Position numbers and translations under genes: made by a program. Under the pieces are notes generated by a model. That model saw only the letters and a list, made by a program, of their open reading frames with translations, was not told where the DNA came from and searched no databases. This document shows positions 1 through 64,000 of a DNA stretch of 64,000 nt, in pieces. Origin of the DNA: Actinotalea solisilvae (GTDB taxonomy: Bacteria > Actinomycetota > Actinomycetes > Actinomycetales > Cellulomonadaceae); the NCBI RefSeq assembly GCF_016464425.1, contig NZ_JADDKQ010000023.1, forward strand, positions 1 to 64,000. The letters run 5' to 3'. The stretch's first letter is position 1. Each line of letters opens with the position of its first letter.

Positions 1-71
1 GGAAGCTAAGCCCCTCTGCGCCGATGGTACTGCACGGGAGACTGTGTGGGAGAGTAGGTCGCCGCCGAACA
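1..71 (+). rRNA. rrf: 5S ribosomal RNA, 3' part
   Basis: The first about 71 bases match the 3' half of an actinobacterial 5S rRNA: the GGAAGCTAAGCCC box, the loop around GATGGTACTGC and the closing GGGAGAGTAGGTCGCCGCC segment. The 5' half lies outside the window, so the rest of an rRNA operon is expected to the left. The exact 3' end is uncertain by a few bases. A strong terminator hairpin follows 10 bases later, as expected at the end of an rrn operon. Confidence 0.93.
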
Positions 72-80
72 TTCCTTCAC

Positions 81-110
81 AAGGCCGCCCCCGGAAACGG
101 GGGCGGCCTT
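81..110 (+). terminator. rRNA operon intrinsic terminator
   Basis: A perfect 13-bp GC-rich stem (arms 81-93 and 98-110) encloses a GAAA tetraloop. It lies directly behind the 5S gene. The 5' arm begins with AA and the 3' arm ends with TT, followed by CG-rich DNA rather than a long T run, which is common in high-GC actinobacteria. Confidence 0.9.
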
Positions 111-228
111 CGTGCATTCCAGGCACGGTCACGCATGCGTTCCGGGGCTCTGCATGCACTCTCGTCGCTCTGTCGACGTCGACGAGCGCCCTTCAGCACG
201 TCTGTCGGAGAGCTGCACCCACGCAGGC

Positions 229-267
229 GTGAAGGGTTGGTCGCGCCTCGTGCGACCAACCCTTCAC
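229..267. terminator. bidirectional terminator-like perfect hairpin
   Basis: A perfect 16-bp inverted repeat (229-244 and 252-267) with a 7-base loop, lying between the end of the rRNA operon and the 3' end of the convergent DUF255 gene. No T tract follows on either strand. The position suits a back-to-back terminator; an operator or small RNA fold cannot be excluded. Confidence 0.65.
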
Positions 268-280
268 ACCACCAGCCGCG

Positions 281-385
281 GTCTTCCCTGAGCTCTGCAT
301 CGATCTCCGGGAGCTCTGCACGGATCTTCCGTAGCTCCGTATCGATATCCCGGAGCTCTGCACGGACTTCCCGGAGCTCTGCAGC
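281..385. repeat. five-copy 21-bp tandem repeat with GAGCTCTGCA core
   Basis: The core GAGCTCTGCA (third copy TAGCTCCGTA) starts at 290, 311, 332, 353 and 374, exactly 21 bp apart each time. The linkers are also similar (CGGA/CGAT followed by TCTCC or CTTCC). The 6-bp palindrome GAGCTC recurs once per two helical turns. The repeat is not part of a recognisable protein. Confidence 0.85.
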
Positions 386-443
386 ACCTCCGTGAGGGCG
401 GTGTCCTCGCTCGTGGCGTCCCGTTGTGTCTGGCGCACTCGGG

Positions 444-2480
<2,037 letters not shown>

Positions 2481-2761
2481 CTCACTCCTCGCTGGCGTCG
2501 CCGGGAGCGGTGGTCCGAGCGCCTCGGACCTGCGGGCCGGGCCGGACGCCGGGACAGACCTGGCCGACCGCGAGCCGCCACGGGGGTGCCGGCGTCGCAG
2601 CCCTCGTCGCGCAACCGTGTCCAGACCGACGCTACGGGACCGCCCGTCGCCGTGCCCGCGGACGAGCACCGCCGCGAGGCCGTACCGCCGACCACGGTGC
2701 GCACGCGTGGCCCGCTCCGGCGGAGGTCGCGCGCCGGGCGAGGGGCCCGCGCCGGCGGACC

Positions 2762-3136
2762 TCAGGGGCGCGGCGCCAGCGCGTCTCGCAGCGACGCGAG
2801 TGCGGCCGGCACGGCCGCGTACCAGACGTTGGTGCCGCGCTTCTCGCTGATCACCAGGCCCGCCTCGCGCAGGATCCTCAGGTGGTGGCTGACCGTCGGC
2901 TGGCTCTTGCCGACCGGCTCGACGAGGTCGCACGCGCAGACGGCGCCGTCCGGGTGCGTGGCCAGCAGGTTGAGCAGCCGCAGCCGGACCGGGTCGGAGA
3001 GCGCCGCGAACCGACGAGCGAGCTCGGCGGCCTCCGCCTCCGTCAGGGCCGCGGCCTGCAGCGGTGCGCAGCACGCCTCGACCGCCGGCTGGGCGAGCAG
3101 GGGCAGCTCACGCACGATCGCGGTGGCCTCGGTCAT
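2762..3136 (-). CDS. ArsR family metalloregulator
   Basis: This 124-residue protein has a winged helix-turn-helix ([14 protein letters not shown], then [19 protein letters not shown]). ArsR/SmtB repressors leave DNA when they bind thiophilic metal(loid)s. Candidate ligand cysteines are the CC pair near residue 22 and the CAC at the start of the recognition region (VCACDLVEP), the latter at the classical ArsR alpha-3 position. The gene is divergent from the flavoprotein gene at 3247 across a 110-bp region full of palindromes, implying joint autoregulation. GGAGGA lies just upstream of the ATG at 3136. Confidence 0.9.
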
Positions 3137-3151
3137 CGTTCCTCCAACGTA

Positions 3152-3206
3152 TTGACATCTGTCGATGTATGCGTGCAGTCTGGCGCACGCATCGACGAAT
3201 GTCGAT
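3152..3206. promoter_or_regulatory. ArsR-type operator region (nested palindromes)
   Basis: The divergent arsR/flavoprotein intergenic region contains GACATCTGTC (3154-3163, perfect) and ATCGACGAATGTCGAT (3191-3206, perfect 6-4-6 palindrome). The two flanks also form a larger imperfect inverted repeat around 3177. ArsR repressors bind such dyads; assignment to the neighbouring regulator is by position. Confidence 0.65.
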
Positions 3207-3246
3207 AGTACGCCGACGGCGGGGAACCGCCAGGAGGAGCGCCACG

Positions 3247-4731
3247 ATGAGCACCACCGCTGCCGACCAGGACCTGCCGGTCGTCGTCATCGGCGCCGGG
3301 CCGATCGGCCTGGCCGCCGCGGCGCACCTGACCGACCGCGGTCTGCCCTTCGTCGTCCTGGAGGCCGGCGACGACGTCGGCGCCGCGGTCTCCCAGTGGG
3401 GGCACATCCGCACCTTCACCCCGTGGCGGTACATCGTCGACGCCACGGCCGAGGCGCTGCTCGCCCCCACCGGCTGGGCCCGGCCGACCACGCCTGTCCC
3501 CCCGACCGGCGCCGAGCTGGTCGAGCACTACCTGCGGCCGCTCGGTGCGCTCGTCGGCGCGCACGTCCGGCTCGGGGAGCGCGTGGTCGCCGTGTCCCGT
3601 GCCGGGATGGACAAGATGCGCAGCGTCGGCCGCTCGGAGCGGCCGTTCCTGGTGCGGACCCGGCGCGACGACGGTGCGGTGACCGAGCTGCGGGCCCGTG
3701 CGGTCATCGACGCCTCGGGCACGTGGTCCCGCCCCAACCCGCTGGGCGGTGCGGGCCTGCCCGCGATCGGCGAGGAGCAGGCGGGGCGGTTCCTCGTCGG
3801 TCCCCTCCCGGACGTCCTCGGGTGCGACCGCGGGCGGTTCGCCGGGCGGCGCACCCTCGTGGTCGGCGCCGGTCACTCCGCCGCGAACACGCTGCTGAAC
3901 CTGGCCCGCCTGGCCGCCGAGGTGCCGGGCACGGAGATCCTGTGGGCCATCCGCGGTGCGTCGCCGGCGTCGGTGTACGGCGGCGCAGAGGCCGACGCGC
4001 TCGCCGCGCGCGGCAAGCTCGGCTCGGACCTCCGCGCGCTGGTCGACTCCGGGATCGTGCGCCTCGTCACCGGCTTCGCGATCACGGCCCTCGAGCCGGC
4101 CGGAGAGGTGGTCGCCGTCGTCGGCGAGACGGCCGACGGCGAGGTCCGGCTCGACGGCCTGCACCACGTCGCCGCAGCGACCGGCTTCCGCCCCGACCTC
4201 TCGATGCTCTCCGAGGTGCGCCTGGAGCTCGACCCCGGGCTCGAGGCGCCGCGAGCGCTCGGCCCGCTGATCGACCCCGCCTTCCACTCGTGCGGGACGG
4301 TCCCGCCGCACGGGCACCGGGACCTCGCGCACCCGGAGGAGGGGTTCTACGTGGTCGGGATGAAGTCCTACGGCCGCGCCCCCACGTTCCTCATCACGAC
4401 GGGCAACGAGCAGGTCCGCTCCGTGGTCGCCGCTCTCGCGGGGGACCGCGCCGCCGCCGACGAGGTCCAGCTCGTGCTCCCGGAGACCGGGGTCTGCTCG
4501 GTCGACGCGGCGGGCCGGGACACCGGTGCCGGCGGCTGCTGCGGCGGTCCGACGGGCGTCGAGGGCCTCGAGGTCCCCGCCGCGGCGCACCGCGCCCGTC
4601 CCGACGGCGTCGCCGCCCGGGGCTTCGCCACCGGCGTCGCGGGCGGCGGTGCCGTCGCGCTGCTCGCGCTCGCCGACGTGACCGCAACCGACGACGCCGG
4701 CTCGTGCGGCTCGGGCGGCTGCTGCTCGTGA
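3247..4731 (+). CDS. FAD/NAD(P)-dependent flavoprotein (ArsO-like monooxygenase?) with Cys-rich tail
   Basis: The product has 494 residues. An N-terminal dinucleotide-binding motif (VVIGAGPIGLAAAAHL) and a second one near residue 206 (LVVGAGHSAANTLLNLA) mark a two-dinucleotide-domain flavin oxidoreductase, like flavin-containing monooxygenases. Placement next to an ArsR gene resembles arsO-type arsenic genes, but the substrate is not shown. The C-terminus is odd: CSVDAAG is followed by GGCCGG, then an Ala/Gly stretch, and the chain ends GSCGSGGCCS, giving several vicinal cysteines that could bind metal(loid) or be redox active. AGGAGG precedes the ATG at 3247 by about 10 bases. Confidence 0.8.
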   Translation: MSTTAADQDLPVVVIGAGPIGLAAAAHLTDRGLPFVVLEAGDDVGAAVSQWGHIRTFTPWRYIVDATAEALLAPTGWARPTTPVPPTGAELVEHYLRPLGALVGAHVRLGERVVAVSRAGMDKMRSVGRSERPFLVRTRRDDGAVTELRARAVIDASGTWSRPNPLGGAGLPAIGEEQAGRFLVGPLPDVLGCDRGRFAGRRTLVVGAGHSAANTLLNLARLAAEVPGTEILWAIRGASPASVYGGAEADALAARGKLGSDLRALVDSGIVRLVTGFAITALEPAGEVVAVVGETADGEVRLDGLHHVAAATGFRPDLSMLSEVRLELDPGLEAPRALGPLIDPAFHSCGTVPPHGHRDLAHPEEGFYVVGMKSYGRAPTFLITTGNEQVRSVVAALAGDRAAADEVQLVLPETGVCSVDAAGRDTGAGGCCGGPTGVEGLEVPAAAHRARPDGVAARGFATGVAGGGAVALLALADVTATDDAGSCGSGGCCS

Positions 4732-4853
4732 CCCGCCTCGGGCCGGCGCGGGTGCGCTCGTGATGGTCCGGCGCCGCGCCCGGTGAACCGGCCGCGGCGT
4801 CGTCGTCCGTGATCCTCCGACCGCCGGTCCGGCGCGGGAGGCGTCGGGCGCGG

Positions 4854-5351
4854 TCAGCAGACCGGCGCGGGCTCGTCGATGCGCGGCGTCGCCGCGTCGG
4901 CCGTGGGGTAGATGCGCGTGATCGACAGGACGGCGGGCTCGTCGAAGGGGTTGCTCACGTGGTGCGGGCCGACCTCGGTGAACGAGCCGACGAGCGTGCC
5001 GCCGGCGTCGACGCCGAACGTCTCCGGCGGTGCGCACGGGGTCTGCCGCACGACCTTGCCCGAGACGACGACGGCGATGACGATCCCCGGGTGCGAGTGC
5101 CAGCCGGAGAAGCTGCCGGGCGGGTACGTGAGGTCGAAGGTGGTCACGGTCGTGGGCTCGCGGGTCATGAGCGTCACGCCGTCCTGGGCGACCTTGAGGG
5201 TGCGGTGTCCGTCGCTGTCGTCGAGCCGGCCGCTCGCGGTGTTCGCGGTGGTCGTGGTGCCGGAGCCAGGGGTCGCGACGGCGGCCGTGACGCATGCTCC
5301 GGTGACGAGGAGCGCGGCGGTGGCGGTGAGCGCGGTCGTCCGGGTGCGCAT
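4854..5351 (-). CDS. exported cupin-domain protein
   Basis: The product is a 165-residue protein with an N-terminal export signal (MRTRTTALTATAALLVTGAC) followed by a Ser/Thr/Gly-rich linker and a single cupin barrel. Cupin motif 1 is seen in FSGWHSHPGIVIAVVVSG (HxH ligands) and motif 2 near VGPHHVSNPFDEP. It could be lipidated at the Cys near residue 20, but the box is not canonical, so ordinary Sec cleavage after AVA is equally likely. It is a small single-domain cupin of unknown substrate. AGGAGG lies 6-8 bases before the ATG at 5351. It converges with the flavoprotein gene, 122 bp away. Confidence 0.75.
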   Translation of the reverse strand: MRTRTTALTATAALLVTGACVTAAVATPGSGTTTTANTASGRLDDSDGHRTLKVAQDGVTLMTREPTTVTTFDLTYPPGSFSGWHSHPGIVIAVVVSGKVVRQTPCAPPETFGVDAGGTLVGSFTEVGPHHVSNPFDEPAVLSITRIYPTADAATPRIDEPAPVC

Positions 5352-5826
5352 GGGGTGCCTCCTGCGGTGTGCGTGGTGCGGGGTAGGTGCTGGGTGGGGC
5401 GGCGCGGGCCCCGTGCGGCGAGGTGACCTCGGCCGTGGGTGCGGCGTCGGTGGCGTCGGGAGGCCGCACCGCCCGGTCACGAGGGCCGGGCGGCCGCCCG
5501 AGCGGTGACCGGGGGCACGGGGGGCGTCGGGCACAGGGCCTGACGGGTGTGCGCCCGCGGTGAGGCAGCCCGTCCGGAGACCGGTCGGGTCGCTGCGTCG
5601 CGGCCGACGACGGCGGCGACGGTGCCGCGTTCTCGGCCTGGGCCACGCTCGGGGTGGCCCTGGGAGCACGGTCCTCGCCCCGGGCGCGCGCGGTCAAGGG
5701 GGCCCTCCTGCGCGCCTCGCGTCGGCTGCCGCCGTCCTCCCACCGTGTCGGGGATCACACGGCGGCGGGCGGGTGAAAGCGGCTCCGTGGATGCACCGGG
5801 TGCACCGTTGCACTTAGTGTAAGAAC
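5352..5826. other. 475-bp intergenic region between cupin and tetR genes
   Basis: This is a divergent region with no protein that I can support; open frames here are low-complexity Arg/Pro/Gly-rich and without a ribosome site. It should hold the promoters of the leftward cupin gene and the rightward tetR gene. The only clear structure is the dyad pair at 5792-5822, next to the tetR start. Confidence 0.5.
5792..5822. promoter_or_regulatory. candidate TetR operator pair
   Basis: A perfect 6-1-6 palindrome, TGCACCGGGTGCA (5792-5804), abuts a near-perfect 15-bp dyad TTGCACTTAGTGTAA (5808-5822). The second dyad ends four bases before the GTG start of the TetR gene, a position suited to autorepression of a short-leader transcript. 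Confidence 0.6.
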
Positions 5827-6483
5827 GTGATCCCGACCCGCCCGCTCGCCGACCGTCGGGCCGCCCTCAAGAAACGGCACCGCCAGGCGATCGTCGAGGC
5901 CGCCGCGGCGCTCATGACCGAGGTCGGCAGCATCGGGTTCACCGTGGACGACCTCGCGGCACGGGCCGACGTCTCGCGGCGCACCGTGTTCAACCACTTC
6001 GCGTCCGTCGACGACATCGTCACGGAGGTCTGCGCCGGGATCCTGGGCGGCGTCGTCGACGGCTTCGTCGCGCGGGCGTCCGAGGCGTCGGCGGACGGCG
6101 GGTCGGCGTCCTCGATGTTCGACGAGGTCGCCTACGCGCTGCGCACCACGGACCTCGTGACGCCCATGGCGTACCTCACGCGCACGCTCGGCGTCGCGCA
6201 GGACCCCACGCCGTGGCGCGCGGCCCTCATGCTCCGCAGCGTGCACGACGTCAGCGCGCGCTTCGCGCACGCGATGGCGGAGCGGCACCCCGAGGCCGAC
6301 CCGCTGGCTGTCGAGCTGCTCGTCAACTCCCTCATGACCGGCCTCATGGTGCTCCACGGGCACTGGTACGCCGCGACCGGCGGGGCCGACGACGCCGCCT
6401 CGCGCGAGGTCTGGTCGGAGCTCGTCGAGCGCCTCGTCTCCACCGTCCGGGCCGGGTACGCGGCCGCCGACGCCCACCGCTGA
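5827..6483 (+). CDS. TetR/AcrR family transcriptional regulator
   Basis: The 218-residue protein has a typical N-terminal TetR helix-turn-helix: RQAIVEAAAALMTEVG, then FTVDDLAARADVSRRTVFNH, about residues 18-65. The C-terminal all-helical part is the ligand-binding and dimer region; the ligand is unknown. It is followed after 26 bases by the MMPL exporter, so it most likely represses this operon and is induced by an exporter substrate. The GTG start at 5827 is chosen because it gives the standard short N-terminal arm; no strong Shine-Dalgarno is present, and an operator-like dyad lies directly upstream. Confidence 0.9.
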   Translation: MIPTRPLADRRAALKKRHRQAIVEAAAALMTEVGSIGFTVDDLAARADVSRRTVFNHFASVDDIVTEVCAGILGGVVDGFVARASEASADGGSASSMFDEVAYALRTTDLVTPMAYLTRTLGVAQDPTPWRAALMLRSVHDVSARFAHAMAERHPEADPLAVELLVNSLMTGLMVLHGHWYAATGGADDAASREVWSELVERLVSTVRAGYAAADAHR

Positions 6484-6509
6484 CCGCCTCCACCCACAGG
6501 AACGGAACC

Positions 6510-9014
6510 ATGGCTGAACTCCTCTACCGGCTCGGCCGGACCGCGGCGCGCCGCGCGCGCGTCGTCATCGCCGCGTGGCTCGTGGTGCTCGCGCTCGCCG
6601 GCGCCGCGTTCGCGGCCTTCGGCGGGACGCTCGCGAACAGCTTCTCAATCCCGGGCACGCCGACCGCGGAGGTCACCGACCAGCTGCGGGACGAGCTCCC
6701 GGGTGCGGCGGGCGCGGTCGGCACCGTCGTGCTGAGCACCGAGGACGGCTCACCGTTCACCGCCGAGCAGCAGGCCGCGATCGGCGAGCTCGTCGCCGCG
6801 GCCGCCGAGGCCGACGGCGTCGAGGCGACGGTCGACCCGTTCGCGACCGCGGCCGAGCGCGAGCAGCGCCGGCTCGAGGTCGACGGCGGCCTCGCCCAGC
6901 TCGAGCAGGGGCGGCTCGAGCTCGCCCAGGGGCAGGCGCAGCTCGACGCCGCGCGGGCCCAGGCCGAGGCCGCGGGCGCGATCGCCGTCGTCGGGCCCGA
7001 GCTCGACGCGCAGCAGGCCGCGCTCGACCAGGGGGCGCTCGAGCTGGAGGCCGGTGCGGAGCAGCTCGACCTCGCGTCCCGCCTGCTCGCCATGGCGTCC
7101 GAGGTCCGCACGGTCTCCGAGGACGGCAGCACGGCGGTCGCGACGGTCGTCTTCGAGGAGGTCTCGTTCGACGTCACGCAGGAGACGCGCGACGCCGTCA
7201 TCGCGGCGTTCGACGAGCCCGTCGAGGGGGTCCGGGTGGACCTCTCGTCCGACATCACCACGGGCGTCCCCGAGGTCTTCGGCGTCGCCGAGGCCTTCGG
7301 GCTCGTGGCCGCCGCCGTCGTGCTCGTGGTCATGCTCGGCACGCTCGTCGGCGCGGGCCTGCCCATCCTCACCGCGCTCGTCGGCGTGGGGATCGGCGCG
7401 CTCGGCGCGATGTCGCTCTCCGGCGTCGTGGAGATGGCGTCCATGACCCCGGTGCTCGGCATCATGCTCGGCCTCGCGGTCGGCATCGACTACGCGCTCT
7501 TCATCGTCAACCGCCACCGGCGCCAGCTCATGCAGGGCTACGACGTCGACGAGTCGATCGGGCTCGCGAACGGCACGTCGGGCAACGCGGTCGTGTTCGC
7601 GGGCGCGACGGTCCTCATCGCGCTGCTCGCGCTCAACGTCACGGGCATCCCCTTCCTCGGCCTCATGGGCTCGGTCGGTGCGATGTGCGTCGCGATCGCC
7701 GTGCTCATCGCCGTGACCCTGACGCCCGCGCTGCTCGGGACGGTGGGGATGCGCATCCTGTCCCGGCGCGAGCGCGCCGCGCTCGCCGCGCACCACGAGG
7801 CGACGTCCGCCGCGCCTGCGCCGGTCGTGCCCACGCGGCCGATGTCCACCGCCGCTGCCGCGGCGCGGGTGCTGCTCGGCATCATCGGCCTGGTCGTCGT
7901 GGCGCTGCCGGCGACGCAGCTGCGGCTCGGCCTGCCCGACGGCTCCTCCGACGCGCAGGACTCGACCCAGTACCGCGCCTACACGACGGTGTCGGAGAAG
8001 TTCGGGCCGGGCCGGAACGGCCCGCTGCTCGTCGTCGCCGAGCTGCCCGAGGCGCCGACGGAGGAGGGTCTGCTGCGTGCGCAGGTCGAGGTGGCCGAGG
8101 AGCTCTTCGCCCAGGACGACGTCGTCGCGGTGGTCCCGTTCGGCAGCTCCGAGGACCGGACGGTCACCGCGTTCCAGGTCGTCCCCGCGCAGGGGCCGAC
8201 GACCGAGTCGACCGAGGAGCTCGTCACGACGCTGCGCGGGCTCTCGCCGCTCGAGGACGGCACGGAGATCGGCGTCGCCGGTCACGCGAGCGGCAACATC
8301 GACGTGTCCGCGCGGCTCGCGGACGCGCTGCCGGTCTACCTGGGCGTCGTCGTCGGCCTGTCGCTGGTCATCCTCGTCCTGGTGTTCCGGTCGGTGCTCG
8401 TGCCGCTCATCGCGACCGCCGGGTTCGTGCTCTCCTTCTTCGCGGCCATGGGCGGCGTCGTCGCGATCTACCAGTGGGGCTGGCTCGGCCCGCTGTTCGG
8501 CGTGGACAACCCCGGACCCGTGCTGAGCTTCCTGCCGACGCTGCTCGTCGGGATCCTCTTCGGGCTCGCGATGGACTACATGCTCTTCCTCGGCTCGGGC
8601 ATGCGGGAGGCGTACGTCCACGGGGTGCCGGCGCGGGTCGCCGTCGTGCAGGGCGTGCACGCCGCGCGCTCGGTCGTCACGGCCGCCGCGATCATCATGG
8701 TCTCGGTGTTCGGCGGGTTCGTGTTCTCGCACAGCGCGATGATCCGTCCCATCGGCTTCGGGCTCGCGCTCGGCGTCCTGCTCGACGCGTTCGTCGTCCG
8801 GATGCTCGTCGTGCCCGGGTTCCTGCACCTCGCGGGGGACGCCGCGTGGTGGCTGCCGCGCTGGCTCGACCGCCTGCTGCCCGACGTCGACGTCGAGGGG
8901 GCCGCGCTCGAGCGCCGGCACCCGCACCACGTCGCTGAGCACGACGCGGGCACGACGTCGACCGCCGGGGTCGCGTCCGAGCCCGACGAGGCCGCCGTGG
9001 GCAGCGCACGCTGA
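6510..9014 (+). CDS. MMPL family RND-type exporter
   Basis: The protein has 834 residues. TM1 is near residues 15-40, followed by a large extracytoplasmic loop, TM2-6, TM7, a second loop and TM8-12. The proton-relay Asp-Tyr pairs of MMPL proteins occur in both halves: VGIDYALFIVNRHR and LAMDYMLFLGSG. The first loop carries an unusual helical hairpin (about residues 115-197) of repeated LEQGRLEL and AQLDAA-type heptads, predicted coiled coil. MMPL proteins export lipids or drugs across the membrane. Coupling to the upstream TetR gene suggests inducible efflux. The ATG at 6510 follows CACAGGAACGG. Confidence 0.9.
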   Translation: MAELLYRLGRTAARRARVVIAAWLVVLALAGAAFAAFGGTLANSFSIPGTPTAEVTDQLRDELPGAAGAVGTVVLSTEDGSPFTAEQQAAIGELVAAAAEADGVEATVDPFATAAEREQRRLEVDGGLAQLEQGRLELAQGQAQLDAARAQAEAAGAIAVVGPELDAQQAALDQGALELEAGAEQLDLASRLLAMASEVRTVSEDGSTAVATVVFEEVSFDVTQETRDAVIAAFDEPVEGVRVDLSSDITTGVPEVFGVAEAFGLVAAAVVLVVMLGTLVGAGLPILTALVGVGIGALGAMSLSGVVEMASMTPVLGIMLGLAVGIDYALFIVNRHRRQLMQGYDVDESIGLANGTSGNAVVFAGATVLIALLALNVTGIPFLGLMGSVGAMCVAIAVLIAVTLTPALLGTVGMRILSRRERAALAAHHEATSAAPAPVVPTRPMSTAAAAARVLLGIIGLVVVALPATQLRLGLPDGSSDAQDSTQYRAYTTVSEKFGPGRNGPLLVVAELPEAPTEEGLLRAQVEVAEELFAQDDVVAVVPFGSSEDRTVTAFQVVPAQGPTTESTEELVTTLRGLSPLEDGTEIGVAGHASGNIDVSARLADALPVYLGVVVGLSLVILVLVFRSVLVPLIATAGFVLSFFAAMGGVVAIYQWGWLGPLFGVDNPGPVLSFLPTLLVGILFGLAMDYMLFLGSGMREAYVHGVPARVAVVQGVHAARSVVTAAAIIMVSVFGGFVFSHSAMIRPIGFGLALGVLLDAFVVRMLVVPGFLHLAGDAAWWLPRWLDRLLPDVDVEGAALERRHPHHVAEHDAGTTSTAGVASEPDEAAVGSAR

Positions 9015-9047
9015 CCGCTCGGCCGGGTCCTGCCCGGTGCGCGCCGA

Positions 9048-9079
9048 CGACACCCTCACCCTCACGGGTGGGGGTGTCG
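9048..9079 (+). terminator. intrinsic terminator after MMPL gene
   Basis: The 13-bp stem (9048-9060 with 9067-9079, one G-T pair) has a 6-base loop, 33 bases behind the MMPL stop codon. It is not followed by a T run. Confidence 0.75.
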
Positions 9080-9155
9080 CCGTCTGCGGGCACCGTCGGT
9101 GGGTGGACGAGGCTGCTCTGGTGACGTGTCGGTGCGGGTGGCTAGCGTGCGTCGG

Positions 9156-9782
9156 ATGGACGAGACCACGGACCTGTCGCGCACGACGCCCGAGGACGGG
9201 AAGGCCGTGCTGCTCCGCTACCTGCGGAGCCAGCGGGACGGCCTCGCGAGCAAGGTCGACGGCCTGAGCGAGTACGACGCGCGGCGGCCGCTCACCCCGA
9301 CGGGCACGAACCTGCGCGGCCTCGTCAAGCACGTCGCGAGCGTGCAGCTCGGCTACCTCACCGACGTGTTCGGGCGCCCGTCCGGGCGCGAGCTGCCCTG
9401 GGACGCCGAGGACGCCGAGCCCGACGCCGACCTGTGGGTCACGGCGGAGGAGTCCCGCGAGGACGTGCTCGAGCTGCACCGGTTCTCGGCCGAGCAGGCG
9501 GACGCGACGGTCGCGGCGCTGGACCTCGACGCTCGCGGCGAGGTGCCGTGGTGGCCCGCCGAGCGGAGGGCCGTCACGCTCCAGCAGGTCCTCGTGCACC
9601 TCTGCGTCGAGACGGCGCGCCACGCGGGTCACGCCGACATCCTGCGCGAGCTCGTCGACGGCGCCACGGGGCAGCGTCCCGGCGACCCCAACGTCACCGG
9701 GCGGTCCGGGGACGAGTGGGCCGTGCACCGGGCCCGCATCGAGGAAGCGGCGCGGGTCGCCGGGGGCGGGCTCCCCTCGTGA
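9156..9782 (+). CDS. DinB family (DUF664) protein
   Basis: The 208-residue protein has the four-helix DinB/DUF664 pattern. Likely metal-binding histidines are in LVKHVASVQ and in ETARHAGHADILREL, matching the three-His site of DinB and mycothiol/bacillithiol-dependent transferases. DUF664 proteins are common in actinobacteria and include mycothiol-dependent enzymes; the exact reaction here is unknown. The ATG at 9156 is preferred over an upstream in-frame ATG because the extra 19 residues (MGGRGCSGDVSVRVASVRR) do not look like DinB sequence. The stop codon overlaps the GTG of the next small gene. Confidence 0.85.
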   Translation: MDETTDLSRTTPEDGKAVLLRYLRSQRDGLASKVDGLSEYDARRPLTPTGTNLRGLVKHVASVQLGYLTDVFGRPSGRELPWDAEDAEPDADLWVTAEESREDVLELHRFSAEQADATVAALDLDARGEVPWWPAERRAVTLQQVLVHLCVETARHAGHADILRELVDGATGQRPGDPNVTGRSGDEWAVHRARIEEAARVAGGGLPS

Positions 9783-9922
9783 CGCCGCACGACGCTCCCG
9801 GGGACCCCGCGCCGGGGGGCGGCGGCCCGTCGCGTGCCGCCGTCGTCGCCGCCCTGCTCGGCGTCGTCGTGGTCGTGCTGGTCGCCGTCGTCGTCGGGAT
9901 GGCGCTGGCGGAGAACCTGTGA
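9779..9922 (+). CDS. 47-residue single-pass membrane protein
   Basis: A GTG start overlaps the DinB stop (GTGA), giving MTPHDAPGDPAPGGGG, then one hydrophobic helix of about 24 residues (AAVVAALLGVVVVVLVAVVV) and a short tail, GMALAENL. The Pro/Gly-rich cytoplasmic head plus one TM helix is a common actinobacterial small-protein layout. No family is recognised. The overlap suggests translational coupling with the DinB gene. Confidence 0.6.
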   Translation: MTPHDAPGDPAPGGGGPSRAAVVAALLGVVVVVLVAVVVGMALAENL

Positions 9923-10015
9923 CCGCTCCGCGTGCGTCCACGGCGGACGGCGTGGGAGCGGCCCGGTCGCCGCTCCCGTAGGGTCCTCGCGTCCGTCGCC
10001 CTCCCGAGGAGAACC

Positions 10016-10669
10016 ATGTCGTCGTCCGGCCAGCCGCCCGTCCCGCCCTCCGACGCGCCGCAGGGCGGTGGTGCACCGGTGCCGCCGTACGGCGGGCCCG
10101 GCGGCCAGGGGCAGCCCTCCGACCTCCCGCCCGTCGCGCCGCCGTACGGGCAGGCGCAGCCGTACGGGCAGTCGCAGCCCTACGACCACGGGCAGCCGTA
10201 CGGCCAGGCGCAGCCGTACGGGCAGTCGCAGCCCTACGACCAGGGGCAGCCGTACGGCCAGGCCCAGCCCTACGGCCAGGCCCAGCCCTACGGCCAGGCT
10301 CAGCCCTACGGCCAGCCGCCGGTCGCGCCGCCGTTCGGCCAGGACGCCGCTGCCAACGGCCAGCCGTACGGCCCCGCGTACGGGCAGGCCTACGGACCGC
10401 AGTACGGACAGGCCTACGGGCCGCAGTACGGGCAGCCGCAGGCGCCGGCGGGAGCGCCCGCCCTCTCGATCGTGGCGTTCGTGCTCTCGGCGATCGCCCT
10501 GCTCTTCGTGCCGATCCTCTTCGGGGGCGGCGCGATCGTGTGCGCCGTCGTCGCGCAGCGGCGGCACGAGAAGCCGGCGCGTGCGGCGCTCGTCGTCTCG
10601 ATCGTGTGCACGGTCCTGGGTGTCGTGATCGGCGCCATCGTGGGGCTGCAGGCCTACGGGAACCTCTGA
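10016..10669 (+). CDS. Pro/Gln/Tyr-repeat membrane protein with DUF4190-like domain
   Basis: The 217-residue product starts with a low-complexity cytoplasmic region (about residues 1-145) built of PYGQ units (QPYGQAQPYGQSQPYDHGQ style), then has two TM helices separated by a short loop (ALSIVAFVLSAIALLFVPIL, then AALVVSIVCTVLGVVIGAIV), the DUF4190 pattern. Similar actinobacterial proteins carry disordered Tyr/Gln-rich heads; function is unknown. GAGGAG precedes the ATG at 10016. The repeat is mirrored in the DNA as tandem GGCCAGGCCCAGCCCTAC units around 10195-10320, so copy number may vary between strains. Confidence 0.8.
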   Translation: MSSSGQPPVPPSDAPQGGGAPVPPYGGPGGQGQPSDLPPVAPPYGQAQPYGQSQPYDHGQPYGQAQPYGQSQPYDQGQPYGQAQPYGQAQPYGQAQPYGQPPVAPPFGQDAAANGQPYGPAYGQAYGPQYGQAYGPQYGQPQAPAGAPALSIVAFVLSAIALLFVPILFGGGAIVCAVVAQRRHEKPARAALVVSIVCTVLGVVIGAIVGLQAYGNL

Positions 10670-10715
10670 GCAGCCTCGGGCACCGCTGAGCGCCCTCGAG
10701 GACTGCGCACGACGG

Positions 10716-10744
10716 CGCCGGCGCGACCACGGGTCGCGCCGGCG
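10716..10744. terminator. bidirectional terminator between convergent genes
   Basis: A perfect 13-bp stem (10716-10728 and 10732-10744) with a 3-base loop lies between the convergent DUF4190 and DUF4353 genes, with outer GACG/CGTC bases extending it. Confidence 0.8.
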
Positions 10745-10788
10745 TCGTCGTCCCGGCCTCGCGGGAGGGCGCAGGCCGTCTCGTCGGG

Positions 10789-12723
10789 TCAGGCGGCCGT
10801 GACCGTGCCGAGCACCGTCGTCCCGGCCGTGCCGCCCGCGGAGTAGCCGCCGGTGGGGCCGTCCGTCGCGCCGCCCACGACGACCTCGTAGGTGGCGCCC
10901 GCCTCGAGCGCGGCGGACGAGACGACGACGGACGCGGTCGCCTTGGCCGTCTCGAACGACGCGACGACGGTGCCGTCGTCGGCCACGAGCTGGACCACGG
11001 TGCCCGCCTCGGCGGCGCCGGAGAACGCGACGACCGCGGTGCCCTGGCCGGACGACACCGGCGTGACGAGCATGCCCGCGCTGCCGGCGGCGACGAGCGT
11101 GCCGCCCGTCACGGCGAACGTGCCGTCGACGTCGAGCGCGCCGTTGCCGTCGTCCGTCGGGCCGTGGACGACCACGGTGCCGCCGCTCATCTCCGCCGCG
11201 GCGTTGGCGTCGAGGCCGTCGCCGCCGCTGCTCACCACGACGGTGCCGCCGCCGATGCGCAGGCCCACCTCGCCCGACGTCGTGCCGCCCGGGGTGCCGC
11301 CGCCCGTCCCCGTCTCGACGAGCGTGAGGTCCTCGGCCGCGGTGCCCGCAGCGGACCCGCCCGACGTGCCGCTGGCCGTGCCGCCTGCCACGCCGGGCGC
11401 CGCGCCGACGCCGCCGCCGCGGCCGCCGCCCGGGCGCGTGCCCGTGCCCTGCGGCGGGCCGGCGGGCGCGCCGGCACCCATGCCCGCGTCGCCCGAGCCG
11501 CCCGGACCCGAGAGTCCCGAGCCGTCGGCGCCGCCGGCGACGTTGATGCCGTCGTCGGTCGCGGTGACGTCGACGGAGCCGTCGGTGATCGTCACCGTGC
11601 CGCCCTCGAGCCCTTCGTAGGACGTCGTGACCACGACGGTGCCGCCCGCCACGGTGAGCGCGCCGTCGGCGTGGGCGCCGTCGTCGGCGCTCGCGAGCGT
11701 GAGCCGGCCACCCGAGACGGTCAGCGCGCCGTTCGAGTGCAGCGCGTCGTCGGACGAGTCGAGGTCGAGCGAGCCGCCGCTGACGACGACGCTCACGCCA
11801 CCCTTGAGGCCCTTGGTCGACACGTCCTGCGTGACGGTCCCGGTGCTGCCGCCGCCCGCCGTGACGGCGAGCGTGCCGCCCGTGACGAGCGCGTCCGTGA
11901 ACGCGTCGACGCCGTCGCCGTCCGCCACGACGGTCACCTCGCCGCCGTTCACGGCGACGTAGCCCGCGGCCGCGTCCTCCTCGTCGTCTGACCGGAGGCC
12001 GTCGCCCCCGGCGGTGAGCGTGAGCACGCCGTCGTCGACCACGACGTAGTCCTTGCCGCGCAGCGCGTCGTCGACGGCCTCGACCGTGACCGCTCCGCCG
12101 GCGACGACGAGCCCGTCCTTGCTCGCGATGCCGTCGGCGCTGCGGCCCTGGACGGTGAGCGAGCCCGTGCCGGCGATGGTGAGGTCGGCGGCGCTGAAGA
12201 GCGCGGCGTTCGGCGCGTCCTCGCCGGTGACGAGGTACTGGGTCGCGTCCGTGAGGATGTTCTCCGTGCCCTCGGCGAGCTCGACGACGACCTCCTCGGC
12301 GTCGGTGACGACGAGCGCGCTGCCCGTGGGGCTCGTGATGTCGACGCCGTCGAGCACGAGGCGCACGATGCCGTCGTCTGCCGTCGCGACGACCACCTGG
12401 CCCTCGAACGTCCCGCTCAGGCGGTAGGTGCCGGCGGCGGTCACGGTGACGACGCCGTCCGTGACGCTCACGGCGTCGGACGTGCTCGTCGCGGACGTCC
12501 CGTCGAGGGTCACGGCCTCCTCGCTCGCGGTGTCCCAGACGTGGTCCTCCGCGTCGTCGTGGTCGACGAGGTTCTCGGTCGTCGCCGCCTCCACGGAGGT
12601 CGACGTGGTGGCGGTGGTCGACGTCGTGGACGACGCCGCGGGCGTGGCCGCCGTGCTGCAGCCGCCGACGAGGGCGAGGGCTGCGGCGAGCGGCAGGAGG
12701 CGGGGGGTGCGGGGGAGTCGCAT
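10789..12723 (-). CDS. DUF4353 carbohydrate-binding-type lipoprotein (Cthe_2159-like)
   Basis: The 644-residue protein has a lipoprotein signal (LPLAAALALVGGCSTAATP) and a Ser/Thr linker, then repeated beta-strand units with recurring TVTITDGSVDV- and GALTVSGGRLTL-like phrases, the pattern of the DUF4353 right-handed beta-helix. The founding member, Cthe_2159, binds cellulose and polygalacturonate. A Gly-rich insertion (about residues 415-470) and GTG/GGT repeats interrupt the helix. The protein would sit on the outer face of the membrane. Bacterial VTC and DUF4956 genes often neighbour DUF4353 and CotH genes, as here, although no CotH gene is seen. The ATG at 12723 gives the lipobox. Confidence 0.85.
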   Translation of the reverse strand: MRLPRTPRLLPLAAALALVGGCSTAATPAASSTTSTTATTSTSVEAATTENLVDHDDAEDHVWDTASEEAVTLDGTSATSTSDAVSVTDGVVTVTAAGTYRLSGTFEGQVVVATADDGIVRLVLDGVDITSPTGSALVVTDAEEVVVELAEGTENILTDATQYLVTGEDAPNAALFSAADLTIAGTGSLTVQGRSADGIASKDGLVVAGGAVTVEAVDDALRGKDYVVVDDGVLTLTAGGDGLRSDDEEDAAAGYVAVNGGEVTVVADGDGVDAFTDALVTGGTLAVTAGGGSTGTVTQDVSTKGLKGGVSVVVSGGSLDLDSSDDALHSNGALTVSGGRLTLASADDGAHADGALTVAGGTVVVTTSYEGLEGGTVTITDGSVDVTATDDGINVAGGADGSGLSGPGGSGDAGMGAGAPAGPPQGTGTRPGGGRGGGVGAAPGVAGGTASGTSGGSAAGTAAEDLTLVETGTGGGTPGGTTSGEVGLRIGGGTVVVSSGGDGLDANAAAEMSGGTVVVHGPTDDGNGALDVDGTFAVTGGTLVAAGSAGMLVTPVSSGQGTAVVAFSGAAEAGTVVQLVADDGTVVASFETAKATASVVVSSAALEAGATYEVVVGGATDGPTGGYSAGGTAGTTVLGTVTAA

Positions 12724-12785
12724 GAGGTGCTCCGGTGATGTCGGTGGTGCGGGTGGGGTGGTGGTCCGAGCGTGCGCGGCCGCGC

Positions 12786-12829
12786 TGTGCCGTCCCGGTG
12801 CGGTCCCTGTGGGCCGGCTGAGCGCAGTG
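12786..12829 (+). promoter_or_regulatory. four-box 11-bp direct-repeat operator, copy 1
   Basis: Boxes at 12786 (TGTGCC), 12797 (GGTGCG), 12808 (TGTGGG) and 12819 (TGAGCG) are phased at 11 bp. It lies 63 bp upstream of the DUF4353 start and reads opposite to the gene. The third box, TGTGGGCCGGC, matches those of copies 2-4. It is a predicted target of the OmpR-type regulator at 14437. Confidence 0.55.
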
Positions 12830-12851
12830 CCGCGACCGAGGTCCCGTGCGG

Positions 12852-13652
12852 TCAGGCCTCGAGGAAGGGGTGCCGGCGCAGCACGGGGCGCCAGCGTGAG
12901 GCCGGCAGCGCCGGCGCGAGCGCCGCGAGACCGGTCGCGTACTTGGAGATCCGGCTCGGCCGGTGGCCCGCACGCCACAGGAGGTGGTCGACGGCCGAGG
13001 CGTGCCCGGCCGTCTTGGTCTCCACGACGACGCGGTCCGGGAGGGCGACGCGGCGTCCCGCCCCTGCGTGGAGCCCGACGACCGCGTCGGGCGTGAGCGT
13101 GCAGACGAGCTCGGTGTCGAGGGTCACGCGGCTGTCGTCGTCGGGCAGGTGCAGCGTGGAGCGCTGGTAGCGGGTCACGAGCGTGGGGCGCAGCGGCGCG
13201 GGCGGCGCGGTCACGCCCGCTGCGCCGAGGACGGCGTCGACGAAGCCGGTGCCGTCGGACGTGAGGTGCGCGGGGTCGGCGTCGTGCGGGGCCCGGTGCT
13301 TGACGGTGCGGCCGCGGCGGTCGCGCGTCTTGACCTCGAGCCAGCGCTCGTCCGACGCGAGGTAGGTGCGCGTGCGGACCTTCCACCGCAGCGGGCGTCG
13401 CCGCGCCGCGAGCAGGTACGAGTCGAGGGCGGCGGTGTCGAAGTACACGGACGCGTAGCCGAAGGTGCGCTCGCCGTCGATCTCGAGCACGCGTGCGGTG
13501 CCGCGGAGCCGGTCGAGGAGCCGCGCGGCGTCGTCGACCGGGACGACGTACTTGCGGTCGACCCGCGTGAGCAGCGCGGCGCGGGCGGTGAGCTCGTCGA
13601 GCCCCAGCGGGGCGAGCTCGGTGACGGGCAGGTGGTCGGCGGTCACGGTCAT
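12852..13652 (-). CDS. VTC domain polyphosphate polymerase family protein
   Basis: The 266-residue protein consists of a VTC/CYTH-like tunnel domain. Basic and acidic tunnel residues are visible in LLTRVDRKYVVP, KVRTRTYL, WLEVKTRDRRGRTVKHR, VTRYQRSTL and VVVETKTAGH. Eukaryotic VTC4 polymerises ATP gamma-phosphate into polyphosphate; bacterial homologues are usually paired with DUF4956 membrane proteins, and their product is less certain. The ATG at 13652 overlaps the stop of the upstream DUF4956 gene (ATGA), so the two are translationally coupled. The C-terminus lies near the DUF4353 promoter region. Confidence 0.88.
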   Translation of the reverse strand: MTVTADHLPVTELAPLGLDELTARAALLTRVDRKYVVPVDDAARLLDRLRGTARVLEIDGERTFGYASVYFDTAALDSYLLAARRRPLRWKVRTRTYLASDERWLEVKTRDRRGRTVKHRAPHDADPAHLTSDGTGFVDAVLGAAGVTAPPAPLRPTLVTRYQRSTLHLPDDDSRVTLDTELVCTLTPDAVVGLHAGAGRRVALPDRVVVETKTAGHASAVDHLLWRAGHRPSRISKYATGLAALAPALPASRWRPVLRRHPFLEA

Positions 13653-14236
13653 CGGGTCCCGCCCGTCGTCGTGCGGACGCGCGCCGGGACGGAGGCGCCG
13701 ACCTCGTACCGGACGTCCACGAGGGTCGTGTCGAGGACGAGGTCGACCTCCTGCACGACGGCGACGTGCACGCGGGCCCCGAGCAGCTGCTCGAGGTGCG
13801 CGACGAGCGCCGTGTGGTCGGTGAAGGCCGCGTCGAGGTGCATGAGCTGCGCGCGGTACCGGGGGAGGAGGCGTGGGTGGTCGCCGACCGCGAGCACGAG
13901 GACCACCAGCGCGCTCATCGCCACGACGGCCGCGAGCGGCGTCGCGGCGAGCCCGGCCACGAGGCCGAGCGCGAGCGCCGAGAAGTAGTAGGCGACCTCG
14001 TGCTGGCCGAGCTCGGTCGAGCGGAGCCGGATGATCGAGAGGACGCCGAAGAGACCCAGGCCGAGGCCGGCGCCGACCGTCGTGGCGCCCAGCGTCGCCG
14101 CGACCGCGAGGACCCCGACGTTGACGCCGAGGTAGGCGACCACGAGCTCGCGACGCCGGTGCCGGCGGACGTAGAGCGTCGTGAGGACGGTGATCGCGAC
14201 GAGGTCGACGAGGTAGGGCAGGAGGGTCGTGGTCAT
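13649..14236 (-). CDS. DUF4956 integral membrane protein
   Basis: The 195-residue protein has about four TM helices in the first 120 residues (PYLVDLVAITVLTTLYV, ELVVAYLGVNVGVLAVAATL, GLGLGLFGVLSIIRLR, then ALALGLVAGLAATPLAAVVA). The conserved cytoplasmic phrase FGVLSIIRLRSTELGQHEVAYYF is the DUF4956 signature, and a soluble C-terminal domain follows. The family accompanies VTC-domain proteins and may anchor them or pass product across the membrane; this is inference from co-occurrence. It is first in a two-gene leftward operon. Confidence 0.87.
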   Translation of the reverse strand: MTTTLLPYLVDLVAITVLTTLYVRRHRRRELVVAYLGVNVGVLAVAATLGATTVGAGLGLGLFGVLSIIRLRSTELGQHEVAYYFSALALGLVAGLAATPLAAVVAMSALVVLVLAVGDHPRLLPRYRAQLMHLDAAFTDHTALVAHLEQLLGARVHVAVVQEVDLVLDTTLVDVRYEVGASVPARVRTTTGGTR

Positions 14237-14290
14237 GGGTGCTCCAGGGTCGGTGGTGCGAGGTGCTGGAGCGACTCTGGGAGGCGCCTC

Positions 14291-14334
14291 TGTGGGCCCG
14301 CTGCGCCGACCCTGTGAGCCGGTTGTGAGGCGCG
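14291..14334 (+). promoter_or_regulatory. four-box 11-bp direct-repeat operator, copy 2
   Basis: Boxes at 14291 (TGTGGG), 14302 (TGCGCC), 14313 (TGTGAG) and 14324 (TGTGAG) are 11 bp apart. The last two form a perfect TGTGAG direct repeat, as in OmpR-family operators. It lies 55 bp upstream of the DUF4956 start and reads opposite to this gene. Confidence 0.7.
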
Positions 14335-14369
14335 GCGCCGTGCCCGGGTGCTTGCGGCGCGCTGCGGGG

Positions 14370-14413
14370 AGGCGTCCACAGCGGGCTCACAGACTCGTCC
14401 CAGGCGACGCACG
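14370..14413 (-). promoter_or_regulatory. four-box 11-bp direct-repeat operator, copy 3
   Basis: Read on the minus strand, boxes start at 14413 (CGTGCG), 14402 (TGGGAC), 14391 (TGTGAG) and 14380 (TGTGGA). It lies 24 bp upstream of the response-regulator start and reads opposite to the gene, as at the other three sites, implying autoregulation. Confidence 0.65.
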
Positions 14414-14436
14414 GGCACGGGGCGGACCATGGGCGC

Positions 14437-15186
14437 ATGAGCAGCCGCCCCGCCTCCGCGCCCGACGTCCTCACCCGGCCGGACGGCTCGCCGATCCGCG
14501 CGCTCGTCGTCGACGACGAGCCGGCGCTCGGCGACCTCCTGTCGACCGTCCTGCGGTACGAGGGCTGGCAGGTCGAGACGGCCCTGACCGGGCAGGCCGC
14601 GATCCGCGCCGCGCGGGCGCAGGCGCCCGACGTCGTCGTCCTCGACGTCATGCTCCCCGACCTCACCGGGCTCGAGGTGCTGCGCCGCATCCGTGCCGTC
14701 CACCCTGAGGTGCCCGTGCTCTTCCTCACCGCGAAAGACGCCGTGGAGGACCGCATCGCGGGGCTCACGGCGGGGGGCGACGACTACGTGACCAAGCCGT
14801 TCAGCCTCGAGGAGGTCGTCGCCCGGCTGCGCGGGCTGCTGCGCCGCGCGGGGGCGACGGCCGCGCGCGAGGGCAGCGTCCTCGTCGTCGGGGACCTGCG
14901 GCTCGACGAGGACAGCCACGAGGTGTTCCGGGGCGCGGACGCGATCACGCTCACGGCGACCGAGTTCGAGCTGCTGCGGTTCTTCATGCGCAACCCGCGC
15001 CGCGTGCTGTCCAAGGCGCAGATCCTCGACCGGGTCTGGCAGTACGACTTCGGCGGGCAGGCCAACATCGTCGAGCTGTACGTGTCCTACCTGCGCCGCA
15101 AGGTCGACGCCGGGCGCGCGCCCATGATCCACACGCTCCGGGGCGCCGGGTACCTGCTCAAGGCGGCGGACGGGTCCGGCGCGTGA
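14437..15186 (+). CDS. OmpR/PhoB family response regulator
   Basis: The 249-residue protein has a receiver domain (IRALVVDDEPALGDLL, phospho-acceptor Asp70 in VVVLDVMLPD, switch Lys in DDYVTKPFS) and an OmpR-type winged helix (LTATEFELLRFFMRNPRRVL, then the YVSYLRRKVD recognition helix and the HTLRGAGYLL wing). It resembles the actinobacterial TrcR/MprA group. The stop overlaps the GTG of the kinase gene by 4 bases, so the pair is coupled. Four identical-architecture direct-repeat sites in the surrounding 4 kb are likely its targets. Confidence 0.95.
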   Translation: MSSRPASAPDVLTRPDGSPIRALVVDDEPALGDLLSTVLRYEGWQVETALTGQAAIRAARAQAPDVVVLDVMLPDLTGLEVLRRIRAVHPEVPVLFLTAKDAVEDRIAGLTAGGDDYVTKPFSLEEVVARLRGLLRRAGATAAREGSVLVVGDLRLDEDSHEVFRGADAITLTATEFELLRFFMRNPRRVLSKAQILDRVWQYDFGGQANIVELYVSYLRRKVDAGRAPMIHTLRGAGYLLKAADGSGA

Positions 15187-16778
15187 GGTGGACCCTGCGG
15201 CGGCGGCTCGTCGCCGTGCTCGTCGGGCTGCTCGTCACGGTCGCCGCCGTCATGGGTGCCGTGTCGACGCTCGCGCTGCGCGGCTCGCTCGTCGACCAGC
15301 TCGACGAGGGGCTCGAGGCGTCGAGCGACCGCGCGCTCTCGGCGCAGGACGGTCAGGGCGACCGCGACCGCGGCCCGGGCGGGCCGCCGTCGGCGTGGGA
15401 CGACGGCGACGGGGGCGACGCGCCGCCGCCGGGCCTCGACGCACCCGGCCAGGGCGCCGGGACCGTCAACCTGACGGTCGACGACGGCACCGCGGTCGGT
15501 GGCTTCATCGACGCCGACGGCAGCCTCCGGCGGCTCACGGACGCCCAGGTCGCGACGCTCGAGGACGTCGAGCCCGACGAGGGCCCGACGACGGTCGACC
15601 TCGAGGAGCTGGGACGCTACCGGGTGCTCGCGGCCACCGGCCGCGACGGCGACCTCGTCGTCACCGGGCTCTCCACCGCCGTCGCCGACGCGACGGTGCG
15701 GGAGTACCTCGTCGCGGAGGTGCTCGTCGCGGCGGCCGGGATCACGCTCGCCGCCGTCGCCGGGGGTGCGCTGGTGCGGCGCGAGCTCGAGCCGCTCGAG
15801 CGGGTGGCGTCGACCGCGGCGCGCGTGTCCGAGCTGCCGCTGCACGAGGGCGAGGTGGTCATCGGCGAGCGCGTCCCGGAACGCGACACGGACCCCTCGA
15901 CCGAGGTGGGCCAGGTGGGCGCCGCGCTCAACCGGCTCCTCGGTCACGTCGAGGGCGCGCTCGCGTCCCGGCACGAGAGCGAGACGCAGGTGCGGCGCTT
16001 CGTCGCCGACGCGAGCCACGAGCTGCGCACGCCGCTCGCGTCGATCCGCGGGTACGCCGAGCTGGTCCGCCGGATGCCCGGCGAGCTGCCGCCCGACGCC
16101 GTGCGCGCGATGGAGCGCGTCGAGTCGGAGTCGCGGCGCATGACGACGCTCGTCGAGGACATGCTGCTCCTCGCGCGCCTCGACGCGGGCCGCCCGCTCG
16201 ACCGCTCGCCGGTGGACCTCACGGTGCTGGCGGTGGACGCCGTCGCGGACGCGCACGCAGCCGGGCCGGACCACCGCTGGCGGCTGGAGCTCGCCGGGTC
16301 GTCGGGGGCGGGAGGCGTCGACGGGCCGGACGTCGACCGTGCCGGGGCGCCGGAGCTCCGCGACCCGGCAGAGGCGGGCGACCCGCCGGACGACGTCGTC
16401 CCGGACGCTGTCGTCCCGGGCGACGAGGACCGCCTGCGCCAGGTGCTCGCCAACCTCCTCGCGAACGCGCGCGTGCACACGCCGGCGGGCACCACGGTGA
16501 CGACCACGGTGCGGCGGGACGGCGGGTCCGTCGTGGTCGAGGTCGCCGACGACGGCCCCGGCATCCCCGTCGCGCAGCAGCCCACGCTCTTCCAGCGCTT
16601 CACGCGGGGCGATGCCGCACGCTCGCCCGGGAGCGGCTCGACGGGCCTCGGCCTCGCGATCGTGGACGCGGTGGTGCGCGCGCACGGCGGCCGTCTCGCC
16701 GTCGAGAGCGTCCCGGGTGACACCCGGGTCACGGTGGTCCTGCCCGCGGCGCCGCCCTCGGACGCCGAGGCGCGCTGA
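15183..16778 (+). CDS. sensor histidine kinase
   Basis: The 531-residue protein has TM1 near residues 8-34, an acidic Gly/Asp-rich extracytoplasmic domain (to about 178), TM2 near 180-200, a HAMP segment, a dimerisation/phospho-acceptor region (VADASHELRTPLASIRG, His279), the N box (LANLLANARVHTP), and G1/G2 boxes (ADDGPGIPV, STGLGLAIVDAVV). An unusual Asp/Pro-rich insertion, about 375-420, lies between HisKA and the ATPase N box. It partners the regulator at 14437. The GTG start is fixed by the GTGA overlap. Confidence 0.95.
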   Translation: MRWTLRRRLVAVLVGLLVTVAAVMGAVSTLALRGSLVDQLDEGLEASSDRALSAQDGQGDRDRGPGGPPSAWDDGDGGDAPPPGLDAPGQGAGTVNLTVDDGTAVGGFIDADGSLRRLTDAQVATLEDVEPDEGPTTVDLEELGRYRVLAATGRDGDLVVTGLSTAVADATVREYLVAEVLVAAAGITLAAVAGGALVRRELEPLERVASTAARVSELPLHEGEVVIGERVPERDTDPSTEVGQVGAALNRLLGHVEGALASRHESETQVRRFVADASHELRTPLASIRGYAELVRRMPGELPPDAVRAMERVESESRRMTTLVEDMLLLARLDAGRPLDRSPVDLTVLAVDAVADAHAAGPDHRWRLELAGSSGAGGVDGPDVDRAGAPELRDPAEAGDPPDDVVPDAVVPGDEDRLRQVLANLLANARVHTPAGTTVTTTVRRDGGSVVVEVADDGPGIPVAQQPTLFQRFTRGDAARSPGSGSTGLGLAIVDAVVRAHGGRLAVESVPGDTRVTVVLPAAPPSDAEAR

Positions 16779-16781
16779 CCC

Positions 16782-16825
16782 GTCGGTGCACAGCCTGCTC
16801 ACAGGCGCGGGCGACCGTGGGCACA
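16782..16825 (-). promoter_or_regulatory. four-box 11-bp direct-repeat operator, copy 4
   Basis: Read on the minus strand, boxes start at 16825 (TGTGCC), 16814 (TCGCCC), 16803 (TGTGAG) and 16792 (TGTGCA). It starts 3 bases after the kinase stop codon and ends 64 bp upstream of the small membrane protein gene, reading opposite to this gene. Confidence 0.65.
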
Positions 16826-16888
16826 GGTTCGCGCGGTCCCCTGGTGCCTCGACCACCGGACGACCAGCACGTCCCACGAGGAGACGCC

Positions 16889-17314
16889 ATGACCACCGCA
16901 CCGACAGGACCGCAGGACGGCCCGCACGACGCCGCAGCACCCGACGCGACGCCCACCGGAACCCAGGCGGACGGGGCGACGCCCGGGGCGGAGCACGCCG
17001 TCGCGGCGCCGCCGCCGACCCCGACGCGCACCATGCCCACCGCCCGCGAGCGCGTCGTCGCGCGGCCCTGGCTCGCCCTCGGCCTCACGGCCGTGCTCGC
17101 TGCCGGCCTCGCGGGCGGCACGGGCTTCGCGGTCGGTCACGCCGTGGGCGACGAGGGCGGTCCCGGTCTCGAGCGGCACGGCGGTCCCTGGGGCGACGAG
17201 GGCGTGCTGCCGGGCGGCCCGGGCGGGCGTCCCGGCGACGGCTGGCGCGGTCGCGACGACCGTGCCGACGCGTCACCCGAGGACCTGCCCGACGACGCGT
17301 CGTCCGGCACCTAG
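16889..17314 (+). CDS. small single-pass membrane protein, Asp/Gly-rich, predicted two-component target
   Basis: The 141-residue product has a Thr/Pro/Ala-rich cytoplasmic head (about residues 1-65), one TM helix (WLALGLTAVLAAGLAGGTGF) and an outward Gly/Asp/Arg-rich tail (GGPWGDEGVLPGGPGGRPGD style). No family is recognised. GAGGAG precedes the ATG at 16889. It follows the kinase gene but has its own predicted regulator site, and a terminator follows directly. Being adjacent and sharing the operator, it may be a partner or output of this two-component system; this is inference. Confidence 0.75.
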   Translation: MTTAPTGPQDGPHDAAAPDATPTGTQADGATPGAEHAVAAPPPTPTRTMPTARERVVARPWLALGLTAVLAAGLAGGTGFAVGHAVGDEGGPGLERHGGPWGDEGVLPGGPGGRPGDGWRGRDDRADASPEDLPDDASSGT

Positions 17315-17317
17315 ACC

Positions 17318-17354
17318 ACCGCGCGCCCGGCTCCCCCCTGGTCGGGCGCGCGGT
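17318..17354. terminator. terminator between convergent genes
   Basis: The 13-bp stem (17318-17330 with 17342-17354, one G-T pair at the loop end) and 11-base loop directly follow the stop codon at 17314. It can serve both the rightward gene and the leftward EAL gene. Confidence 0.8.
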
Positions 17355-17372
17355 GCACTCCCGGCGGGACGG

Positions 17373-18227
17373 TCAGTGCAGGCGGGCCAGCAGGCCGGCG
17401 AGGTCGTCGAGCGGGGCCGGGCGGCCCAGCAGGTACCCCTGCGCGCGGTCGCAGCCCGCGGCGCGTGCGGCTTCGTACTGCGCGGGCGTCTCGATGCCCT
17501 CCGCGACGACGCGCGTGCCGGTCGCGCGCGCGATCTCCACGACCTGACGCACGGCCGCGGCCGAGCCGAAGGCGGCGTCGTCGAGGCCGGCGGTGAGGCC
17601 GCGATCGACCTTGACCTCGCCGACCTGGAGCTGCGCGAGCCGCTCGGGCGACGAGGGCCCGGTGCCGATGTCGCTCACCGAGACCCGGACGCCGCGGCGC
17701 CGCAGCGCGAGCGCGACGTCCCGCGCCGCGTAGATGTGACCGAGCACGTCGCGCAGGCCCATCTCGACGGTGAGGAGCTCGAGGGGCAGGTTCGCGGTCC
17801 GCGCCGCCGTCTCGACCTCCGTGATGAAGCGCGCGTCCGTGAGCTGCGAGGCCGTGACGTTCACGGCGACCTCGACCGCGTAGCCGCGCGCGGCCAGCCA
17901 GGCGCCGTCGCGGCACGCGGTGCGCAGCGCCCAGGAGTCGATCATCCCCATGAGCCCGTTGCTCTGGGCCAGCGGCAGGAACTGCGCCGGCGTGAGGAGG
18001 CCGTGGTCCGGGTGCGCCCAGCGGATGAGCGCCTCCATCGCGGCGACCCGGCCGGTGCCCATGTCGAGCTGCGGCTGGTAGTGCATCCGCAGCTGGCCGC
18101 CGCCGAGCGCCTTCTGGAGCTCCGTCTCGAGCGAGTCGGGGCGGCGCGCGAGGAGGCCGAGGGCGAGGTGCGCGGCGTCGGCCGCGCCGTCGGTGGCGGC
18201 GGTCGGCGCGCCGGTGAGCGTCGTCAT
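17373..18227 (-). CDS. stand-alone EAL-domain protein with altered active-site residues
   Basis: The 284-residue protein is mostly one EAL domain (about residues 35-280). The signature ALIRW stretch keeps EAL (MEALIRWAHP), and NVTASQL, EVKVDRGL and VVAEGIET are intact. Two catalytic motifs deviate: ELTE-type is LLTVEMG (first Glu replaced by Leu) and DDFGTG is SDIGTG (first Asp replaced by Ser). This suggests a c-di-GMP-binding or otherwise weakly active protein rather than a full phosphodiesterase. There is no sensory domain. The ATG at 18227 is preferred (AGAGGA upstream); an in-frame ATG at 18263 would add 12 residues. Confidence 0.87.
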   Translation of the reverse strand: MTTLTGAPTAATDGAADAAHLALGLLARRPDSLETELQKALGGGQLRMHYQPQLDMGTGRVAAMEALIRWAHPDHGLLTPAQFLPLAQSNGLMGMIDSWALRTACRDGAWLAARGYAVEVAVNVTASQLTDARFITEVETAARTANLPLELLTVEMGLRDVLGHIYAARDVALALRRRGVRVSVSDIGTGPSSPERLAQLQVGEVKVDRGLTAGLDDAAFGSAAAVRQVVEIARATGTRVVAEGIETPAQYEAARAAGCDRAQGYLLGRPAPLDDLAGLLARLH

Positions 18228-18418
18228 GCGTGGTGGTCCTCTCGGTAGCCCGGCTGACCGCATCCGCGGTCCCGTGGCTTTGCGTCCCGGCCTCGCGGCC
18301 GGTTTGCCCTGGTCGACGAGTCCCTGACGCGGGGCTCACCGGGCGAGAGCGTCCCGTCGGGCGCGCATGACGCGGTTTGCCGGGCGGCGGGGCCCGATTC
18401 ACCCGTTCGCGCGGAGGA

Positions 18419-18994
18419 TCACCCGCGCGCGACCGCCACGATCGCCCGGACGGCGGGCTCGATGAGCCCGAACGACTCGGCGTAGAGCGCGTCGCCGCGC
18501 CCGTACGGGTCGACGACGTCGTCGTCCCCGGGGGGGACGTGCCCACGGCGCGCGGCGGCCAGCGGGAGGAGGGCGCGCAGGCGCGCGGCGGGCGGACCGG
18601 CGGGCAGGTCCGCCGGGTCCACCGCGGCGGCCAGGCGGGCGAGCTCGAGCAGCGTGAACGTGCGGCGCACCGCCGCCGGCGCGAGGTCGACCACGGCGGC
18701 CCGGTGGGCGCGGGTCAGGGGCAGGACCAGGTCCGCCTCCCGCACGAGCTGCTCGGTGAGCTGGCGCGCGACGAACCCCTCGGAGCTGACCCCCGCCGCG
18801 GTGAGCAGGGGGACCATGGGCGGCGAGACGGGGTGCCCGACCATCGCGCGCGTCCCCGCGCTCGTCACCGTGACGGTGCTGCCGAGGCCTGCCGCGAGCA
18901 GGCGCTCGACCGCGGGGGACCGGCAGATGTTGCCCGTGCACACGGTGAGGACGGAGAAGGTGGCGCTCGACGGCGCGTGCGGGTCGGTCGTCAC
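18419..18994 (-). CDS. low-molecular-weight protein-tyrosine phosphatase
   Basis: The 191-residue protein carries the LMW-PTP P-loop VCTGNICRSP (Cys-x5-Arg) near residue 20 and a C-terminal acid-loop candidate, DDDVVDPYG. It is slightly longer than the usual 150-160 residues because of an Ala/Pro/Arg-rich stretch. In exopolysaccharide systems, such phosphatases dephosphorylate the BY-kinase; the kinase here lies 4 kb to the right. It is divergent from the DUF4012 gene. The GTG at 18994 is taken as the start because no in-frame ATG precedes the conserved region. Confidence 0.88.
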   Translation of the reverse strand: MTTDPHAPSSATFSVLTVCTGNICRSPAVERLLAAGLGSTVTVTSAGTRAMVGHPVSPPMVPLLTAAGVSSEGFVARQLTEQLVREADLVLPLTRAHRAAVVDLAPAAVRRTFTLLELARLAAAVDPADLPAGPPAARLRALLPLAAARRGHVPPGDDDVVDPYGRGDALYAESFGLIEPAVRAIVAVARG

Positions 18995-19072
18995 GGCACC
19001 AGTCTCGCGCGTCCTCGGGGGTGCTCCCGCCGCGGGTAGGCTCGCCCGGCACGGACGGCGGGAGGGGGAGCG

Positions 19073-20947
19073 GTGACCGACGACGCCCCGCGGACCCGCC
19101 GCAGCGTCCGCGACGACCCGCCCGTGCGGCACGCGACCGGCGCATCCGTGCGTGCGCGCCGGCGGCCGTCGACCCGCCGCACCGTGACCACGGCCCTGGT
19201 CGTGGCCGTGCCGGTGCTTCTCGTGGCCTGGGCCGCGTGGCTCGGGCTCGACGCGCTGCGCGCGCGCTCCGAGCTCCAGTCGGCGGCCGCCCTGGTGACG
19301 ACGCTCCAGCAGCAGGTGCTCGACGGCGACCGCGCCGCCGCCGGGGCCACCCTGGCCGACCTCCAGGACCACGCGTCGCGCGCGCACGACGCCGCTCACG
19401 GCCCGCACTGGAGCGCGGCCCGCGTGCTGCCCTGGGTGGGCCCCAACGTGGCCGCCGTCCAGGTCGTGAGCGAGGTCGTCGACGGCCTCGCGGTCCGCGC
19501 GCTCCCGGGCCTCATGGACGCGACCGCGCTCGTCGACCCCGCGGGCATGGCCCCCGTCGACGGGCGCGTGCCCATCGGGCCGCTCGAGGAGGCGGCGCCC
19601 GTCGTCGTCGCCGCGGACGCCGAGGTGCGGGCGGCCCGGGACCGGGTCGAGGGCCTCGACGTCGCGGGGCTCTGGGCCCCGCTCCGGGGGCCGGTGGAGG
19701 ACCTGGCGGCGCAGGTCCGGGGCGTCGCGAGCACGACGTCGACAGCCGCGAAGGCCGTCCAGCTGCTGCCGCCGATGCTCGGCGCCGACGGTCCGCGGCA
19801 CTACGTCCTGCTCGTCCAGAACACCGCCGAGCCGCGCGCGACGGGTGGCATCCCCGGCGCCGTCATCCTGCTCGAGGCGGACGGCGGGGCGGTCCGCGTC
19901 GTGGACCAGCGCTCGGGCCCGCCGCTCGTCGACCTCCCGGCCCCCGTCCTGCCGCTGACGCCCGCCGAGACCGCGCTGTTCGGCGCGGACCTGGCCGCGG
20001 ACATGCGCGACGTGACGTTCACCCCGGACTTCCCGCGTACGGCCGAGATCGCGCGCGCCCTGTGGCAGCAGGAGGTCGGCGGACCGGTCGACGGCGTGCT
20101 GTCGGTGGACCCGGGCACCCTCGCGCTGCTCCTCGGCGCGACCGGCCCGGTGCCGCTCCCGCCCGGGCCGGTCGCCGACGCCGTCGGTGGCGTGCTGACG
20201 GCGGACAACGCCGAGGACGTGCTGCTCAACACCGTCTACCGGGTGCTGCCCGTGGCTGACCAGGACCCGTTCTTCGCGTCGACGGCGGCGGGCGTGTTCG
20301 CGGCGCTCGCCGGCGGCCAGGGGGACGCGGCCGCGGCGGTCGAGGCGCTGGCGGAGGCGGCGCGCCGCGGGAGCCTGATGGTGTGGTCCGCCCTTCCCGA
20401 CGAGCAGGCGCTGCTGGCGGGGACCGTGCTCAGCGGCGAGCTGACGGGTGAGTCCGGCGATTCACCCGTCGTGGGCGTGTTCCTCAACCAGGGGAATGCG
20501 GACAAGATGGGCTATTACCTCGGATTCGACATCGAGGTCGTCCCGGGCGATTGTCTGGCCGACGGAGCGCGCCGGCTCGAGGTCGTGGTCATTCTTCGCA
20601 ATGACGTGCCCGGAGATCCCGCACAGTTGCCGGCGTATATCACGGGCACCGACCCCGAGCTGCCCGTCGGTCACATGCAGACGAACGTCCTGGTGTACGC
20701 GCCGGAAGGTGGGCTGGTCGACGAGGTTGTGGCCTCGGCGGGCGAGCCCGGCGTGACGTCGCAGGTCCACGACGGTCTGGCCGTCGTCGGGCGCACCGTC
20801 CGCCTGGCTCCGGGCGAGTCCCAGGTGATCACATACACGTTGGCGACAGGCCCCGATCAGGACGGAATTCCTATGATTCGGACGACCCCTGCGCCCAACC
20901 GGGTGACTTCCGTGCAGCAGTTCGATTCCGCTCACAAGTGTCGCTAG
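19073..20947 (+). CDS. DUF4012 domain membrane protein
   Basis: The 624-residue protein has a basic cytoplasmic N-terminus, one TM helix (about residues 38-60, VTTALVVAVPVLLVAWAAWL) and a large extracytoplasmic DUF4012 region (NTAEPRATGGIPGAVILL, then GPVPLPPGPVADAV). DUF4012 proteins occur in actinobacterial surface-polysaccharide loci; their reaction is unknown. From about 20455 to the stop, the DNA is clearly less GC-biased (AAT, TAT, ATT, GAT codons), unlike the first three quarters. The GTG start follows GGGGGAGCG. Confidence 0.88.
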   Translation: MTDDAPRTRRSVRDDPPVRHATGASVRARRRPSTRRTVTTALVVAVPVLLVAWAAWLGLDALRARSELQSAAALVTTLQQQVLDGDRAAAGATLADLQDHASRAHDAAHGPHWSAARVLPWVGPNVAAVQVVSEVVDGLAVRALPGLMDATALVDPAGMAPVDGRVPIGPLEEAAPVVVAADAEVRAARDRVEGLDVAGLWAPLRGPVEDLAAQVRGVASTTSTAAKAVQLLPPMLGADGPRHYVLLVQNTAEPRATGGIPGAVILLEADGGAVRVVDQRSGPPLVDLPAPVLPLTPAETALFGADLAADMRDVTFTPDFPRTAEIARALWQQEVGGPVDGVLSVDPGTLALLLGATGPVPLPPGPVADAVGGVLTADNAEDVLLNTVYRVLPVADQDPFFASTAAGVFAALAGGQGDAAAAVEALAEAARRGSLMVWSALPDEQALLAGTVLSGELTGESGDSPVVGVFLNQGNADKMGYYLGFDIEVVPGDCLADGARRLEVVVILRNDVPGDPAQLPAYITGTDPELPVGHMQTNVLVYAPEGGLVDEVVASAGEPGVTSQVHDGLAVVGRTVRLAPGESQVITYTLATGPDQDGIPMIRTTPAPNRVTSVQQFDSAHKCR

Positions 20948-20960
20948 GGTGCCGATGGAC

Positions 20961-20984
20961 CGGGAGCAGATGTCCGTCTGCCCG
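20961..20984 (+). terminator. hairpin after DUF4012 gene
   Basis: The stem CGGG-(A)-GCAGA / TCTGC-CCG with a 6-base loop is followed by AAATAG. It lies 14 bases beyond the DUF4012 stop and before the next gene; it could be a terminator or attenuator. Confidence 0.5.
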
Positions 20985-21016
20985 AAATAGTTGACCGCTC
21001 TGAGCAGGGGAATTCC

Positions 21017-21541
21017 ATGAACCGCCGCCGCATCGCCCTCTCCACTCTCGCCGCTGCTGCGCTCGTCGCGGTTCCCTCGGCCGCCCTGGCCTACGACGCT
21101 CCGGGCTACTCGACGACGACGACCGACCCGACGCCGTCCGTCGGCGAGTCCATCACCGTGACGACGACCGGCACGACGGCCGGCCAGGCCTACACGCTGA
21201 CGATCACGTCGAACCCCACGTCGGTCAGCAACGACGCCATCCAGATCGCCGGGACGAAGTCGGTGACGAAGACGGCCTCGGGCTCGTCGGTCTCCTACAC
21301 CGTCACGCTCAGCGCCGCCGGCACCTACACGGGTGTCACCACGGACGCGGCCGGCCGCATCGTCGGCGACGAGGTGCTCACGGTGGCGGCGCCGGGTGCG
21401 GCGGCGGCGGCAGGCACCGGCGTCCTGAGCTCGACCGGCTTCGACGGCATGGAGCTCGCCGTGGGCGCGGGCGCGCTGGTCCTCGCCGGCGCCGGCGCCG
21501 TCGTCGTCGCGCGTCGTCGCCAGGCTGCCCAGGCGCGCTGA
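21017..21541 (+). CDS. secreted surface protein with sortase-like LSSTG anchor signal
   Basis: The 174-residue product has a Sec signal peptide (MNRRRIALSTLAAAALVAVP, cleavage near ALA-YD), a single Thr-rich beta domain (about residues 30-130; Ig-like or cell-adhesion-like by composition) and a C-terminal LSSTG (137-141), a hydrophobic helix (ELAVGAGALVLAGAGAVVVA) and RRRQ, the layout of LPxTG wall-anchored proteins with a degenerate motif. No sortase gene lies in the window. A purine-rich GAGCAGGGGAA precedes the ATG. Placement in the exopolysaccharide locus suggests a role at the cell surface. Confidence 0.8.
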   Translation: MNRRRIALSTLAAAALVAVPSAALAYDAPGYSTTTTDPTPSVGESITVTTTGTTAGQAYTLTITSNPTSVSNDAIQIAGTKSVTKTASGSSVSYTVTLSAAGTYTGVTTDAAGRIVGDEVLTVAAPGAAAAAGTGVLSSTGFDGMELAVGAGALVLAGAGAVVVARRRQAAQAR

Positions 21542-21576
21542 CTCGACCTGACTCGCCGGCCACCGCGCCGGACGCC

Positions 21577-21715
21577 CGGGGGGGGGGGGCCCCCCCGGGG
21601 ACCCGCCCCCCCCGGGGGGGGGCCCGGGGGGGGGGGGGCCCCCTCGCCGGGCCGCGCCGGCCCCCGCGCGGGCCGGGGGGCGGCGGGCCCCCGCCGGGGC
21701 CCCGGCCTCCCGGCG
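21577..21715. repeat. extreme poly-G/poly-C tract between convergent genes
   Basis: Successive homopolymers (12 G at 21578-21589, 7 C, 8 C, 9 G at 21614-21622, 13 G at 21626-21638, 5 C) are followed by GC-only DNA up to about 21715. G runs face C runs, so the tract can fold into a very strong hairpin or G-quadruplexes. It sits between the 3' ends of convergent genes, where a bidirectional terminator is expected. Run lengths may be unreliable because homopolymers are error-prone in sequencing. Confidence 0.8.
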
Positions 21716-21737
21716 TGTCCGGGCAGGGCGCGGTGCG

Positions 21738-22748
21738 TCAGCCGGCGTCGTGCCCGTGGGTCGCGCCGTCGTCCTGCGCGGCGCCGGGCAGCAGCTCGTC
21801 GGGGAGCTCGGCGACGGGGACCACGACGAGGTCGCGGATCTTCCAGTCGAGCTCGAGCGCACCCGCGCGCGCGTCCGCGAGCTGCTCGAGCGATGGCGTC
21901 GTGCCCGCGTGCGGCACGACGAAGGACTCGACGTGGAAGACGTGCCCCTCGTCGCGCACGCGTGACCGCGCGACGTCCACCCAGGCGAGGGACGTGAGGT
22001 GCGCGTCCAGCTCGCGGACGAGCGGGTGCGGCTCGCCGCCGTCGACGGTCTCGGCCCGCGAGTCCATGAGCGCGGACACGGCGACGCGCAGGTTGCCGAC
22101 ACCGTCGCGCAGGACGCTGCCCGAGATGAACAGCGCCGCTGCCGAGTCCGCCCACCACAGGCCCATCCCGATGCCCAGGACGCCGACGATGCCGCCGACC
22201 GCCGTCATCCAGTCGGCCTTGTTCATCTTCGCGTCGGCCCACAGGACGCGGTCGTGCAGCGAGCGCGCGAGCGGCAGCTTCGCGCGGCCGAGCAGGACGG
22301 GCGGCACGGCCGTGTACGCCATGACGACGATCATCGGCCAGCCGGACCACACGGGCTGCCCCGCGACCACCATCAGCCCGACCGGCGGGTGCTCCTGGGC
22401 GAGGAGGCCCGACGCGGAGTCCCACACCATGAAGGCGCCCATCGTCACGAGCGCGGTCGCCGCGACGAGGTGCCCGACGCCGATCGAGCGGTGGTAGCCG
22501 TACGGGTGGCGCTCGGTGGGCGCCCGGCGCGTGAGGTGGACCGCGACGAGGAACGAGACGGGCGGGATGAACGAGAGCAGGTCCTCGAGCCACGCGGCCT
22601 TCATGGCCTGGGAGCTGCCCATGACGAGGTACACGAGCGTGACGGCGGTGACGAGGAACGCGATGGTGAGCCACGCGAGCCGGATCGCCCGGCGCAGGTC
22701 GCGCTCCTGCTCGGCGGGCAGCTCGGTACGGCCGAAGCGCGTGCTCAC
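21738..22748 (-). CDS. cation diffusion facilitator family transporter
   Basis: The 336-residue protein has six TM helices and a C-terminal cytoplasmic domain, with a His-containing tail (GATHGHDAG). CDF signatures are HPYGYHRSIGVGHLV and the TM5 segment DAKMNKADWMTAVGG. The usual metal site (Asp/His in TM2 and TM5) is changed: TM2 reads WLEDLLSFIPP and TM5 has NKADW, where family members often have HxxxD, so the transported metal is uncertain. The stop is close to the poly-G/C tract. The ATG overlaps the stop of the upstream lipoprotein gene by 4 bases. Confidence 0.87.
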   Translation of the reverse strand: MSTRFGRTELPAEQERDLRRAIRLAWLTIAFLVTAVTLVYLVMGSSQAMKAAWLEDLLSFIPPVSFLVAVHLTRRAPTERHPYGYHRSIGVGHLVAATALVTMGAFMVWDSASGLLAQEHPPVGLMVVAGQPVWSGWPMIVVMAYTAVPPVLLGRAKLPLARSLHDRVLWADAKMNKADWMTAVGGIVGVLGIGMGLWWADSAAALFISGSVLRDGVGNLRVAVSALMDSRAETVDGGEPHPLVRELDAHLTSLAWVDVARSRVRDEGHVFHVESFVVPHAGTTPSLEQLADARAGALELDWKIRDLVVVPVAELPDELLPGAAQDDGATHGHDAG

Positions 22749-23227
22749 GGCGACACCTCCTGACCCAGGAGGAAGCGCTCGAGCTCGACGAGGAACGCGT
22801 TCTCACCCGTCTGCACGGCCATGACGTGCAGCTCGGTGGCGCCCTCGGGCCCCGTCGCCTCGGCGTACGGGTAGGTCAGCGTCGCGTGCGCCGCCCAGGG
22901 CGAGGTCGTGGTCAGTCCGCCGACGACGAGGTCGAGCTCGTCGCGGTGGAGCTGGTCGACGAGGTCGGCCTCACCGCCCCGCGTCCACTCGACCTCGGCG
23001 CCGAGCGAGGCCGCAAAGTCCCGCACGAGCTGCGGCTCGATGCCCGCGGGGCCCGAGCCGCCCGGGTCCGGCGCCTCCTCGGTCCAGGGCGGGTCGGTCG
23101 AGACCCCCACCCGGAGCACGCCGCCACGCACGTCCTCCAGCGTGTCCTCGGGGTCCGTCGGGATGGTGACGCCGCAGCCCGCGAGGAGGGTGAGGATGCC
23201 GAGCCCGGCGACCACGCGAGCGATCAT
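22745..23227 (-). CDS. small periplasmic-binding-type lipoprotein (SBP_bac_3-like, short)
   Basis: The 160-residue product has a lipoprotein signal (VAGLGILTLLAGCGVTIP) and the start of a family-3 solute-binding fold (GVLRVGVSTDPPWTEE, then DELDLVVGGLTT). Family-3 binding domains usually need about 220 residues, so this one seems shortened in the second lobe. It overlaps the CDF gene by 4 bases and no ABC permease or ATPase is nearby. It may deliver or sense a ligand for the CDF transporter; this is inference. An alternative GTG start lies six codons upstream. Confidence 0.7.
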   Translation of the reverse strand: MIARVVAGLGILTLLAGCGVTIPTDPEDTLEDVRGGVLRVGVSTDPPWTEEAPDPGGSGPAGIEPQLVRDFAASLGAEVEWTRGGEADLVDQLHRDELDLVVGGLTTTSPWAAHATLTYPYAEATGPEGATELHVMAVQTGENAFLVELERFLLGQEVSP

Positions 23228-23276
23228 GGCCCCATCCAACGCCACCTGGCGCGGTCCGCACCTCGGGGCGGTGGGT

Positions 23277-24851
23277 TCAGTGCGGGGCGTCCTGGCCCAA
23301 CGGCGCGCCCGGCCACCGGTGCGACCCGGTCGTCGTCGGCGGCTCGCCGAAGAAGTCGGCCACCTCCCCGGTGCGGGCGCGGTCGGGCTCGCGGAAGGGC
23401 GGGTTGCTCGTCGTGCGCGCGCGGAGCGGGGCCGCCTGCACCTCCTGGGCCTTCTCCGCCGTGCGCGCTGACATCCGGCGGCTCGTGCGTCCCTCGGGCG
23501 CCGGGGCCAGCGGCGCGTAGTCGTAGTAGGCGTAGCTGCCCGCGCTCTTGGCGGGCACGCGGTTGAGCACCAGTCCGAGGACCCGCGCCCCGACGGTCTC
23601 GAGTGCGCCGAGCGACTGCGCGAGCTCGTTCTGGTGGATCGAGTGCGCTCCGACGACGACGATCGCGCCGCCCGTGAGCCGGGCGAGGATGGCGGCGTCC
23701 GTCACGGGCAGCAGGGGCGGTGTGTCGATGATGACCACGTCGTAGGCCCGGCTCACCATCGCGAGCAGGTCCGCCATGGTGCGCGACCCGAGCAGCTCGC
23801 TCGGGTTGGGCGGGATCTGGCCGGACGGGAGCACGTGGAGCTGGCCGTTGCCCCACGGCTGGACGACGTCCTCGAGCGACGCGCGGCCGATGAGGACCGT
23901 GGTGAGGCCCGCGGTGCCCTCGAGGTCCATGTAGCGCGCGACCGCGGGCCGGCGGAGGTCGGCGTCGACGAGCAGCACCTTGGAGCCGGCGTCCGCGAGG
24001 GTGATCGCGAGGTTGATGGCGGTCGTGGACTTGCCCTCGCCGGGGAGTGAGGAGGTGACCACCATCGTCTGCAGGTCGTCCGTGACGTCGAGGAACTGCA
24101 GGTTGGTGCGCAGCCGCCGGAACGACTCCGAGCGCTGGCTGTGGGGGTTGGCCGCCACGAGGAGCGGGTCCTTCACCGCCTCGTCGTCGTGCACGATTGT
24201 CGCGACGACGGAGGTCTCGCTGACCTTGCGCACGTCTGCCTCGCTGCGGACGCGGGTGTCGAGGATCTCCCGGAGCAGGGCGATGCCGAAGCCCATGCCC
24301 AGACCGACGAGAAGGCCGAGCGCGAGGTTGAGCTTGGTGTTGGGGGAGGCCGGCTCGGTCGGCGCCGAGGCCGCCCGGACGGAGCTGATCTGCACCGGGG
24401 AAGGCCCGTCCTCGGGCTTCTCCAGGTCGGTCACCTCGCTGGCGAGGCTCTCCGACGTCGCGTTGGCGATGTCCGAGGCGGTCTGCGGGTCCTCGTGCGT
24501 CGCGGTGATGTTGATCAGCACCGTGTCGAGGGGGTTGTCCGCCGTGATCGTCCGGGCGAGCTCGTCCGGAGTCGTGCTGAGGTCGAGGTCCTCGACGACG
24601 GGGATCAGCACGCGCGGGCTCGTGGCGAGGTCGGTGTACGACTTCACCTGGCGCTGCGTGAAGCTGCTGCCCTGCGCGAGGTCCGACGTCGTGCCACCGG
24701 TCCGCACAGAGACGAACACCTGGGCACGCGCCTCGTAGAGGGGCGTCGTCACGAGGGTGACGGCCACGGCGCCCGCGACTGCCAGCACGGTGAGAAGCAG
24801 GATGGAGAGCCACCGCTTCCGCAGGACTGTCACGTAGTCCTGAAGTTCCAT
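23277..24851 (-). CDS. polysaccharide co-polymerase / BY-kinase (Wzc/CapAB-like)
   Basis: The 524-residue protein fuses a Wzz-type chain-length domain with two TM helices (near residues 15-40, and about 170-190 at LNLALGLLVGLGMGFGIALL) to a BY-kinase. The kinase shows Walker A (PGEGKSTTA, near 270), Walker A' (VLLVDADLRRP), Walker B (VVIIDTPPLLP) and a tyrosine cluster (YAYYDY) in the tail. It controls chain length and Wzy activity in exopolysaccharide synthesis, probably opposed by the phosphatase at 18419. The start at 24851 (MELQDYVTVLRKRW) is preferred because GGGGAG precedes it; an in-frame ATG at 24899 lacks such a site. Confidence 0.92.
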   Translation of the reverse strand: MELQDYVTVLRKRWLSILLLTVLAVAGAVAVTLVTTPLYEARAQVFVSVRTGGTTSDLAQGSSFTQRQVKSYTDLATSPRVLIPVVEDLDLSTTPDELARTITADNPLDTVLINITATHEDPQTASDIANATSESLASEVTDLEKPEDGPSPVQISSVRAASAPTEPASPNTKLNLALGLLVGLGMGFGIALLREILDTRVRSEADVRKVSETSVVATIVHDDEAVKDPLLVAANPHSQRSESFRRLRTNLQFLDVTDDLQTMVVTSSLPGEGKSTTAINLAITLADAGSKVLLVDADLRRPAVARYMDLEGTAGLTTVLIGRASLEDVVQPWGNGQLHVLPSGQIPPNPSELLGSRTMADLLAMVSRAYDVVIIDTPPLLPVTDAAILARLTGGAIVVVGAHSIHQNELAQSLGALETVGARVLGLVLNRVPAKSAGSYAYYDYAPLAPAPEGRTSRRMSARTAEKAQEVQAAPLRARTTSNPPFREPDRARTGEVADFFGEPPTTTGSHRWPGAPLGQDAPH

Positions 24852-25053
24852 CACGAGCTCCCCTGTCGATTCCACATCCCGCTGGACATCGGCAGACATC
24901 GTCGCACGGTGAGCGGTTCACCTCACCCGACCCGAGGTCGGGCACAACCCTCAAGGATGACCGGGGCCGACCGATGTCCCAGTCGGCACGCATTTCGGCA
25001 TGCCTACGATGTCGCGTTCGCGGTCCGTAAACGGTTTTCCTGGAGGTGTCAGC

Positions 25054-26598
25054 GTGGCCGAGAAGGCTGGCACCCCGACGCTGTCCGGAGTCCCTGGAGC
25101 AGCAATTCGTGACGAAATGGACGATGCGTCCGGAATCTCGAACGAAACGGACATCTCGTCCGCGGCGGGACTTGCCGGGCAGCGGTGGTGGGTGAGCTAC
25201 GCCACGCGCATTCTCGTCACGGACGCCGTGGCCGTCTATGTCGCGGTGTTCACTGCGTACGTCGTCCGGCACGACGTCGCCGGCATCACTCGCGTCAGCG
25301 GGGACTTCTCACCGAGCTACCTCGCGGTCTCCATCGTGCTCATGTGGGCGTGGCTGTTCGCGCTCGTCGCGGGCCGGACGCAGGACCGCCGCCTCGTCGG
25401 CGTCGGACCGACCGAGTACCAGCGCGTCTTCACGGTCTCCTGGCAGCTCTTCGCGGCAGTGGCCGTCGTGGCCTACCTCGGGAAGATGGAGATCGGCCGC
25501 GGCTACCTGGGTCTGGCCTTTCCCCTCGGCCTGGTGCTCCTGCTCGCCGGGCGCTTCGCTTGGCGCCGGTGGCTGCACCGCCGCCGCCGCGCCGGGCGCT
25601 ACCAGTCGCGGGTGCTCGTGGTCGGGCACGAGGGCAAGGCTGAGTACCTCGTCGAGGAGCTCGGCGCGCGGTTCGGCGCGGGGTTCGGCGTCGTGGGCGT
25701 CTGCCTGCCGTCCGGCGAGGTGCGCGGCGGCACCGTCGGCGGCGTGCCGGTCCTGGGAGACATGGCTGAGGCCGCAGCGGTCGCCCGGCGGGAGCGCGTC
25801 GACGTCGTCACCGTGGTGGGTGCGGACTCGCTCACGGCCGACACAGTCCGCAGGCTCGGATGGGATCTCGAGGGCAGCGGCATCGACCTCGCGCTCACGA
25901 TGTCCTACCGCGACGTCGCCGGGCCGCGGGTCATCATGAACCCCGTCCACGGTCTGCCCTTGGTCTACGTCGACGAGCCTCACTTCACCGGGCCCAAGTA
26001 CGTCATCAAGACGGTGGCCGACTGGTGCGGTGCCCTGGTGCTCTGCGTGCTGCTCGCGCCGGTCCTCCTCGTCATCGCCGCACTCGTGCGGCTATCCGGG
26101 CCCGGCCCCATCTTCTACCGGCAGGAGCGGATCGGGGCCGGCGGGCAGACCTTCCGCATGCTCAAGTTCCGCTCGATGGTCGTCGACGCGCACCAGCGGC
26201 TCGCGGAGGTCCTCGCCGCGGATGGCGTCGAGAGCGTCGGGCTCTTCTACAAGCCCAAGAACGACCCGCGCGTCACGGCGATCGGCCGCGTGCTCCGGCG
26301 CTACTCGCTCGACGAGCTGCCCCAGCTCTTCAACGTCCTGGCGGGAGACATGAGCCTCGTGGGCCCGCGTCCGCAGATCGCCGACGAGGTCGCGCTCTAC
26401 GACCGGAAGGCGCACCGGCGCCTGCTCGTGAAGCCCGGACTCACAGGCCTGTGGCAGACGTCCGGCCGGTCGGGCCTCACGCCCGAGGAGGGCATCCGGA
26501 TGGACGTGTACTACGTCGAGAACTGGACGCTCTTCGGTGACGTCCTCATCCTTGCGCGCACGGCGAAGGCCGTGCTGCGGGGGGAGGGGGCACGATGA
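25054..26598 (+). CDS. polyprenyl-phosphate sugar-1-phosphate transferase (priming enzyme, WbaP/CpsE family)
   Basis: The 514-residue protein has about five TM helices in the N-terminal half, then a C-terminal bacterial sugar transferase domain from about residue 311 (TGPKYVIKTVADW), with SLDELPQLFNVLAGDMSLVG and KPGLTGLWQTSGRS. It transfers a sugar-1-phosphate to undecaprenyl phosphate to begin the repeat unit. A GTG start at 25054 with TGGAGG seven bases before it is chosen over ATGs at 25000 and 25009. It is first in a nine-gene rightward operon and divergent from the kinase gene. Confidence 0.92.
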   Translation: MAEKAGTPTLSGVPGAAIRDEMDDASGISNETDISSAAGLAGQRWWVSYATRILVTDAVAVYVAVFTAYVVRHDVAGITRVSGDFSPSYLAVSIVLMWAWLFALVAGRTQDRRLVGVGPTEYQRVFTVSWQLFAAVAVVAYLGKMEIGRGYLGLAFPLGLVLLLAGRFAWRRWLHRRRRAGRYQSRVLVVGHEGKAEYLVEELGARFGAGFGVVGVCLPSGEVRGGTVGGVPVLGDMAEAAAVARRERVDVVTVVGADSLTADTVRRLGWDLEGSGIDLALTMSYRDVAGPRVIMNPVHGLPLVYVDEPHFTGPKYVIKTVADWCGALVLCVLLAPVLLVIAALVRLSGPGPIFYRQERIGAGGQTFRMLKFRSMVVDAHQRLAEVLAADGVESVGLFYKPKNDPRVTAIGRVLRRYSLDELPQLFNVLAGDMSLVGPRPQIADEVALYDRKAHRRLLVKPGLTGLWQTSGRSGLTPEEGIRMDVYYVENWTLFGDVLILARTAKAVLRGEGAR

Positions 26599-27497
26599 AC
26601 GAGACCGAGGTGCTCGCGCCCCCAGAGGTCGAGGTGGTCATCGTCGCCTACGGCTCCGCGCCGCTGCTGCGCCGCTGCCTGACCTCTCTGCGCGATGTTT
26701 CAGCGCAAGGACTGCGCCTCCGGGTGCACGTGGTCGACAACGCCAGCCCCGACGGGACGCCCGACGTCGTCGCGCGTGAGTTCCCCGAGGTCGTCCTGTG
26801 GCGTAGGTCGACGAACGACGGCTTCGCCGTGGCCACGAACATGGCTCTCCGTGCCGTCACAGCCCCCTTTGCCTTGGTACTCAACCCGGACACCGAGGTC
26901 CCCGTCGGCACTCTGGACCACCTGCTCGCCACGATGGCGGCGCACCCTAAGGCGGCCGTCGTCGGCTGCCGCCTGATGCGCCTGGACGGCACGCTCGACC
27001 ACGCCGCGAAGAGGTCGATCCCTGATCCGTACGAGGCCCTGAAGTACTTCGTTCGCAGGACCTCACGCTCGGACTACCTCGCGCCGGACGTCGACGACGA
27101 CGAACTCGGGCGTGTCGACGCCATCAATGGCGCACTGATGCTCGTCCGTACGGAGGCGCTCTCCGAAGTCGGGCTGCTGGACGAGAGGTACTGGATGTAC
27201 GGCGAGGACCTCGACTGGTGCGTGCGGTTCTCTGCTGCTGGCTACCACGTCCTCTACGACGGCCAGGTGAGCGCCCTGCACGTCAAGGGCGCAACCGCGG
27301 ACCGTCGCCGATCGCTACGCCTCGTGTGGCACTTCCACCGGAGCATGGCCCTGTTCTACCGCACCCACCAAGCTGGTCGTCATCCGTTGCTCGACGGAGC
27401 GGTCTACGTCGCGATCGGTGGACGGTTCCTTTCCCTGGCTGCGTTGGCGCCGGTGCGAGCGGCCGTGTCCCGCCTCAAGCGGGCGGTGGCCGCGTGA
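26595..27497 (+). CDS. glycosyltransferase family 2
   Basis: The 300-residue protein has a GT-A fold: VEVVIVAYGSAPLLRRCLTS, VVDNASPDGT, the metal motif in LVLNPDTEVP, a MYGEDLDWCVRF catalytic region, and a C-terminal helix region without clear TM segments. It resembles rhamnosyl-type GT2 enzymes of Gram-positive surface glycans; the donor sugar is unknown. The ATG overlaps the upstream stop by 4 bases. Confidence 0.9.
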   Translation: MNETEVLAPPEVEVVIVAYGSAPLLRRCLTSLRDVSAQGLRLRVHVVDNASPDGTPDVVAREFPEVVLWRRSTNDGFAVATNMALRAVTAPFALVLNPDTEVPVGTLDHLLATMAAHPKAAVVGCRLMRLDGTLDHAAKRSIPDPYEALKYFVRRTSRSDYLAPDVDDDELGRVDAINGALMLVRTEALSEVGLLDERYWMYGEDLDWCVRFSAAGYHVLYDGQVSALHVKGATADRRRSLRLVWHFHRSMALFYRTHQAGRHPLLDGAVYVAIGGRFLSLAALAPVRAAVSRLKRAVAA

Positions 27498-28357
27498 CGT
27501 CACGACTCGAACCGGACGCCGCAGTCGACCTTGTGGTCGTGATCCTCAACTGGAACTCGGGCTACGACACCACTGCTGCCGTGCTGACCCTCAGGGAGAC
27601 CTGGAACGGCGAGATCCTCGTGGTCGACAACGGATCCACCCGAGGCCTGGACGTGCTGCGCGATCTCGAGTCGGTGCGGGGTGTGACCATCCATCGTCGC
27701 TCGACCAACGGTGGGTACGCCGCGGGCATGAACACTGGGATGCAGGAGGCGGCTCGGCGAGGCTTCACCCACGCGGCGCTCGTCAATGCCGACGCCCGTC
27801 CCGACGGTATGACGTTGCGGCGTCTCGCGGAGCTCGCGGCCGACGCGGCCGTCGTCGGCACCGCTCAGCGGTCCCCCGCGGGCGAGTACGTCACGGCGGC
27901 GGTCGGCGCCGGCGTGTTCCCGAGGTCCTTCACGTGCGGCGGATGTCGAGATGGCCAGCATGAGGTGGACGTCGTCTCGGGGGCGACGATCGTCGTGGAG
28001 CTCGCGACGGCATGCATGCTCGATGGCATGGACGAATCGTTCTTCCACTATGCCGAGGAGGTCGACTACTGCCTGCGCGTCCGGCGCATCTCGGGGCGGA
28101 TCGTGTGGTCCTGCAGCACCGTGGTGCCGCACGCCGTAGGGGGGTCGTTGGCGCACGCGTCGCCCACCGCCCACTACTACAGGGCGCGGAACAAGGTGCT
28201 GCTGGCACGCAGACACGGTGTCCCGCTGACCCATCCCCGGCTGGTCAAGGATCAGCTGATCTTCTGCGCGGCGGCCATGCGAGACGGTGCGGCCCGTGCG
28301 TGGGCAGTGGGTGCGCTCGACGGAGCCCGTGGCGTCACGGGGGCGCGGCCCTCGTGA
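27494..28357 (+). CDS. glycosyltransferase family 2
   Basis: The 287-residue enzyme has LVVVILNWNSGYDTTAAVLT, LVVDNGSTRGL and an acceptor-side motif, HYAEEVDYCLRVRR. The usual DxD position reads NADARPDG. A CGGC pair (TCGGCRDGQ, near residue 148) is unusual for GT2 and may be a disulfide or metal site. The GTG start overlaps the upstream stop. It is the second GT2 of the operon and probably adds another sugar of the repeat unit. Confidence 0.88.
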   Translation: MTSRLEPDAAVDLVVVILNWNSGYDTTAAVLTLRETWNGEILVVDNGSTRGLDVLRDLESVRGVTIHRRSTNGGYAAGMNTGMQEAARRGFTHAALVNADARPDGMTLRRLAELAADAAVVGTAQRSPAGEYVTAAVGAGVFPRSFTCGGCRDGQHEVDVVSGATIVVELATACMLDGMDESFFHYAEEVDYCLRVRRISGRIVWSCSTVVPHAVGGSLAHASPTAHYYRARNKVLLARRHGVPLTHPRLVKDQLIFCAAAMRDGAARAWAVGALDGARGVTGARPS

Positions 28358-29523
28358 AGGTGATGGTCTTCTCGCACTCAGCGGGGCGTGGCGGCGCGGA
28401 ACGCTCGATGCTCGCGCTGGTGTCAGTCCTCTCTCGGCGTGGCAACGACGTCGCCGTCGCCGTGCCGGGGGACGGGCCGCTCGAAACCCTCGTGCGGGAC
28501 GCTGCGCCTGGCGTCGCCCTGTTCCGCTCCCCGGGACACCGTTGGGTCTCACCCAGGGCCGGCGGGCCGGCGGGAGCCATCAGGTTGCTGCAGTGCGTGA
28601 TGGACCTGCCTCGTGTGGCCCGGCTCCTGCGCAGCACGGCGCCCGACGTCGTGGTCGTCAACACCTCGGTGACGCCCGCCCCGATGCTCGCGGCCACACT
28701 CATGCGCATCCCGTGCGTCGTGCTGGTGCGTGAGGCGATCGCCAGCAACCCGGTCATGGCGTCCGCTGTGAGCAGGAGGACCCTCGTCAAGGCATTGCAC
28801 GCGTGGTCCGACTGCCTCGTCGCCGTCTCCGACTTCGTCGGCCGGCAAGTAGACGCAGACCTCGTCGTGCTCGAGCACGTGGCGGCCTTGGCGCCTCAGC
28901 CCCGGACCGAGCGCACGGGGCCGCTGCGAGCGGCGGTCATCGGGGCCGTGACGCGCGACAAGGGGCAGCTCGACGCGGTCGAGGCCGTGCGGCATGCCCG
29001 CGCTCGGGGTGCAGATGTGGTGCTCGAGCTCCACGGCCCCGGCAGCGAGCGCGACGTCGCCGTCGTGCGCGACCGCGCCCGGGCGGTCGGAATTTCAGAC
29101 TTCGTCCGAATCGAGGGTGAGGCGGATGACGTCTCCGCGCTCCTCGCACGAACCGACGTGCTTCTCGTGCCGTCGCGCCATGAGGCGTTCGGCCGGGTGA
29201 CGGTCGAGGCGCTCCACGCCGGAGTGCCCGTGGTCGGCTACCGCGCGGGCGGGACGACCGAGGCGCTGTCGAGAGGCGGTGGTGTTCTCATCGAGCCGAG
29301 CGCCGCCGCGATGGGTGACGCGATCGCCCGGCTCGCGAGCGACGGGTCCATGCTCGCCGCGCTCACCCGCCAGGCAGCAGGCGCTGGTGCCTTGTGGCGC
29401 CTCGAGCCGACCGACGGCGACCTCGCCGACGTGGTCGAGATCGTCGCTCGCGGTGAAGGTGACCGGACGCGCGCTTCAGCGGCCCCTGAGAGCGCCTCGG
29501 CCGCGCGGGGTGCACATGGCTGA
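28354..29523 (+). CDS. glycosyltransferase family 4 (GT-B)
   Basis: The 389-residue protein has an N-terminal domain with the HSAGRGGAERSML loop and a C-terminal Glycos_transf_1 domain with GAVTRDKGQLDAVEAV, then PSRHEAFGRVTVEALHAGVP (the EX7E motif). It is a retaining GT-B enzyme acting at the cytoplasmic face. The GTG start overlaps the upstream stop by 4 bases; a second GTG two codons later is possible. Confidence 0.9.
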   Translation: MKVMVFSHSAGRGGAERSMLALVSVLSRRGNDVAVAVPGDGPLETLVRDAAPGVALFRSPGHRWVSPRAGGPAGAIRLLQCVMDLPRVARLLRSTAPDVVVVNTSVTPAPMLAATLMRIPCVVLVREAIASNPVMASAVSRRTLVKALHAWSDCLVAVSDFVGRQVDADLVVLEHVAALAPQPRTERTGPLRAAVIGAVTRDKGQLDAVEAVRHARARGADVVLELHGPGSERDVAVVRDRARAVGISDFVRIEGEADDVSALLARTDVLLVPSRHEAFGRVTVEALHAGVPVVGYRAGGTTEALSRGGGVLIEPSAAAMGDAIARLASDGSMLAALTRQAAGAGALWRLEPTDGDLADVVEIVARGEGDRTRASAAPESASAARGAHG

Positions 29524-30838
29524 CGTCTCCGTGGAGGTCGCGCCTACACGGGCGGGCGGCCGTGCGGTGCGGCGGGAAGGTGCCGCGCTACACCGTGCTC
29601 TCTTCCTCGTCCTGCCCGTGACGACCGTGGCACCGGCGCTAGGTCCGGCCGGGACGCCGCTGCGCGTCCTGGTCGCGGTCGCCGTCGCCGCTCTGGTGCT
29701 CAAGGCGCCAGCGCGGCTTCGACCCGGCACTGCCGGTGTCCTGATCGTCTTCGTCCTCCTCCTGATGGCCGAGGCGCTCGGGGCGCCGAGCCTGGAGTAC
29801 GGCATGGTCCGGCTGCTCAACTGGGTGATGTTCGTGCCTCTGCTGTTCGTTCGGGGTGACGATCGCACCCTCCGGGTTCTGTGCGCATCGCTCCTGGTCG
29901 CGTGCTGGATCCAACTCGCCGGCGTCGCGCTCCAGCACACCGGGTACATTCGCGGGACCTGGGGAGGCCTAGTCGTCAGCGGCAGTGTGCTCGACGCGGA
30001 GGGACGCACGCTGCTGACGCGGTACACGGGCTTCCTCGGTAACCCGAACGACCTGGGCCTGCTGCTCGGCCTCGGCGTCATGGTCTGCCTCATCGGACTG
30101 GTCAGCCGGGTGTACGCCCGGCGCGCGGGGATCGTCGTCTCGTTGGCTGCCTTCACCTGGGGGCTGTTCGTGACTGGCTCCCGCGGCGCGATCTTGGGGC
30201 TCGTGGTCGGCTTGGTCGTCGTGGTCGCACTGCTCCGTCCGCGCCACGCGGCCGCAGTGACCGTCGTCGGAGCACTCGTCGGTGTGGTGCCCGTGCTGAC
30301 GTCGGACAGCGTACGTCGCGTGATCGACTCGATCGGGTCGATTCTCGGCGGCCGCGACGCGAGCGCCTCGTTCCGCTCGACCTTGTGGAGGGAGCAGCTA
30401 CGGGTCAACGACGCGTGGTTCTTCGGCAACGGGTTCGGAGGCTACGTAGCCGGGTCGCCCACAACATCGGGGACCACCACCGGGACGATCGACAACGCGT
30501 GGCTCAAGCTCTTGCTCGAGGCAGGTCTCGCCGGGTGCGTCCTCCTTGCGGGCCTCGTTCTGAGCGTTGTCGTGCCGCTCCTACGCGCGCGGCGCGAGGG
30601 GAACGACGTGACCTCCGTCGGCAGGGTGCTCGTCACAGCGGGCCTGGCGATGGTTCTGTGGCGGTCGCTCTCGGCAGATCTGCTGGACGTCAACCCGTGG
30701 AACGCAATCCTGTGGTTGATGTTGGGCCTCGGCTCGAGCCTCGCACGGCCCGTCGACGTCCTGCGGATCGGCACCGCAGTAGGCGTCAAGCACGGCCGCG
30801 TCGCCACCGAGGTCCCGAAAGGAAGGCTGCTGCCTTGA
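29516..30838 (+). CDS. O-antigen ligase/polymerase family protein (Wzy-like)
   Basis: The 440-residue membrane protein has about 10-12 TM helices and the Wzy_C/O-antigen ligase signature (RYTGFLGNPNDLGLLLGLG, then the large outer loop with GNGFGGYVAG and DNAWLKLLLEAGL). Polymerisation of flipped repeat units on the outer face is the expected role; ligase activity is less likely, since Gram-positive EPS loci lack lipid A-core. The start overlaps the upstream gene by 8 bases. Confidence 0.87.
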   Translation: MADVSVEVAPTRAGGRAVRREGAALHRALFLVLPVTTVAPALGPAGTPLRVLVAVAVAALVLKAPARLRPGTAGVLIVFVLLLMAEALGAPSLEYGMVRLLNWVMFVPLLFVRGDDRTLRVLCASLLVACWIQLAGVALQHTGYIRGTWGGLVVSGSVLDAEGRTLLTRYTGFLGNPNDLGLLLGLGVMVCLIGLVSRVYARRAGIVVSLAAFTWGLFVTGSRGAILGLVVGLVVVVALLRPRHAAAVTVVGALVGVVPVLTSDSVRRVIDSIGSILGGRDASASFRSTLWREQLRVNDAWFFGNGFGGYVAGSPTTSGTTTGTIDNAWLKLLLEAGLAGCVLLAGLVLSVVVPLLRARREGNDVTSVGRVLVTAGLAMVLWRSLSADLLDVNPWNAILWLMLGLGSSLARPVDVLRIGTAVGVKHGRVATEVPKGRLLP

Positions 30839-32184
30839 CCGCCCCACAGAAGGGCCTCGTTGCGCTCATCGGAGCCTATGAGCGCGACAACTTCGGCGAC
30901 CTCCTGTTCCTGCTCCAGACGGAGGCCTACCTCGCCGATCATGGGCTGGAGACCCTTGCGACCTCCGCGTTCGAGGCGGACATGACGCCGTTGCTCGGCC
31001 GCCGCATCCCGGCATTCCACCGAATCCTCGAACGCCAGGCCGTCGACCACATCTGGACGGTCGGGGGCGAGGTGGGTGGCGCGACGATGGCCACGGCCAT
31101 CGCAGCGCTGGGAGCGCGTCACGGGCTCCACGCCGGCCGCGCCGCCGCGATCCGTACGCTGAGCGGAGCTTCACCGCAGGCGCCTGCGTACCTCGCGCGC
31201 CCGACGGCCTTCCCGAGGAACGCTCTCGCTTCTCTCACGCTGAACTCCGTGGGCCTGGCAGGACTGTCTGGTGTGCCGGTCGAGGACCGCCTCGTCCACC
31301 TCGCAGCGCTGCGCGAGGCCGACTCGGTGATCGTGCGTGACACCTCGAGCGCGGACCTGCTCGCCCGCGAAGGGGTTGCGCACAGGCTGGCACCGGATCT
31401 GATCCACACGTTGGCCCTCACGAGGCCCCAGCCGCGACGTCATTCCGACATCGTCCTGGTCCAGGCATCGGAGCGGTGGATCCGCGCAGTCGGTCCGCAG
31501 TCGCTCGCGCGTGCCTTGGTCAGCGCGCCGGACCTGAAGACGGCGCGGATCCGCCTCTTCCTCGCTGGCACGGCGCCGGGTCACGACTCGGTCGACGCCT
31601 TCGCAGCCGTGGCCAGGCACGTCCGCGCGCTGGCACCCGCGACGGACATCGAGCTCGATGGCAGCTCCAGGGATCCGTGGCAGCTCGTGAACAGGATCAG
31701 CGAGGCTCGTCTCTGGATCGGCCAGTCCCTCCACGGGCGAATCGTCTCTGCGGCGTACGGCGTCCCGCGGTTGAGCCTCGCGGACCCGAAGCTGGACGCC
31801 TACGCGGCGACGTGGGACGAGGGCATGCCGGCCGGCGTGATCCCGACCACGCTGGGCAGCGCGGTCGAGAGGGCCCTCTCACGTGAGGCCGCGCGTGGAG
31901 ACGAGGGCGTGGGTCGACGGCTCGGCACGCTGGCCGATGCCTCGATGCGCGAGTCGATCGCGGTGATGCTCGCTCGTACACCAGCGGATCGATTCGCCAG
32001 TCGGATCGCAGGCGTCGAGGACCTTCGCCGCCGTCAGGTGGCGGTGCTCGAGGCGGCGGTGACGCGCAAGCTCAGCAGAGGTCTCCGTACGGCGGTGCGA
32101 CGCTCGACCGGGCACGCCCGCCGCCAGGCGCGGATGGCCGCGCTGCGCGTGCGCTCGGCCATGCCGCATGAAGGTGAGCGATGA
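30835..32184 (+). CDS. polysaccharide pyruvyl transferase family protein
   Basis: The 449-residue protein has the PF04230-type pattern: LIGAYERDNFGDLLFLL at the N-terminus, VRDTSSADLLAREGV, and the C-terminal GQSLHGRIVSAAYGVP with its conserved His. It should transfer pyruvate ketals from phosphoenolpyruvate to a glycan (CsaB-like), giving an acidic polymer. A rare TTG start overlaps the wzy stop (TTGA), with AAAGGAAGG about 8 bases upstream. The last 60 residues form an Arg-rich helical tail. Confidence 0.87.
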   Translation: MTAPQKGLVALIGAYERDNFGDLLFLLQTEAYLADHGLETLATSAFEADMTPLLGRRIPAFHRILERQAVDHIWTVGGEVGGATMATAIAALGARHGLHAGRAAAIRTLSGASPQAPAYLARPTAFPRNALASLTLNSVGLAGLSGVPVEDRLVHLAALREADSVIVRDTSSADLLAREGVAHRLAPDLIHTLALTRPQPRRHSDIVLVQASERWIRAVGPQSLARALVSAPDLKTARIRLFLAGTAPGHDSVDAFAAVARHVRALAPATDIELDGSSRDPWQLVNRISEARLWIGQSLHGRIVSAAYGVPRLSLADPKLDAYAATWDEGMPAGVIPTTLGSAVERALSREAARGDEGVGRRLGTLADASMRESIAVMLARTPADRFASRIAGVEDLRRRQVAVLEAAVTRKLSRGLRTAVRRSTGHARRQARMAALRVRSAMPHEGER

Positions 32185-33482
32185 CCTACGACGCGGTCGC
32201 CGACCCGCCTGCCATGGTGGCGCCGCCGGATGCGTCATCGCGAGACAGGCCCGTCGTCCTGGTGCTGGGTCGCTTCGGTGCGATGGCATGCGTCCTGCTG
32301 GCCGCACCAGTGATTGCGCGGGCGCTCGGCCCCGACGGTCGCGGGATGACCGCGACGGCGCTCGCTGTGCTCGCCGTGCTGCCCGTGGTGGTCGGTCTCG
32401 GGATGCCGCTCGCGATCCGTCGGCGACTCGCCGTGGGGGCCTCGGCCCGCGCTGACCTGGTTCGTACAGGTCGACTCCTCGCTGCCCTCACCCTGGTGCC
32501 CTCTGTCGTCCTTGCGCTCACGCTGGAGCCTTTGCTGCTGCCCGGGCTCGAGCCCGCCTCGCGGGTCGCGTTCGGCGTCTCGGCAGCGCTCGTGCCCTTC
32601 TCCGTCTCGTGGTCGATCGACGCCAACGTCCTCCTGGTCGAGCGCAGGTTCCGAGCGCTGGCGATGCTCTCGGTGGTGCATGGGGCCGTCTCGACCGTGA
32701 TCGTGCTGGCGACCTGGTGGGGCGGCAGCCTCGGGGTGCCGACTGTGATCTATGCCTTCCTCGCGGGCAACGTCGTGGCGTTCCTCCTCGGCCTCGTCCT
32801 GGTCCACGAGCGGGGTGGCCGAGTGAGCGGGGTGACAGACGTGGCACGGGAAGGCATGTCGCTCGTGGGCGGCCAGCTCGCGGAGATCCTGTCCGGGCGC
32901 GTCGCCCAGGTCGTGGCGCTGCCGTTGATCGGCGCGTCCGGTGCGGGCCTCTACTCCGTCGCCGTGACCACCGGCTCTCTGAGCGCGCCGGTCCCTGAGG
33001 CATTCGGCAACTCCGCCTTCGCCCGGCTGGCGGGCGACGCCGATCGTGGCACGCTGATCGCTGCGCTGCGCGGCGGATCGGGCCTCGCACTCACGAGCGC
33101 GGCCTCGGTCGCCGCGGCGGGCTGGTTCCTCATTCCTGTCGTCTTCGGTGCAGCCTTCGCGGACGCACGCCCGCTCGCGCTCCTCGTCGGCTTGACCACA
33201 TGGTTCAACGGCCTTGCGGGGATCGGTGGTGCGGCGCTCGCGGCCCGTCGTCAGGGTCGCCGCATGACGATCGCGCGCGCCACGGGACTCGGCGTCACAG
33301 TCGTCCTGGTCGGCTTCGGGGCGCGCCACGGTGCGACGGGGCTCGCCAGTGCAGTGGCTCTCGGTTCCCTGGTGTCGTGCGCCGTGACGCTTCGCCTTCT
33401 CGGTGTGGGGCCCACGGGCGGTCTACCCCTGCCGCGGGACGTCGTGCGCGGCGTGCGAGAGATGCTCGGACGGGGCCAATGA
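32181..33482 (+). CDS. oligosaccharide flippase (Wzx-like, MOP superfamily)
   Basis: The 433-residue protein has about 12 TM helices, first at GRFGAMACVLLAAPVIARAL. The LGPDGRGMTATALAVL loop after TM1 is the typical MOP/Wzx start. It should flip lipid-linked repeat units outward between the glycosyltransferases and Wzy. The ATG overlaps the pyruvyl transferase stop (ATGA). Confidence 0.87.
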   Translation: MTYDAVADPPAMVAPPDASSRDRPVVLVLGRFGAMACVLLAAPVIARALGPDGRGMTATALAVLAVLPVVVGLGMPLAIRRRLAVGASARADLVRTGRLLAALTLVPSVVLALTLEPLLLPGLEPASRVAFGVSAALVPFSVSWSIDANVLLVERRFRALAMLSVVHGAVSTVIVLATWWGGSLGVPTVIYAFLAGNVVAFLLGLVLVHERGGRVSGVTDVAREGMSLVGGQLAEILSGRVAQVVALPLIGASGAGLYSVAVTTGSLSAPVPEAFGNSAFARLAGDADRGTLIAALRGGSGLALTSAASVAAAGWFLIPVVFGAAFADARPLALLVGLTTWFNGLAGIGGAALAARRQGRRMTIARATGLGVTVVLVGFGARHGATGLASAVALGSLVSCAVTLRLLGVGPTGGLPLPRDVVRGVREMLGRGQ

Positions 33483-34483
33483 GCGAGCTCGTGGCGGAGG
33501 TCGTCGTCGTGCTCTACCGCTCGTTGCGCACGGCCGAGGCCGAGGTGATGCAGTTCCTCAACCTCGCGGCGACGGACGGCCGAGTCCGGTGGACCTTCGT
33601 CGACAACGATGAAGACGGGTCCGACGCGAAGGTGCTCGCCCCGCTCGTCGCGGAGCGCTCGAACGTGGAGCTCGTCCGACGGGCGGACAACCCCGGTTTC
33701 GCCGCGGCGTGCAACACCCGTGGTCTGTCCACCGACGCGCCGTGGCTCGTTCTTCTCAATCCAGATCTTACGGTGAGTGCGACCGCGTTCGCCGCCCTCG
33801 TCCGTTCGCTCACAGCCGCGGCCGACGACACCGATGCCCTAGCGTTCTCTCAGCAGACCGGTGGTCTTCATCACGCAGGCGTGGCGTTCACTCCGGCGGG
33901 ATGGTTCGTCGATCGACCCCTCGCCGGTCCGCGTGGGCGGTTGGGGCGGCGCGCGACGGTCTACCGGTCGTTGGGCGGAGCCGGACGGGTGCTCGGCCCC
34001 TCGGGCGGTGCCGCCGCGTACCGGACCGCCGCGTTCCGCGAGCTGGGGGGCTTCCACGAGCCGTACTTCGCGTGGGGCGAGGACGCGGACCTTGCTCTAC
34101 GGATGTACCTCGAGGGCCGTCGTACCGAGACCGTTCAGCTAGCACTTGCCCACCAGGGTGGTCACTCGGTCTCGGGCCGTGGCGTCTCGCGCCGCGCGTC
34201 TCTGCTGGTCCGGAACCGGATCCTGCTCGCAGCAAGGCTATACACGGCGCCGCAAACGGCTGCATTCGGAGCGTTCCTCGCGCTGGTGCTCGCCGCCAAG
34301 GTCCCCGTGCTTCTCCGTGCTCGGACGCTGGGGTCGACCCTGGCGGGTGTCCGCGCGGGCTTACGTGCGGCACCCAGCGCTCGTCGGGCCTACCGGGGTC
34401 GGCGCCTGGGGGTGCGCGACCACTCGTCCATGCGACGGAAGGTCGCGACCGGAAGAGGATTCACAGGAGCACCGTCGCAGTGA
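33479..34483 (+). CDS. glycosyltransferase family 2
   Basis: The 334-residue GT-A enzyme has VAEVVVVLYRSLRTAEAEV, FVDNDEDGSD, WLVLLNPDLTV, a catalytic-side AWGEDADLALRMY and a hydrophobic C-terminal helix near residues 270-290 (AAFGAFLALVLAAKVPVLL) that may dock it to the membrane, followed by a very basic tail. It is the third GT2 of the operon. ATGA overlaps with wzx. Confidence 0.9.
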   Translation: MSELVAEVVVVLYRSLRTAEAEVMQFLNLAATDGRVRWTFVDNDEDGSDAKVLAPLVAERSNVELVRRADNPGFAAACNTRGLSTDAPWLVLLNPDLTVSATAFAALVRSLTAAADDTDALAFSQQTGGLHHAGVAFTPAGWFVDRPLAGPRGRLGRRATVYRSLGGAGRVLGPSGGAAAYRTAAFRELGGFHEPYFAWGEDADLALRMYLEGRRTETVQLALAHQGGHSVSGRGVSRRASLLVRNRILLAARLYTAPQTAAFGAFLALVLAAKVPVLLRARTLGSTLAGVRAGLRAAPSARRAYRGRRLGVRDHSSMRRKVATGRGFTGAPSQ

Positions 34484-34983
34484 CCACGCAGCTCACGATT
34501 CGACAGGCCCGATGGCGCGCCGCGCGTCTCGCCTTGCCCCTCTTCGGAGGGCTCGTGGCGGGTTGTGCTGCGCAGGGCGACGACCACCTGAACGTGGATC
34601 GGGTTCCCGCGACGCTGGAAGTCCTGACAGCCGACGCGCGCCGTGGCGCTGGTAGCCCTCCGATAGCGATCTCCACCTGCGCCGCCGAAGCCGCGCTCGC
34701 GCGCGCCGAGGCGCTCGTCGGCCGGCCAGAGCTCACTCACGCCCCGCTCGACGACGTCATCGCCGGCTGCGGGGTCACCACGGCGGCCGAGAACCTCTCC
34801 CGCGCGCCGACGGGGACCCCGGCGCAGGACGTCGTCGACGCGTGGATGGAGTCCCCGGGGCACCGGGCCAACATCCTCGACCCGGACCTGACGCAGGTCG
34901 GCGTCGGCTGCGCAGAGGACGGCGACGACCTGGTCTGCTCGATGGTCCTGCTCGGTCCCACGTCGCGCCCGGAGGACACCTGA
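34480..34983 (+). CDS. CAP-domain (SCP/PR1-like) lipoprotein
   Basis: The 167-residue product has a lipoprotein signal (LALPLFGGLVAGCAAQG) and a CAP domain (AENLSRAPTGTPAQDVVDAWMESPGHRANI, DLTQVGVGCAED). Bacterial CAP proteins are secreted and mostly of unknown activity. The GTG start overlaps the last glycosyltransferase gene, so it belongs to the exopolysaccharide transcript. Base composition changes inside the gene: the first third has the relaxed usage of the glycosyltransferases, the rest returns to extreme GC. Confidence 0.82.
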   Translation: MTTQLTIRQARWRAARLALPLFGGLVAGCAAQGDDHLNVDRVPATLEVLTADARRGAGSPPIAISTCAAEAALARAEALVGRPELTHAPLDDVIAGCGVTTAAENLSRAPTGTPAQDVVDAWMESPGHRANILDPDLTQVGVGCAEDGDDLVCSMVLLGPTSRPEDT

Positions 34984-35128
34984 GCGTCCCCGCGGTCGCG
35001 GGTGAAAACGGTATCGACGCCCGCAGGCGACGCGTCGGACGGCCCCCGTCCCCTCAAGGACGCGGCCCCGCGGTCGATGACCAGGGAGCGCGGGGCGTCG
35101 GCCCGCACGGACGAGGGACGGTGACTGC

Positions 35129-37414
35129 GTGGGGTCTGCCTGGTGGCGTTTCCTCGTCGCAGGTGCCGCGCTGTCGGCGGGCATCCTCGTGCTGCCCATC
35201 GCGCTCCCGCGCAACGCCCTGATCGTGGCGACCGGCGTGGCCGCCGTCGCGCTCATGGTCCTCGGGGTGCGCGCCAACGGCGTCCGCGACCGCCTGCCGT
35301 GGTACCTCCTCGCCGCGGGTGTGGCGTGCTGGAGCGCGGGCGACGCGCTGTGGACGCTGCTCGCCGACGTGCTCGGCGTCGAGCCGTTCCCCTCCGTCGC
35401 CGACGCCGCCTACCTCGTCGCGTATCCGCTGCTCGCCGCCGGCCTGCACCGCCTCGCGCGGGGCCGCCTCCGGACCGCCGACCGCACGGCGGTCCTGGAC
35501 TCCCTCATCGTCGCGACCGCCGTCGGGCTCGTGCTCTGGGTCGCCTTCATCGCGCCGTCGTGGACGGACGCCGAGGGCAGCGTCCTCGCGCGGCTCGTCG
35601 GGGTCGCGTACCCCGTCGCGGACCTCGCGCTCGTGACCCAGCTCGTGCACCTCAGCGCCGCGCAGCGCTCGCGCACCCCCGCGCTGCGCCTGGTCGCGGG
35701 CGCGTTCGTCGTCGTGTTCGTCGCCGACATGTTCTTCCAGGCGGCGGCCTACATCCCGGCGGTCGAGGCCCGTGTGGCCTGGCTCGACCCCCTGTGGATG
35801 GGGGCGTACCTGCTCTGGGGCGCGGCGGCGCTGCACCCGTCGGTCCGCGAGGTCGGCGAGTCCGACCTCGCGCCGACCGAGGGCCTGACGCCGCGCCGCG
35901 TGACGTTCCTCGCGCTCGCGGTGTCCGTGCTGCCCACGCTCGTGCTCGTCGAGGCCACGCTGGGGCTGCGCATCCACAACATGGAGGTGACGTTCGCGTC
36001 CCTGCCGCTCATCGGGCTGGTCGTCCTGCGGATGCTGGGCCTGGTGCGGCGCATGCGGGAGCAGTCCGACCGCCTGGCCCACCTCGCCGACACCGACTTC
36101 CTCACCGGCCTGGAGAACACGCGGCGGATGACGGTGCGGGTCGACGACCTGCTCGTCCCCGCCGCGGACGGATCGGTGCGTGGCGGCGCCCTGCTCCTCG
36201 TCGCCATCGAGCGCTTCACCGAGATCAACGACACGCTCGGGCTGCGCACGGGCGACCTCCTCCTGCGCGCCGTCGGCGCGCGCCTCGTGGCGGCCACGCC
36301 GGACGGCACGGTCGCGCGGCTCGGGGGCGAGTCGTTCGGCGTCCTCCTCCCCGGACCCACCTCGAGCGACCACGCGACCGAGCGCGCCGCCGAGATCCGG
36401 GCGGCGTTCGCCGAGCCGTTCCTCCTGCCCGAGCTCACGGTCACCGTCGACGTCGCGGTCGGCGTCGCGCTCGCGCCCGCCGACGCGACGACGGCGTCCG
36501 ACCTGCTGCAGCGAGCCGACGTCGCCCTGTCGGCGGCGCGCGAGAGCCGCGACCTCGTCGCGCGGTACGCGGGGCAGATGCGGACCGGCGGGCCCTCCGC
36601 CCCGCAGCTCATGAGCGAGCTCGTCGCGGCGCTCCACGCGGACGAGGTGGTCGTGCACTACCAGCCGCAGGTCGAGCTCGAGACGGGCCGGGTCGTGGGC
36701 GTCGAGGCGCTCGTCCGCTGGGAGCACCCGGTGCACGGGTTGCTCGGGCCGCTCGCCTTCGTGCCCGCCGCCGAGCGCACGGGCCTCATCCGGCAGCTCA
36801 CGCTGCACGTCCTCGACCGCTCGCTCGCGCAGGCCGCGCGGTGGCGCGCGTCGGGCCGGACGATCCCCGTCTCCGTCAACCTGTCCGTCCGGAACCTCCT
36901 CGACCCGCACTTCGTCGACGACGTGCGCGACGCGCTCGAGCGGCACCGGATCCCCGCGACCCAGCTCGAGCTCGAGATCACCGAGACGATGGCGATGCTC
37001 GACCCGCACCGCTCGGTCGAGGTGCTCGGCGCGCTCGACGACCTCGGCGTCCTGCTCTCGGTCGACGACTACGGCACGGGCTACTCCTCGCTCGCCTACC
37101 TCCAGCGCCTGCCCGTGCGCCGGCTCAAGATCGACCGGTCCTTCGTGGACGGCGTCGTGCGGGACGCGGCGAGCGCGGCGATCGTGCGGTCGACGATCGA
37201 GCTCGCGCGCCACCTCGGGCTCACGGTGGTCGCGGAGGGCGTCGAGGACGACGCGACGCTGCTCGCGCTGCTGGAGATGCGGTGCCTCGCGGCCCAGGGG
37301 TACGGCCTCGGGCGGCCGGTCCCCGCGGAGCGGATCCCCGACATGATCGACGAGATCGAGGCCCGCGTGCCCGAGGTCGTCGGCCTGCGCGTCCCGCTCC
37401 CGCGCGGCGCCTGA
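35129..37414 (+). CDS. membrane GGDEF-EAL protein (c-di-GMP phosphodiesterase, degenerate GGDEF)
   Basis: The 761-residue protein has about eight or nine N-terminal TM helices (residues 5-300), a GGDEF domain (about 310-475) and an EAL domain (about 490-750). The GGDEF site reads RLGGESFGVL, so diguanylate cyclase activity is doubtful, although substrate binding may remain. The EAL residues are canonical: EALVRWEHP near 524, NLSVRNLL, EITETMAML, VDDYGTGYSSL, LKIDRSF and VVAEGVED, so phosphodiesterase activity is likely. It follows the exopolysaccharide operon by 145 bp. The GTG at 35129 follows GAGGGACGGTGACTGC. Confidence 0.92.
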   Translation: MGSAWWRFLVAGAALSAGILVLPIALPRNALIVATGVAAVALMVLGVRANGVRDRLPWYLLAAGVACWSAGDALWTLLADVLGVEPFPSVADAAYLVAYPLLAAGLHRLARGRLRTADRTAVLDSLIVATAVGLVLWVAFIAPSWTDAEGSVLARLVGVAYPVADLALVTQLVHLSAAQRSRTPALRLVAGAFVVVFVADMFFQAAAYIPAVEARVAWLDPLWMGAYLLWGAAALHPSVREVGESDLAPTEGLTPRRVTFLALAVSVLPTLVLVEATLGLRIHNMEVTFASLPLIGLVVLRMLGLVRRMREQSDRLAHLADTDFLTGLENTRRMTVRVDDLLVPAADGSVRGGALLLVAIERFTEINDTLGLRTGDLLLRAVGARLVAATPDGTVARLGGESFGVLLPGPTSSDHATERAAEIRAAFAEPFLLPELTVTVDVAVGVALAPADATTASDLLQRADVALSAARESRDLVARYAGQMRTGGPSAPQLMSELVAALHADEVVVHYQPQVELETGRVVGVEALVRWEHPVHGLLGPLAFVPAAERTGLIRQLTLHVLDRSLAQAARWRASGRTIPVSVNLSVRNLLDPHFVDDVRDALERHRIPATQLELEITETMAMLDPHRSVEVLGALDDLGVLLSVDDYGTGYSSLAYLQRLPVRRLKIDRSFVDGVVRDAASAAIVRSTIELARHLGLTVVAEGVEDDATLLALLEMRCLAAQGYGLGRPVPAERIPDMIDEIEARVPEVVGLRVPLPRGA

Positions 37415-37484
37415 CGGCGCCGGCCGGGCCGCGGGCGCACCCGCCGGACTGCGGGCGCGCCGCAGGGCACGTACGTTGGCCCGC

Positions 37485-38282
37485 ATGACGGGCCCGACGA
37501 CGACGGGGCGACCCGGCCGCGAGCGCGCCTCCGGGCGCCTCGTCGTGCGCGAGACCGTCACCGTCCAGGGCCACGACGTCGTCGTCACGCGCCTGACCCC
37601 GACGCCGCCTGCCTCCGCCGCGCCGGTCGTCCTCGTCCACGGCATCGGCGTCTCGGGCCGCTACTTCGGGCCGCTCGCCCACGAGCTCGCCCTCGAGGGT
37701 CCCGTGCTCGTCCCCGACCTGCCGGGCTTCGGCGCGAGCCCGCGACCGGACGCCCCGCTCGACATCGCGGACCACGCGCGCGTCGTCGTCGACCTCGTGC
37801 GCCGCGAGGGCTGGGCGGAGCCACCCGTGCTCGTCGGGCACTCGATGGGTGCGCAGGTCGTCACCGAGGCGGCGGCGCAGGCGCCCGGGCTCGCGGCGGG
37901 CGTCGTGCTCATCGGTCCCGTCGCGGAGCCCGGCAAGCGCTCGGCGGTGCGGCAGGCCTGGCGGCTGCTGCGCGACGGGCGGCACGAGAGCGCGCGCGCG
38001 AACTGGGTCGTGATGACCGACTACGTGCGCACGGGTCCGCGCTGGTACGCCGCGACGCTCCCGCACATGCTCGACTATCCGCTCGAGGAGCGGATCGCCG
38101 ACGTGCACGAGCCCGTGCTCCTGCTCCGCGGCGAGCACGACCCGATCGCGCCGCCCGAGTACCTCGAGCGCCTCGCCGCGCGGGCCCGGGACCCGCGCGT
38201 CGACCAGGTGCCCGGTGAGGGCCACGTCGTCATGATGCACCGACCGCGGGCCGCGGCCGCGATGTGCCGGAGCCTGCGGTGA
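37485..38282 (+). CDS. alpha/beta hydrolase
   Basis: The 265-residue protein has an oxyanion region HGIGVSGRYF, nucleophile elbow GHSMG (Ser120), acid GEHDPIAPP and His in GEGHVVMMH: a complete triad. The substrate is unknown. The ATG at 37485 is preferred to a TTG three codons upstream. The stop overlaps the start of the next hydrolase (GTGA), so the two form a pair. Confidence 0.88.
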   Translation: MTGPTTTGRPGRERASGRLVVRETVTVQGHDVVVTRLTPTPPASAAPVVLVHGIGVSGRYFGPLAHELALEGPVLVPDLPGFGASPRPDAPLDIADHARVVVDLVRREGWAEPPVLVGHSMGAQVVTEAAAQAPGLAAGVVLIGPVAEPGKRSAVRQAWRLLRDGRHESARANWVVMTDYVRTGPRWYAATLPHMLDYPLEERIADVHEPVLLLRGEHDPIAPPEYLERLAARARDPRVDQVPGEGHVVMMHRPRAAAAMCRSLR

Positions 38283-39085
38283 GCGCACCGGACGCCGCGG
38301 CAGCGGTGCGCCGCCTCGTGGCGTTCGCGGTCACGCACGCGCGCCACGCGTGGTGGCGCACGCAGGACTACGCGTACGTCCTCGTGCGGCAGGCGGAGGG
38401 CGCGCTGCGGCGCGGGGGAGCGGACGCCTACCTGTCCGGCCGGACCCCGCCCGACGTCGTCCTCGTGCCGGGCGTGTACGAGAGCTGGCAGTTCATGCGG
38501 CCCGTGGCGCGGCTGCTGCACGCGGGCGGCCACGCCGTCCACGTGCTGCCCACGCTCGGCTACAACGTGGGCCCGATCCCCGCGGCGGCGTCCGTGCTCG
38601 GCGCGTACCTGCGCGCGCAGGACCTGCGCGACGTCGTCGTCGTCGCGCACAGCAAGGGCGGGCTCATCGGGAAGCTCGCGATGCTGCGCGAGGACCCGGA
38701 CGGGCGCATCCGCTCGATGGTCGCGATCAACACGCCGTTCGCGGGCTCGGCCTACGCGCGGTGGATCCCGCTCGCGTCCCTGCGCATCTTCCGCCCGGAC
38801 GACGCGACGCTCGTCGCGCTCGCCGCGGAGCAGGAGGTCAACAGCCGGATCACGTCGGTCTACGCCCCGTGGGACCCGCACATCCCGGCCGGGAGCGTGC
38901 TGCCGGGCGCCGCCAACGTCGAGCTCTCGACGCCCGGGCACTTCCGCCCGCTGGCCGACCCGCGGCTCGAGCGCGTGCTGCTCGCGGCCGTGCGCGGCGA
39001 CAGCGGTCAGCCCGCCCCGGGCGCGGGCGAGGTGGCCGCCGCGGACCGCGCCGCCGACCCCCCCGCCGAGCGCAGGGCGGGCTAG
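38279..39085 (+). CDS. esterase/lipase-like alpha/beta hydrolase
   Basis: The 268-residue protein has VVLVPGVYESWQFMRPVARL (oxyanion side) and the nucleophile region VVVAHSKGGLIGK, where the first Gly of GxSxG is Ala. These features resemble triacylglycerol lipase/PGAP1-like proteins. The C-terminal 25 residues are low-complexity Ala/Glu-rich. Coupled to the preceding hydrolase by a 4-base overlap; joint action on one lipid or ester is inference. Confidence 0.8.
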   Translation: MSAPDAAAAVRRLVAFAVTHARHAWWRTQDYAYVLVRQAEGALRRGGADAYLSGRTPPDVVLVPGVYESWQFMRPVARLLHAGGHAVHVLPTLGYNVGPIPAAASVLGAYLRAQDLRDVVVVAHSKGGLIGKLAMLREDPDGRIRSMVAINTPFAGSAYARWIPLASLRIFRPDDATLVALAAEQEVNSRITSVYAPWDPHIPAGSVLPGAANVELSTPGHFRPLADPRLERVLLAAVRGDSGQPAPGAGEVAAADRAADPPAERRAG

Positions 39086-39192
39086 GCCCGGCGCGGGTCG
39101 GCCCGGCGCGTGCCGGTGCCGGCCGCCCGGCCCGCGCTTCGGCGAGCCTCACCTTGCTGGCGGCCCCGGCCGGGCGTGCCTAGCGTCGGGTC

Positions 39193-39939
39193 ATGGACAC
39201 CGAGAGCCCGGGCGCCGGGACGCCCGCCGGCGTGGCCGCGACGCCCGAGCCGCACGCGAACGGCCTCCAGGCCCGGCTCAACTGGTTGCGCGCGGGCGTG
39301 CTCGGCGCGAACGACGGCATCATCTCGACGGCCGGCGTCGTCGTGGGCGTGTCGGCTGCGACGGACGACGCCTCCGCGATCCTCGTCGCGGGCGTCGCGA
39401 GCCTCGTCGCCGGCGCGGTCTCCATGGCGCTCGGGGAGTACGTCTCGGTGAGCAGCCAGCGCGACACGGAGCGCGCGCTCATCGCGCTCGAGCGGCGGGA
39501 GCTGCTCGAGGACCCGGAGGGTGAGCTCGCCGAGCTCGCCGGGATCTACCGCGGCAAGGGCCTCAGCGAGGCGACCGCCCACCAGGTCGCCGTCGAGCTC
39601 ACGGCGAACGACGCCGTCGCCGCGCACGTCGAGGCCGAGCTCGGGCTCGACCCGGACGAGCGGACCAACCCGTGGCACGCGGCGATCGCCTCGGCGGTCG
39701 CGTTCACCGTCGGTGCCCTCCTCCCGCTGGTCGCCGTCGTGCTCGCCCCGCCGGCGGCGCGTGTGCCGGTGACCTTCGTCGCCGTCGTCCTCGCGCTCGC
39801 GCTCACGGGGTCGGTCAGCGCGCGCCTGGGCCGGGCCCACCGCCTGCGCGCCGTCGTGCGGCTCGTCGTCGGGGGAGCGCTCGCGATGGCGATCACCTTC
39901 GGCATCGGGGCGCTGCTGGGCCAGACCGTCCTGGCCTGA
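39193..39939 (+). CDS. VIT1/CCC1 family Fe/Mn transporter
   Basis: The 248-residue protein has the VIT1 signature LRAGVLGANDGIISTAGVVVGV in TM1, then GAVSMALGEYVSVSSQRDTE, a metal-binding cytoplasmic helical region rich in Glu (residues 95-155), and three further TM helices (TM3-5). VIT/CCC1 proteins move Fe2+ or Mn2+ out of the cytosol by proton exchange. Single gene; a short spacer separates it from the convergent lacI gene. Confidence 0.9.
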   Translation: MDTESPGAGTPAGVAATPEPHANGLQARLNWLRAGVLGANDGIISTAGVVVGVSAATDDASAILVAGVASLVAGAVSMALGEYVSVSSQRDTERALIALERRELLEDPEGELAELAGIYRGKGLSEATAHQVAVELTANDAVAAHVEAELGLDPDERTNPWHAAIASAVAFTVGALLPLVAVVLAPPAARVPVTFVAVVLALALTGSVSARLGRAHRLRAVVRLVVGGALAMAITFGIGALLGQTVLA

Positions 39940-39968
39940 CGGCGAGGGCCGCGCCCGCGGGCCGGGGG

Positions 39969-40994
39969 TCAGGCGCTCTGGCGCAGCGAGAGCCGGGCCT
40001 CGTAGAGCACGGGCTCCTCGGGCACGTCGTCGCCGGCGAGCATGCCGACGAGCATGCGGCCGGCGCGCGCGACCATCTCGCCGAGCGGCTGCGCGACGGT
40101 GCTGAGCGGCGGCGTCGTCGTCTCGGCGACGCCGATGTCGTCGAAGCCGAACACGGCGACGTCGTCCGGCACCCGCAGGCCGCGGCGCGTGATCTCGGCG
40201 ATGGCGCCGGACGCCATGAGGTCGGACGCGACGAACACCGCGTCGACGTCGGGGTGGGCGTCGAGCAGGCGCTCCATCGCGAGGCTCCCGCCGAGGAACG
40301 TGAAGTCCCCGAGCTCGACGGCGTCGTCGGCGAGGCCCGCGTCGGCCATCGCGGAACGCCAGCCCTCGAGCCGGTCCACGCCCGCGGTCATGTCCGCGGG
40401 GCCGGCGACCGTGCCGATCCGCCGGTGGCCGGCGCGGACCAGGTGCTGGGTCGCCATGCGCGAGCCCTCGACGTCCTGGACGCCCACGTACGACGTCGTC
40501 GGGACGTTGAGCGGGCGGCCGATGAACACGCACGGCAGCCCCGACTCGACGAGCTCGCGGTTGAGCGCGTCGTCGCGGTGGTGCGAGGCGACGACCGCGC
40601 CGTCGACGTGGCCCTGGAGCAGGTAGCGCGCCGCGCGGTCGGTCGCGCCCTGGCGCGCGATGAGGAGGACCATCTGCAGGTCCGCCTCCTCGAGCACGAG
40701 GCTGAGCCCGTTGATGATGCCGCTGAAGAACGGGTCGGTGAGCAGCCGCGAGTTGGGCTCGGGCACGACGAGCGCGACCGACCCCGTGCGACGCGTCGCG
40801 AGCGAGCGCGCGATGGGGTTGGGCACGAAGCCGAGCTCGGCGATCGCGGCCTCGACCGCCGCCCGCGCCGTCGGGCTGACGAGGTGACCGCCGTTGATGA
40901 CGCGGGACGCCGTCGCGCGCGAGACACCGGCGGCCGCCGCCACCTGGCGGATCGTCGGTGCGCCCCGTCGCGCGACGGCGCCCTGCGTGCTCAT
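39969..40994 (-). CDS. LacI family transcriptional regulator
   Basis: The 341-residue protein has a LacI HTH (PTIRQVAAAAGVSRATASRV, then a hinge helix with NPIARSLATRRTG) and a periplasmic-binding-like sensor (ALVVPEPNSRLLTDPFFSGI to the end). It is the last gene of the sugar operon and overlaps the beta-glucosidase by 4 bases. It probably represses the operon through the dyads upstream of 45752 and is released by a beta-glucoside or oligosaccharide (inference, CelR/BglR-like). Confidence 0.93.
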   Translation of the reverse strand: MSTQGAVARRGAPTIRQVAAAAGVSRATASRVINGGHLVSPTARAAVEAAIAELGFVPNPIARSLATRRTGSVALVVPEPNSRLLTDPFFSGIINGLSLVLEEADLQMVLLIARQGATDRAARYLLQGHVDGAVVASHHRDDALNRELVESGLPCVFIGRPLNVPTTSYVGVQDVEGSRMATQHLVRAGHRRIGTVAGPADMTAGVDRLEGWRSAMADAGLADDAVELGDFTFLGGSLAMERLLDAHPDVDAVFVASDLMASGAIAEITRRGLRVPDDVAVFGFDDIGVAETTTPPLSTVAQPLGEMVARAGRMLVGMLAGDDVPEEPVLYEARLSLRQSA

Positions 40995-42424
40995 GCGCGG
41001 ACCGCGTCCGCGAGCGGGACGGTCCCCGTGGCGGCCGCGGACGCGAAGAGCCGTGCGCTCGCCTTGGGCGTGCGCGCCAGCGTCTCGAAGTCCACGTGCA
41101 CGATGCCGAACCGCTTCTCGTACCCGTACGCCCACTCGAAGTTGTCGAGGAGCGACCAGGCGAAGTACCCGCGCACGTCGGCGCCCGCCTCGACCGCGCG
41201 GCCCACCGCCGCGAGGTGCTCGGCGATGTAGGCGGTGCGCTCGACGTCGTCGACCTGGCCGTCGGGGCCGACCACGTCGTCGAAGGCCGCGCCGTTCTCG
41301 GTGACGTAGAGGGGGATCCCCGCAGGACCCGTCCAGTCCGTGTGCACGCGCTCGAGCAGCCGGCGCAGCCCGTCGGGCTGGACCTCCCAGTCCATCGCGG
41401 TGCGCGGCAGCCCGCGCGAGACCGTGTAGGCCTCGCCCTGGCCGACCGCGGGGACCGACGTCGCGCGGGCGAGCGGCGGCTCGCCCGGCATGAGCTCGTC
41501 GGGCGGCGCGGGCCGCGCCGAGATCGCGCAGCCCTGGTAGTAGTTCAGCCCGAGGAAGTCGAGCGGTGCCGCGATCGCCTCGAGGTCGCCGTCCTGCACC
41601 GGCAGATGGGTGCCGGCCGAGGCGAACGCCTCGACGACGTCCTGCGGGTACTCGCCCGTGAAGAGCGGCTCGGCGAACACGCGGTTCTGCTGGCCGTCGA
41701 CGCGGTACGCCGCGGCGGCGTCCTCGGCGCTCCCCGGGTCGGCCGGGTCGGCGACCGTCATGTTGAGCGTGATGCCCACGGTCGCCGTCGGGTCCGTGCG
41801 GAGCACGCGCACCGCGGCGCCGTGCGCGAGGAGCAGGTGGTGCACGGCCGAGACGGCCGCCTGCGGCTCCTGCCGGCCGGGCGCGTGCTGGCCGCCCTTG
41901 TAGCCGAGGAACGCCGAGCACCACGGCTCGTTGAGCGTGATCCAGTGCTTCACACGGTCGCCGAGCGCGCCGTGGACGGCGGTGGTGTAGTCGGCGAAGT
42001 GCCCGACGACGTCGCGCGAGGTCCAGCCGCCCCGGTCCTCCATCCACTGGGGGAGGTCCCAGTGGTAGAGCGTGACCCAGGGGGTGATGCCCCGCTCGAG
42101 CAGCCCGTCGACGAGGCGCGAGTAGAAGTCGAGCCCGCGCTGCTCGACGCGGCCCGGCTCGGGCAGCACGCGGGGCCACGCCGTGGACAGCCGGTAGGCG
42201 CCCAGGCCGAGCTCGCTCAGGAGGTCGAGGTCCTGGGGCCAGCGGTGGTAGTGGTCGCACGCGACCTCGCCGGTGTCCCCGTGCGCGACCGCACCGGGGA
42301 CGCGGCAGAACGTGTCCCAGATCGAGTCCGTCCGGCCGTCCGTGTGCGTGGCGCCCTCGATCTGGAACGCAGCGGTGGCTGCTCCCCAGACGAAGCCGTC
42401 GGGGAGGTGGAGTGCGTGGCTCAT
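40991..42424 (-). CDS. GH1 family beta-glucosidase
   Basis: The 477-residue enzyme is of normal GH1 length. It begins LPDGFVWGAATAAFQIEGA; the acid/base Glu166 is in TLNEPW and the nucleophile Glu376 in YVTENGAAF, and the C-terminal FAWSLLDNFEWAYGYEKRFG is intact. There is no signal peptide, so it hydrolyses imported disaccharides (cellobiose or similar beta-glucosides) in the cytoplasm. The start overlaps the malG-like stop (ATGA). Confidence 0.95.
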   Translation of the reverse strand: MSHALHLPDGFVWGAATAAFQIEGATHTDGRTDSIWDTFCRVPGAVAHGDTGEVACDHYHRWPQDLDLLSELGLGAYRLSTAWPRVLPEPGRVEQRGLDFYSRLVDGLLERGITPWVTLYHWDLPQWMEDRGGWTSRDVVGHFADYTTAVHGALGDRVKHWITLNEPWCSAFLGYKGGQHAPGRQEPQAAVSAVHHLLLAHGAAVRVLRTDPTATVGITLNMTVADPADPGSAEDAAAAYRVDGQQNRVFAEPLFTGEYPQDVVEAFASAGTHLPVQDGDLEAIAAPLDFLGLNYYQGCAISARPAPPDELMPGEPPLARATSVPAVGQGEAYTVSRGLPRTAMDWEVQPDGLRRLLERVHTDWTGPAGIPLYVTENGAAFDDVVGPDGQVDDVERTAYIAEHLAAVGRAVEAGADVRGYFAWSLLDNFEWAYGYEKRFGIVHVDFETLARTPKASARLFASAAATGTVPLADAVRA

Positions 42425-43329
42425 CCCTTGACCGCTCCCTGCATGATGCCCGAGACGAGCTGCTTGCCCGCGACCGCGAAGAGGATGAGCAGCGGGATGG
42501 TGGCGGCGACCACGCCGGCCATGATCAGAGAGTAGTCCTTGAAGTAGGACGCCTGGAGGAGCTGGAGCGCGACGGGCAGCGTCGGGTTCTTCCCGCCGAG
42601 CACGATGAACGGCCAGAAGAAGTTGGTCCACGTGCCGACGAAGGTGAACAGCGCGAGCATCGCGGCGGCCGGCCGCGCGGCCGGGACGGCGACGTGCCAG
42701 AACGTGCGGATCATCGAGCAGCCGTCGACGCGCGCGGCCTCGATGAGCTCGAACGGCAGGGCCTCCTCGAGGTACTGCGTCATCCAGAAGACGCCGAACG
42801 CCGTGACCATGCCGGGGACGATGACCGCGACGAGCTTCCCGGTCCACTCGAGCTTGCTCATGATGATGAACAGCGGGACGATCCCGAGCTGCGTCGGCAC
42901 GGCCATCGTCGCGATGACGAAGGTCAGCAGGCCGCGCCGCCCGCGGAAGCGGAGCTTGGCGAACGAGTAGCCCGCGAGCGTCGAGAAGAAGACGACGGAC
43001 AGCGACGTCACGGTCGAGACGATGACGCTGTTCATGAGCGCCGGCCAGAACTTGATGTCCGAGCCGATGACGCGCGAGATGTTCTCGAACAGGTTCCCGC
43101 GCGGGATGAGCGAGGGGATGGGGTTCTGCGCGATGGTCGCGGCGTCGGACGACGCCAGGAGGATCGCGTAGTAGATCGGGTACGCCGAGATGAGGATGAA
43201 GAAGCCGAGGACCGCGTAGGTCACCCAGCCCGGGCGGCGGTTGAGGCCGCCCTCGAGACCGCGGCGCCGCGCGGCGGCGCGTGCGGCACCGGGGCCCGCG
43301 GTCTGACGGATCATGGCGACGGAGCTCAT
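42421..43329 (-). CDS. carbohydrate ABC transporter permease (MalG/CebG type)
   Basis: The 302-residue protein has six TM helices and the EAA loop (EALPFELIEAARVDGCSMIRTF). It pairs with the MalF-type permease at 43326. Overlaps of 4 bases occur on both sides. No ATPase gene is in this operon; as in other actinobacterial CUT1 systems, a shared MsiK-type ATPase elsewhere is expected. Confidence 0.93.
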   Translation of the reverse strand: MSSVAMIRQTAGPGAARAAARRRGLEGGLNRRPGWVTYAVLGFFILISAYPIYYAILLASSDAATIAQNPIPSLIPRGNLFENISRVIGSDIKFWPALMNSVIVSTVTSLSVVFFSTLAGYSFAKLRFRGRRGLLTFVIATMAVPTQLGIVPLFIIMSKLEWTGKLVAVIVPGMVTAFGVFWMTQYLEEALPFELIEAARVDGCSMIRTFWHVAVPAARPAAAMLALFTFVGTWTNFFWPFIVLGGKNPTLPVALQLLQASYFKDYSLIMAGVVAATIPLLILFAVAGKQLVSGIMQGAVKG

Positions 43330-44342
43330 CGGTGCGCCCTGCCCTTCTTGACGGTGCTGGACGACGACGCGATGCGTCGCGTGAGGGCGAAGTTGAGGAG
43401 GCCGATGACCACGATGATCACGAAGAGGATCCACGCGACCGCGGCCGCGCGGCCGAAGCTCTTCTGCGCGCCCCAGCCGAGCTCGTAGAGGAACATCGTC
43501 ACGGTCATCCACTGACGGTCGGGGCCGCCGACGCCGAGCTGGTCGAACATGCGCGGCTCGTCGAAGATCTGCAGGCCGCCGATCGTCGAGGTGATGACGA
43601 CGAAGATCACGGTCGGCCGGAGCATGGGCACGGTGACCGAGACGAACTGCCGGAAGCGGCTCGCCCCGTCGAGCACAGCGGCCTCGTAGAGGTCGCGCGG
43701 GATGGCCTGCATCGCGGCCAGGAAGATCAGCGTGTTGTAGCCCGTCCAGCGGAAGTTGACCATCGAGGCGATGGCGACGTGGCTCGAGAGCGGGTCGGCG
43801 TGGAAGCCGATCGGCCCGAGCCCGACGAGGCCGAGGATCGCGTTGATCATGCCGGACTGGTCGCCGAAGAGCTTCGAGAAGATGAGCGAGGCGGCGACGG
43901 GCGCGACGACGTAGGGCAGCAGGACGCCCATGCGCCAGAACGTCTTGGCGCGCAGGTTCGCGTCGAGGACCGCCGCGAGGACGATCGCCATGAGGACCTG
44001 CGGCACGGACGAGAGCAGGAAGATGCTGAACGTGTTGCGCAGCGCGGTCATGAAGCGCGGCTGCTGCAGGACGTCGAGGTAGTTCTGCGCACCGACGAAC
44101 TCGCCCTGGCCGCCGATGAGGTGCCAGTCGTGGAGCGAGACGTACGCGGTGTAGATCAGGGGGAAGAGCCCGACCAGCGCGAACAGCAGGAAGAACGGCG
44201 AGATGTAGAGGTACGGCGAGATCTTCACGTCCCACCGTCCCCGCCGGTTGCGGCGGAGGAGGCGTCCGGACGAGTCGGGGTCTGGCCGCCCGAGGGGCGT
44301 CACCGTCTCGAGGACGGGCCTGGTCGGGCTGGTGGCAGCCAT
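43326..44342 (-). CDS. carbohydrate ABC transporter permease (MalF/CebF type)
   Basis: The 338-residue protein has a 40-residue basic cytoplasmic head, then six TM helices (first YLYISPFFLLFALVGLFPLI) and the EAA loop (PRDLYEAAVLDGASRFRQF). It forms the membrane channel with the MalG-type partner. The upstream 99-bp gap to the binding-protein gene contains a strong hairpin, which probably lowers permease expression relative to the binding protein. Confidence 0.93.
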   Translation of the reverse strand: MAATSPTRPVLETVTPLGRPDPDSSGRLLRRNRRGRWDVKISPYLYISPFFLLFALVGLFPLIYTAYVSLHDWHLIGGQGEFVGAQNYLDVLQQPRFMTALRNTFSIFLLSSVPQVLMAIVLAAVLDANLRAKTFWRMGVLLPYVVAPVAASLIFSKLFGDQSGMINAILGLVGLGPIGFHADPLSSHVAIASMVNFRWTGYNTLIFLAAMQAIPRDLYEAAVLDGASRFRQFVSVTVPMLRPTVIFVVITSTIGGLQIFDEPRMFDQLGVGGPDRQWMTVTMFLYELGWGAQKSFGRAAAVAWILFVIIVVIGLLNFALTRRIASSSSTVKKGRAHR

Positions 44343-44390
44343 GGGAGCTCCTGCGACGTCGGGGGAGGGATCGGGCTGTCACGACGTCGC

Positions 44391-44424
44391 GGGCTGGGCC
44401 ACCGGGTCCCCGGTGACCCAGCCC
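44391..44424 (-). terminator. intercistronic hairpin between binding-protein and permease genes
   Basis: A 15-bp stem (44391-44405 with 44410-44424, one mismatch) with a 4-base loop, extended by ACGACG/CGTCGT outside. It follows the binding-protein stop by about 17 bases and lacks a T run. It is likely an mRNA stabiliser or partial terminator that raises the binding-protein to permease ratio. Confidence 0.75.
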
Positions 44425-44441
44425 TGCGTCGTGCTGCGTGC

Positions 44442-45752
44442 TCAGCTCAGGCCGAGCTCCTCGACGGCCTGGAGCGCCTTGTCCCAGGACGACGTGACGT
44501 CGTCGGTGCCGGCGACGTCCACACGGGAGATCGCGTCGGTCATCGACGTGTGGATGCTGAAGTAGTTCGGGCCCTTGAACGGCTGGGACTCGATCGCGTT
44601 GGCGCGGTTGCTGAGGATCTCCCCGACAGGCGCGTCGTTGAAGAACGGGTTGACCGCGCTCTTCAGCTCGTCGCTCTCGAGCGCCTCGACCTGGCTCGGG
44701 AACGTGCCCTTCGCCGCGAACGCCTTGAGCTGCTGCTCGGGAGCCGTCAGCCACGCCGCGAGCGCCTTGGCCTCCTCGAGGTGCTCACCACCCGACGGGA
44801 CGGTGAGGTACGAGCCGCCCCAGTTGCCGCCGCCGCCGGGGAAGACGTCGGCGACGTCCCAGCCCTCGACGCCCGCCGCGTTGCCCTCGATGACGCCGAG
44901 CATCCAGCCCGGGCACAGCATGGTCGCGAAGCCGTCGTTCTGGAACGCGTTGGTCCAGTCCTCGCTCCACTGGTCGAGGTGGGCCGACAGCTCGGGCGCG
45001 ACGGCCAGCGTGGCCTCGTACGCCTCGCGGATCTCGTCGTTCGAGGCGAGGTCCTTGGGCGTGCCGTCGGACGTCTCGTACGGCTCCTCCATCTGGTTGA
45101 CCATCGAGGAGTACGTGGCGCCCGCGGAGTCGAACCACGCCGACTCGGAGCTCGCGACGAACTGCTGGCCGACCTCGAAGTACGTGTCCCAGTCGCCCTC
45201 GAGCAGGGCGGCGACCTCGGCGCGGTCCGTCGGCAGGCCGGCGGCGGCGAAGAGGTCGGAGCGGTAGCACACGGCCTCGGGGCCGATGTCCGTGCCGTAG
45301 CCGAGGAGCTTGCCGTCCTCGGTCATGGCGTCGTTCGTCTTCCACTCGATCCAGCGGCCCTCGACCTCGGGGCTCGACAGGTCCTCGAAGTTGTCGGCGT
45401 ACTGCTTGAGCTCGGGCCACCAGTCGGTCTCGATGGCCTCGACGTCCGAGGCGCCGGAGCCGGCGGCGAGCGAGGTGTTGAGCTTGTCGCGCGCCTCCTG
45501 CGAGGTGGCCGCCTTGACGTGCTCGACGGTGATGCCCGGGTTGAGCTCCTCGTACTCCGTCAGGAGGTCCTCGTAGCCGAACTCGTTGAACGTCGCGACG
45601 GTGAGGGTGATCTCCTCGGTGGACTCGCCACCGCCGTCGCCCTCCTCGCCGCTCTCGGTGCCGTCGCCGCCGCCGCCGCAGGCGCTGGCGACCAGCGCCA
45701 TGCCTGCGACTCCCGCGGTGAGGGCGAGCGTCCGCTTCCTGGTGCTGCGCAC
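44442..45752 (-). CDS. extracellular sugar-binding lipoprotein (ABC, family 1)
   Basis: The 436-residue protein has a lipoprotein signal with lipobox LVASACGGGG, an acidic Gly/Glu linker, then a family-1 solute-binding fold (VATFNEFGYEDLLTEYEELN, later YLTVPSGGEHLEEAKALAAW). It captures sugar for the permeases at 43326 and 42421. The GTG at 45752 is chosen because AAGGAG lies 7-8 bases upstream; longer in-frame starts would put 18 non-signal residues in front. Confidence 0.92.
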   Translation of the reverse strand: MRSTRKRTLALTAGVAGMALVASACGGGGDGTESGEEGDGGGESTEEITLTVATFNEFGYEDLLTEYEELNPGITVEHVKAATSQEARDKLNTSLAAGSGASDVEAIETDWWPELKQYADNFEDLSSPEVEGRWIEWKTNDAMTEDGKLLGYGTDIGPEAVCYRSDLFAAAGLPTDRAEVAALLEGDWDTYFEVGQQFVASSESAWFDSAGATYSSMVNQMEEPYETSDGTPKDLASNDEIREAYEATLAVAPELSAHLDQWSEDWTNAFQNDGFATMLCPGWMLGVIEGNAAGVEGWDVADVFPGGGGNWGGSYLTVPSGGEHLEEAKALAAWLTAPEQQLKAFAAKGTFPSQVEALESDELKSAVNPFFNDAPVGEILSNRANAIESQPFKGPNYFSIHTSMTDAISRVDVAGTDDVTSSWDKALQAVEELGLS

Positions 45753-45843
45753 TGGTGACTCCTTCGTCGTCGCGGGCGGCTGCGGTGCCGCCACGTCAGG
45801 GACCACGCCCCGGGGGGAGCGCGGCCGCAGGTGCGTCCGGTGA

Positions 45844-45857
45844 TGAGATCGTTTCCA
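45844..45857 (-). promoter_or_regulatory. candidate LacI operator O1
   Basis: On the minus strand it reads TGGAAACGATCTCA: a canonical LacI-family half site (TGGAAACG) with the central CG dinucleotide and a second half shared with O2. It lies about 92 bp upstream of the binding-protein start. Confidence 0.55.
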
Positions 45858-45888
45858 CGCCGTCTGGTGCTGTCGCTGGCCTCTGACC

Positions 45889-45902
45889 TGAGACCGGTCT
45901 CA
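45889..45902. promoter_or_regulatory. candidate LacI operator O2
   Basis: A perfect 14-bp palindrome TGAGACCGGTCTCA with central CG, 45 bp further from the gene than O1 and sharing its TGAGAYC half. The arrangement suits repression by the LacI protein encoded at the end of the operon. Confidence 0.6.
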
Positions 45903-46142
45903 TCGGGATGTGCACACCGTGGCGCGGCTTGCTGATTCGTGTCAACCGGCGTGACCCAACCGTGACCGAAGGGGACACCTCCCGGCGGGACCGGTCACCC
46001 GTCCGGAGGACGCCGTGGGACCTCCGACCCGCACGCGGGCGCGTCGGAGGCCGGCGCCGCAGCACCGGCGTGCGGGCCGCGCGGAGCGGCCGGCGCGGGC
46101 GCTCGGCGCGACACGGGCGGCCGTTCGGGTGATGCTCGACGG

Positions 46143-46952
46143 GTGAACCTGCACGTCGCGCGCACCCCGGACGTCGCGGGCCCGAGCGCGCCCGACGGCA
46201 TCCCCGCGACGGCCGTCCACGACGGTGCGCGGGGGCGTCACGCGTCGTCCGACGTCGTGGGTCGCGCCCTCGACGCGCTCGGCGGTGCGGCCGCGGTCGT
46301 CGTCGAGCGTGTCGCGCGCGTGCGCGGCTCGAAGCCCATGCACCCCGCGGGCGCGATGCTCACGGGCCGCCTGGAGCGGACCGGGCGCGCCGGCTCGGGC
46401 GTCACCTGGCTCGACACGCCGGGGCGCGAGGACGTGCTCGTGCGCTTCTCGCGGGGCGGGGGCCTGCCGGCGGGGTGGCCGGACGTCCACGGGCTCGCGC
46501 TGCGCACGCCCGACGGCGCGGACCTCCTGCTCTCCACGAGCGGGCGCGCGGTGGGCCTGCGCCACGGCCTCGCGGTGCAGCGCGTCGTCGGCCGCGGCAC
46601 CTACACGTCGATCATGCCGTTCCGCACCGCGCGCGGACCCGTGATGGTCGGGGCGTTCCCGGACCCGCCGCGCGAGCTGCCCACGCACCCCGCAGCGCTC
46701 GCCGACGCGCTCGCGGCCCACCCCTGGCGCCTGACGCTCGTCTGGGCCCCGTTCGGCGGCGCGTGGCGGGCGTTCGGGTCGCTCGAGGTCGGCGGTCGCG
46801 CGGGCGACGAGACCGACCCGCCCGCGCGGTTCGAGCCGCTCGCCGCCCCCGCGGGGCTCGAGACCTACCCGTGGATCGCCCGCCTCAGGGAGCCGGCCTA
46901 CCTCGCCGCGCGGCGCGGGTACCGCCCGACGGCGCGCGCCCGCCCCGACTGA
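46143..46952 (+). CDS. catalase-fold-like protein, probably without catalase activity
   Basis: The 269-residue protein has segments that resemble the catalase core: KPMHPAGAMLTGRLERTG (like the HAxGAGAFG region) and DVLVRFSRGGGLPAGWPDVHGLALR (like VRFS-D-RGFA). It is about half the size of a catalase, and the proximal heme Tyr motif is not clear, so heme binding is uncertain. Related actinobacterial proteins are usually left as hypothetical. The start codon at 46143 is GTG; no strong ribosome site is seen. Confidence 0.5.
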   Translation: MNLHVARTPDVAGPSAPDGIPATAVHDGARGRHASSDVVGRALDALGGAAAVVVERVARVRGSKPMHPAGAMLTGRLERTGRAGSGVTWLDTPGREDVLVRFSRGGGLPAGWPDVHGLALRTPDGADLLLSTSGRAVGLRHGLAVQRVVGRGTYTSIMPFRTARGPVMVGAFPDPPRELPTHPAALADALAAHPWRLTLVWAPFGGAWRAFGSLEVGGRAGDETDPPARFEPLAAPAGLETYPWIARLREPAYLAARRGYRPTARARPD

Positions 46953-47040
46953 CCGGCGCCGACGCGCGCCGCCGTCGTCCCGCGGCCCCGGCCGCACACC
47001 CGTGCCCCACTGCCCGACCGAACGCCCGAGGAGAACGACC

Positions 47041-48225
47041 ATGGTTGCCCAGCACTCGAGCGACGCGGCCTCGCCCGCGCAGACGAACGAGCACTCGACC
47101 GCGAAGGCGGCCGCGCCGCACCCCGACCACCCGGGCAAGCCGGACTCGCCAACGGACCTCACCAAGCCGTCGTGGGGCTACGTCCTGTCCAAGACCTTCC
47201 GTGAGTTCAACCGTGACCAGTGCACCGACCTCGCCGCGGCGCTGACGTACTACGCCGTGCTCGCGCTGGCGCCCGCGGCGCTCGCGCTCGTGTCGTTGCT
47301 CGGCGTCTTCGGGGACGGCGACCAGATCGTCGACGACGTCATGGGCACGGCCGAGGACATGGCGCCGGGCATCGACCTGGAGGCCGTGCGGCCGATCGTC
47401 GAGAACCTCGCCTCCCAGGAGGGCGCCGGCCTCGCGCTGATCACCGGTCTGCTCGTCGCGCTGTGGTCGGCGTCGGGCTACGTCAACGCCTTCAGCCGGG
47501 CGATGAACCGGATGTACGAGATCGACGAGGGCCGGCCCATCTGGAAGCTGCGCCCGTGGATGCTCCTCGTCACGCTCATCACGCTCGTGCTCGTCGCCGT
47601 CATCTGCGCCGCGATGGTCGTCTCGGGTCCGGTCGCGGAGGCGGTCGGCGGCGTCGTCGGGCTGAGCGACCAGGCGGTGACGATCTGGAACATCGCCAAG
47701 TGGCCCGTCATCGTGCTGCTCGTGGCCCTCACCGTCGCGATCCTGTACTGGGGCACGCCCAACGTGCGTCAGCCGAAGTTCCGCTGGATCAGCGTCGGGT
47801 CGTTCGTGTTCATCCTCGTGTGGGCCGTCGCGACGGTCGCGTTCGGGTTCTACGTCGCGAACTTCGGCAGCTACAACGAGACGTACGGCTCGCTCGCCGG
47901 CGTCATCGTGTTCCTCCTGTGGCTGTGGCTCACCAACAACGCCCTGCTGTTCGGCGCCGAGCTGGACGCGGAGCTCGAGCGCGGCCGCGAGCTCCAGGCG
48001 GGCATGCCCGCGGAGGAGACCATCCAGCTGCCGCCGCGCGACACCAAGGCCAGCGAGAAGAAGCAGAAGCAGCACGAGAAGGACGTCGCCAAGGGCCGTG
48101 CGCTGCGCGAGTCGCGCGGCCAGGACGCCGACCCGGACGCCGACACGGACACCGACCGCGGGCGCGGGGCGGCCTCGACGCGCACGCGCGACGACGCCCA
48201 GGACGGTCGCCGCGCGCGCCGCTGA
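47041..48225 (+). CDS. YihY/BrkB family inner-membrane protein
   Basis: The 394-residue protein has a hydrophilic head (residues 1-60), then six TM helices (first LAAALTYYAVLALAPAALAL, the YihY hallmark; FGSYNETYGSLAGVIVFLLWLWL near the end) and a long charged cytoplasmic tail (about 310-394) rich in Lys/Glu, then Asp/Arg. The function of YihY/BrkB proteins is unproven; the old RNase BN assignment is wrong. ATG at 47041 follows CGAGGAGAACGACC. Confidence 0.93.
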   Translation: MVAQHSSDAASPAQTNEHSTAKAAAPHPDHPGKPDSPTDLTKPSWGYVLSKTFREFNRDQCTDLAAALTYYAVLALAPAALALVSLLGVFGDGDQIVDDVMGTAEDMAPGIDLEAVRPIVENLASQEGAGLALITGLLVALWSASGYVNAFSRAMNRMYEIDEGRPIWKLRPWMLLVTLITLVLVAVICAAMVVSGPVAEAVGGVVGLSDQAVTIWNIAKWPVIVLLVALTVAILYWGTPNVRQPKFRWISVGSFVFILVWAVATVAFGFYVANFGSYNETYGSLAGVIVFLLWLWLTNNALLFGAELDAELERGRELQAGMPAEETIQLPPRDTKASEKKQKQHEKDVAKGRALRESRGQDADPDADTDTDRGRGAASTRTRDDAQDGRRARR

Positions 48226-48390
48226 GCCGTCGCGGCGCGACCCCGAGACGACGCGCGGACCGGCCCGGCCCCGAGCCGCCGGTCCGCGCGTCACATCGCG
48301 GTGAGGGTGGGGTTCGGCGCGCGGGGGGAGGCGCGGCGCGGTAGGACAGGGGGGACCGCACGACCGCACCCGAGCAGAGGAGCGCCCCGC

Positions 48391-48786
48391 ATGGAGCACT
48401 TCACGATCGCGACCGTCGCCGAGCAGAGCCCCGACTTCCGGCGCGTCCTGTGGACCGGCGAGCACAGCCAGCTGGTCATCATGACCATCCCGCCGGGCGG
48501 CGAGATCGGCGAGGAGGTCCACGAGGACACCGACCAGATCCTCACGTTCGTCAGCGGCATCGGCGAGGCCATGGTGTCCGGCCAGAAGCGCAAGGTCAGC
48601 CAGGGGGACCTCGTCGTGGTCCCGGCGGGCAAGAAGCACAACTTCGTCAACACGGGCGAGAACCCGCTCATCCTCTACACGGTCTACGGCCCCCCGGAGC
48701 ACGCCGACGGTGCCGTGCACGCCACCAAGGAGGAAGCGGACGCGGCCGAGGAGTCCGGCCAGGACGAGCCGCCGACGTCGGACTGA
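48391..48786 (+). CDS. cupin-domain protein
   Basis: The 131-residue cytoplasmic protein consists of one cupin barrel: GGEIGEEVHEDTDQILTFVSG (motif 1) and GDLVVVPAGKKHNFVNTG (motif 2, with Pro-Ala-Gly and His). The tail is acidic. Similar proteins are annotated as mannose-6-phosphate isomerase-like cupins, but no substrate can be assigned. GCAGAGGAGCG lies before the ATG at 48391. A terminator follows. Confidence 0.88.
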   Translation: MEHFTIATVAEQSPDFRRVLWTGEHSQLVIMTIPPGGEIGEEVHEDTDQILTFVSGIGEAMVSGQKRKVSQGDLVVVPAGKKHNFVNTGENPLILYTVYGPPEHADGAVHATKEEADAAEESGQDEPPTSD

Positions 48787-48808
48787 GGTCCGTCCGGCAC
48801 CGACAGCG

Positions 48809-48840
48809 AGCGCCCCGGCAGCACCTGCCGCCGGGGCGCT
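48809..48840. terminator. terminator after cupin gene
   Basis: An 11-bp perfect stem (48809-48819 with 48830-48840) and a 10-base loop that can itself pair (GGCAG/CTGCC), extended outward by GACAGC/GCTGTC. It lies 23 bases past the cupin stop, and ahead of the convergent lipoprotein gene. Confidence 0.8.
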
Positions 48841-48922
48841 CTCTGCTGTCCCACGCCGCGCCCGGGACTGCCGGTGGACGGGCGGCACCGCGCCCGCGCG
48901 CTCGCGGTGCGGTCAGGCGACG

Positions 48923-49327
48923 TCAGGCGTTGTCGGCGACGTCCTCGATCGCGAAGCCCGCCTCGAGGCAGCCCTCGCGCAGCGCGACCGGGTCGACGGT
49001 CCAGCGCCCGCGCTGGCTCGGGCCGACGCGCTCGGACTCGGCGTTGGTGACCGGCGGGTCGACCGTCGCACGGATCGACCGGGACTCCGCGCTCGCGGCG
49101 GCGGCCGCGACGGCCTCGAGGAGGCGGTCCCGCTCGTCGCCGTCGGCGTCCTCGGCGAGCACCACGTCGCGGCACGCGACGAACCCCATGGGGTCGTCCT
49201 TCTGCAGCATGTAGCCGGGCGACAGGCTGTCCACGTCGTTGTCCGAGCTGCACGCCGTCAGCCCGAGCGCGAGGAGCGGGAGCGCGACGACGACGAGGAC
49301 GGGGCGGCGCTGGCGACGTCGGTGCAT
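48923..49327 (-). CDS. hypothetical lipoprotein
   Basis: The 134-residue product has a basic start, a hydrophobic segment and lipobox (VVALPLLALGLTACSS), then an acidic domain with CRDVVLAEDADGDERDRLLEA and a C-terminal EGCLEAGFAIEDV. Two cysteines in the mature domain may form a disulfide. No family is recognised. It is convergent with the cupin gene and lies downstream of the ECF sigma gene. Confidence 0.75.
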   Translation of the reverse strand: MHRRRQRRPVLVVVALPLLALGLTACSSDNDVDSLSPGYMLQKDDPMGFVACRDVVLAEDADGDERDRLLEAVAAAAASAESRSIRATVDPPVTNAESERVGPSQRGRWTVDPVALREGCLEAGFAIEDVADNA

Positions 49328-49388
49328 GTGCTCAGTGAAGGCCCGTTCGGCGGCTCCCGAGACCGGGCGGCCCGCGCGGGCCGCCCCG

Positions 49389-50708
49389 TCAGCCGGTGAC
49401 CTCGCGGAGGCGGCGCTCGAGGTGCCCGCGCTCGGCGTCGTTCGTCACCAGGGACAGCGCCTCGCGGTACGCCGCCGCGGCGGGGGCGTAGCGGCCGAGG
49501 CGGCGCAGGAGGTCGGCACGCGTCGCGGGGACGAGGTGCGAGCCGCCGAGCGACCCCGTCGCGGCCAGAGCCTCGACGAGGGCGAGCCCGCGCTCGGGGC
49601 CGTGCGCCATCGCCACCGCGACCGCCCGGTTGAGCTCGACGAACGGGGAGCCGGTCAGCCGGGCGAGCTCCTCGTAGAGCTCGGCGATCGTCGCCCAGTC
49701 GGTCAGGGCCGCCGACGGCGCCGTGGCGTGCTCGCCCGCGATCGCGGCCTGGAGCCCGTAGGCACCGAGCCCGCGCAGGCTCGCGGCCGTGCGCCGGCGC
49801 GCCGTCGTGAGCAGGGCGTCCGCCTCCTCGGCGAGGGCCACGTCCCAGGTCGCCCGGTCCTGCTCCTCGAGCGGCACGAGCCGCCCGCCGCGGGTCCGGG
49901 ACGTCCGGCGCGCGTCGTGGAAGAGCATGAGCGACAGGAGCCCGAGCACCTCGGGCTCGTCGGGCATGAGCGCGGCGAGCAGCCGGCCGAGCCGGATCGC
50001 CTCGTCGCTGAGGTCCTCGCGGAGCAGCGCGCCCCGCGTCGCGGCGTAGCCCTCGGTGAAGAGCAGGTACACGACGGCGAGGACGGCGTCGAGGCGCTCG
50101 GGCAGCGCGTGCGCCGGCGGGACCCGGTAGGGGATGCGCGCCGTCGTGATCTTCTGCCGCGCCCGGACGAGCCGCTTCGCCATCGCGGCCTCCCCGACGC
50201 CGAACGCGCGGGCGATCTCGTGGACGTCGAGGCCGCACACGGTGCGCAGCGTCAGCGCGACCCGGGTCTCGGGCGCGAGCGCCGGGTGGCAGCACGTGAA
50301 GACCGGCCGCAGCCGGTCGTCGTCGAGGCCGTCGCCGCGGGGCGCGTCCGGGTCGGCGGGGCCGCCCGGGCCGCCGGGCGGGCCGGACGCACCGTCGGCC
50401 CCGCCCGGCGCGCGCCGGTCGAGCTCGGCCGCGACCTGCTCGACGGCACGGCGCTCGGTGCCGGCGCGCCGCAGCCGGTCGAGGGCGCGCCGCCGGGCCG
50501 TCGTGAGGAGCCACGCCCCGGGACGGTCCGGGACGCCGTCGACCGGCCAGCGGCGCGCCGCCGCCACGAACGCGTCCTGCGCGCAGTCCTCGGCCAGCGC
50601 CCAGTCGTGCGTCACGCGGATGAGGAGGGCGACGACGCGCGCCCACTCGGTGCGGAACGCCGTGGCGATCGCGTCGTCCACGCCGGCGGGCGCGCCGACG
50701 TCGCTCAC
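49389..50708 (-). CDS. ECF sigma factor, ECF42 type with C-terminal extension
   Basis: The 439-residue protein has sigma region 2 ([26 protein letters not shown], then a [20 protein letters not shown] linker), a Gly/Pro-rich spacer, region 4 ([20 protein letters not shown]) and a long helical C-terminal extension (about 190-439, with [10 protein letters not shown], and [17 protein letters not shown]). This is the layout of ECF42 sigma factors, which have no anti-sigma factor but are linked to DGPF-domain proteins. The GTG start overlaps the DGPF gene stop by 4 bases. The target promoters are unknown. Confidence 0.92.
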
Positions 50709-51040
50709 TCGAACGGCCACACCGCACGCAGCTCGATGGCGCCGAACCGGGCGGCGGGGTGGGCGGCGGCGACGGCGAGCGCCTCGTCGAGGTCCGCGGC
50801 CTCGAGCAGGTCGAAGCCGCCGATGACGTCGTGGACCTCGGCGAACGGGCCGTCGGTGACGAGGGTGCGGCCGTCGCGGACGCGCACCGTCGTGCTCTCC
50901 TCGGCCGGACGCAGCCGGTCGCCGGTGACGCGGATGCCGCGCGAGGTGACGTCCTCGACCCAGGCGCTCGGGTCGCCGGCGTCGGCGGCCGGGCCGGGGT
51001 CGGTGCTTGGGTCGACGTGGACGAGCATGAGGTAGCGCAC
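50705..51040 (-). CDS. YCII/DGPF-domain protein
   Basis: The 111-residue protein starts [10 protein letters not shown] and contains the name-giving motif in [20 protein letters not shown], with a ferredoxin-like YCII fold. DGPF proteins accompany ECF41/ECF42 sigma genes; their role is not settled. The stop overlaps the sigma factor start, giving a coupled pair. The AGGAGGACC site precedes the ATG at 51040. Confidence 0.92.
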
Positions 51041-51141
51041 AGGGTCCTCCTGGGGCCGGGCCGGGTGGGCGGCGTGGTCGAGCGGTCACCCGGACGACGC
51101 GCGAGAGGGCCGCCCGAGGACATCGTGCCCCACGCGCTAGG

Positions 51142-51157
51142 TGTGATCTGCGTCACA
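51142..51157. promoter_or_regulatory. CRP/GlxR-like binding site
   Basis: TGTGATCTGCGTCACA is a full match to the cAMP-receptor-protein consensus TGTGA-N6-TCACA. It lies between the divergent DGPF/sigma operon (start 51040) and the ArsR-type gene (start 51244), 86 bp upstream of the latter. Confidence 0.65.
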
Positions 51158-51182
51158 CGCGACGGGCGCGCCGCTTTGGCCT

Positions 51183-51228
51183 GCGCAACATCTCTTTCGC
51201 AACAGATCTTGCGCAACCAGCGTTGCGC
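51183..51228. promoter_or_regulatory. 14-bp phased operator repeats upstream of HTH gene
   Basis: The heptamer GCGCAAC (TCGCAAC in copy 2) starts at 51183, 51197 and 51211, exactly 14 bp apart; its inverted copy GTTGCGC follows at 51222-51228, forming a perfect 7-4-7 dyad with copy 3. It ends 15 bp before the start codon of the regulator gene, ideal for autorepression. Confidence 0.7.
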
Positions 51229-51243
51229 GTCTACCGTGGAGCC

Positions 51244-51891
51244 ATGGACGAGGACCGGCAGCTCAGCACCACCGACCCGGAGCGCATCCGGGCGCTCGCG
51301 CACCCGGTGCGCCTCGACCTCCTCGAGCTGCTCGACGAGCTCGGCGAGGCGACGGCCACCCAGTGCGCCGAGCGGCTGGGGGAGACGGTCGCCAACTGCT
51401 CCTTCCACCTGCGCGTCCTCGCCAAGGCCGGCTTCATCGAGCCGGCGCCGGCCCGCGGTCGCGAGAAGCCGTGGCGTCCGGTCGCCCCCGGCCGGACCAT
51501 GAGCATCGAGCGCGGCAACCCCGCCTCGCGGCTCGCGGTCGCGGAGGTCGCGACGCTCTCCATGAACCGCGAGGTCGAGCGCGTCCGCTCCTTCATCCAG
51601 ACCCAGCCCGACCCTCCCCCCGGCTGGGAGGACACGGTCACGCTCACGTCCCAGTCCTTCTGGGCCACCGCGGACGAGCTGCGCGACCTCGTCGCACAGC
51701 TGCACCACCTGACCGACCGCTTCGAGGGTCGGCACCAGGACCCCGCGCTCCGGCCCGCGGGGGCGCGCCCGGCGCACCTCTTCGCGGCCCTCAACCCCGA
51801 CAGCTTCCCCGTGGCGGACGGCGCGTCCGGCAGCACCGCTGCCGACGTCGCTCACGGCGCCGCGACCGACCCGACCGAGGTGACCCCATGA
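51244..51891 (+). CDS. ArsR-like winged-helix transcriptional regulator
   Basis: The 215-residue protein has a wHTH at residues 15-80 (RIRALAHPVRLDLLELLDEL, TATQCAERLGETVANCSFHLRVLAKAGFIE), then a helical effector/dimer domain. Regulators of this size and type are usually followed by an MFS exporter gene; here a 71-residue ORF follows instead. The phased GCGCAAC repeats and the CRP-like site upstream suggest autoregulation plus global control. The stop overlaps the next start (ATGA). Confidence 0.87.
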   Translation: MDEDRQLSTTDPERIRALAHPVRLDLLELLDELGEATATQCAERLGETVANCSFHLRVLAKAGFIEPAPARGREKPWRPVAPGRTMSIERGNPASRLAVAEVATLSMNREVERVRSFIQTQPDPPPGWEDTVTLTSQSFWATADELRDLVAQLHHLTDRFEGRHQDPALRPAGARPAHLFAALNPDSFPVADGASGSTAADVAHGAATDPTEVTP

Positions 51892-52103
51892 CCACGCAGC
51901 GCATCGAGATCCGCACGCCCACCGTCGTCCTGCCCACGCTGCAGCTGCGCCGCATCAGCGCGGTCCTCGTGCTGCAGCTCCAGGCGCGTGACCCGTACAT
52001 CCGCCGGCCCCGCCTCGCGCGCGAGCGCGGCCTGGCCGCGGCCGCCGAGCGGTTCGAGCGCGACCGCGCGGCCACGCAGCGCTCCGCGCTCGGCGCGCTG
52101 TAG
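51888..52103 (+). CDS. 71-residue basic protein, unrecognised
   Basis: The ORF starts with an ATG overlapping the regulator stop. The product MTTQRIEIRTPTVVLPTLQL... begins with beta-type sequence, then an Arg-rich helical half (ARDPYIRRPRLARERGLAAA, QRSALGAL end). No signal, TM or known motif is seen. Its place matches that of the exporter gene in related regulator operons, so it may be a relic or a small partner. It ends 10 bases before the convergent modC stop. Confidence 0.5.
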   Translation: MTTQRIEIRTPTVVLPTLQLRRISAVLVLQLQARDPYIRRPRLARERGLAAAAERFERDRAATQRSALGAL

Positions 52104-52113
52104 CGGGCCGGCG

Positions 52114-53181
52114 TCAGGTCGCGACGTACGTCTCGACCCCTGCGGGGTCGACCTCGAGCCGCACCCGGGCGCCCGGCCGGACGTGAGCCGGCAGCTCGGC
52201 GGCGGTGGTCTCCACGACCACCGGCGGGTCCGCCTCGACCTCGACCCGGACGTGCTCGCCCCGCGTCCCGACCGCGCCCACCGTCCCGACCCAGGCCGCG
52301 GCCTCGCTCCCGCCCACGGCGGGGAGCAGCCGCACCGCCGACGGGCGCACCGCGACCCGCAGCCCCGCCGCGCGCGGGTCGCCCGGGCGCAGCGGGGTGC
52401 CGTCGGGCGCGGTCGTCGCGAACGGCACGGGCCCGGTGCAGAGGTTGAGACCGAGCAGGTGCGCCACGTAGGGCGTCGCCGGCCGCCGCACGACGGCGCC
52501 CGGCGCGCCCTCCTGCACGACGCGCCCGTCCTCGAGCACGACGAGCCGGTCGGCGAGCACGAGCGCGTCGACGACGTCGTGCGTGACGACGACGCACGGG
52601 CCCGCGAACGGCGCGAGGTGCTCCGCGAGGGCGCGGTGGACGTCGGCCCGGGCGCGCGGGTCGAGCGCGGCGAGCGGCTCGTCGAGCACGAGCGCGCGCG
52701 GGTCCGCGGCGAGCGTCCGGGCGAGCGCGACGCGCTGCGCCTGGCCCCCGGACAGCTCGTGCGGCCGGCGGGTGGCGAGGTGCCCGACGCCCAGCCGGTC
52801 GAGCCACGCGCGCGCCGCGGCGTCGGCGGTCGCGCGGTCCGCGCCACGCGCCCGCGGGCCGAACGCGACGTTCGCGGCCGCCGTGAGGTGCGGGAACAGG
52901 CGGTGGTCCTGGAACACCGTGCCGACCTCGCGCCCGGCGGGCGGCACGAAGACGCGCGCGGCGGCGTCGTCGAGCACGCGCCCGCCCAGCGTGAGCCGGC
53001 CCGCGTCCAGGGCCTCGAGGCCCGCGACGGCCCGCAGCAGCGTCGACTTGCCCGCGCCGTTGGGTCCGACGACGGCGAGCACCTCGCCCCCGTCGACGGT
53101 GAGGTCCACGTCGAGCGCGAAGGACCCGCGGCGCACGGTGCCCGCGAGCCGCAGGTCCCCGCCGGGCGCCCCGGCCGTCAC
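52114..53181 (-). CDS. modC: molybdate ABC transporter ATP-binding protein ModC
   Basis: The 355-residue ATPase has Walker A (GPNGAGKST), Q-loop (FQDHRLFPHLT), signature LSGGQAQRVALA, Walker B (ALVLDEPLAALD), H-loop (VVTHD) and a C-terminal TOBE region (GLRVAVRPSAVRLLP... VEVEADPPVVVE). It powers the ModB channel. The GTG start overlaps modB by 4 bases, the last of four chained genes. Confidence 0.93.
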   Translation of the reverse strand: MTAGAPGGDLRLAGTVRRGSFALDVDLTVDGGEVLAVVGPNGAGKSTLLRAVAGLEALDAGRLTLGGRVLDDAAARVFVPPAGREVGTVFQDHRLFPHLTAAANVAFGPRARGADRATADAAARAWLDRLGVGHLATRRPHELSGGQAQRVALARTLAADPRALVLDEPLAALDPRARADVHRALAEHLAPFAGPCVVVTHDVVDALVLADRLVVLEDGRVVQEGAPGAVVRRPATPYVAHLLGLNLCTGPVPFATTAPDGTPLRPGDPRAAGLRVAVRPSAVRLLPAVGGSEAAAWVGTVGAVGTRGEHVRVEVEADPPVVVETTAAELPAHVRPGARVRLEVDPAGVETYVAT

Positions 53182-54020
53182 CGGCCCGTCCCGCCCGCGC
53201 CGACCCACCGGTCGCGCAGCGCGACGAGCACCGCGACGCACACGGCGAGCAGCAGGAGGCTGAGCGCGACGGCCGCGTCGGGGTCGCGCTCGAGCGCCGC
53301 GTACACCGTGAGCGGGAGCGTCTGGGTGCGCCCGGGGAAGCTGCCGGCGAAGGTCACGGTCGCGCCGAACTCGCCGAGCGCCCGGGCCCACGTGAGCACG
53401 GCCCCCGCCGCGACGGAGGGCGCGACGAGGGGCAGGGTGACGCGGCGCAGCACGGTGACGCGCGACGCCCCGAGCGAGGCGGCCGCCTCCTCGAAGCGAC
53501 GGTCGGCGCCCCGCAGCGCACCCTCGACCGTCACCACGAGGAACGGCATCGCGACGAACGTCTGCGCGACGACGACCGCGGCGGGCGTGAAGGGCAGGCT
53601 CACGCCGACGGCGTCGAGCCACTGGCCGACGAGGCCGCGCCGGCCCAGGACCATGAGCAGCGCGACGCCGCCCACGACGGGCGGCAGGACGAGGGGCAGC
53701 GTCACGAGCGCGCGCAGGACCCGGCGCCCGGGCACGTCGGCCCGCGCGAGGAGCCAGGCGAGCGGGACGCCGAGCACGACCGAGAGGGCCGTCGCCACGG
53801 TCGCGGTCGCGAGGGACAGGCCGAGCGACGTGCGCACGTCCGGCTCGGCGAGCACCCGGCCGAGGTCCGACCAGGGGGCCCGGACCACGAGCCCGACGAG
53901 CGGGAGGACGAGGAGGGCGACCGCCAGCACGGCGGGCACGACGGCGACGCCGGGCAGCGCGTGCGCGGGCGGCGTCCGGGCAGGAGCGGGCCTCGTCCCG
54001 GCCCCGGTGGTGGCCGTCAC
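53178..54020 (-). CDS. modB: molybdate ABC transporter permease ModB
   Basis: The 280-residue protein has about six TM helices and the permease EAA loop (RFEEAAASLGASRVTVLRRV). Neighbours identify it as the molybdate permease. The GTG start overlaps the modA stop (GTGA). Confidence 0.92.
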   Translation of the reverse strand: MTATTGAGTRPAPARTPPAHALPGVAVVPAVLAVALLVLPLVGLVVRAPWSDLGRVLAEPDVRTSLGLSLATATVATALSVVLGVPLAWLLARADVPGRRVLRALVTLPLVLPPVVGGVALLMVLGRRGLVGQWLDAVGVSLPFTPAAVVVAQTFVAMPFLVVTVEGALRGADRRFEEAAASLGASRVTVLRRVTLPLVAPSVAAGAVLTWARALGEFGATVTFAGSFPGRTQTLPLTVYAALERDPDAAVALSLLLLAVCVAVLVALRDRWVGAGGTGR

Positions 54021-54853
54021 GCCGGTCCGAAGCCGTGGTCGCGCAGCACCTGCGCCCCGCGCTCGGACGTGACCAGCGCGACGAAGGCCGCGGCAGCCTC
54101 CGGGTGCGGCGCGTCCGGCACGGCGAGCACGGGGTAGCGCGTCGTCCACGCGGCCCCCGGCTCGTCGAGGACGACGCCGACGACGCTCCCGTCGCGCACG
54201 CGCGGGGCGTCCGGGCGCACGTCCGACGTGTAGACCAGGCCCGCGTCGACCTCGCCGAGCACCACCTTGGTGAGCACCGCGGCGACGTCGTTCTCGTAGG
54301 TCACCGGCGCGGTCGCGACGCTTCCCCCGCCGAGCACCGCCGCGGCGCCGGCCCCGCACGGGACCTCGGGCCGGCACACGGCGAGCCGGACGCCGGCCCG
54401 GTCGAGGTCGGCGAGCCCCGCGAGCCCGGCGGCCGCCGCGTCCGGCGTCACGGCCAGCGCGAGGGTGTTCGTGGCGACGACGACCGGGCGCGCGTCCCGC
54501 GCGCCCGGCACGTCCGCGTCGCGCAGGCCGGCGACGGCGGTCGCCATCGTCTCCTCGCTCGCGGTCGCGAGGACGTCGGCGGGGGCGCCCGCGACGACCT
54601 GGGCGGCGAGCGCGCTGCTCGGGCCGACCGACAGCGTGACGCGCAGCCCCGGGTGGGCGGCCTCGAGCTCGGCCGCGAGCTGCTCGTACGGCCCGGCGAG
54701 GGACGCGGCCGCGAGGACGACGACCTCGCCGCGCAGGGCGCCGTCGGCGGGCGACGGCGCCTCGGGCCCGCCCGCGGCGCGCCCGAGGCCGATGCCCGCG
54801 GTGAGCAGGAGCACGGCCGCCGCCGCGCCCAGCGCGACGCGGGACCGGGTCAC
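54017..54853 (-). CDS. modA: molybdate-binding protein ModA
   Basis: The 278-residue exported protein has a hydrophobic N-terminal signal (ALGAAAAVLLLTAGIGLGRA) without a clear lipobox, and the ModA phrases VVVLAAASLAGPYEQLAAEL, PSSALAAQVVAGAPADVLATA (oxyanion-binding loops), VTYENDVAAVLTKVVLGEVD and AAFVALVTSERGAQVLRDHGF. It binds molybdate (or tungstate) outside the membrane. GTG start overlaps the regulator gene. Confidence 0.93.
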   Translation of the reverse strand: MTRSRVALGAAAAVLLLTAGIGLGRAAGGPEAPSPADGALRGEVVVLAAASLAGPYEQLAAELEAAHPGLRVTLSVGPSSALAAQVVAGAPADVLATASEETMATAVAGLRDADVPGARDARPVVVATNTLALAVTPDAAAAGLAGLADLDRAGVRLAVCRPEVPCGAGAAAVLGGGSVATAPVTYENDVAAVLTKVVLGEVDAGLVYTSDVRPDAPRVRDGSVVGVVLDEPGAAWTTRYPVLAVPDAPHPEAAAAFVALVTSERGAQVLRDHGFGPA

Positions 54854-55266
54854 CGCGGCGCGCGCAGGTCGTGCGGGGCGGGCAGCTCGACGGCGACGCT
54901 CGTCGCCTTGGCGGTCGCGGTCGCGAGCACGCCGGGCTCGAGCCCGAGCTCGTCGGCCGCCTCGCGGCTGATGAGCGAGACGACCCGGAACGGGCCGGCC
55001 TGGATCTCGACCTGCGCCATGACGGTGTCCCGGACGACGCGGGTCACGAGGCCCGTGAACCGGTTGCGGACGGACCGGCCCGCGCCGCCGGCCGCGGGGG
55101 CGCCGGCGAGGTCCTGCGCGAACGCCGCGAGCGTCGCGCCGTCGACCACCTGGCGACCGGCGTCGTCGGTGGAGGCCGCCAGGCGGCCCGCGTCGACCCA
55201 CCGGCGCACGGTGTCGGTGCTGACGCCGAGCAGGCCGGCGGCGTCGCGGATGCGGTAGGTCGTCAC
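54850..55266 (-). CDS. HTH-TOBE molybdate-responsive regulator (ModE-like)
   Basis: The 138-residue protein has an N-terminal MerR/excisionase-like HTH (RIRDAAGLLGVSTDTVRRWV) and a C-terminal single TOBE/Mop domain (NRFTGLVTRVVRDTVMAQVEIQAG), the oxyanion-binding module. It is shorter than ModE of E. coli, which has a LysR-like HTH and two Mop domains, and belongs to the compact type found in actinobacteria. First gene of modABC and divergent from moeZ across 120 bp, so it could regulate both uptake and cofactor genes. Confidence 0.88.
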   Translation of the reverse strand: MTTYRIRDAAGLLGVSTDTVRRWVDAGRLAASTDDAGRQVVDGATLAAFAQDLAGAPAAGGAGRSVRNRFTGLVTRVVRDTVMAQVEIQAGPFRVVSLISREAADELGLEPGVLATATAKATSVAVELPAPHDLRAPR

Positions 55267-55386
55267 CGTGCCAGCGTACTCACGTGCGGCGGTCGGGGCG
55301 TAGGCGGGGCGCACCCGCGTCCCGGCGGCGTCATTTCCCCGGCACCCGCGCCCGGCGCGGCGCGCGCGGCGAAGTACGGTGGCGCC

Positions 55387-56574
55387 ATGCCCGTGCCGCC
55401 GCTCGTCGAGCCCGGGCCCGAGCTGACCCGCGCGCAGGTCGAGCGCTGGTCGCGGCACCTGCTCCTGCCGCAGCTCGGCGCCCTGGGCCAGCGCCGCCTC
55501 CGGAACGCGCGCGTGTGCGTCGTCGGCGCCGGGGGCCTCGGTGCGCCCGTCCTGCTCTACCTGGCCGCGGCCGGCGTCGGCCGCATCGGGGTCGTCGACC
55601 ACGACGACGTCGAGCTCACCAACCTGCAGCGGCAGGTGGTGCACGGGCACGCCGACGTCGGGCGCCCCAAGACCGAGAGCGCGCGCGACGCGGTGCTCGC
55701 CCTCGACCCGGACGTCGACGTCGTGCTCCACCGCGTCCGGCTCGACGGGGACGACCCGGACGCGGTCGACGCCGTGCTCGGCGAGTACGACCTCGTGCTC
55801 GACGGGACCGACAACTTCCCCACCCGCTACCTCGTCAACGACGCGTGCGTGCGCCTGGGCCTGCCCGAGGTCTGGGCCTCGGTCTACCGGTTCGACGCGA
55901 TGGTCGCCGTGTTCTGGGGCCGTCCGCCCGCGGGCGTGGCGGCCGTGCAGCTCCGCGACCTCTTCCCCGAGCCGCCCGCGCCGGGCACGGTGCCGTCGTG
56001 CGCCGAGGGCGGCGTGCTCGGCGCGCTGTGCGGACAGGTCGGCTCGCTCATGGCGACCGAGGCCGTCAAGCTCCTCACGGGCGTCGGCGAGCCGCTGCTC
56101 GGGCGCGTGCTCGTGCTCGACGGGCTCGCCTCGCGGTGGACCGAGGTGCCGCTGCGCGGCGGCGCGCGCGCGGCCGCGCCGCGCGTGCCGGGCGCGACGC
56201 CGGACGCGGCGCCCGGCCCGGACGCCGCCCACGCCGGCCCCGTGCCCGTGGTGAGCGCGACCCGGCTCGCCGAGCGCCTCGCGGCGCGCGACCGGGGCGA
56301 CGACGACTTCCTCCTCGTCGACGTGCGCGAGCCGGGGGAGCGGGACGTCGTCGCGATCCCGGGCGCGGTCCCGGTGCCCCTCGCGGCGCTCCTCGCCGAC
56401 CCCGCGGGCTCCGTCCCGGACGCGCGCGAGGTCGTCCTGCACTGCCGCAGCGGGGTGCGCTCCGCCCAGGCCGCCCGCGCGCTCGCCGCGGTCGGCCGCG
56501 AGCACGTGGCGCACCTCGACGGCGGCGTGCTCGCCTGGGTGCGCGACGTCGACCCGTCCCTGCCGACCTACTGA
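55387..56574 (+). CDS. moeZ: adenylyltransferase/sulfurtransferase MoeZ (ThiF-rhodanese)
   Basis: The 395-residue protein joins a ThiF/MoeB domain (residues 15-265; ERWSRHLLLPQLG, GAGGLGAPVLLYLAAAGVG, LDGTDNFPTRYLVND, PSCAEGGVLG) with a C-terminal rhodanese (about 285-390; FLLVDVREPGERD, catalytic Cys in LHCRSGVRS). MoeZ adenylates the C-terminal Gly of MoaD-like carriers and then supplies sulfur. First of five co-directional Moco genes. Confidence 0.93.
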   Translation: MPVPPLVEPGPELTRAQVERWSRHLLLPQLGALGQRRLRNARVCVVGAGGLGAPVLLYLAAAGVGRIGVVDHDDVELTNLQRQVVHGHADVGRPKTESARDAVLALDPDVDVVLHRVRLDGDDPDAVDAVLGEYDLVLDGTDNFPTRYLVNDACVRLGLPEVWASVYRFDAMVAVFWGRPPAGVAAVQLRDLFPEPPAPGTVPSCAEGGVLGALCGQVGSLMATEAVKLLTGVGEPLLGRVLVLDGLASRWTEVPLRGGARAAAPRVPGATPDAAPGPDAAHAGPVPVVSATRLAERLAARDRGDDDFLLVDVREPGERDVVAIPGAVPVPLAALLADPAGSVPDAREVVLHCRSGVRSAQAARALAAVGREHVAHLDGGVLAWVRDVDPSLPTY

Positions 56575-56603
56575 CCCCGACCCCGAGAGCGCCCGGAGGA
56601 CCC

Positions 56604-57851
56604 GTGCCCGACCCCGGCCTGCGCACCGTCGCCGAGCACCGTGCCGCGGTGCTCGCGCTGGTGGCGCCGCTGCCTCCCGTGACCGTCGACGTCGCCGAGG
56701 CCGACGACCTGGTGCTCGCGCGCGAGGTGCGCGCGCCCGAGGCGCTGCCCCGCTGGGACAACTCGGCCATGGACGGCTACGCGGTGCGTGCGGCCGACGT
56801 GGCGCACGCGGACGCGGGGCCGGTGACGCTCGCCGTGCTCGCCGACCTGCCCGCGGGCAGCGCCGAGGAGCCCGAGGTGACGCCCGGGACGGCGGCGCGG
56901 ATCATGACGGGCGCGCCGCTGCCGCCGGGCGCCGACGCCGTCGTGCCGGTCGAGCAGACCGACGGCGGCACGCGCACCGTGGTCGTCCGCGCCGCCGCCC
57001 GCGAGGGCGCGCACGTGCGCCGCGCGGGCGAGGACGTCGCGGCGGGCGAGCTCGTGCTCCCCACCGGGACCCTGCTGGGCGCGCCGCAGGTCGCGGCCGC
57101 GGCCGCCGTCGGCTGCGGGACGCTCGCCGTCCACCGGCGCCCGCGCGTCGCCGTGCTCTCGACCGGCAGCGAGCTGGTCCCGCCCGGGACGCCGCTGCGC
57201 CGCGGCCAGATCCCCGACTCCAACTCCCACCTGCTCGCGGCCGCGGCGCGCGCGGCGGGCTGCGACGTCGTGCGCGTCGGCGCCGTGCCCGACGACGGGC
57301 CGACGCTGCGCGCGGTCCTCGACGGGCTCGACCGCCCCGACCGCGCCGACGCGCGCGTCGACCTCGTCGTGACCTCGGGCGGCGTGAGCATGGGTGCGTA
57401 CGACGTCGTCAAGGAGGTGCTCGCGGGCGACGCCGGCATGGCGTTCGTGCGCGTCGCGATGCAGCCCGGCAAGCCGCAGGGCCTCGGGCGGCTCCCCGGC
57501 GGCACTCCCGTCGTCGCCCTGCCCGGCAACCCGGTGAGCGCCTGGGTGTCCTTCCAGGTGTTCGTCCGGCCCGCGCTCGCGCGGCTGCGCGGCCTGCCCG
57601 ACGCCCCCGACGAGTCGACGGCCGCCGCGCTCGAGGGCTGGACGACGCCGCCCGGCCGCGCGCAGTACCTGCCCGTGGTCCTCGGCGAGGTCCCCGGCGG
57701 CGGCGTCGGCGTGCGCCCCGCGGTCCGCGGCGGCTCGGGCTCGCACCTCGTCGCAGGGCTCGCGCGCGCCGAGGCGCTCGCGGTGGTCGCGGCCGACGTC
57801 GACCGCGTCGAGCCCGGGGATAGGGTGCGCCTCATGCGAGCCGGCCGATGA
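56604..57851 (+). CDS. moeA: molybdopterin molybdenumtransferase MoeA
   Basis: The 415-residue protein has the MoeA core: LPRWDNSAMDGYAVRA, TPGTAARIMTGAPLPPGADA, then the MoCF domain with VAVLSTGSEL, TSGGVSMGAYDVVKEVL and LPGNPVSAWVSF. It inserts molybdate into adenylylated molybdopterin. The GTG start has GGAGGA upstream but only 3 bases from it, a tight spacing. The stop overlaps the moaC start (ATGA). Confidence 0.95.
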   Translation: MPDPGLRTVAEHRAAVLALVAPLPPVTVDVAEADDLVLAREVRAPEALPRWDNSAMDGYAVRAADVAHADAGPVTLAVLADLPAGSAEEPEVTPGTAARIMTGAPLPPGADAVVPVEQTDGGTRTVVVRAAAREGAHVRRAGEDVAAGELVLPTGTLLGAPQVAAAAAVGCGTLAVHRRPRVAVLSTGSELVPPGTPLRRGQIPDSNSHLLAAAARAAGCDVVRVGAVPDDGPTLRAVLDGLDRPDRADARVDLVVTSGGVSMGAYDVVKEVLAGDAGMAFVRVAMQPGKPQGLGRLPGGTPVVALPGNPVSAWVSFQVFVRPALARLRGLPDAPDESTAAALEGWTTPPGRAQYLPVVLGEVPGGGVGVRPAVRGGSGSHLVAGLARAEALAVVAADVDRVEPGDRVRLMRAGR

Positions 57852-58315
57852 CCTTCACGCACCTCGACGACGCCGGCCACGCCCGGATGGTCGACGTCAC
57901 CGGCAAGCAGCCGACCGTGCGCGAGGCCGTCGCCGAGGGCCACGTGCGCTGCGCGGCGCACGTCGTCGCGGCGCTCCGCTCGGGCGACGTGCCCAAGGGC
58001 GACGTGCTCGCCGTCGCGCGCGTCGCGGGGATCGCCGCCGCGAAGCGCACCGCCGAGCTGCTGCCGCTCGCCCACGTCATCGGCGTGCACGGCGTCGTCG
58101 TCGACCTCACGGTGACGGACGACGGCGTGGACGTCCGCGCGACCGTGCGCACCGCGGACCGCACGGGCGTCGAGATGGAGGCGCTCACGGCCGTGAGCGT
58201 CGCGGCCCTCGCGGTGGTCGACATGGTCAAGGGCATGGACAAGGGCACCTCGATCGCGGAGGTCCGCCTCGTCGCGAAGTCGGGCGGGCGGTCGGGCGAC
58301 TGGCGCCGCGAGTGA
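57848..58315 (+). CDS. moaC: cyclic pyranopterin monophosphate synthase MoaC
   Basis: The 155-residue enzyme starts FTHLDDAGHARMVDVTGKQ and has the conserved LPLAHVIGVHGVVVD, EMEALTAVSVAALAVVDMVKGMDKG and K(S)GGRSGDWRRE end. It converts the MoaA product to cyclic pyranopterin monophosphate. Overlaps of 4 bases with both neighbours. Confidence 0.96.
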   Translation: MTFTHLDDAGHARMVDVTGKQPTVREAVAEGHVRCAAHVVAALRSGDVPKGDVLAVARVAGIAAAKRTAELLPLAHVIGVHGVVVDLTVTDDGVDVRATVRTADRTGVEMEALTAVSVAALAVVDMVKGMDKGTSIAEVRLVAKSGGRSGDWRRE

Positions 58316-59325
58316 CCTTCGACGTCGTCGTCCTCGCGGGTGGCCGGGCGCAGCGGCTCGGCGGGGGGAGCAAGGCCGACGTCGTCGTGGCCGGGCGCAC
58401 GCTCCTGGACCGCGCGCTCGACGCCGCCGCGGGCGCACGGCACGTCGTGGTCGTCGCGCCGCCCGGCGTCGAGCGGCCCGGGACGCGGCGCGTCCTCGAG
58501 GACCCGCCGTCGGGCGGCCCGGTCGCCGGGATCGAGGCGGCCCTGCGCGCGCTCCCGGAGGACGACGCCCCGGTGCTCGTCCTCGCGTGCGACGTGCCCC
58601 GCGCGGCGGCCGCCGTCGGCGACCTCCTCGCCGCGCTCGCCGACGGCGCCGACGGGGCCCACCTCGTCGACGACGAGGGGCACGCCCAGCTCGTCGCGGT
58701 CTACCGGCGCGCACCCCTGCGGCGCGCGCTCGCGACCCTGGCCGGACCGTCCGGCACCGTGCACGGCGCGTCCGTGCGGCGGCTCCACGCCCACCTGGTG
58801 CTCACCGCCGTGCCGGACGCCGGCCGTGGCGCGGACGCGGACACGTGGGACGATGTGCACCGGTTGGACGCCCTGCTCGAGCGGAGGGACACCATGGACA
58901 CCACGCGCGACCCGGACCTGCCCGAGCCGTTCCCCGGCCCGCCCGGACTGCCGGACCTGCCGGACGTGCCCGGCATCCCGGACCTGCCGGACGTCCCCGG
59001 GGCGGCGGGCGCCCCCGCCCCCCGCGGCAGCGTCCTGCACCGCTGGCTCGTGAGCGTCGCGGACACGCTGGGCGTCGACCCGGACGCGCTCGACGTCGAG
59101 GCGCTGCTCGACCTCTCGCGCGACGTGGCGCACGGCGTGGCGCGTCCCGCGGTCCCGCTGACCTCGTTCCTCGCGGGGTACGCGGTCGCGACGGCCGGTG
59201 GTGACCGCGAGGCGTTCGACCGCGTCGTCGACCGCGTCGGCGCGCTCGCCGCCGAGTGGGCCGCCGCCGCGGAGGAGGGCGAGGACCCGGCCGCCGCCAC
59301 GGCGAGCGTCCCGCCAGCCTCATGA
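58312..59325 (+). CDS. mobA: MobA-like molybdenum cofactor nucleotidyltransferase fused to DUF6457
   Basis: The 337-residue protein has a MobA-type NTP transferase (about residues 1-185; VVVLAGGRAQRLGGGSKADV, VLACDVPRA, QLVAVYRRAPL), then a Pro/Asp-rich linker with two near-identical PDLPDVPG units, and a DUF6457 domain (about 238-315; LDLSRDVAHGVARPAVPLTS). In many actinobacteria these are fused or adjacent. An in-frame ATG at 58894 (residue 195) has GGAGGG five bases upstream, so a separate DUF6457 product may also be made. Confidence 0.9.
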   Translation: MTFDVVVLAGGRAQRLGGGSKADVVVAGRTLLDRALDAAAGARHVVVVAPPGVERPGTRRVLEDPPSGGPVAGIEAALRALPEDDAPVLVLACDVPRAAAAVGDLLAALADGADGAHLVDDEGHAQLVAVYRRAPLRRALATLAGPSGTVHGASVRRLHAHLVLTAVPDAGRGADADTWDDVHRLDALLERRDTMDTTRDPDLPEPFPGPPGLPDLPDVPGIPDLPDVPGAAGAPAPRGSVLHRWLVSVADTLGVDPDALDVEALLDLSRDVAHGVARPAVPLTSFLAGYAVATAGGDREAFDRVVDRVGALAAEWAAAAEEGEDPAAATASVPPAS

Positions 59326-59606
59326 CGACCCCGACGACGACCGGCGCGACCGCGCGCACGACCAGCGGCACCGTCACCGTGCGCTACTTCGCCGCGGCCG
59401 CCGAGGCCGCCGGGACGTCCACCGAGCAGACGCCGGCCGGGACCGCGGACGCGGTGCGCGCGGCGCTGGTCGCGGCCCACGGCGCCGGCCTCGAGCGCGT
59501 CCTGGCGCGGTGCGCCCTGCTCGCCGACGGCGTGCGCGTCGCCGGCGAGGACCCCGTGCCCGCGGGCGCGACGCTCGACGTCCTGCCGCCCTTCGCCGGC
59601 GGCTGA
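59322..59606 (+). CDS. moaD: molybdopterin synthase sulfur-carrier subunit MoaD
   Basis: The 94-residue ubiquitin-like protein has VTVRYFAAAAEAAGTSTE and VLPPFAGG, ending with the essential C-terminal Gly-Gly that carries the thiocarboxylate. MoeZ activates it, and MoaE (60633) is its partner in molybdopterin synthase. The N-terminus is Thr-rich and about 15 residues longer than usual. ATGA overlaps with mobA. Confidence 0.94.
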   Translation: MTTPTTTGATARTTSGTVTVRYFAAAAEAAGTSTEQTPAGTADAVRAALVAAHGAGLERVLARCALLADGVRVAGEDPVPAGATLDVLPPFAGG

Positions 59607-59608
59607 CC

Positions 59609-59635
59609 CCGGGCCCTCACCGACGCCGGGCCCGG
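59609..59635. terminator. terminator between convergent Moco operons
   Basis: The 8-bp all-GC stem (59609-59616 with 59628-59635), 11-base loop, lies between the stops of moaD and moaA, three bases from each. Confidence 0.65.
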
Positions 59636-59637
59636 CC

Positions 59638-60636
59638 TCAGCCGCCGATCGCGCTCATCGGGCGGTCGGGCTGGAGGAACGTCGGGTCGTCGATGTCGTG
59701 CCCCGGCTTCTTGCCCGCGAGGCACGCGCGGAACGCGGCGGCCAGCGCGTCGTCGTCGGCCCCTTCGCGCAGGAGCGTGCGCAGGTCGGTCTCCGAGCGC
59801 GCGAACAGGCACGACCGCAGCTGCCCGTCGGCCGTGAGGCGCACCCGGTCGCACGTGCCGCAGAACGGCGCCGTGACCGACGCGATGACGCCCACCGTCG
59901 CCGGCCCGCCGTCGACGTACCAGGTCTCCGCGGGGGCCGAGCCCCGGCCCGGCACCTCCGTGAGCTCGAAGGCCGCGCGCAGGGACGCGAGGATCTCGGC
60001 CTGCGTGACCATCGCGGTCCGGTCCCACGTGTGGCCCGCGTCGAGGGGCATCTGCTCGATGAACCGCATCTGGTAGCCGCGCTCGACGGCGAACCGCACG
60101 AGGTCGACGACCTCGTCGTCGTTGACGCCGCGCATCGCGACCGCGTTGAGCTTGATCGGGGAGAAGCCGACGGCGTCCGCCGCGGCGATGCCGGCGAGCG
60201 TGTCGTGCAGCCGGTCGCGCCGGGTCAGGGCCGCGAAGCGCTCGCGGTCGAGCGTGTCGATGCTGATGTTGACCCGGGCGAGCCCCGCGTCACGCAGCGG
60301 CGCCGCGAGGGCGGGGAGGCGGAGCGCGTTGGTCGTCAGGGACACCTCGGGCGAGCCGCCCGGTCCGGTGAGGGCCGCCATGCGCCGCACGACGTCGACG
60401 ACGTCGGGTCGCAGCAGGGGCTCGCCGCCCGTGAGGCGGATCTCCGTGACGCCGAGGCCCACCGCGACCCCCGCGATGCGCACGAGCTCGTCCGTCGAGA
60501 GCATCGTCGAGCCCGCGAGCCAGGGCACCCCCTCGGCGGGCATGCAGTAGGTGCAGCGCAGCGAGCACCGGTCGGTGAGCGAGATGCGCAGGTCGCGGTG
60601 GACGCGTCCGAAGCGGTCGACCAAGGGCTGCGTCAT
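59638..60636 (-). CDS. moaA: GTP 3',8-cyclase MoaA
   Basis: The 332-residue radical SAM enzyme has the N-terminal cluster motif CSLRCTYC, the SAM motif LTGGEPLLRPD, the C-terminal cluster in CGTCDRVRLTADGQLRSC and the terminal Gly-Gly (MSAIGG), all needed for conversion of GTP. First step of the pathway. Start overlaps moaE stop. Confidence 0.96.
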   Translation of the reverse strand: MTQPLVDRFGRVHRDLRISLTDRCSLRCTYCMPAEGVPWLAGSTMLSTDELVRIAGVAVGLGVTEIRLTGGEPLLRPDVVDVVRRMAALTGPGGSPEVSLTTNALRLPALAAPLRDAGLARVNISIDTLDRERFAALTRRDRLHDTLAGIAAADAVGFSPIKLNAVAMRGVNDDEVVDLVRFAVERGYQMRFIEQMPLDAGHTWDRTAMVTQAEILASLRAAFELTEVPGRGSAPAETWYVDGGPATVGVIASVTAPFCGTCDRVRLTADGQLRSCLFARSETDLRTLLREGADDDALAAAFRACLAGKKPGHDIDDPTFLQPDRPMSAIGG

Positions 60637-61070
60637 GCGGACCCCACCCACACGTGCGAGCCGTCCGCCAGCACCTCGCGCTTCCACACGGGCAGCTCGG
60701 CCTTGACGGCCTCGACGAGCGCCGCGCAGACCTCGAACGCGAGCGCCCGGTGGGCGGTCGCGACGGCGACGACGATCGCGGGCTCGCCGACCGCGAGGTG
60801 ACCCACGCGGTGCGAGACGGCCACGCCGAGCACGCCCTCGCGCGCGGCCGCGGCACCGGCGAGGCGCTCGAGCACCGCGGGGGCGTCGGGGTGGGCCGAG
60901 TACTCGAGCGCCGTGACCTCGCCCTCGACGCCCGGGTCGTGGTCGCGCACCTGGCCCACGAACGTCGCGACGGCGCCGGCGCGCGCGTCGGTGACCGCGG
61001 CGAGGTGCGCGCCGACGTCGAGCGGGTCGGGTGAGACGGCGGCGAGGCGCGCGCGGGTCGCGAGGCTCAT
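60633..61070 (-). CDS. moaE: molybdopterin synthase catalytic subunit MoaE
   Basis: The 145-residue protein has VATFVGQVRDHDPG, LEYSAHPDAPAVLERLAG, VSHRVGHLAVGEPAIVVAV and the catalytic Lys in VKAELPVWKREVLADG. It joins two MoaD thiocarboxylates to the pterin. It overlaps both neighbours by 4 bases. Confidence 0.95.
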   Translation of the reverse strand: MSLATRARLAAVSPDPLDVGAHLAAVTDARAGAVATFVGQVRDHDPGVEGEVTALEYSAHPDAPAVLERLAGAAAAREGVLGVAVSHRVGHLAVGEPAIVVAVATAHRALAFEVCAALVEAVKAELPVWKREVLADGSHVWVGSA

Positions 61071-61585
61071 GCGTGGTCACCGCCCGTGAGCTGGTCGAGC
61101 AGGTGGGGGAGCAGCGGCACGAGGACCGCGAGCCCCTCGCGCACGCCGCCCGTCGACCCGGGCAGGTTGACGACGACGGCACCGCCGTCCGTCACGCCCG
61201 CGAGGCCGCGCGAGAGCACGGCGGTCGGCACGTGGTCCGCGCCCGCGCGGCGCAGCGCCTCGGCGAGCCCGGGCAGCTCGCGGGCGACCACGGCGCGGGT
61301 CGCCTCGGGCGTCCGGTCCCGCGGCCCGACCCCCGTGCCGCCGCTGCTCACGACGACGCGCGCGCCGTCGTCCAGCGCGCGACGCAGCGCGCCGGCCACG
61401 GACTCCTCGCCGTCCTCGACCACGTGCACGGGGGCGACGTCGTAGCCGGCGTCGTGCAGGAGGCCCGCGGCGAGCGGGCCCGAGCGGTCCGTCGCCTCGC
61501 CGCGCGCGCACCGGTCGGACGCCACGACGACGGCGGCGCGCACGCGTCCCGCGTCCGTGCGCCCCGTGCCCCCGGTGCCGCTCAT
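61067..61585 (-). CDS. mogA: molybdopterin adenylyltransferase MogA/MoaB
   Basis: The 172-residue protein has a MoCF-binding fold (AAVVVASDRCARGEATDRSG, VVSSGGTGVGPRDRTPEATR, NLPGSTGGVREGLAVL). It adenylates molybdopterin before MoeA inserts molybdenum. First gene of the leftward moaB-moaE-moaA operon. Confidence 0.93.
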   Translation of the reverse strand: MSGTGGTGRTDAGRVRAAVVVASDRCARGEATDRSGPLAAGLLHDAGYDVAPVHVVEDGEESVAGALRRALDDGARVVVSSGGTGVGPRDRTPEATRAVVARELPGLAEALRRAGADHVPTAVLSRGLAGVTDGGAVVVNLPGSTGGVREGLAVLVPLLPHLLDQLTGGDHA

Positions 61586-61643
61586 CGGGTCACCGTACCC
61601 ACGCCCGGGCGAGCGGGCGCTGCCGGTCCGGCCGTCGGGCGCC

Positions 61644-61659
61644 CGCCGCGCCTGCGGCG
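61644..61659. terminator. possible terminator behind P450 gene
   Basis: A short 6-bp stem (61644-61649 with 61654-61659, loop GCCT) within a larger GC-rich dyad-prone stretch between mogA and the P450 stop. Confidence 0.35.
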
Positions 61660-61673
61660 TCCGGCCGGCGCGA

Positions 61674-62831
61674 TCACGTGAACCGCAGCGCGACGCTGCT
61701 GAAACCGCTCGCGGGCCAGGACGCGTGCTCGGGCGCGGTGCCCGCGGCGAGCGTGACGTCCGAGGTCCGGTCGAGGACCTCCTCGAGGAGCACGCGCAGC
61801 TCGAGCCGCGCGAGCGGGGCGCCGGGGCACACGTGGATGCCCGCGCCGTAGAGCAGGTTGTCGTCCGCGTCGCGGTCGAGCCGGAGCTCGTCCGGGTCGC
61901 CGAACACGGCCTCGTCGCGGTCGGCCGACGCCCACAGGACCGTCACCCGGTCCCCGGCCGCGACGCGCTGCCCGCCGAGCTCGACGTCGCGCGTCGCCCG
62001 ACGGCGGTTGGCCAGCAGCGGCGGGTGGATCCGCAGCATCTCGTCGATCGCTGCGGGCAGCAGCGCCCGGTCCTCGCGCAGGCGCCGCTGCTCGTCCGGC
62101 CGGGACGCGAGCAGGTGCAGCAGGATGCCGACGCTCGCCGCGATCGTGCTCAGCTCGCCCACGGTCCAGTTGCGGACGACGCTCACGATCTCCTCGTCCG
62201 TGAGGGGCCTGCCGTCGACGGTCTCGGCCAGCAGCTCGGTCGTCACGTCGGTCGCGGTGTGGCGGCCGCGCGGTGCCGGCGCGGCGCGCCGCTCGTCCAG
62301 CAGCGCGCGGATGTACCCGTCGAACTGCACCGCGACCGCGGTCGTCGCCTCGCGGTCGCGCGAGAGCGTCGCGCGGTGGTTCGCGAGCGTCCATTCGCGC
62401 AGCGGCTCGTGCAGGCTCTCGGGCCAGCCCATGAACGCGCTCTGGACGCGCAGCGCGTACGTCCGCGCGACGCCGTCCATGACCTCGACGTCGGCGCCGC
62501 GGGGGAGCGCGTCGACGAGCTCGGCCGCGATGCGCCGGCACCGCGGCTCGAAGGTCGCCATGCGGTCGGGCGTGAAGTACCGCTCGTTGACCCGCCGGTG
62601 CGGCGTGTGCTCGGGCGGGTCCATCCCGTTGGGCACGGTGAGGTGCGCCGAGACGCGGTTGGAGAACGTCTCGTGGTCCGTGACGACGCGGAGCACCTCG
62701 GCGTGCCCGAGCACGGCCCAGCCGAGGTGCTCGTCGTGGTCGACCGGGCAGCGCCGACGCCGGGCGTCGAGCGCGGCGATCTGGTGGGGCTCCTGCTCGT
62801 GCGCCTCGGTCCCGTCGTCGTCCACCGTCAT
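61674..62831 (-). CDS. cytochrome P450
   Basis: The 385-residue soluble P450 has the I-helix region (VRNWTVGELSTIAASVG), ExxR (DEMLRIHPP), a later ANRRRATRDVEL stretch, and heme loop YGAGIHVCPGAPLARLELR with the Cys ligand. It is short but complete. Its substrate and redox partner are unknown; no ferredoxin gene is adjacent. It is divergent from the Cys-containing regulator gene across 97 bp, with probable shared control. Confidence 0.93.
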   Translation of the reverse strand: MTVDDDGTEAHEQEPHQIAALDARRRRCPVDHDEHLGWAVLGHAEVLRVVTDHETFSNRVSAHLTVPNGMDPPEHTPHRRVNERYFTPDRMATFEPRCRRIAAELVDALPRGADVEVMDGVARTYALRVQSAFMGWPESLHEPLREWTLANHRATLSRDREATTAVAVQFDGYIRALLDERRAAPAPRGRHTATDVTTELLAETVDGRPLTDEEIVSVVRNWTVGELSTIAASVGILLHLLASRPDEQRRLREDRALLPAAIDEMLRIHPPLLANRRRATRDVELGGQRVAAGDRVTVLWASADRDEAVFGDPDELRLDRDADDNLLYGAGIHVCPGAPLARLELRVLLEEVLDRTSDVTLAAGTAPEHASWPASGFSSVALRFT

Positions 62832-62928
62832 GCGTCGTCCACCTCTCGGCCTGGCCGGGTCGAACGTCTGCCACGCTACCGACCGAAGGTCCCGGGTCCC
62901 TCCGGCGGACGCCGTGAATACTCCAGGG

Positions 62929-63648
62929 ATGCGCCTCAACGCCTACCGCGCACTGGCTTCCGAGAGCCGGGTCCGGATCCTGCACCTGCTGCAGGACCGC
63001 GGCGCGCCCGTGGGCGTCGACGACGTCGCGGCCGGGGTGGGCCTGCACGTCAACACCGTGCGCGAGCACCTCGACCACCTCGTCGCCACCGGCTTCGTCG
63101 GGCGCGAGAGCGAGGTCCGCGCGACGCGCGGCCGGCCGCGCATCCTCTACCGCGCCCTGCCGCGCTCCGCCGGCGCGTCGATGGACGCGCGGGCCCGCGA
63201 GCACCTGCTGCGGCTCCTGCTCGCCGGCTACGGGCGCGAGGTCGGCTCGCCCGAGGAGCTCGCCGAGGAGTCCGGCCGGCAGTGGGCCGACGACCTCGCG
63301 GCCGAGGGCGCCGAAGCCGGCGCTGCCCGCCGCGACGACACCGTGGGGCCGCCCGAGTGGGCGCAGATGGCGGCGCTCGAGCAGCACTTCGAGGAGCTCG
63401 GCTTCGACCCCGAGGCCGACCTCGACGCCGACCAGGTCCATCTCCACCGGTGCCCGGTCAAGGACCTCGCGTGCGCGCGGACCGAGGTGGTCTGCAGCGT
63501 GCACCTCGGCCTCGCGCAGGGCGTCCTCGCCCACGTCGACGGCCCCCTCGAGGCCGAGCGGCTCGAGCCGTTCGTCGGCCCGGACCACTGCGTCCTGCAT
63601 CTCGCCCGTCGCGCCGCGCGGCCCGCCGCCGCCGTCCCCGCCACCTGA
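62929..63648 (+). CDS. SufR-like winged-helix regulator with C-terminal Cys motif
   Basis: The 239-residue protein has a wHTH (ASESRVRILHLLQDRG, LHVNTVREHLDHLVATGF, TRGRPRILYRA) and a C-terminal domain with HRCPVKDLACARTEVVCSVH and a further Cys in GPDHCVLHLARR. This Cys spacing resembles SufR-type Fe-S regulators. It suggests that Fe-S, oxygen or NO status is sensed; this is inference. It lies between a P450 gene and narK. ATG at 62929 follows ACTCCAGGG. Confidence 0.87.
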   Translation: MRLNAYRALASESRVRILHLLQDRGAPVGVDDVAAGVGLHVNTVREHLDHLVATGFVGRESEVRATRGRPRILYRALPRSAGASMDARAREHLLRLLLAGYGREVGSPEELAEESGRQWADDLAAEGAEAGAARRDDTVGPPEWAQMAALEQHFEELGFDPEADLDADQVHLHRCPVKDLACARTEVVCSVHLGLAQGVLAHVDGPLEAERLEPFVGPDHCVLHLARRAARPAAAVPAT

Positions 63649-63725
63649 CCCGCCGCGCCCCGCGCCGACACGCCGACGGCGCACCGGCCCGGGAGACACG
63701 GCCGTCCGGACCTGACTATGGTCGA

Positions 63726-63741
63726 CGTGACCCACATCACA
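63726..63741. promoter_or_regulatory. CRP/FNR-type site upstream of narK
   Basis: CGTGACCCACATCACA contains the perfect dyad GTGA-N6-TCAC (63727-63740). It lies about 105 bp upstream of the narK-like start, consistent with activation by a CRP/FNR-family protein. Confidence 0.6.
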
Positions 63742-63845
63742 GCCGTGGGTCGTCCTGGGGACATTTGACCCGGCGCCTGCCGCTCACGCCGCGGCGGACG
63801 CGCTCGCCAGACTGGCCGAGGCAGCGGCCCTGAGGGGGAGTGACG

Positions 63846-64000
63846 ATGACGAGTCTGGTGCGACCGGGTGTGGACCTCGCGACGTGGGACCCCGAGGACC
63901 CCGACCGCTGGGACAAGCGGTTCGCGTGGCGCACGCTGTGGATCACCACGTACAACCTCATGCTCGCGTTCTGCGTCTGGTACCTCGTCAGCGCGATCGC
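63846..64000 (+). CDS. narK: NarK-type nitrate/nitrite MFS transporter (5' part)
   Basis: The first 51 residues are visible: a hydrophilic leader with ATWDPEDPDRWDKRFAWRTL, then the first TM helix (WITTYNLMLAFCVWYLVSAI), the typical NarK/NasA start. The gene runs off the window edge. GAGGGGGAG lies about 8 bases before the ATG. Being next to complete Moco genes, it suggests nitrate reductase genes downstream. Confidence 0.8.
   Translation, partial: MTSLVRPGVDLATWDPEDPDRWDKRFAWRTLWITTYNLMLAFCVWYLVSAI

Follow-up and report, generated by a model that had tools for sequence, protein, structure and literature searches.

The locus described here, part of a 64,000-nucleotide stretch of Actinotalea solisilvae DNA (the window), is best explained as the centre of a small regulon controlled by a PhoP-type two-component system, consisting of a response regulator that we call RR-A and the sensor histidine kinase encoded next to it, a reading to which we assign a probability of about 0.83. 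The regulon would include the gene of the regulator itself (site C), the divergent DUF4956-VTC operon (site B) and, probably, the gene of a small membrane protein (site D); a fourth array, site A, is likely a species-level addition, and activation is the likelier direction of control.

RR-A (14437..15186, plus strand, 249 aa) belongs to the OmpR/PhoB family, with a Response_reg receiver domain (PF00072, E 1e-29) and a winged-helix Trans_reg_C domain (PF00486, E 2.4e-25), and its gene overlaps by 4 bp that of the histidine kinase (15183..16778, plus strand, 531 aa, Pfam HisKA and HATPase_c). An acidic loop of the kinase was considered as a cation sensor and discarded, since by eye it varies among the 15 relatives extracted of 25 tried. 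On the minus strand, the DUF4956 gene (13649..14236, 195 aa, PF16316, E 4.3e-56) leads the VTC operon and overlaps by 4 bp the VTC-domain gene (12852..13652, 266 aa, PF09359, E 7.1e-28), which encodes a predicted polyphosphate polymerase. The DUF4353 gene (Cthe_2159 domain; 10789..12723, minus strand, 644 aa, PF14262, E 7.9e-86, with an ORF check) codes for a protein with a lipoprotein-like N-terminus, as judged by eye. Beyond the kinase gene lies that of the small membrane protein (16889..17314, plus strand, 141 aa), in which a single hydrophobic segment and a tail rich in Gly and Asp were seen by eye, and which had 0 matches in Pfam or NCBIfam.

Read on the gene strand, the four sites are arrays of a single 11-bp unit, NCACAGN5. 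Site A (12785..12822, minus strand; CTCAG/CACAG/CACCG/CACAG) ends 61 bp before the DUF4353 start codon, site B (14290..14327, minus strand; CACAA/CACAG/CGCAG/CACAG) 53 bp before that of DUF4956, site C (14377..14414, plus strand; CACAG/CACAG/CCCAG/CACGG) 22 bp before that of RR-A, and site D (16789..16826, plus strand; CACAG/CACAG/GCGAC/CACAG) 62 bp before that of the small membrane protein. Sites B and C lie in the divergent promoters of DUF4956-VTC and RR-A, as the predicted operator of the operon and the predicted autoregulatory operator, respectively. The initial annotation had reported four sites with 11-bp phasing, which we find at the same places and as the only four-box arrays of at least 16/20 letters in the window. 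Its first-box consensus for all sites, TGTGNN, does not hold for site C, where the strand in question has CGTG, and its description of the sites as reading opposite to their genes is true for the strand it chose, whereas the canonical box has the orientation of the gene. For the four-box, 44-bp operator that it proposed, a PhoP-type box in several copies is the more fitting description.

The arrays are specific to their phase, in support of the OmpR-type direct repeats suggested earlier. Scanning the window for four-box arrays with at least 16/20 letters at 11 bp gave 6 occurrences (overlapping registers), all within sites A-D, while every other spacing from 6 to 23 bp gave 0 or 1, and the chance level in 60 first-order simulations had a mean of 0.05 and was at most 1. 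A three-box pattern matched six times in the window, each time within sites A, B or C, vs 0.63 expected. Over the whole 4.3-Mb genome it occurs at 8 places with up to 2 mismatches, 6 of them in sites A-C, and the reversed control at 11, so the looser matches are background; all three places with 1 mismatch fall at this locus. If the repeats were an artefact of composition in a GC-rich genome, the lack of genome-wide enrichment of a loose two-box pattern (2 mismatches; 219 vs 343 for its reversed control) would be as expected, but in the window the arrays keep to this locus and to the 11-bp spacing, and those of relatives sit upstream of orthologues and not in flanking bins, and we regard such an artefact as extremely improbable.

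The promoter of RR-A itself points to the encoded regulator as the likely owner of the boxes, as first suggested. The array is present there in 48 of the 49 Cellulomonadaceae loci examined, the window locus included (the 49 being the best matches among 131 genomes with RR-A), and in 14/15 loci outside Micrococcales. The same promoter carries CATAG in 12/12 Microbacteriaceae/Ornithinimicrobium loci and CACAG in 9/13 Micrococcaceae loci, where families other than Cellulomonadaceae, for the named records and for the genomes sampled around G226 and G227, are assigned by genus name; in Cryobacterium genomes, three additional RR-A-like genes, each a second copy, are without the array. A motif-free word search returned CACAG, CACAG and CATAG at 11 bp in three Micrococcales groups, and in Microbacteriaceae CATAG is found at both the RR-A and the DUF4956-VTC promoters.

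At the DUF4956 promoter, 43 of 60 relatives have a pair of boxes at 11 bp, other spacings giving 0-6, with the exception of 22 bp (24). In these first 60 Cellulomonadaceae genomes the pair is present in 39/41 with RR-A vs 4/19 without, and in 40 further genomes in 21/28 vs 1/12, the samples having been hand-picked from 128 genomes with a strong DUF4956 match (129 had a match in all, G068 being excluded for its weak one, E 7.9e-4) and the 40 weighted to RR-A-less genomes and mixed genera. Taken together, the pair is found in 60/69 genomes with RR-A vs 5/31 without, a Fisher comparison that ignores kinship among genomes and includes some incomplete RR-A-less ones (G126 65%, G062 81%), and the proposed link between regulator and operon gains support from it. 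A paired test on the DUF4956 tree gave 6 supported pairs, with 2.8 in the same direction, 0.2 opposite and 3.0 showing no difference (median p 0.25), too few events for significance in tree-corrected tests. Nine of the 69 genomes with RR-A have no pair at threshold. Two of them, G092 and G063, belong to the first 60 and have a close RR-A; the other seven, from the next 40, have an RR-A at most 73% identical, a distance at which some other genomes do carry boxes. Outside Micrococcales the pair occurs in just 3/15 genomes with RR-A. The wiring of DUF4956-VTC to RR-A boxes depends on lineage.

The arrays could also be real and be read by another CACAG-reading OmpR-type regulator, such as the paralogue RR-B, with RR-A adjoining only in some genomes. 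RR-B is nearer to Mycobacterium tuberculosis PhoP, the nearest solved relative of RR-A (286 vs 263 bits; E 1e-77 for RR-A), the pair persists in the five RR-A-less genomes, and DUF4956 adjoins RR-A in only 6/60 relatives. Against this, the boxes at RR-B's own promoters are of a different type (CCCAG in 15/20, CACAG in 2/20), the DUF4956 boxes tend to occur where RR-A is present, and the own-promoter and VTC boxes share their letter in each Micrococcales group and follow the RR-A recognition residue, which makes a reader other than RR-A quite improbable. An HtrA-like protease gene (G000:C5:38069) was rejected as an RR-A target, its boxes (CTCCCAG/CTCCCAG/TCACAG) being nearer the RR-B type.

With RR-A as the predicted reader, site B, at the VTC operon, and site C, at the regulator's own gene, have good support as candidate operators at the level of sequence, and sites A and D differ from them in their conservation. 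Conservation at the promoters of orthologues, a check put forward with the original claim, holds for B and C within Micrococcales and not for site A before DUF4353: in the relatives, none of 60 stretches had a pair from +500 to +3000 of DUF4956, nor did any of 47 estimated DUF4353 starts, and site A was rejected as a conserved operator. In L066, a gap of 36 bp separates the aligned part of VTC from that of DUF4353. The small membrane protein, also named as a member, has the array before its gene and homologues in 3/25 other RR-A neighbourhoods (L175, L177 and L181), where they adjoin the kinase gene and are preceded by weaker arrays of 15-16/20, about level with DUF4956 promoters lacking RR-A (11-15 of 20). 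A stray array behind the kinase gene in L179 was set aside, with no convincing gene there.

These observations would suit a narrower regulon of the two-component system and DUF4956-VTC, in which only sites B and C function and A and D are due to chance or private to the species. However, both A and D stand far above the window background at a similar distance from their start codons (61-62 bp), and site D holds an exact 10/10 pair, of which the genome has five; we consider the narrower regulon possible, if somewhat unlikely, and prefer the wider one, with site D partly supported as a candidate operator. The three remaining exact pairs were set aside as RR-A targets: the one at C21:451 is inside a whiB frame, the one at C6:29490 points away from the ORF that follows on its rear side, and the one at C25:115475 points toward a siderophore-interacting-protein ORF.

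The boxes and the regulator also change together. Residue 210 of RR-A (N) aligns with PhoP Asn212, which contacts the central base of the repeat in the solved PhoP-DNA structure, according to the available text of PMC4832192. Among RR-A proteins, the residue at this position tracks the central base, N going with C, S with T and H with G, in counts that omit 39/142 promoters without a perfect CANAG pair, assign ties to the first box and count twice a box that is in two pairs; this joint change rests on few evolutionary events, two of them independent so far. We restrict the correspondence to RR-A, and reject a universal residue-base code, because at this position RR-B carries N, S or A, with boxes of the CCCAG type. 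It seems fairly probable that RR-A represents an old regulator family of actinobacteria in which a single amino acid rewrote the operator, the first recognition-helix residue setting the central base of an otherwise constant CANAG 11-bp repeat, and that the autoregulatory array and, in Micrococcales, a recruited polyphosphate-polymerase operon were re-lettered together; in Cellulomonadaceae, depending on lineage, this operon would have RR-A boxes, PHO-box-like repeats, the two combined or none of them.

In the mechanism that we propose, two to four molecules of phosphorylated RR-A would line up in tandem, head to tail, each subunit occupying one 11-bp unit. This would take place at sites C and B, in the promoters of RR-A itself and of the divergent DUF4956-VTC operon, and probably also at site D before the gene of the small membrane protein. 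Relatives have a conserved TGG stretch 16-18 nt after the last box, which may be the end of a -10 element, the activator replacing the -35 element, and activation with positive autoregulation is the likelier direction because this spacing fits an activator standing in for the -35. The window promoter has the T but not the GG at this place, and a TAnnnT hexamer after the boxes was not recurrent (one in 129 aligned promoters).

As to the product of the operon, a VTC profile (A1) searched against solved structures matched yeast Vtc4 (E 2.1e-07; PDB 3g3q and others), while the single sequence gave spurious matches only. The RxDRKY, KxRTRxY, ExK, TxD, ExK and SK residues, which we take to be the catalytic ones, are invariant in the window protein and 18 relatives (of 20 VTC frames, L076 and L263, the latter interrupted, are not in the alignment). 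The domain and its conserved tunnel residues predict polyphosphate synthesis; the polyphosphate role first proposed here is a prediction from the VTC domain.

In searches of open-licence literature nothing on this regulon was found, and DUF4956 together with the VTC domain gave no match. The present analysis would tie DUF4956-VTC, seen in several actinobacterial families, to a specific regulator and kinase, so that the conditions of its expression become testable in harmless bacteria such as Cellulomonas and Arthrobacter. It also offers a natural three-state series of paired changes in a single contact residue and a single operator base, in agreement with the solved PhoP-DNA contact, and a test case of a two-component regulator that would shift its DNA specificity without losing its targets.

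Several known systems share parts of this arrangement. With yeast Vtc4 the window protein has in common the VTC domain, the only domain found in it, and its activity is predicted. Gram-positive Pel clusters adjoin accessory genes for CotH, a poly-phosphate polymerase and DUF4956 (PMC7112168); there too DUF4956 is contiguous with the predicted polymerase, but those sets lie beside Pel polysaccharide genes and CotH, and the available part of that report ties no regulator to them. The Streptomyces PhoP PHO box, given as GTTCACC in the accessible text of PMC4415409, shares with the RR-A arrays the 11-bp direct-repeat layout and differs in sequence. The window promoter has no pair of such boxes (at least 11/14 at 11 bp) and falls outside a GTTCACC-type Pho regulon; PHO-box-like pairs are present at the DUF4956-VTC promoter in 38/100 Cellulomonadaceae and 5/7 Streptomyces. 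The closest likeness is to M. tuberculosis PhoP, of the same family and with a near-identical recognition region: of the six base-contacting residues named in the available text of PMC4832192, 4 are identical in RR-A by alignment and two differ (V213I and S216L). By bit score only, and with no tree holding mycobacterial sequences, RR-A does not qualify as the PhoP orthologue, RR-B being closer. The PhoP operator, TCACAGC-N4-TCACAGC, of which three and four repeats are bound cooperatively (PMC4832192, same text), shares with the RR-A arrays the 7+4-bp direct repeats in strict 11-bp phase; the arrays consist of 7-bp NCACAGC-like units in one orientation, enriched at spacings of 11 bp and of twice that, 22 bp, to which binding is predicted.

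The DUF4956 gene of the window (13649-14236, minus strand) overlaps by 4 bp with the VTC gene (12852-13652, minus strand), which is followed by the Cthe_2159/DUF4353 gene (10789-12723, minus strand). On the other side lie RR-A, a PhoP-like, OmpR-type response regulator (14437-15186, plus strand), its kinase (15183-16778, plus strand), likewise with a 4-bp overlap, and a gene for a 141-residue membrane protein (16889-17314, plus strand). In a profile search of solved structures the VTC profile matched yeast Vtc4 (E 2e-07). The basic and acidic residues that make up the tunnel pattern do not vary between the window VTC protein and the 18 relatives aligned with it. A passage of PMC7112168 describes DUF4956 with a predicted polyphosphate polymerase beside Pel clusters. 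In a Clavibacter record the VTC gene matches in separate pieces, with an interrupted frame (L263, 8588-9500), and in two genomes a very distant DUF4956-like frame adjoins RR-A, the main DUF4956 gene being elsewhere (G111:C22:173883-176199 and G117:C1:1235931-1238237).

Four arrays of NCACAGN5 units, in 11-bp phase and read on the strand of the downstream gene, precede the DUF4353 gene (site A), the DUF4956-VTC operon (site B), RR-A (site C) and the small membrane protein gene (site D), ending 61, 53, 22 and 62 bp from the respective start codons. They are the only arrays scoring at least 16/20 in the 64-kb window, where other spacings give 0 or 1 (simulation mean 0.05), and the three-box pattern occurs there at 6 places against 0.63 expected. 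In the whole genome, three-box places with one mismatch number 3, all within sites A, B and C, and looser box patterns match at background level.

The window belongs to a genome of the Cellulomonadaceae, and conservation was assessed in 60 relatives of this family with DUF4956, picked for spread out of 128, counting as a pair two CACAG boxes (at least 9/10) at 11 bp. Such a pair precedes DUF4956 in 43 of the 60, other spacings yielding 0-6 save for 22 bp (24). When the surrounding 6 kb in each direction are binned, 60 pairs in sense and 16 in antisense orientation fall in the 500 bp preceding DUF4956, against 0-3 in other bins. RR-A adjoins DUF4956 in only 6 of these relatives and is placed elsewhere in many genomes; its own promoter bears an array at 48 of 49 loci examined. 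Among 200 family genomes, RR-A (E <= 1e-90) is found in 131, DUF4956 in 128 and both in 97. Boxes precede DUF4956 in 39/41 of the first 60 genomes with RR-A versus 4/19 without, and a fresh test on 40 further genomes gave 21/28 and 1/12, that is 60/69 versus 5/31 overall (Fisher p 9e-12, not tree-corrected). A paired test on the DUF4956 tree pointed in the same direction, with 2.8 to 0.2 of 6 supported pairs, and has no power. In all 7 box-less RR-A genomes of the fresh set, the identity of RR-A to that of the window does not exceed 73%, although other genomes with an RR-A that distant do carry boxes. The DUF4956-VTC operon is placed in a real, conserved PhoP-type regulon of predicted operators. 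The initial annotation had proposed one regulon with four copies of the same operator, which is essentially right for B and C and partly so for D, and is unproven for A.

Homologues of the small membrane protein occur among 25 distinct other neighbourhoods in three stretches (L175, L177, L181), with arrays of 15-16/20. A further candidate member is a GT2-GtrA glycosyltransferase, identified by eye from its sequence, which follows the RR-A kinase gene in 3 of the 26 stretches retrieved (L187, L188, L192) and is present in 10 of 42 genomes searched; its promoters (L313-L324) carry an 11-bp RR-A-type pair in 9 of 12 cases, other spacings giving 0-1 save for 22 bp (3). Two genomes (G151, G066) have a second copy, and in each one copy is without boxes. 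As a search of the window's genome did not find this glycosyltransferase, the small protein has homologues in only those three neighbourhoods, and site A has no counterpart among the relatives examined, the regulon there looks local, comprising this cluster. Separately, estimated DUF4353 upstream regions show antisense CACAG pairs 22 bp apart in 10 of 47 relatives, other antisense spacings giving 0-2.

The DUF4956 promoter can carry a second kind of repeat, resembling the PHO box GTTCACC as defined in the relevant passage of PMC4415409 (pairs of at least 12/14, either strand, exactly 11 bp). These repeats are found in 38/100 family genomes (L071, L086, L122, L345, L351 and others), with up to 14/14 letters. 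In the first 60 genomes they precede DUF4956 in 10/19 without RR-A and 9/41 with it, neighbouring spacings of 8-15 giving 0-1; in all 100 the counts are 14/31 versus 24/69 (p 0.38), and the pairs therefore do not depend on RR-A. Elsewhere they occur in Streptomyces (5/7), Micromonosporaceae (6/26), Microbispora (2/3) and Microbacteriaceae/Ornithinimicrobium (1/12), and in 0/8 Pseudonocardiales and 0/13 Micrococcaceae loci; the window promoter has none. Given this lineage pattern of both kinds of repeat, the operon may be under phosphate control in some lineages and under RR-A control in others, an arrangement compatible with a polyphosphate role but no proof of one.

Upstream of DUF4956, a word search without preset motif recovered CACAG repeated at 11 bp in 39/41 Cellulomonadaceae with RR-A and 13/13 Micrococcaceae, and CATAG in 12/12 Microbacteriaceae plus Ornithinimicrobium. 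All 24 genomes searched from these groups and Nakamurella encode a regulator 61-72% identical to RR-A, whose promoter shows the same variant as DUF4956 (CATAG at 12/12 loci, CACAG at 9/13); three second RR-A copies in Cryobacterium, counted apart, have no array. Outside Micrococcales, RR-A (67-76% identical) is present in 15 of 21 genomes searched (Micromonosporaceae, Pseudonocardiaceae, Microbispora and one Streptomyces), with a CACAG pair at its own promoter in 14/15 and before DUF4956 in only 3/15 (two Actinoplanes, one Dactylosporangium). These sequences suggest that RR-A autoregulation is ancestral and that the VTC operon was added to its targets mainly in Micrococcales.

With DUF4956 promoters aligned on the last strong box, positions +16 to +18, counted from the box G, share T-G-G: 61-70% of 61 promoters have these letters in Cellulomonadaceae, 75-92% of 12 in Microbacteriaceae/Ornithinimicrobium and 62-100% of 13 in Micrococcaceae. 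The T-G-G would be the end of a -10 element and the array would cover the -35 region, a geometry from which we infer that RR-A probably acts by activation. Speaking against this reading, no TAnnnT hexamer recurs at that place, and the window promoter has T, then CG.

The most interesting addition is a three-state match between one regulator residue and one operator base. In the PhoP-DNA structure, as described in part of PMC4832192, C7, the central C of TCACAGC, is hydrogen-bonded by Asn212. This residue opens the recognition helix and corresponds to residue 210 (Asn) of the window regulator. A perfect CANAG pair at 11 bp is present in 103 of 142 RR-A promoters; among these, the majority central base is C with Asn in 56/57 promoters (126/144 bases), T with Ser in 7/8 (15/16 bases) and G with His in 33/38 (83/100 bases). 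The His forms come from the genus of a Streptomyces record and from the family to which a Microbispora record belongs; the sole Asn form there that has a pair shows C. The match has its limits. When the helix columns are left out of the tree, the residue needs only 2 changes and the base 7. Ornithinimicrobium is an exception, combining Asn with CATAG boxes before DUF4956 and with mixed boxes at the regulator's own promoter, and position 216 also varies (Ile in 11/14 Ser forms). In the Streptomyces genus, a regulator similar to Microbispora RR-A occurs in 108/121 genomes searched, most about 73% identical; some genomes carry a copy at 77-84%, the majority of these copies having CAGAG promoter repeats.

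RR-B, the PhoP-like paralogue, is about 56-62% identical to the window regulator and does not follow the residue-base rule. Its own promoter (L325-L344) has CCCAG 11-bp repeats in 15 of 20 genomes, and a CTCCCAG/CTCCCAG/TCACAG array, nearer the RR-B box, lies about 40 bp before the start of an HtrA-like trypsin/PDZ protease (G000:C5:38068-38107; L011, 1490-1530), which suggests a putative RR-B regulon including HtrA. Among solved structures the nearest relative of RR-A is M. tuberculosis PhoP, whose operator is given in the portion of PMC4832192 concerned as TCACAGC-N4-TCACAGC with strict spacing, and bound cooperatively at three and four repeats. RR-B scores closer to M. tuberculosis PhoP than RR-A does, and for this reason RR-A is placed in the PhoP-like group rather than filed as a PhoP orthologue.
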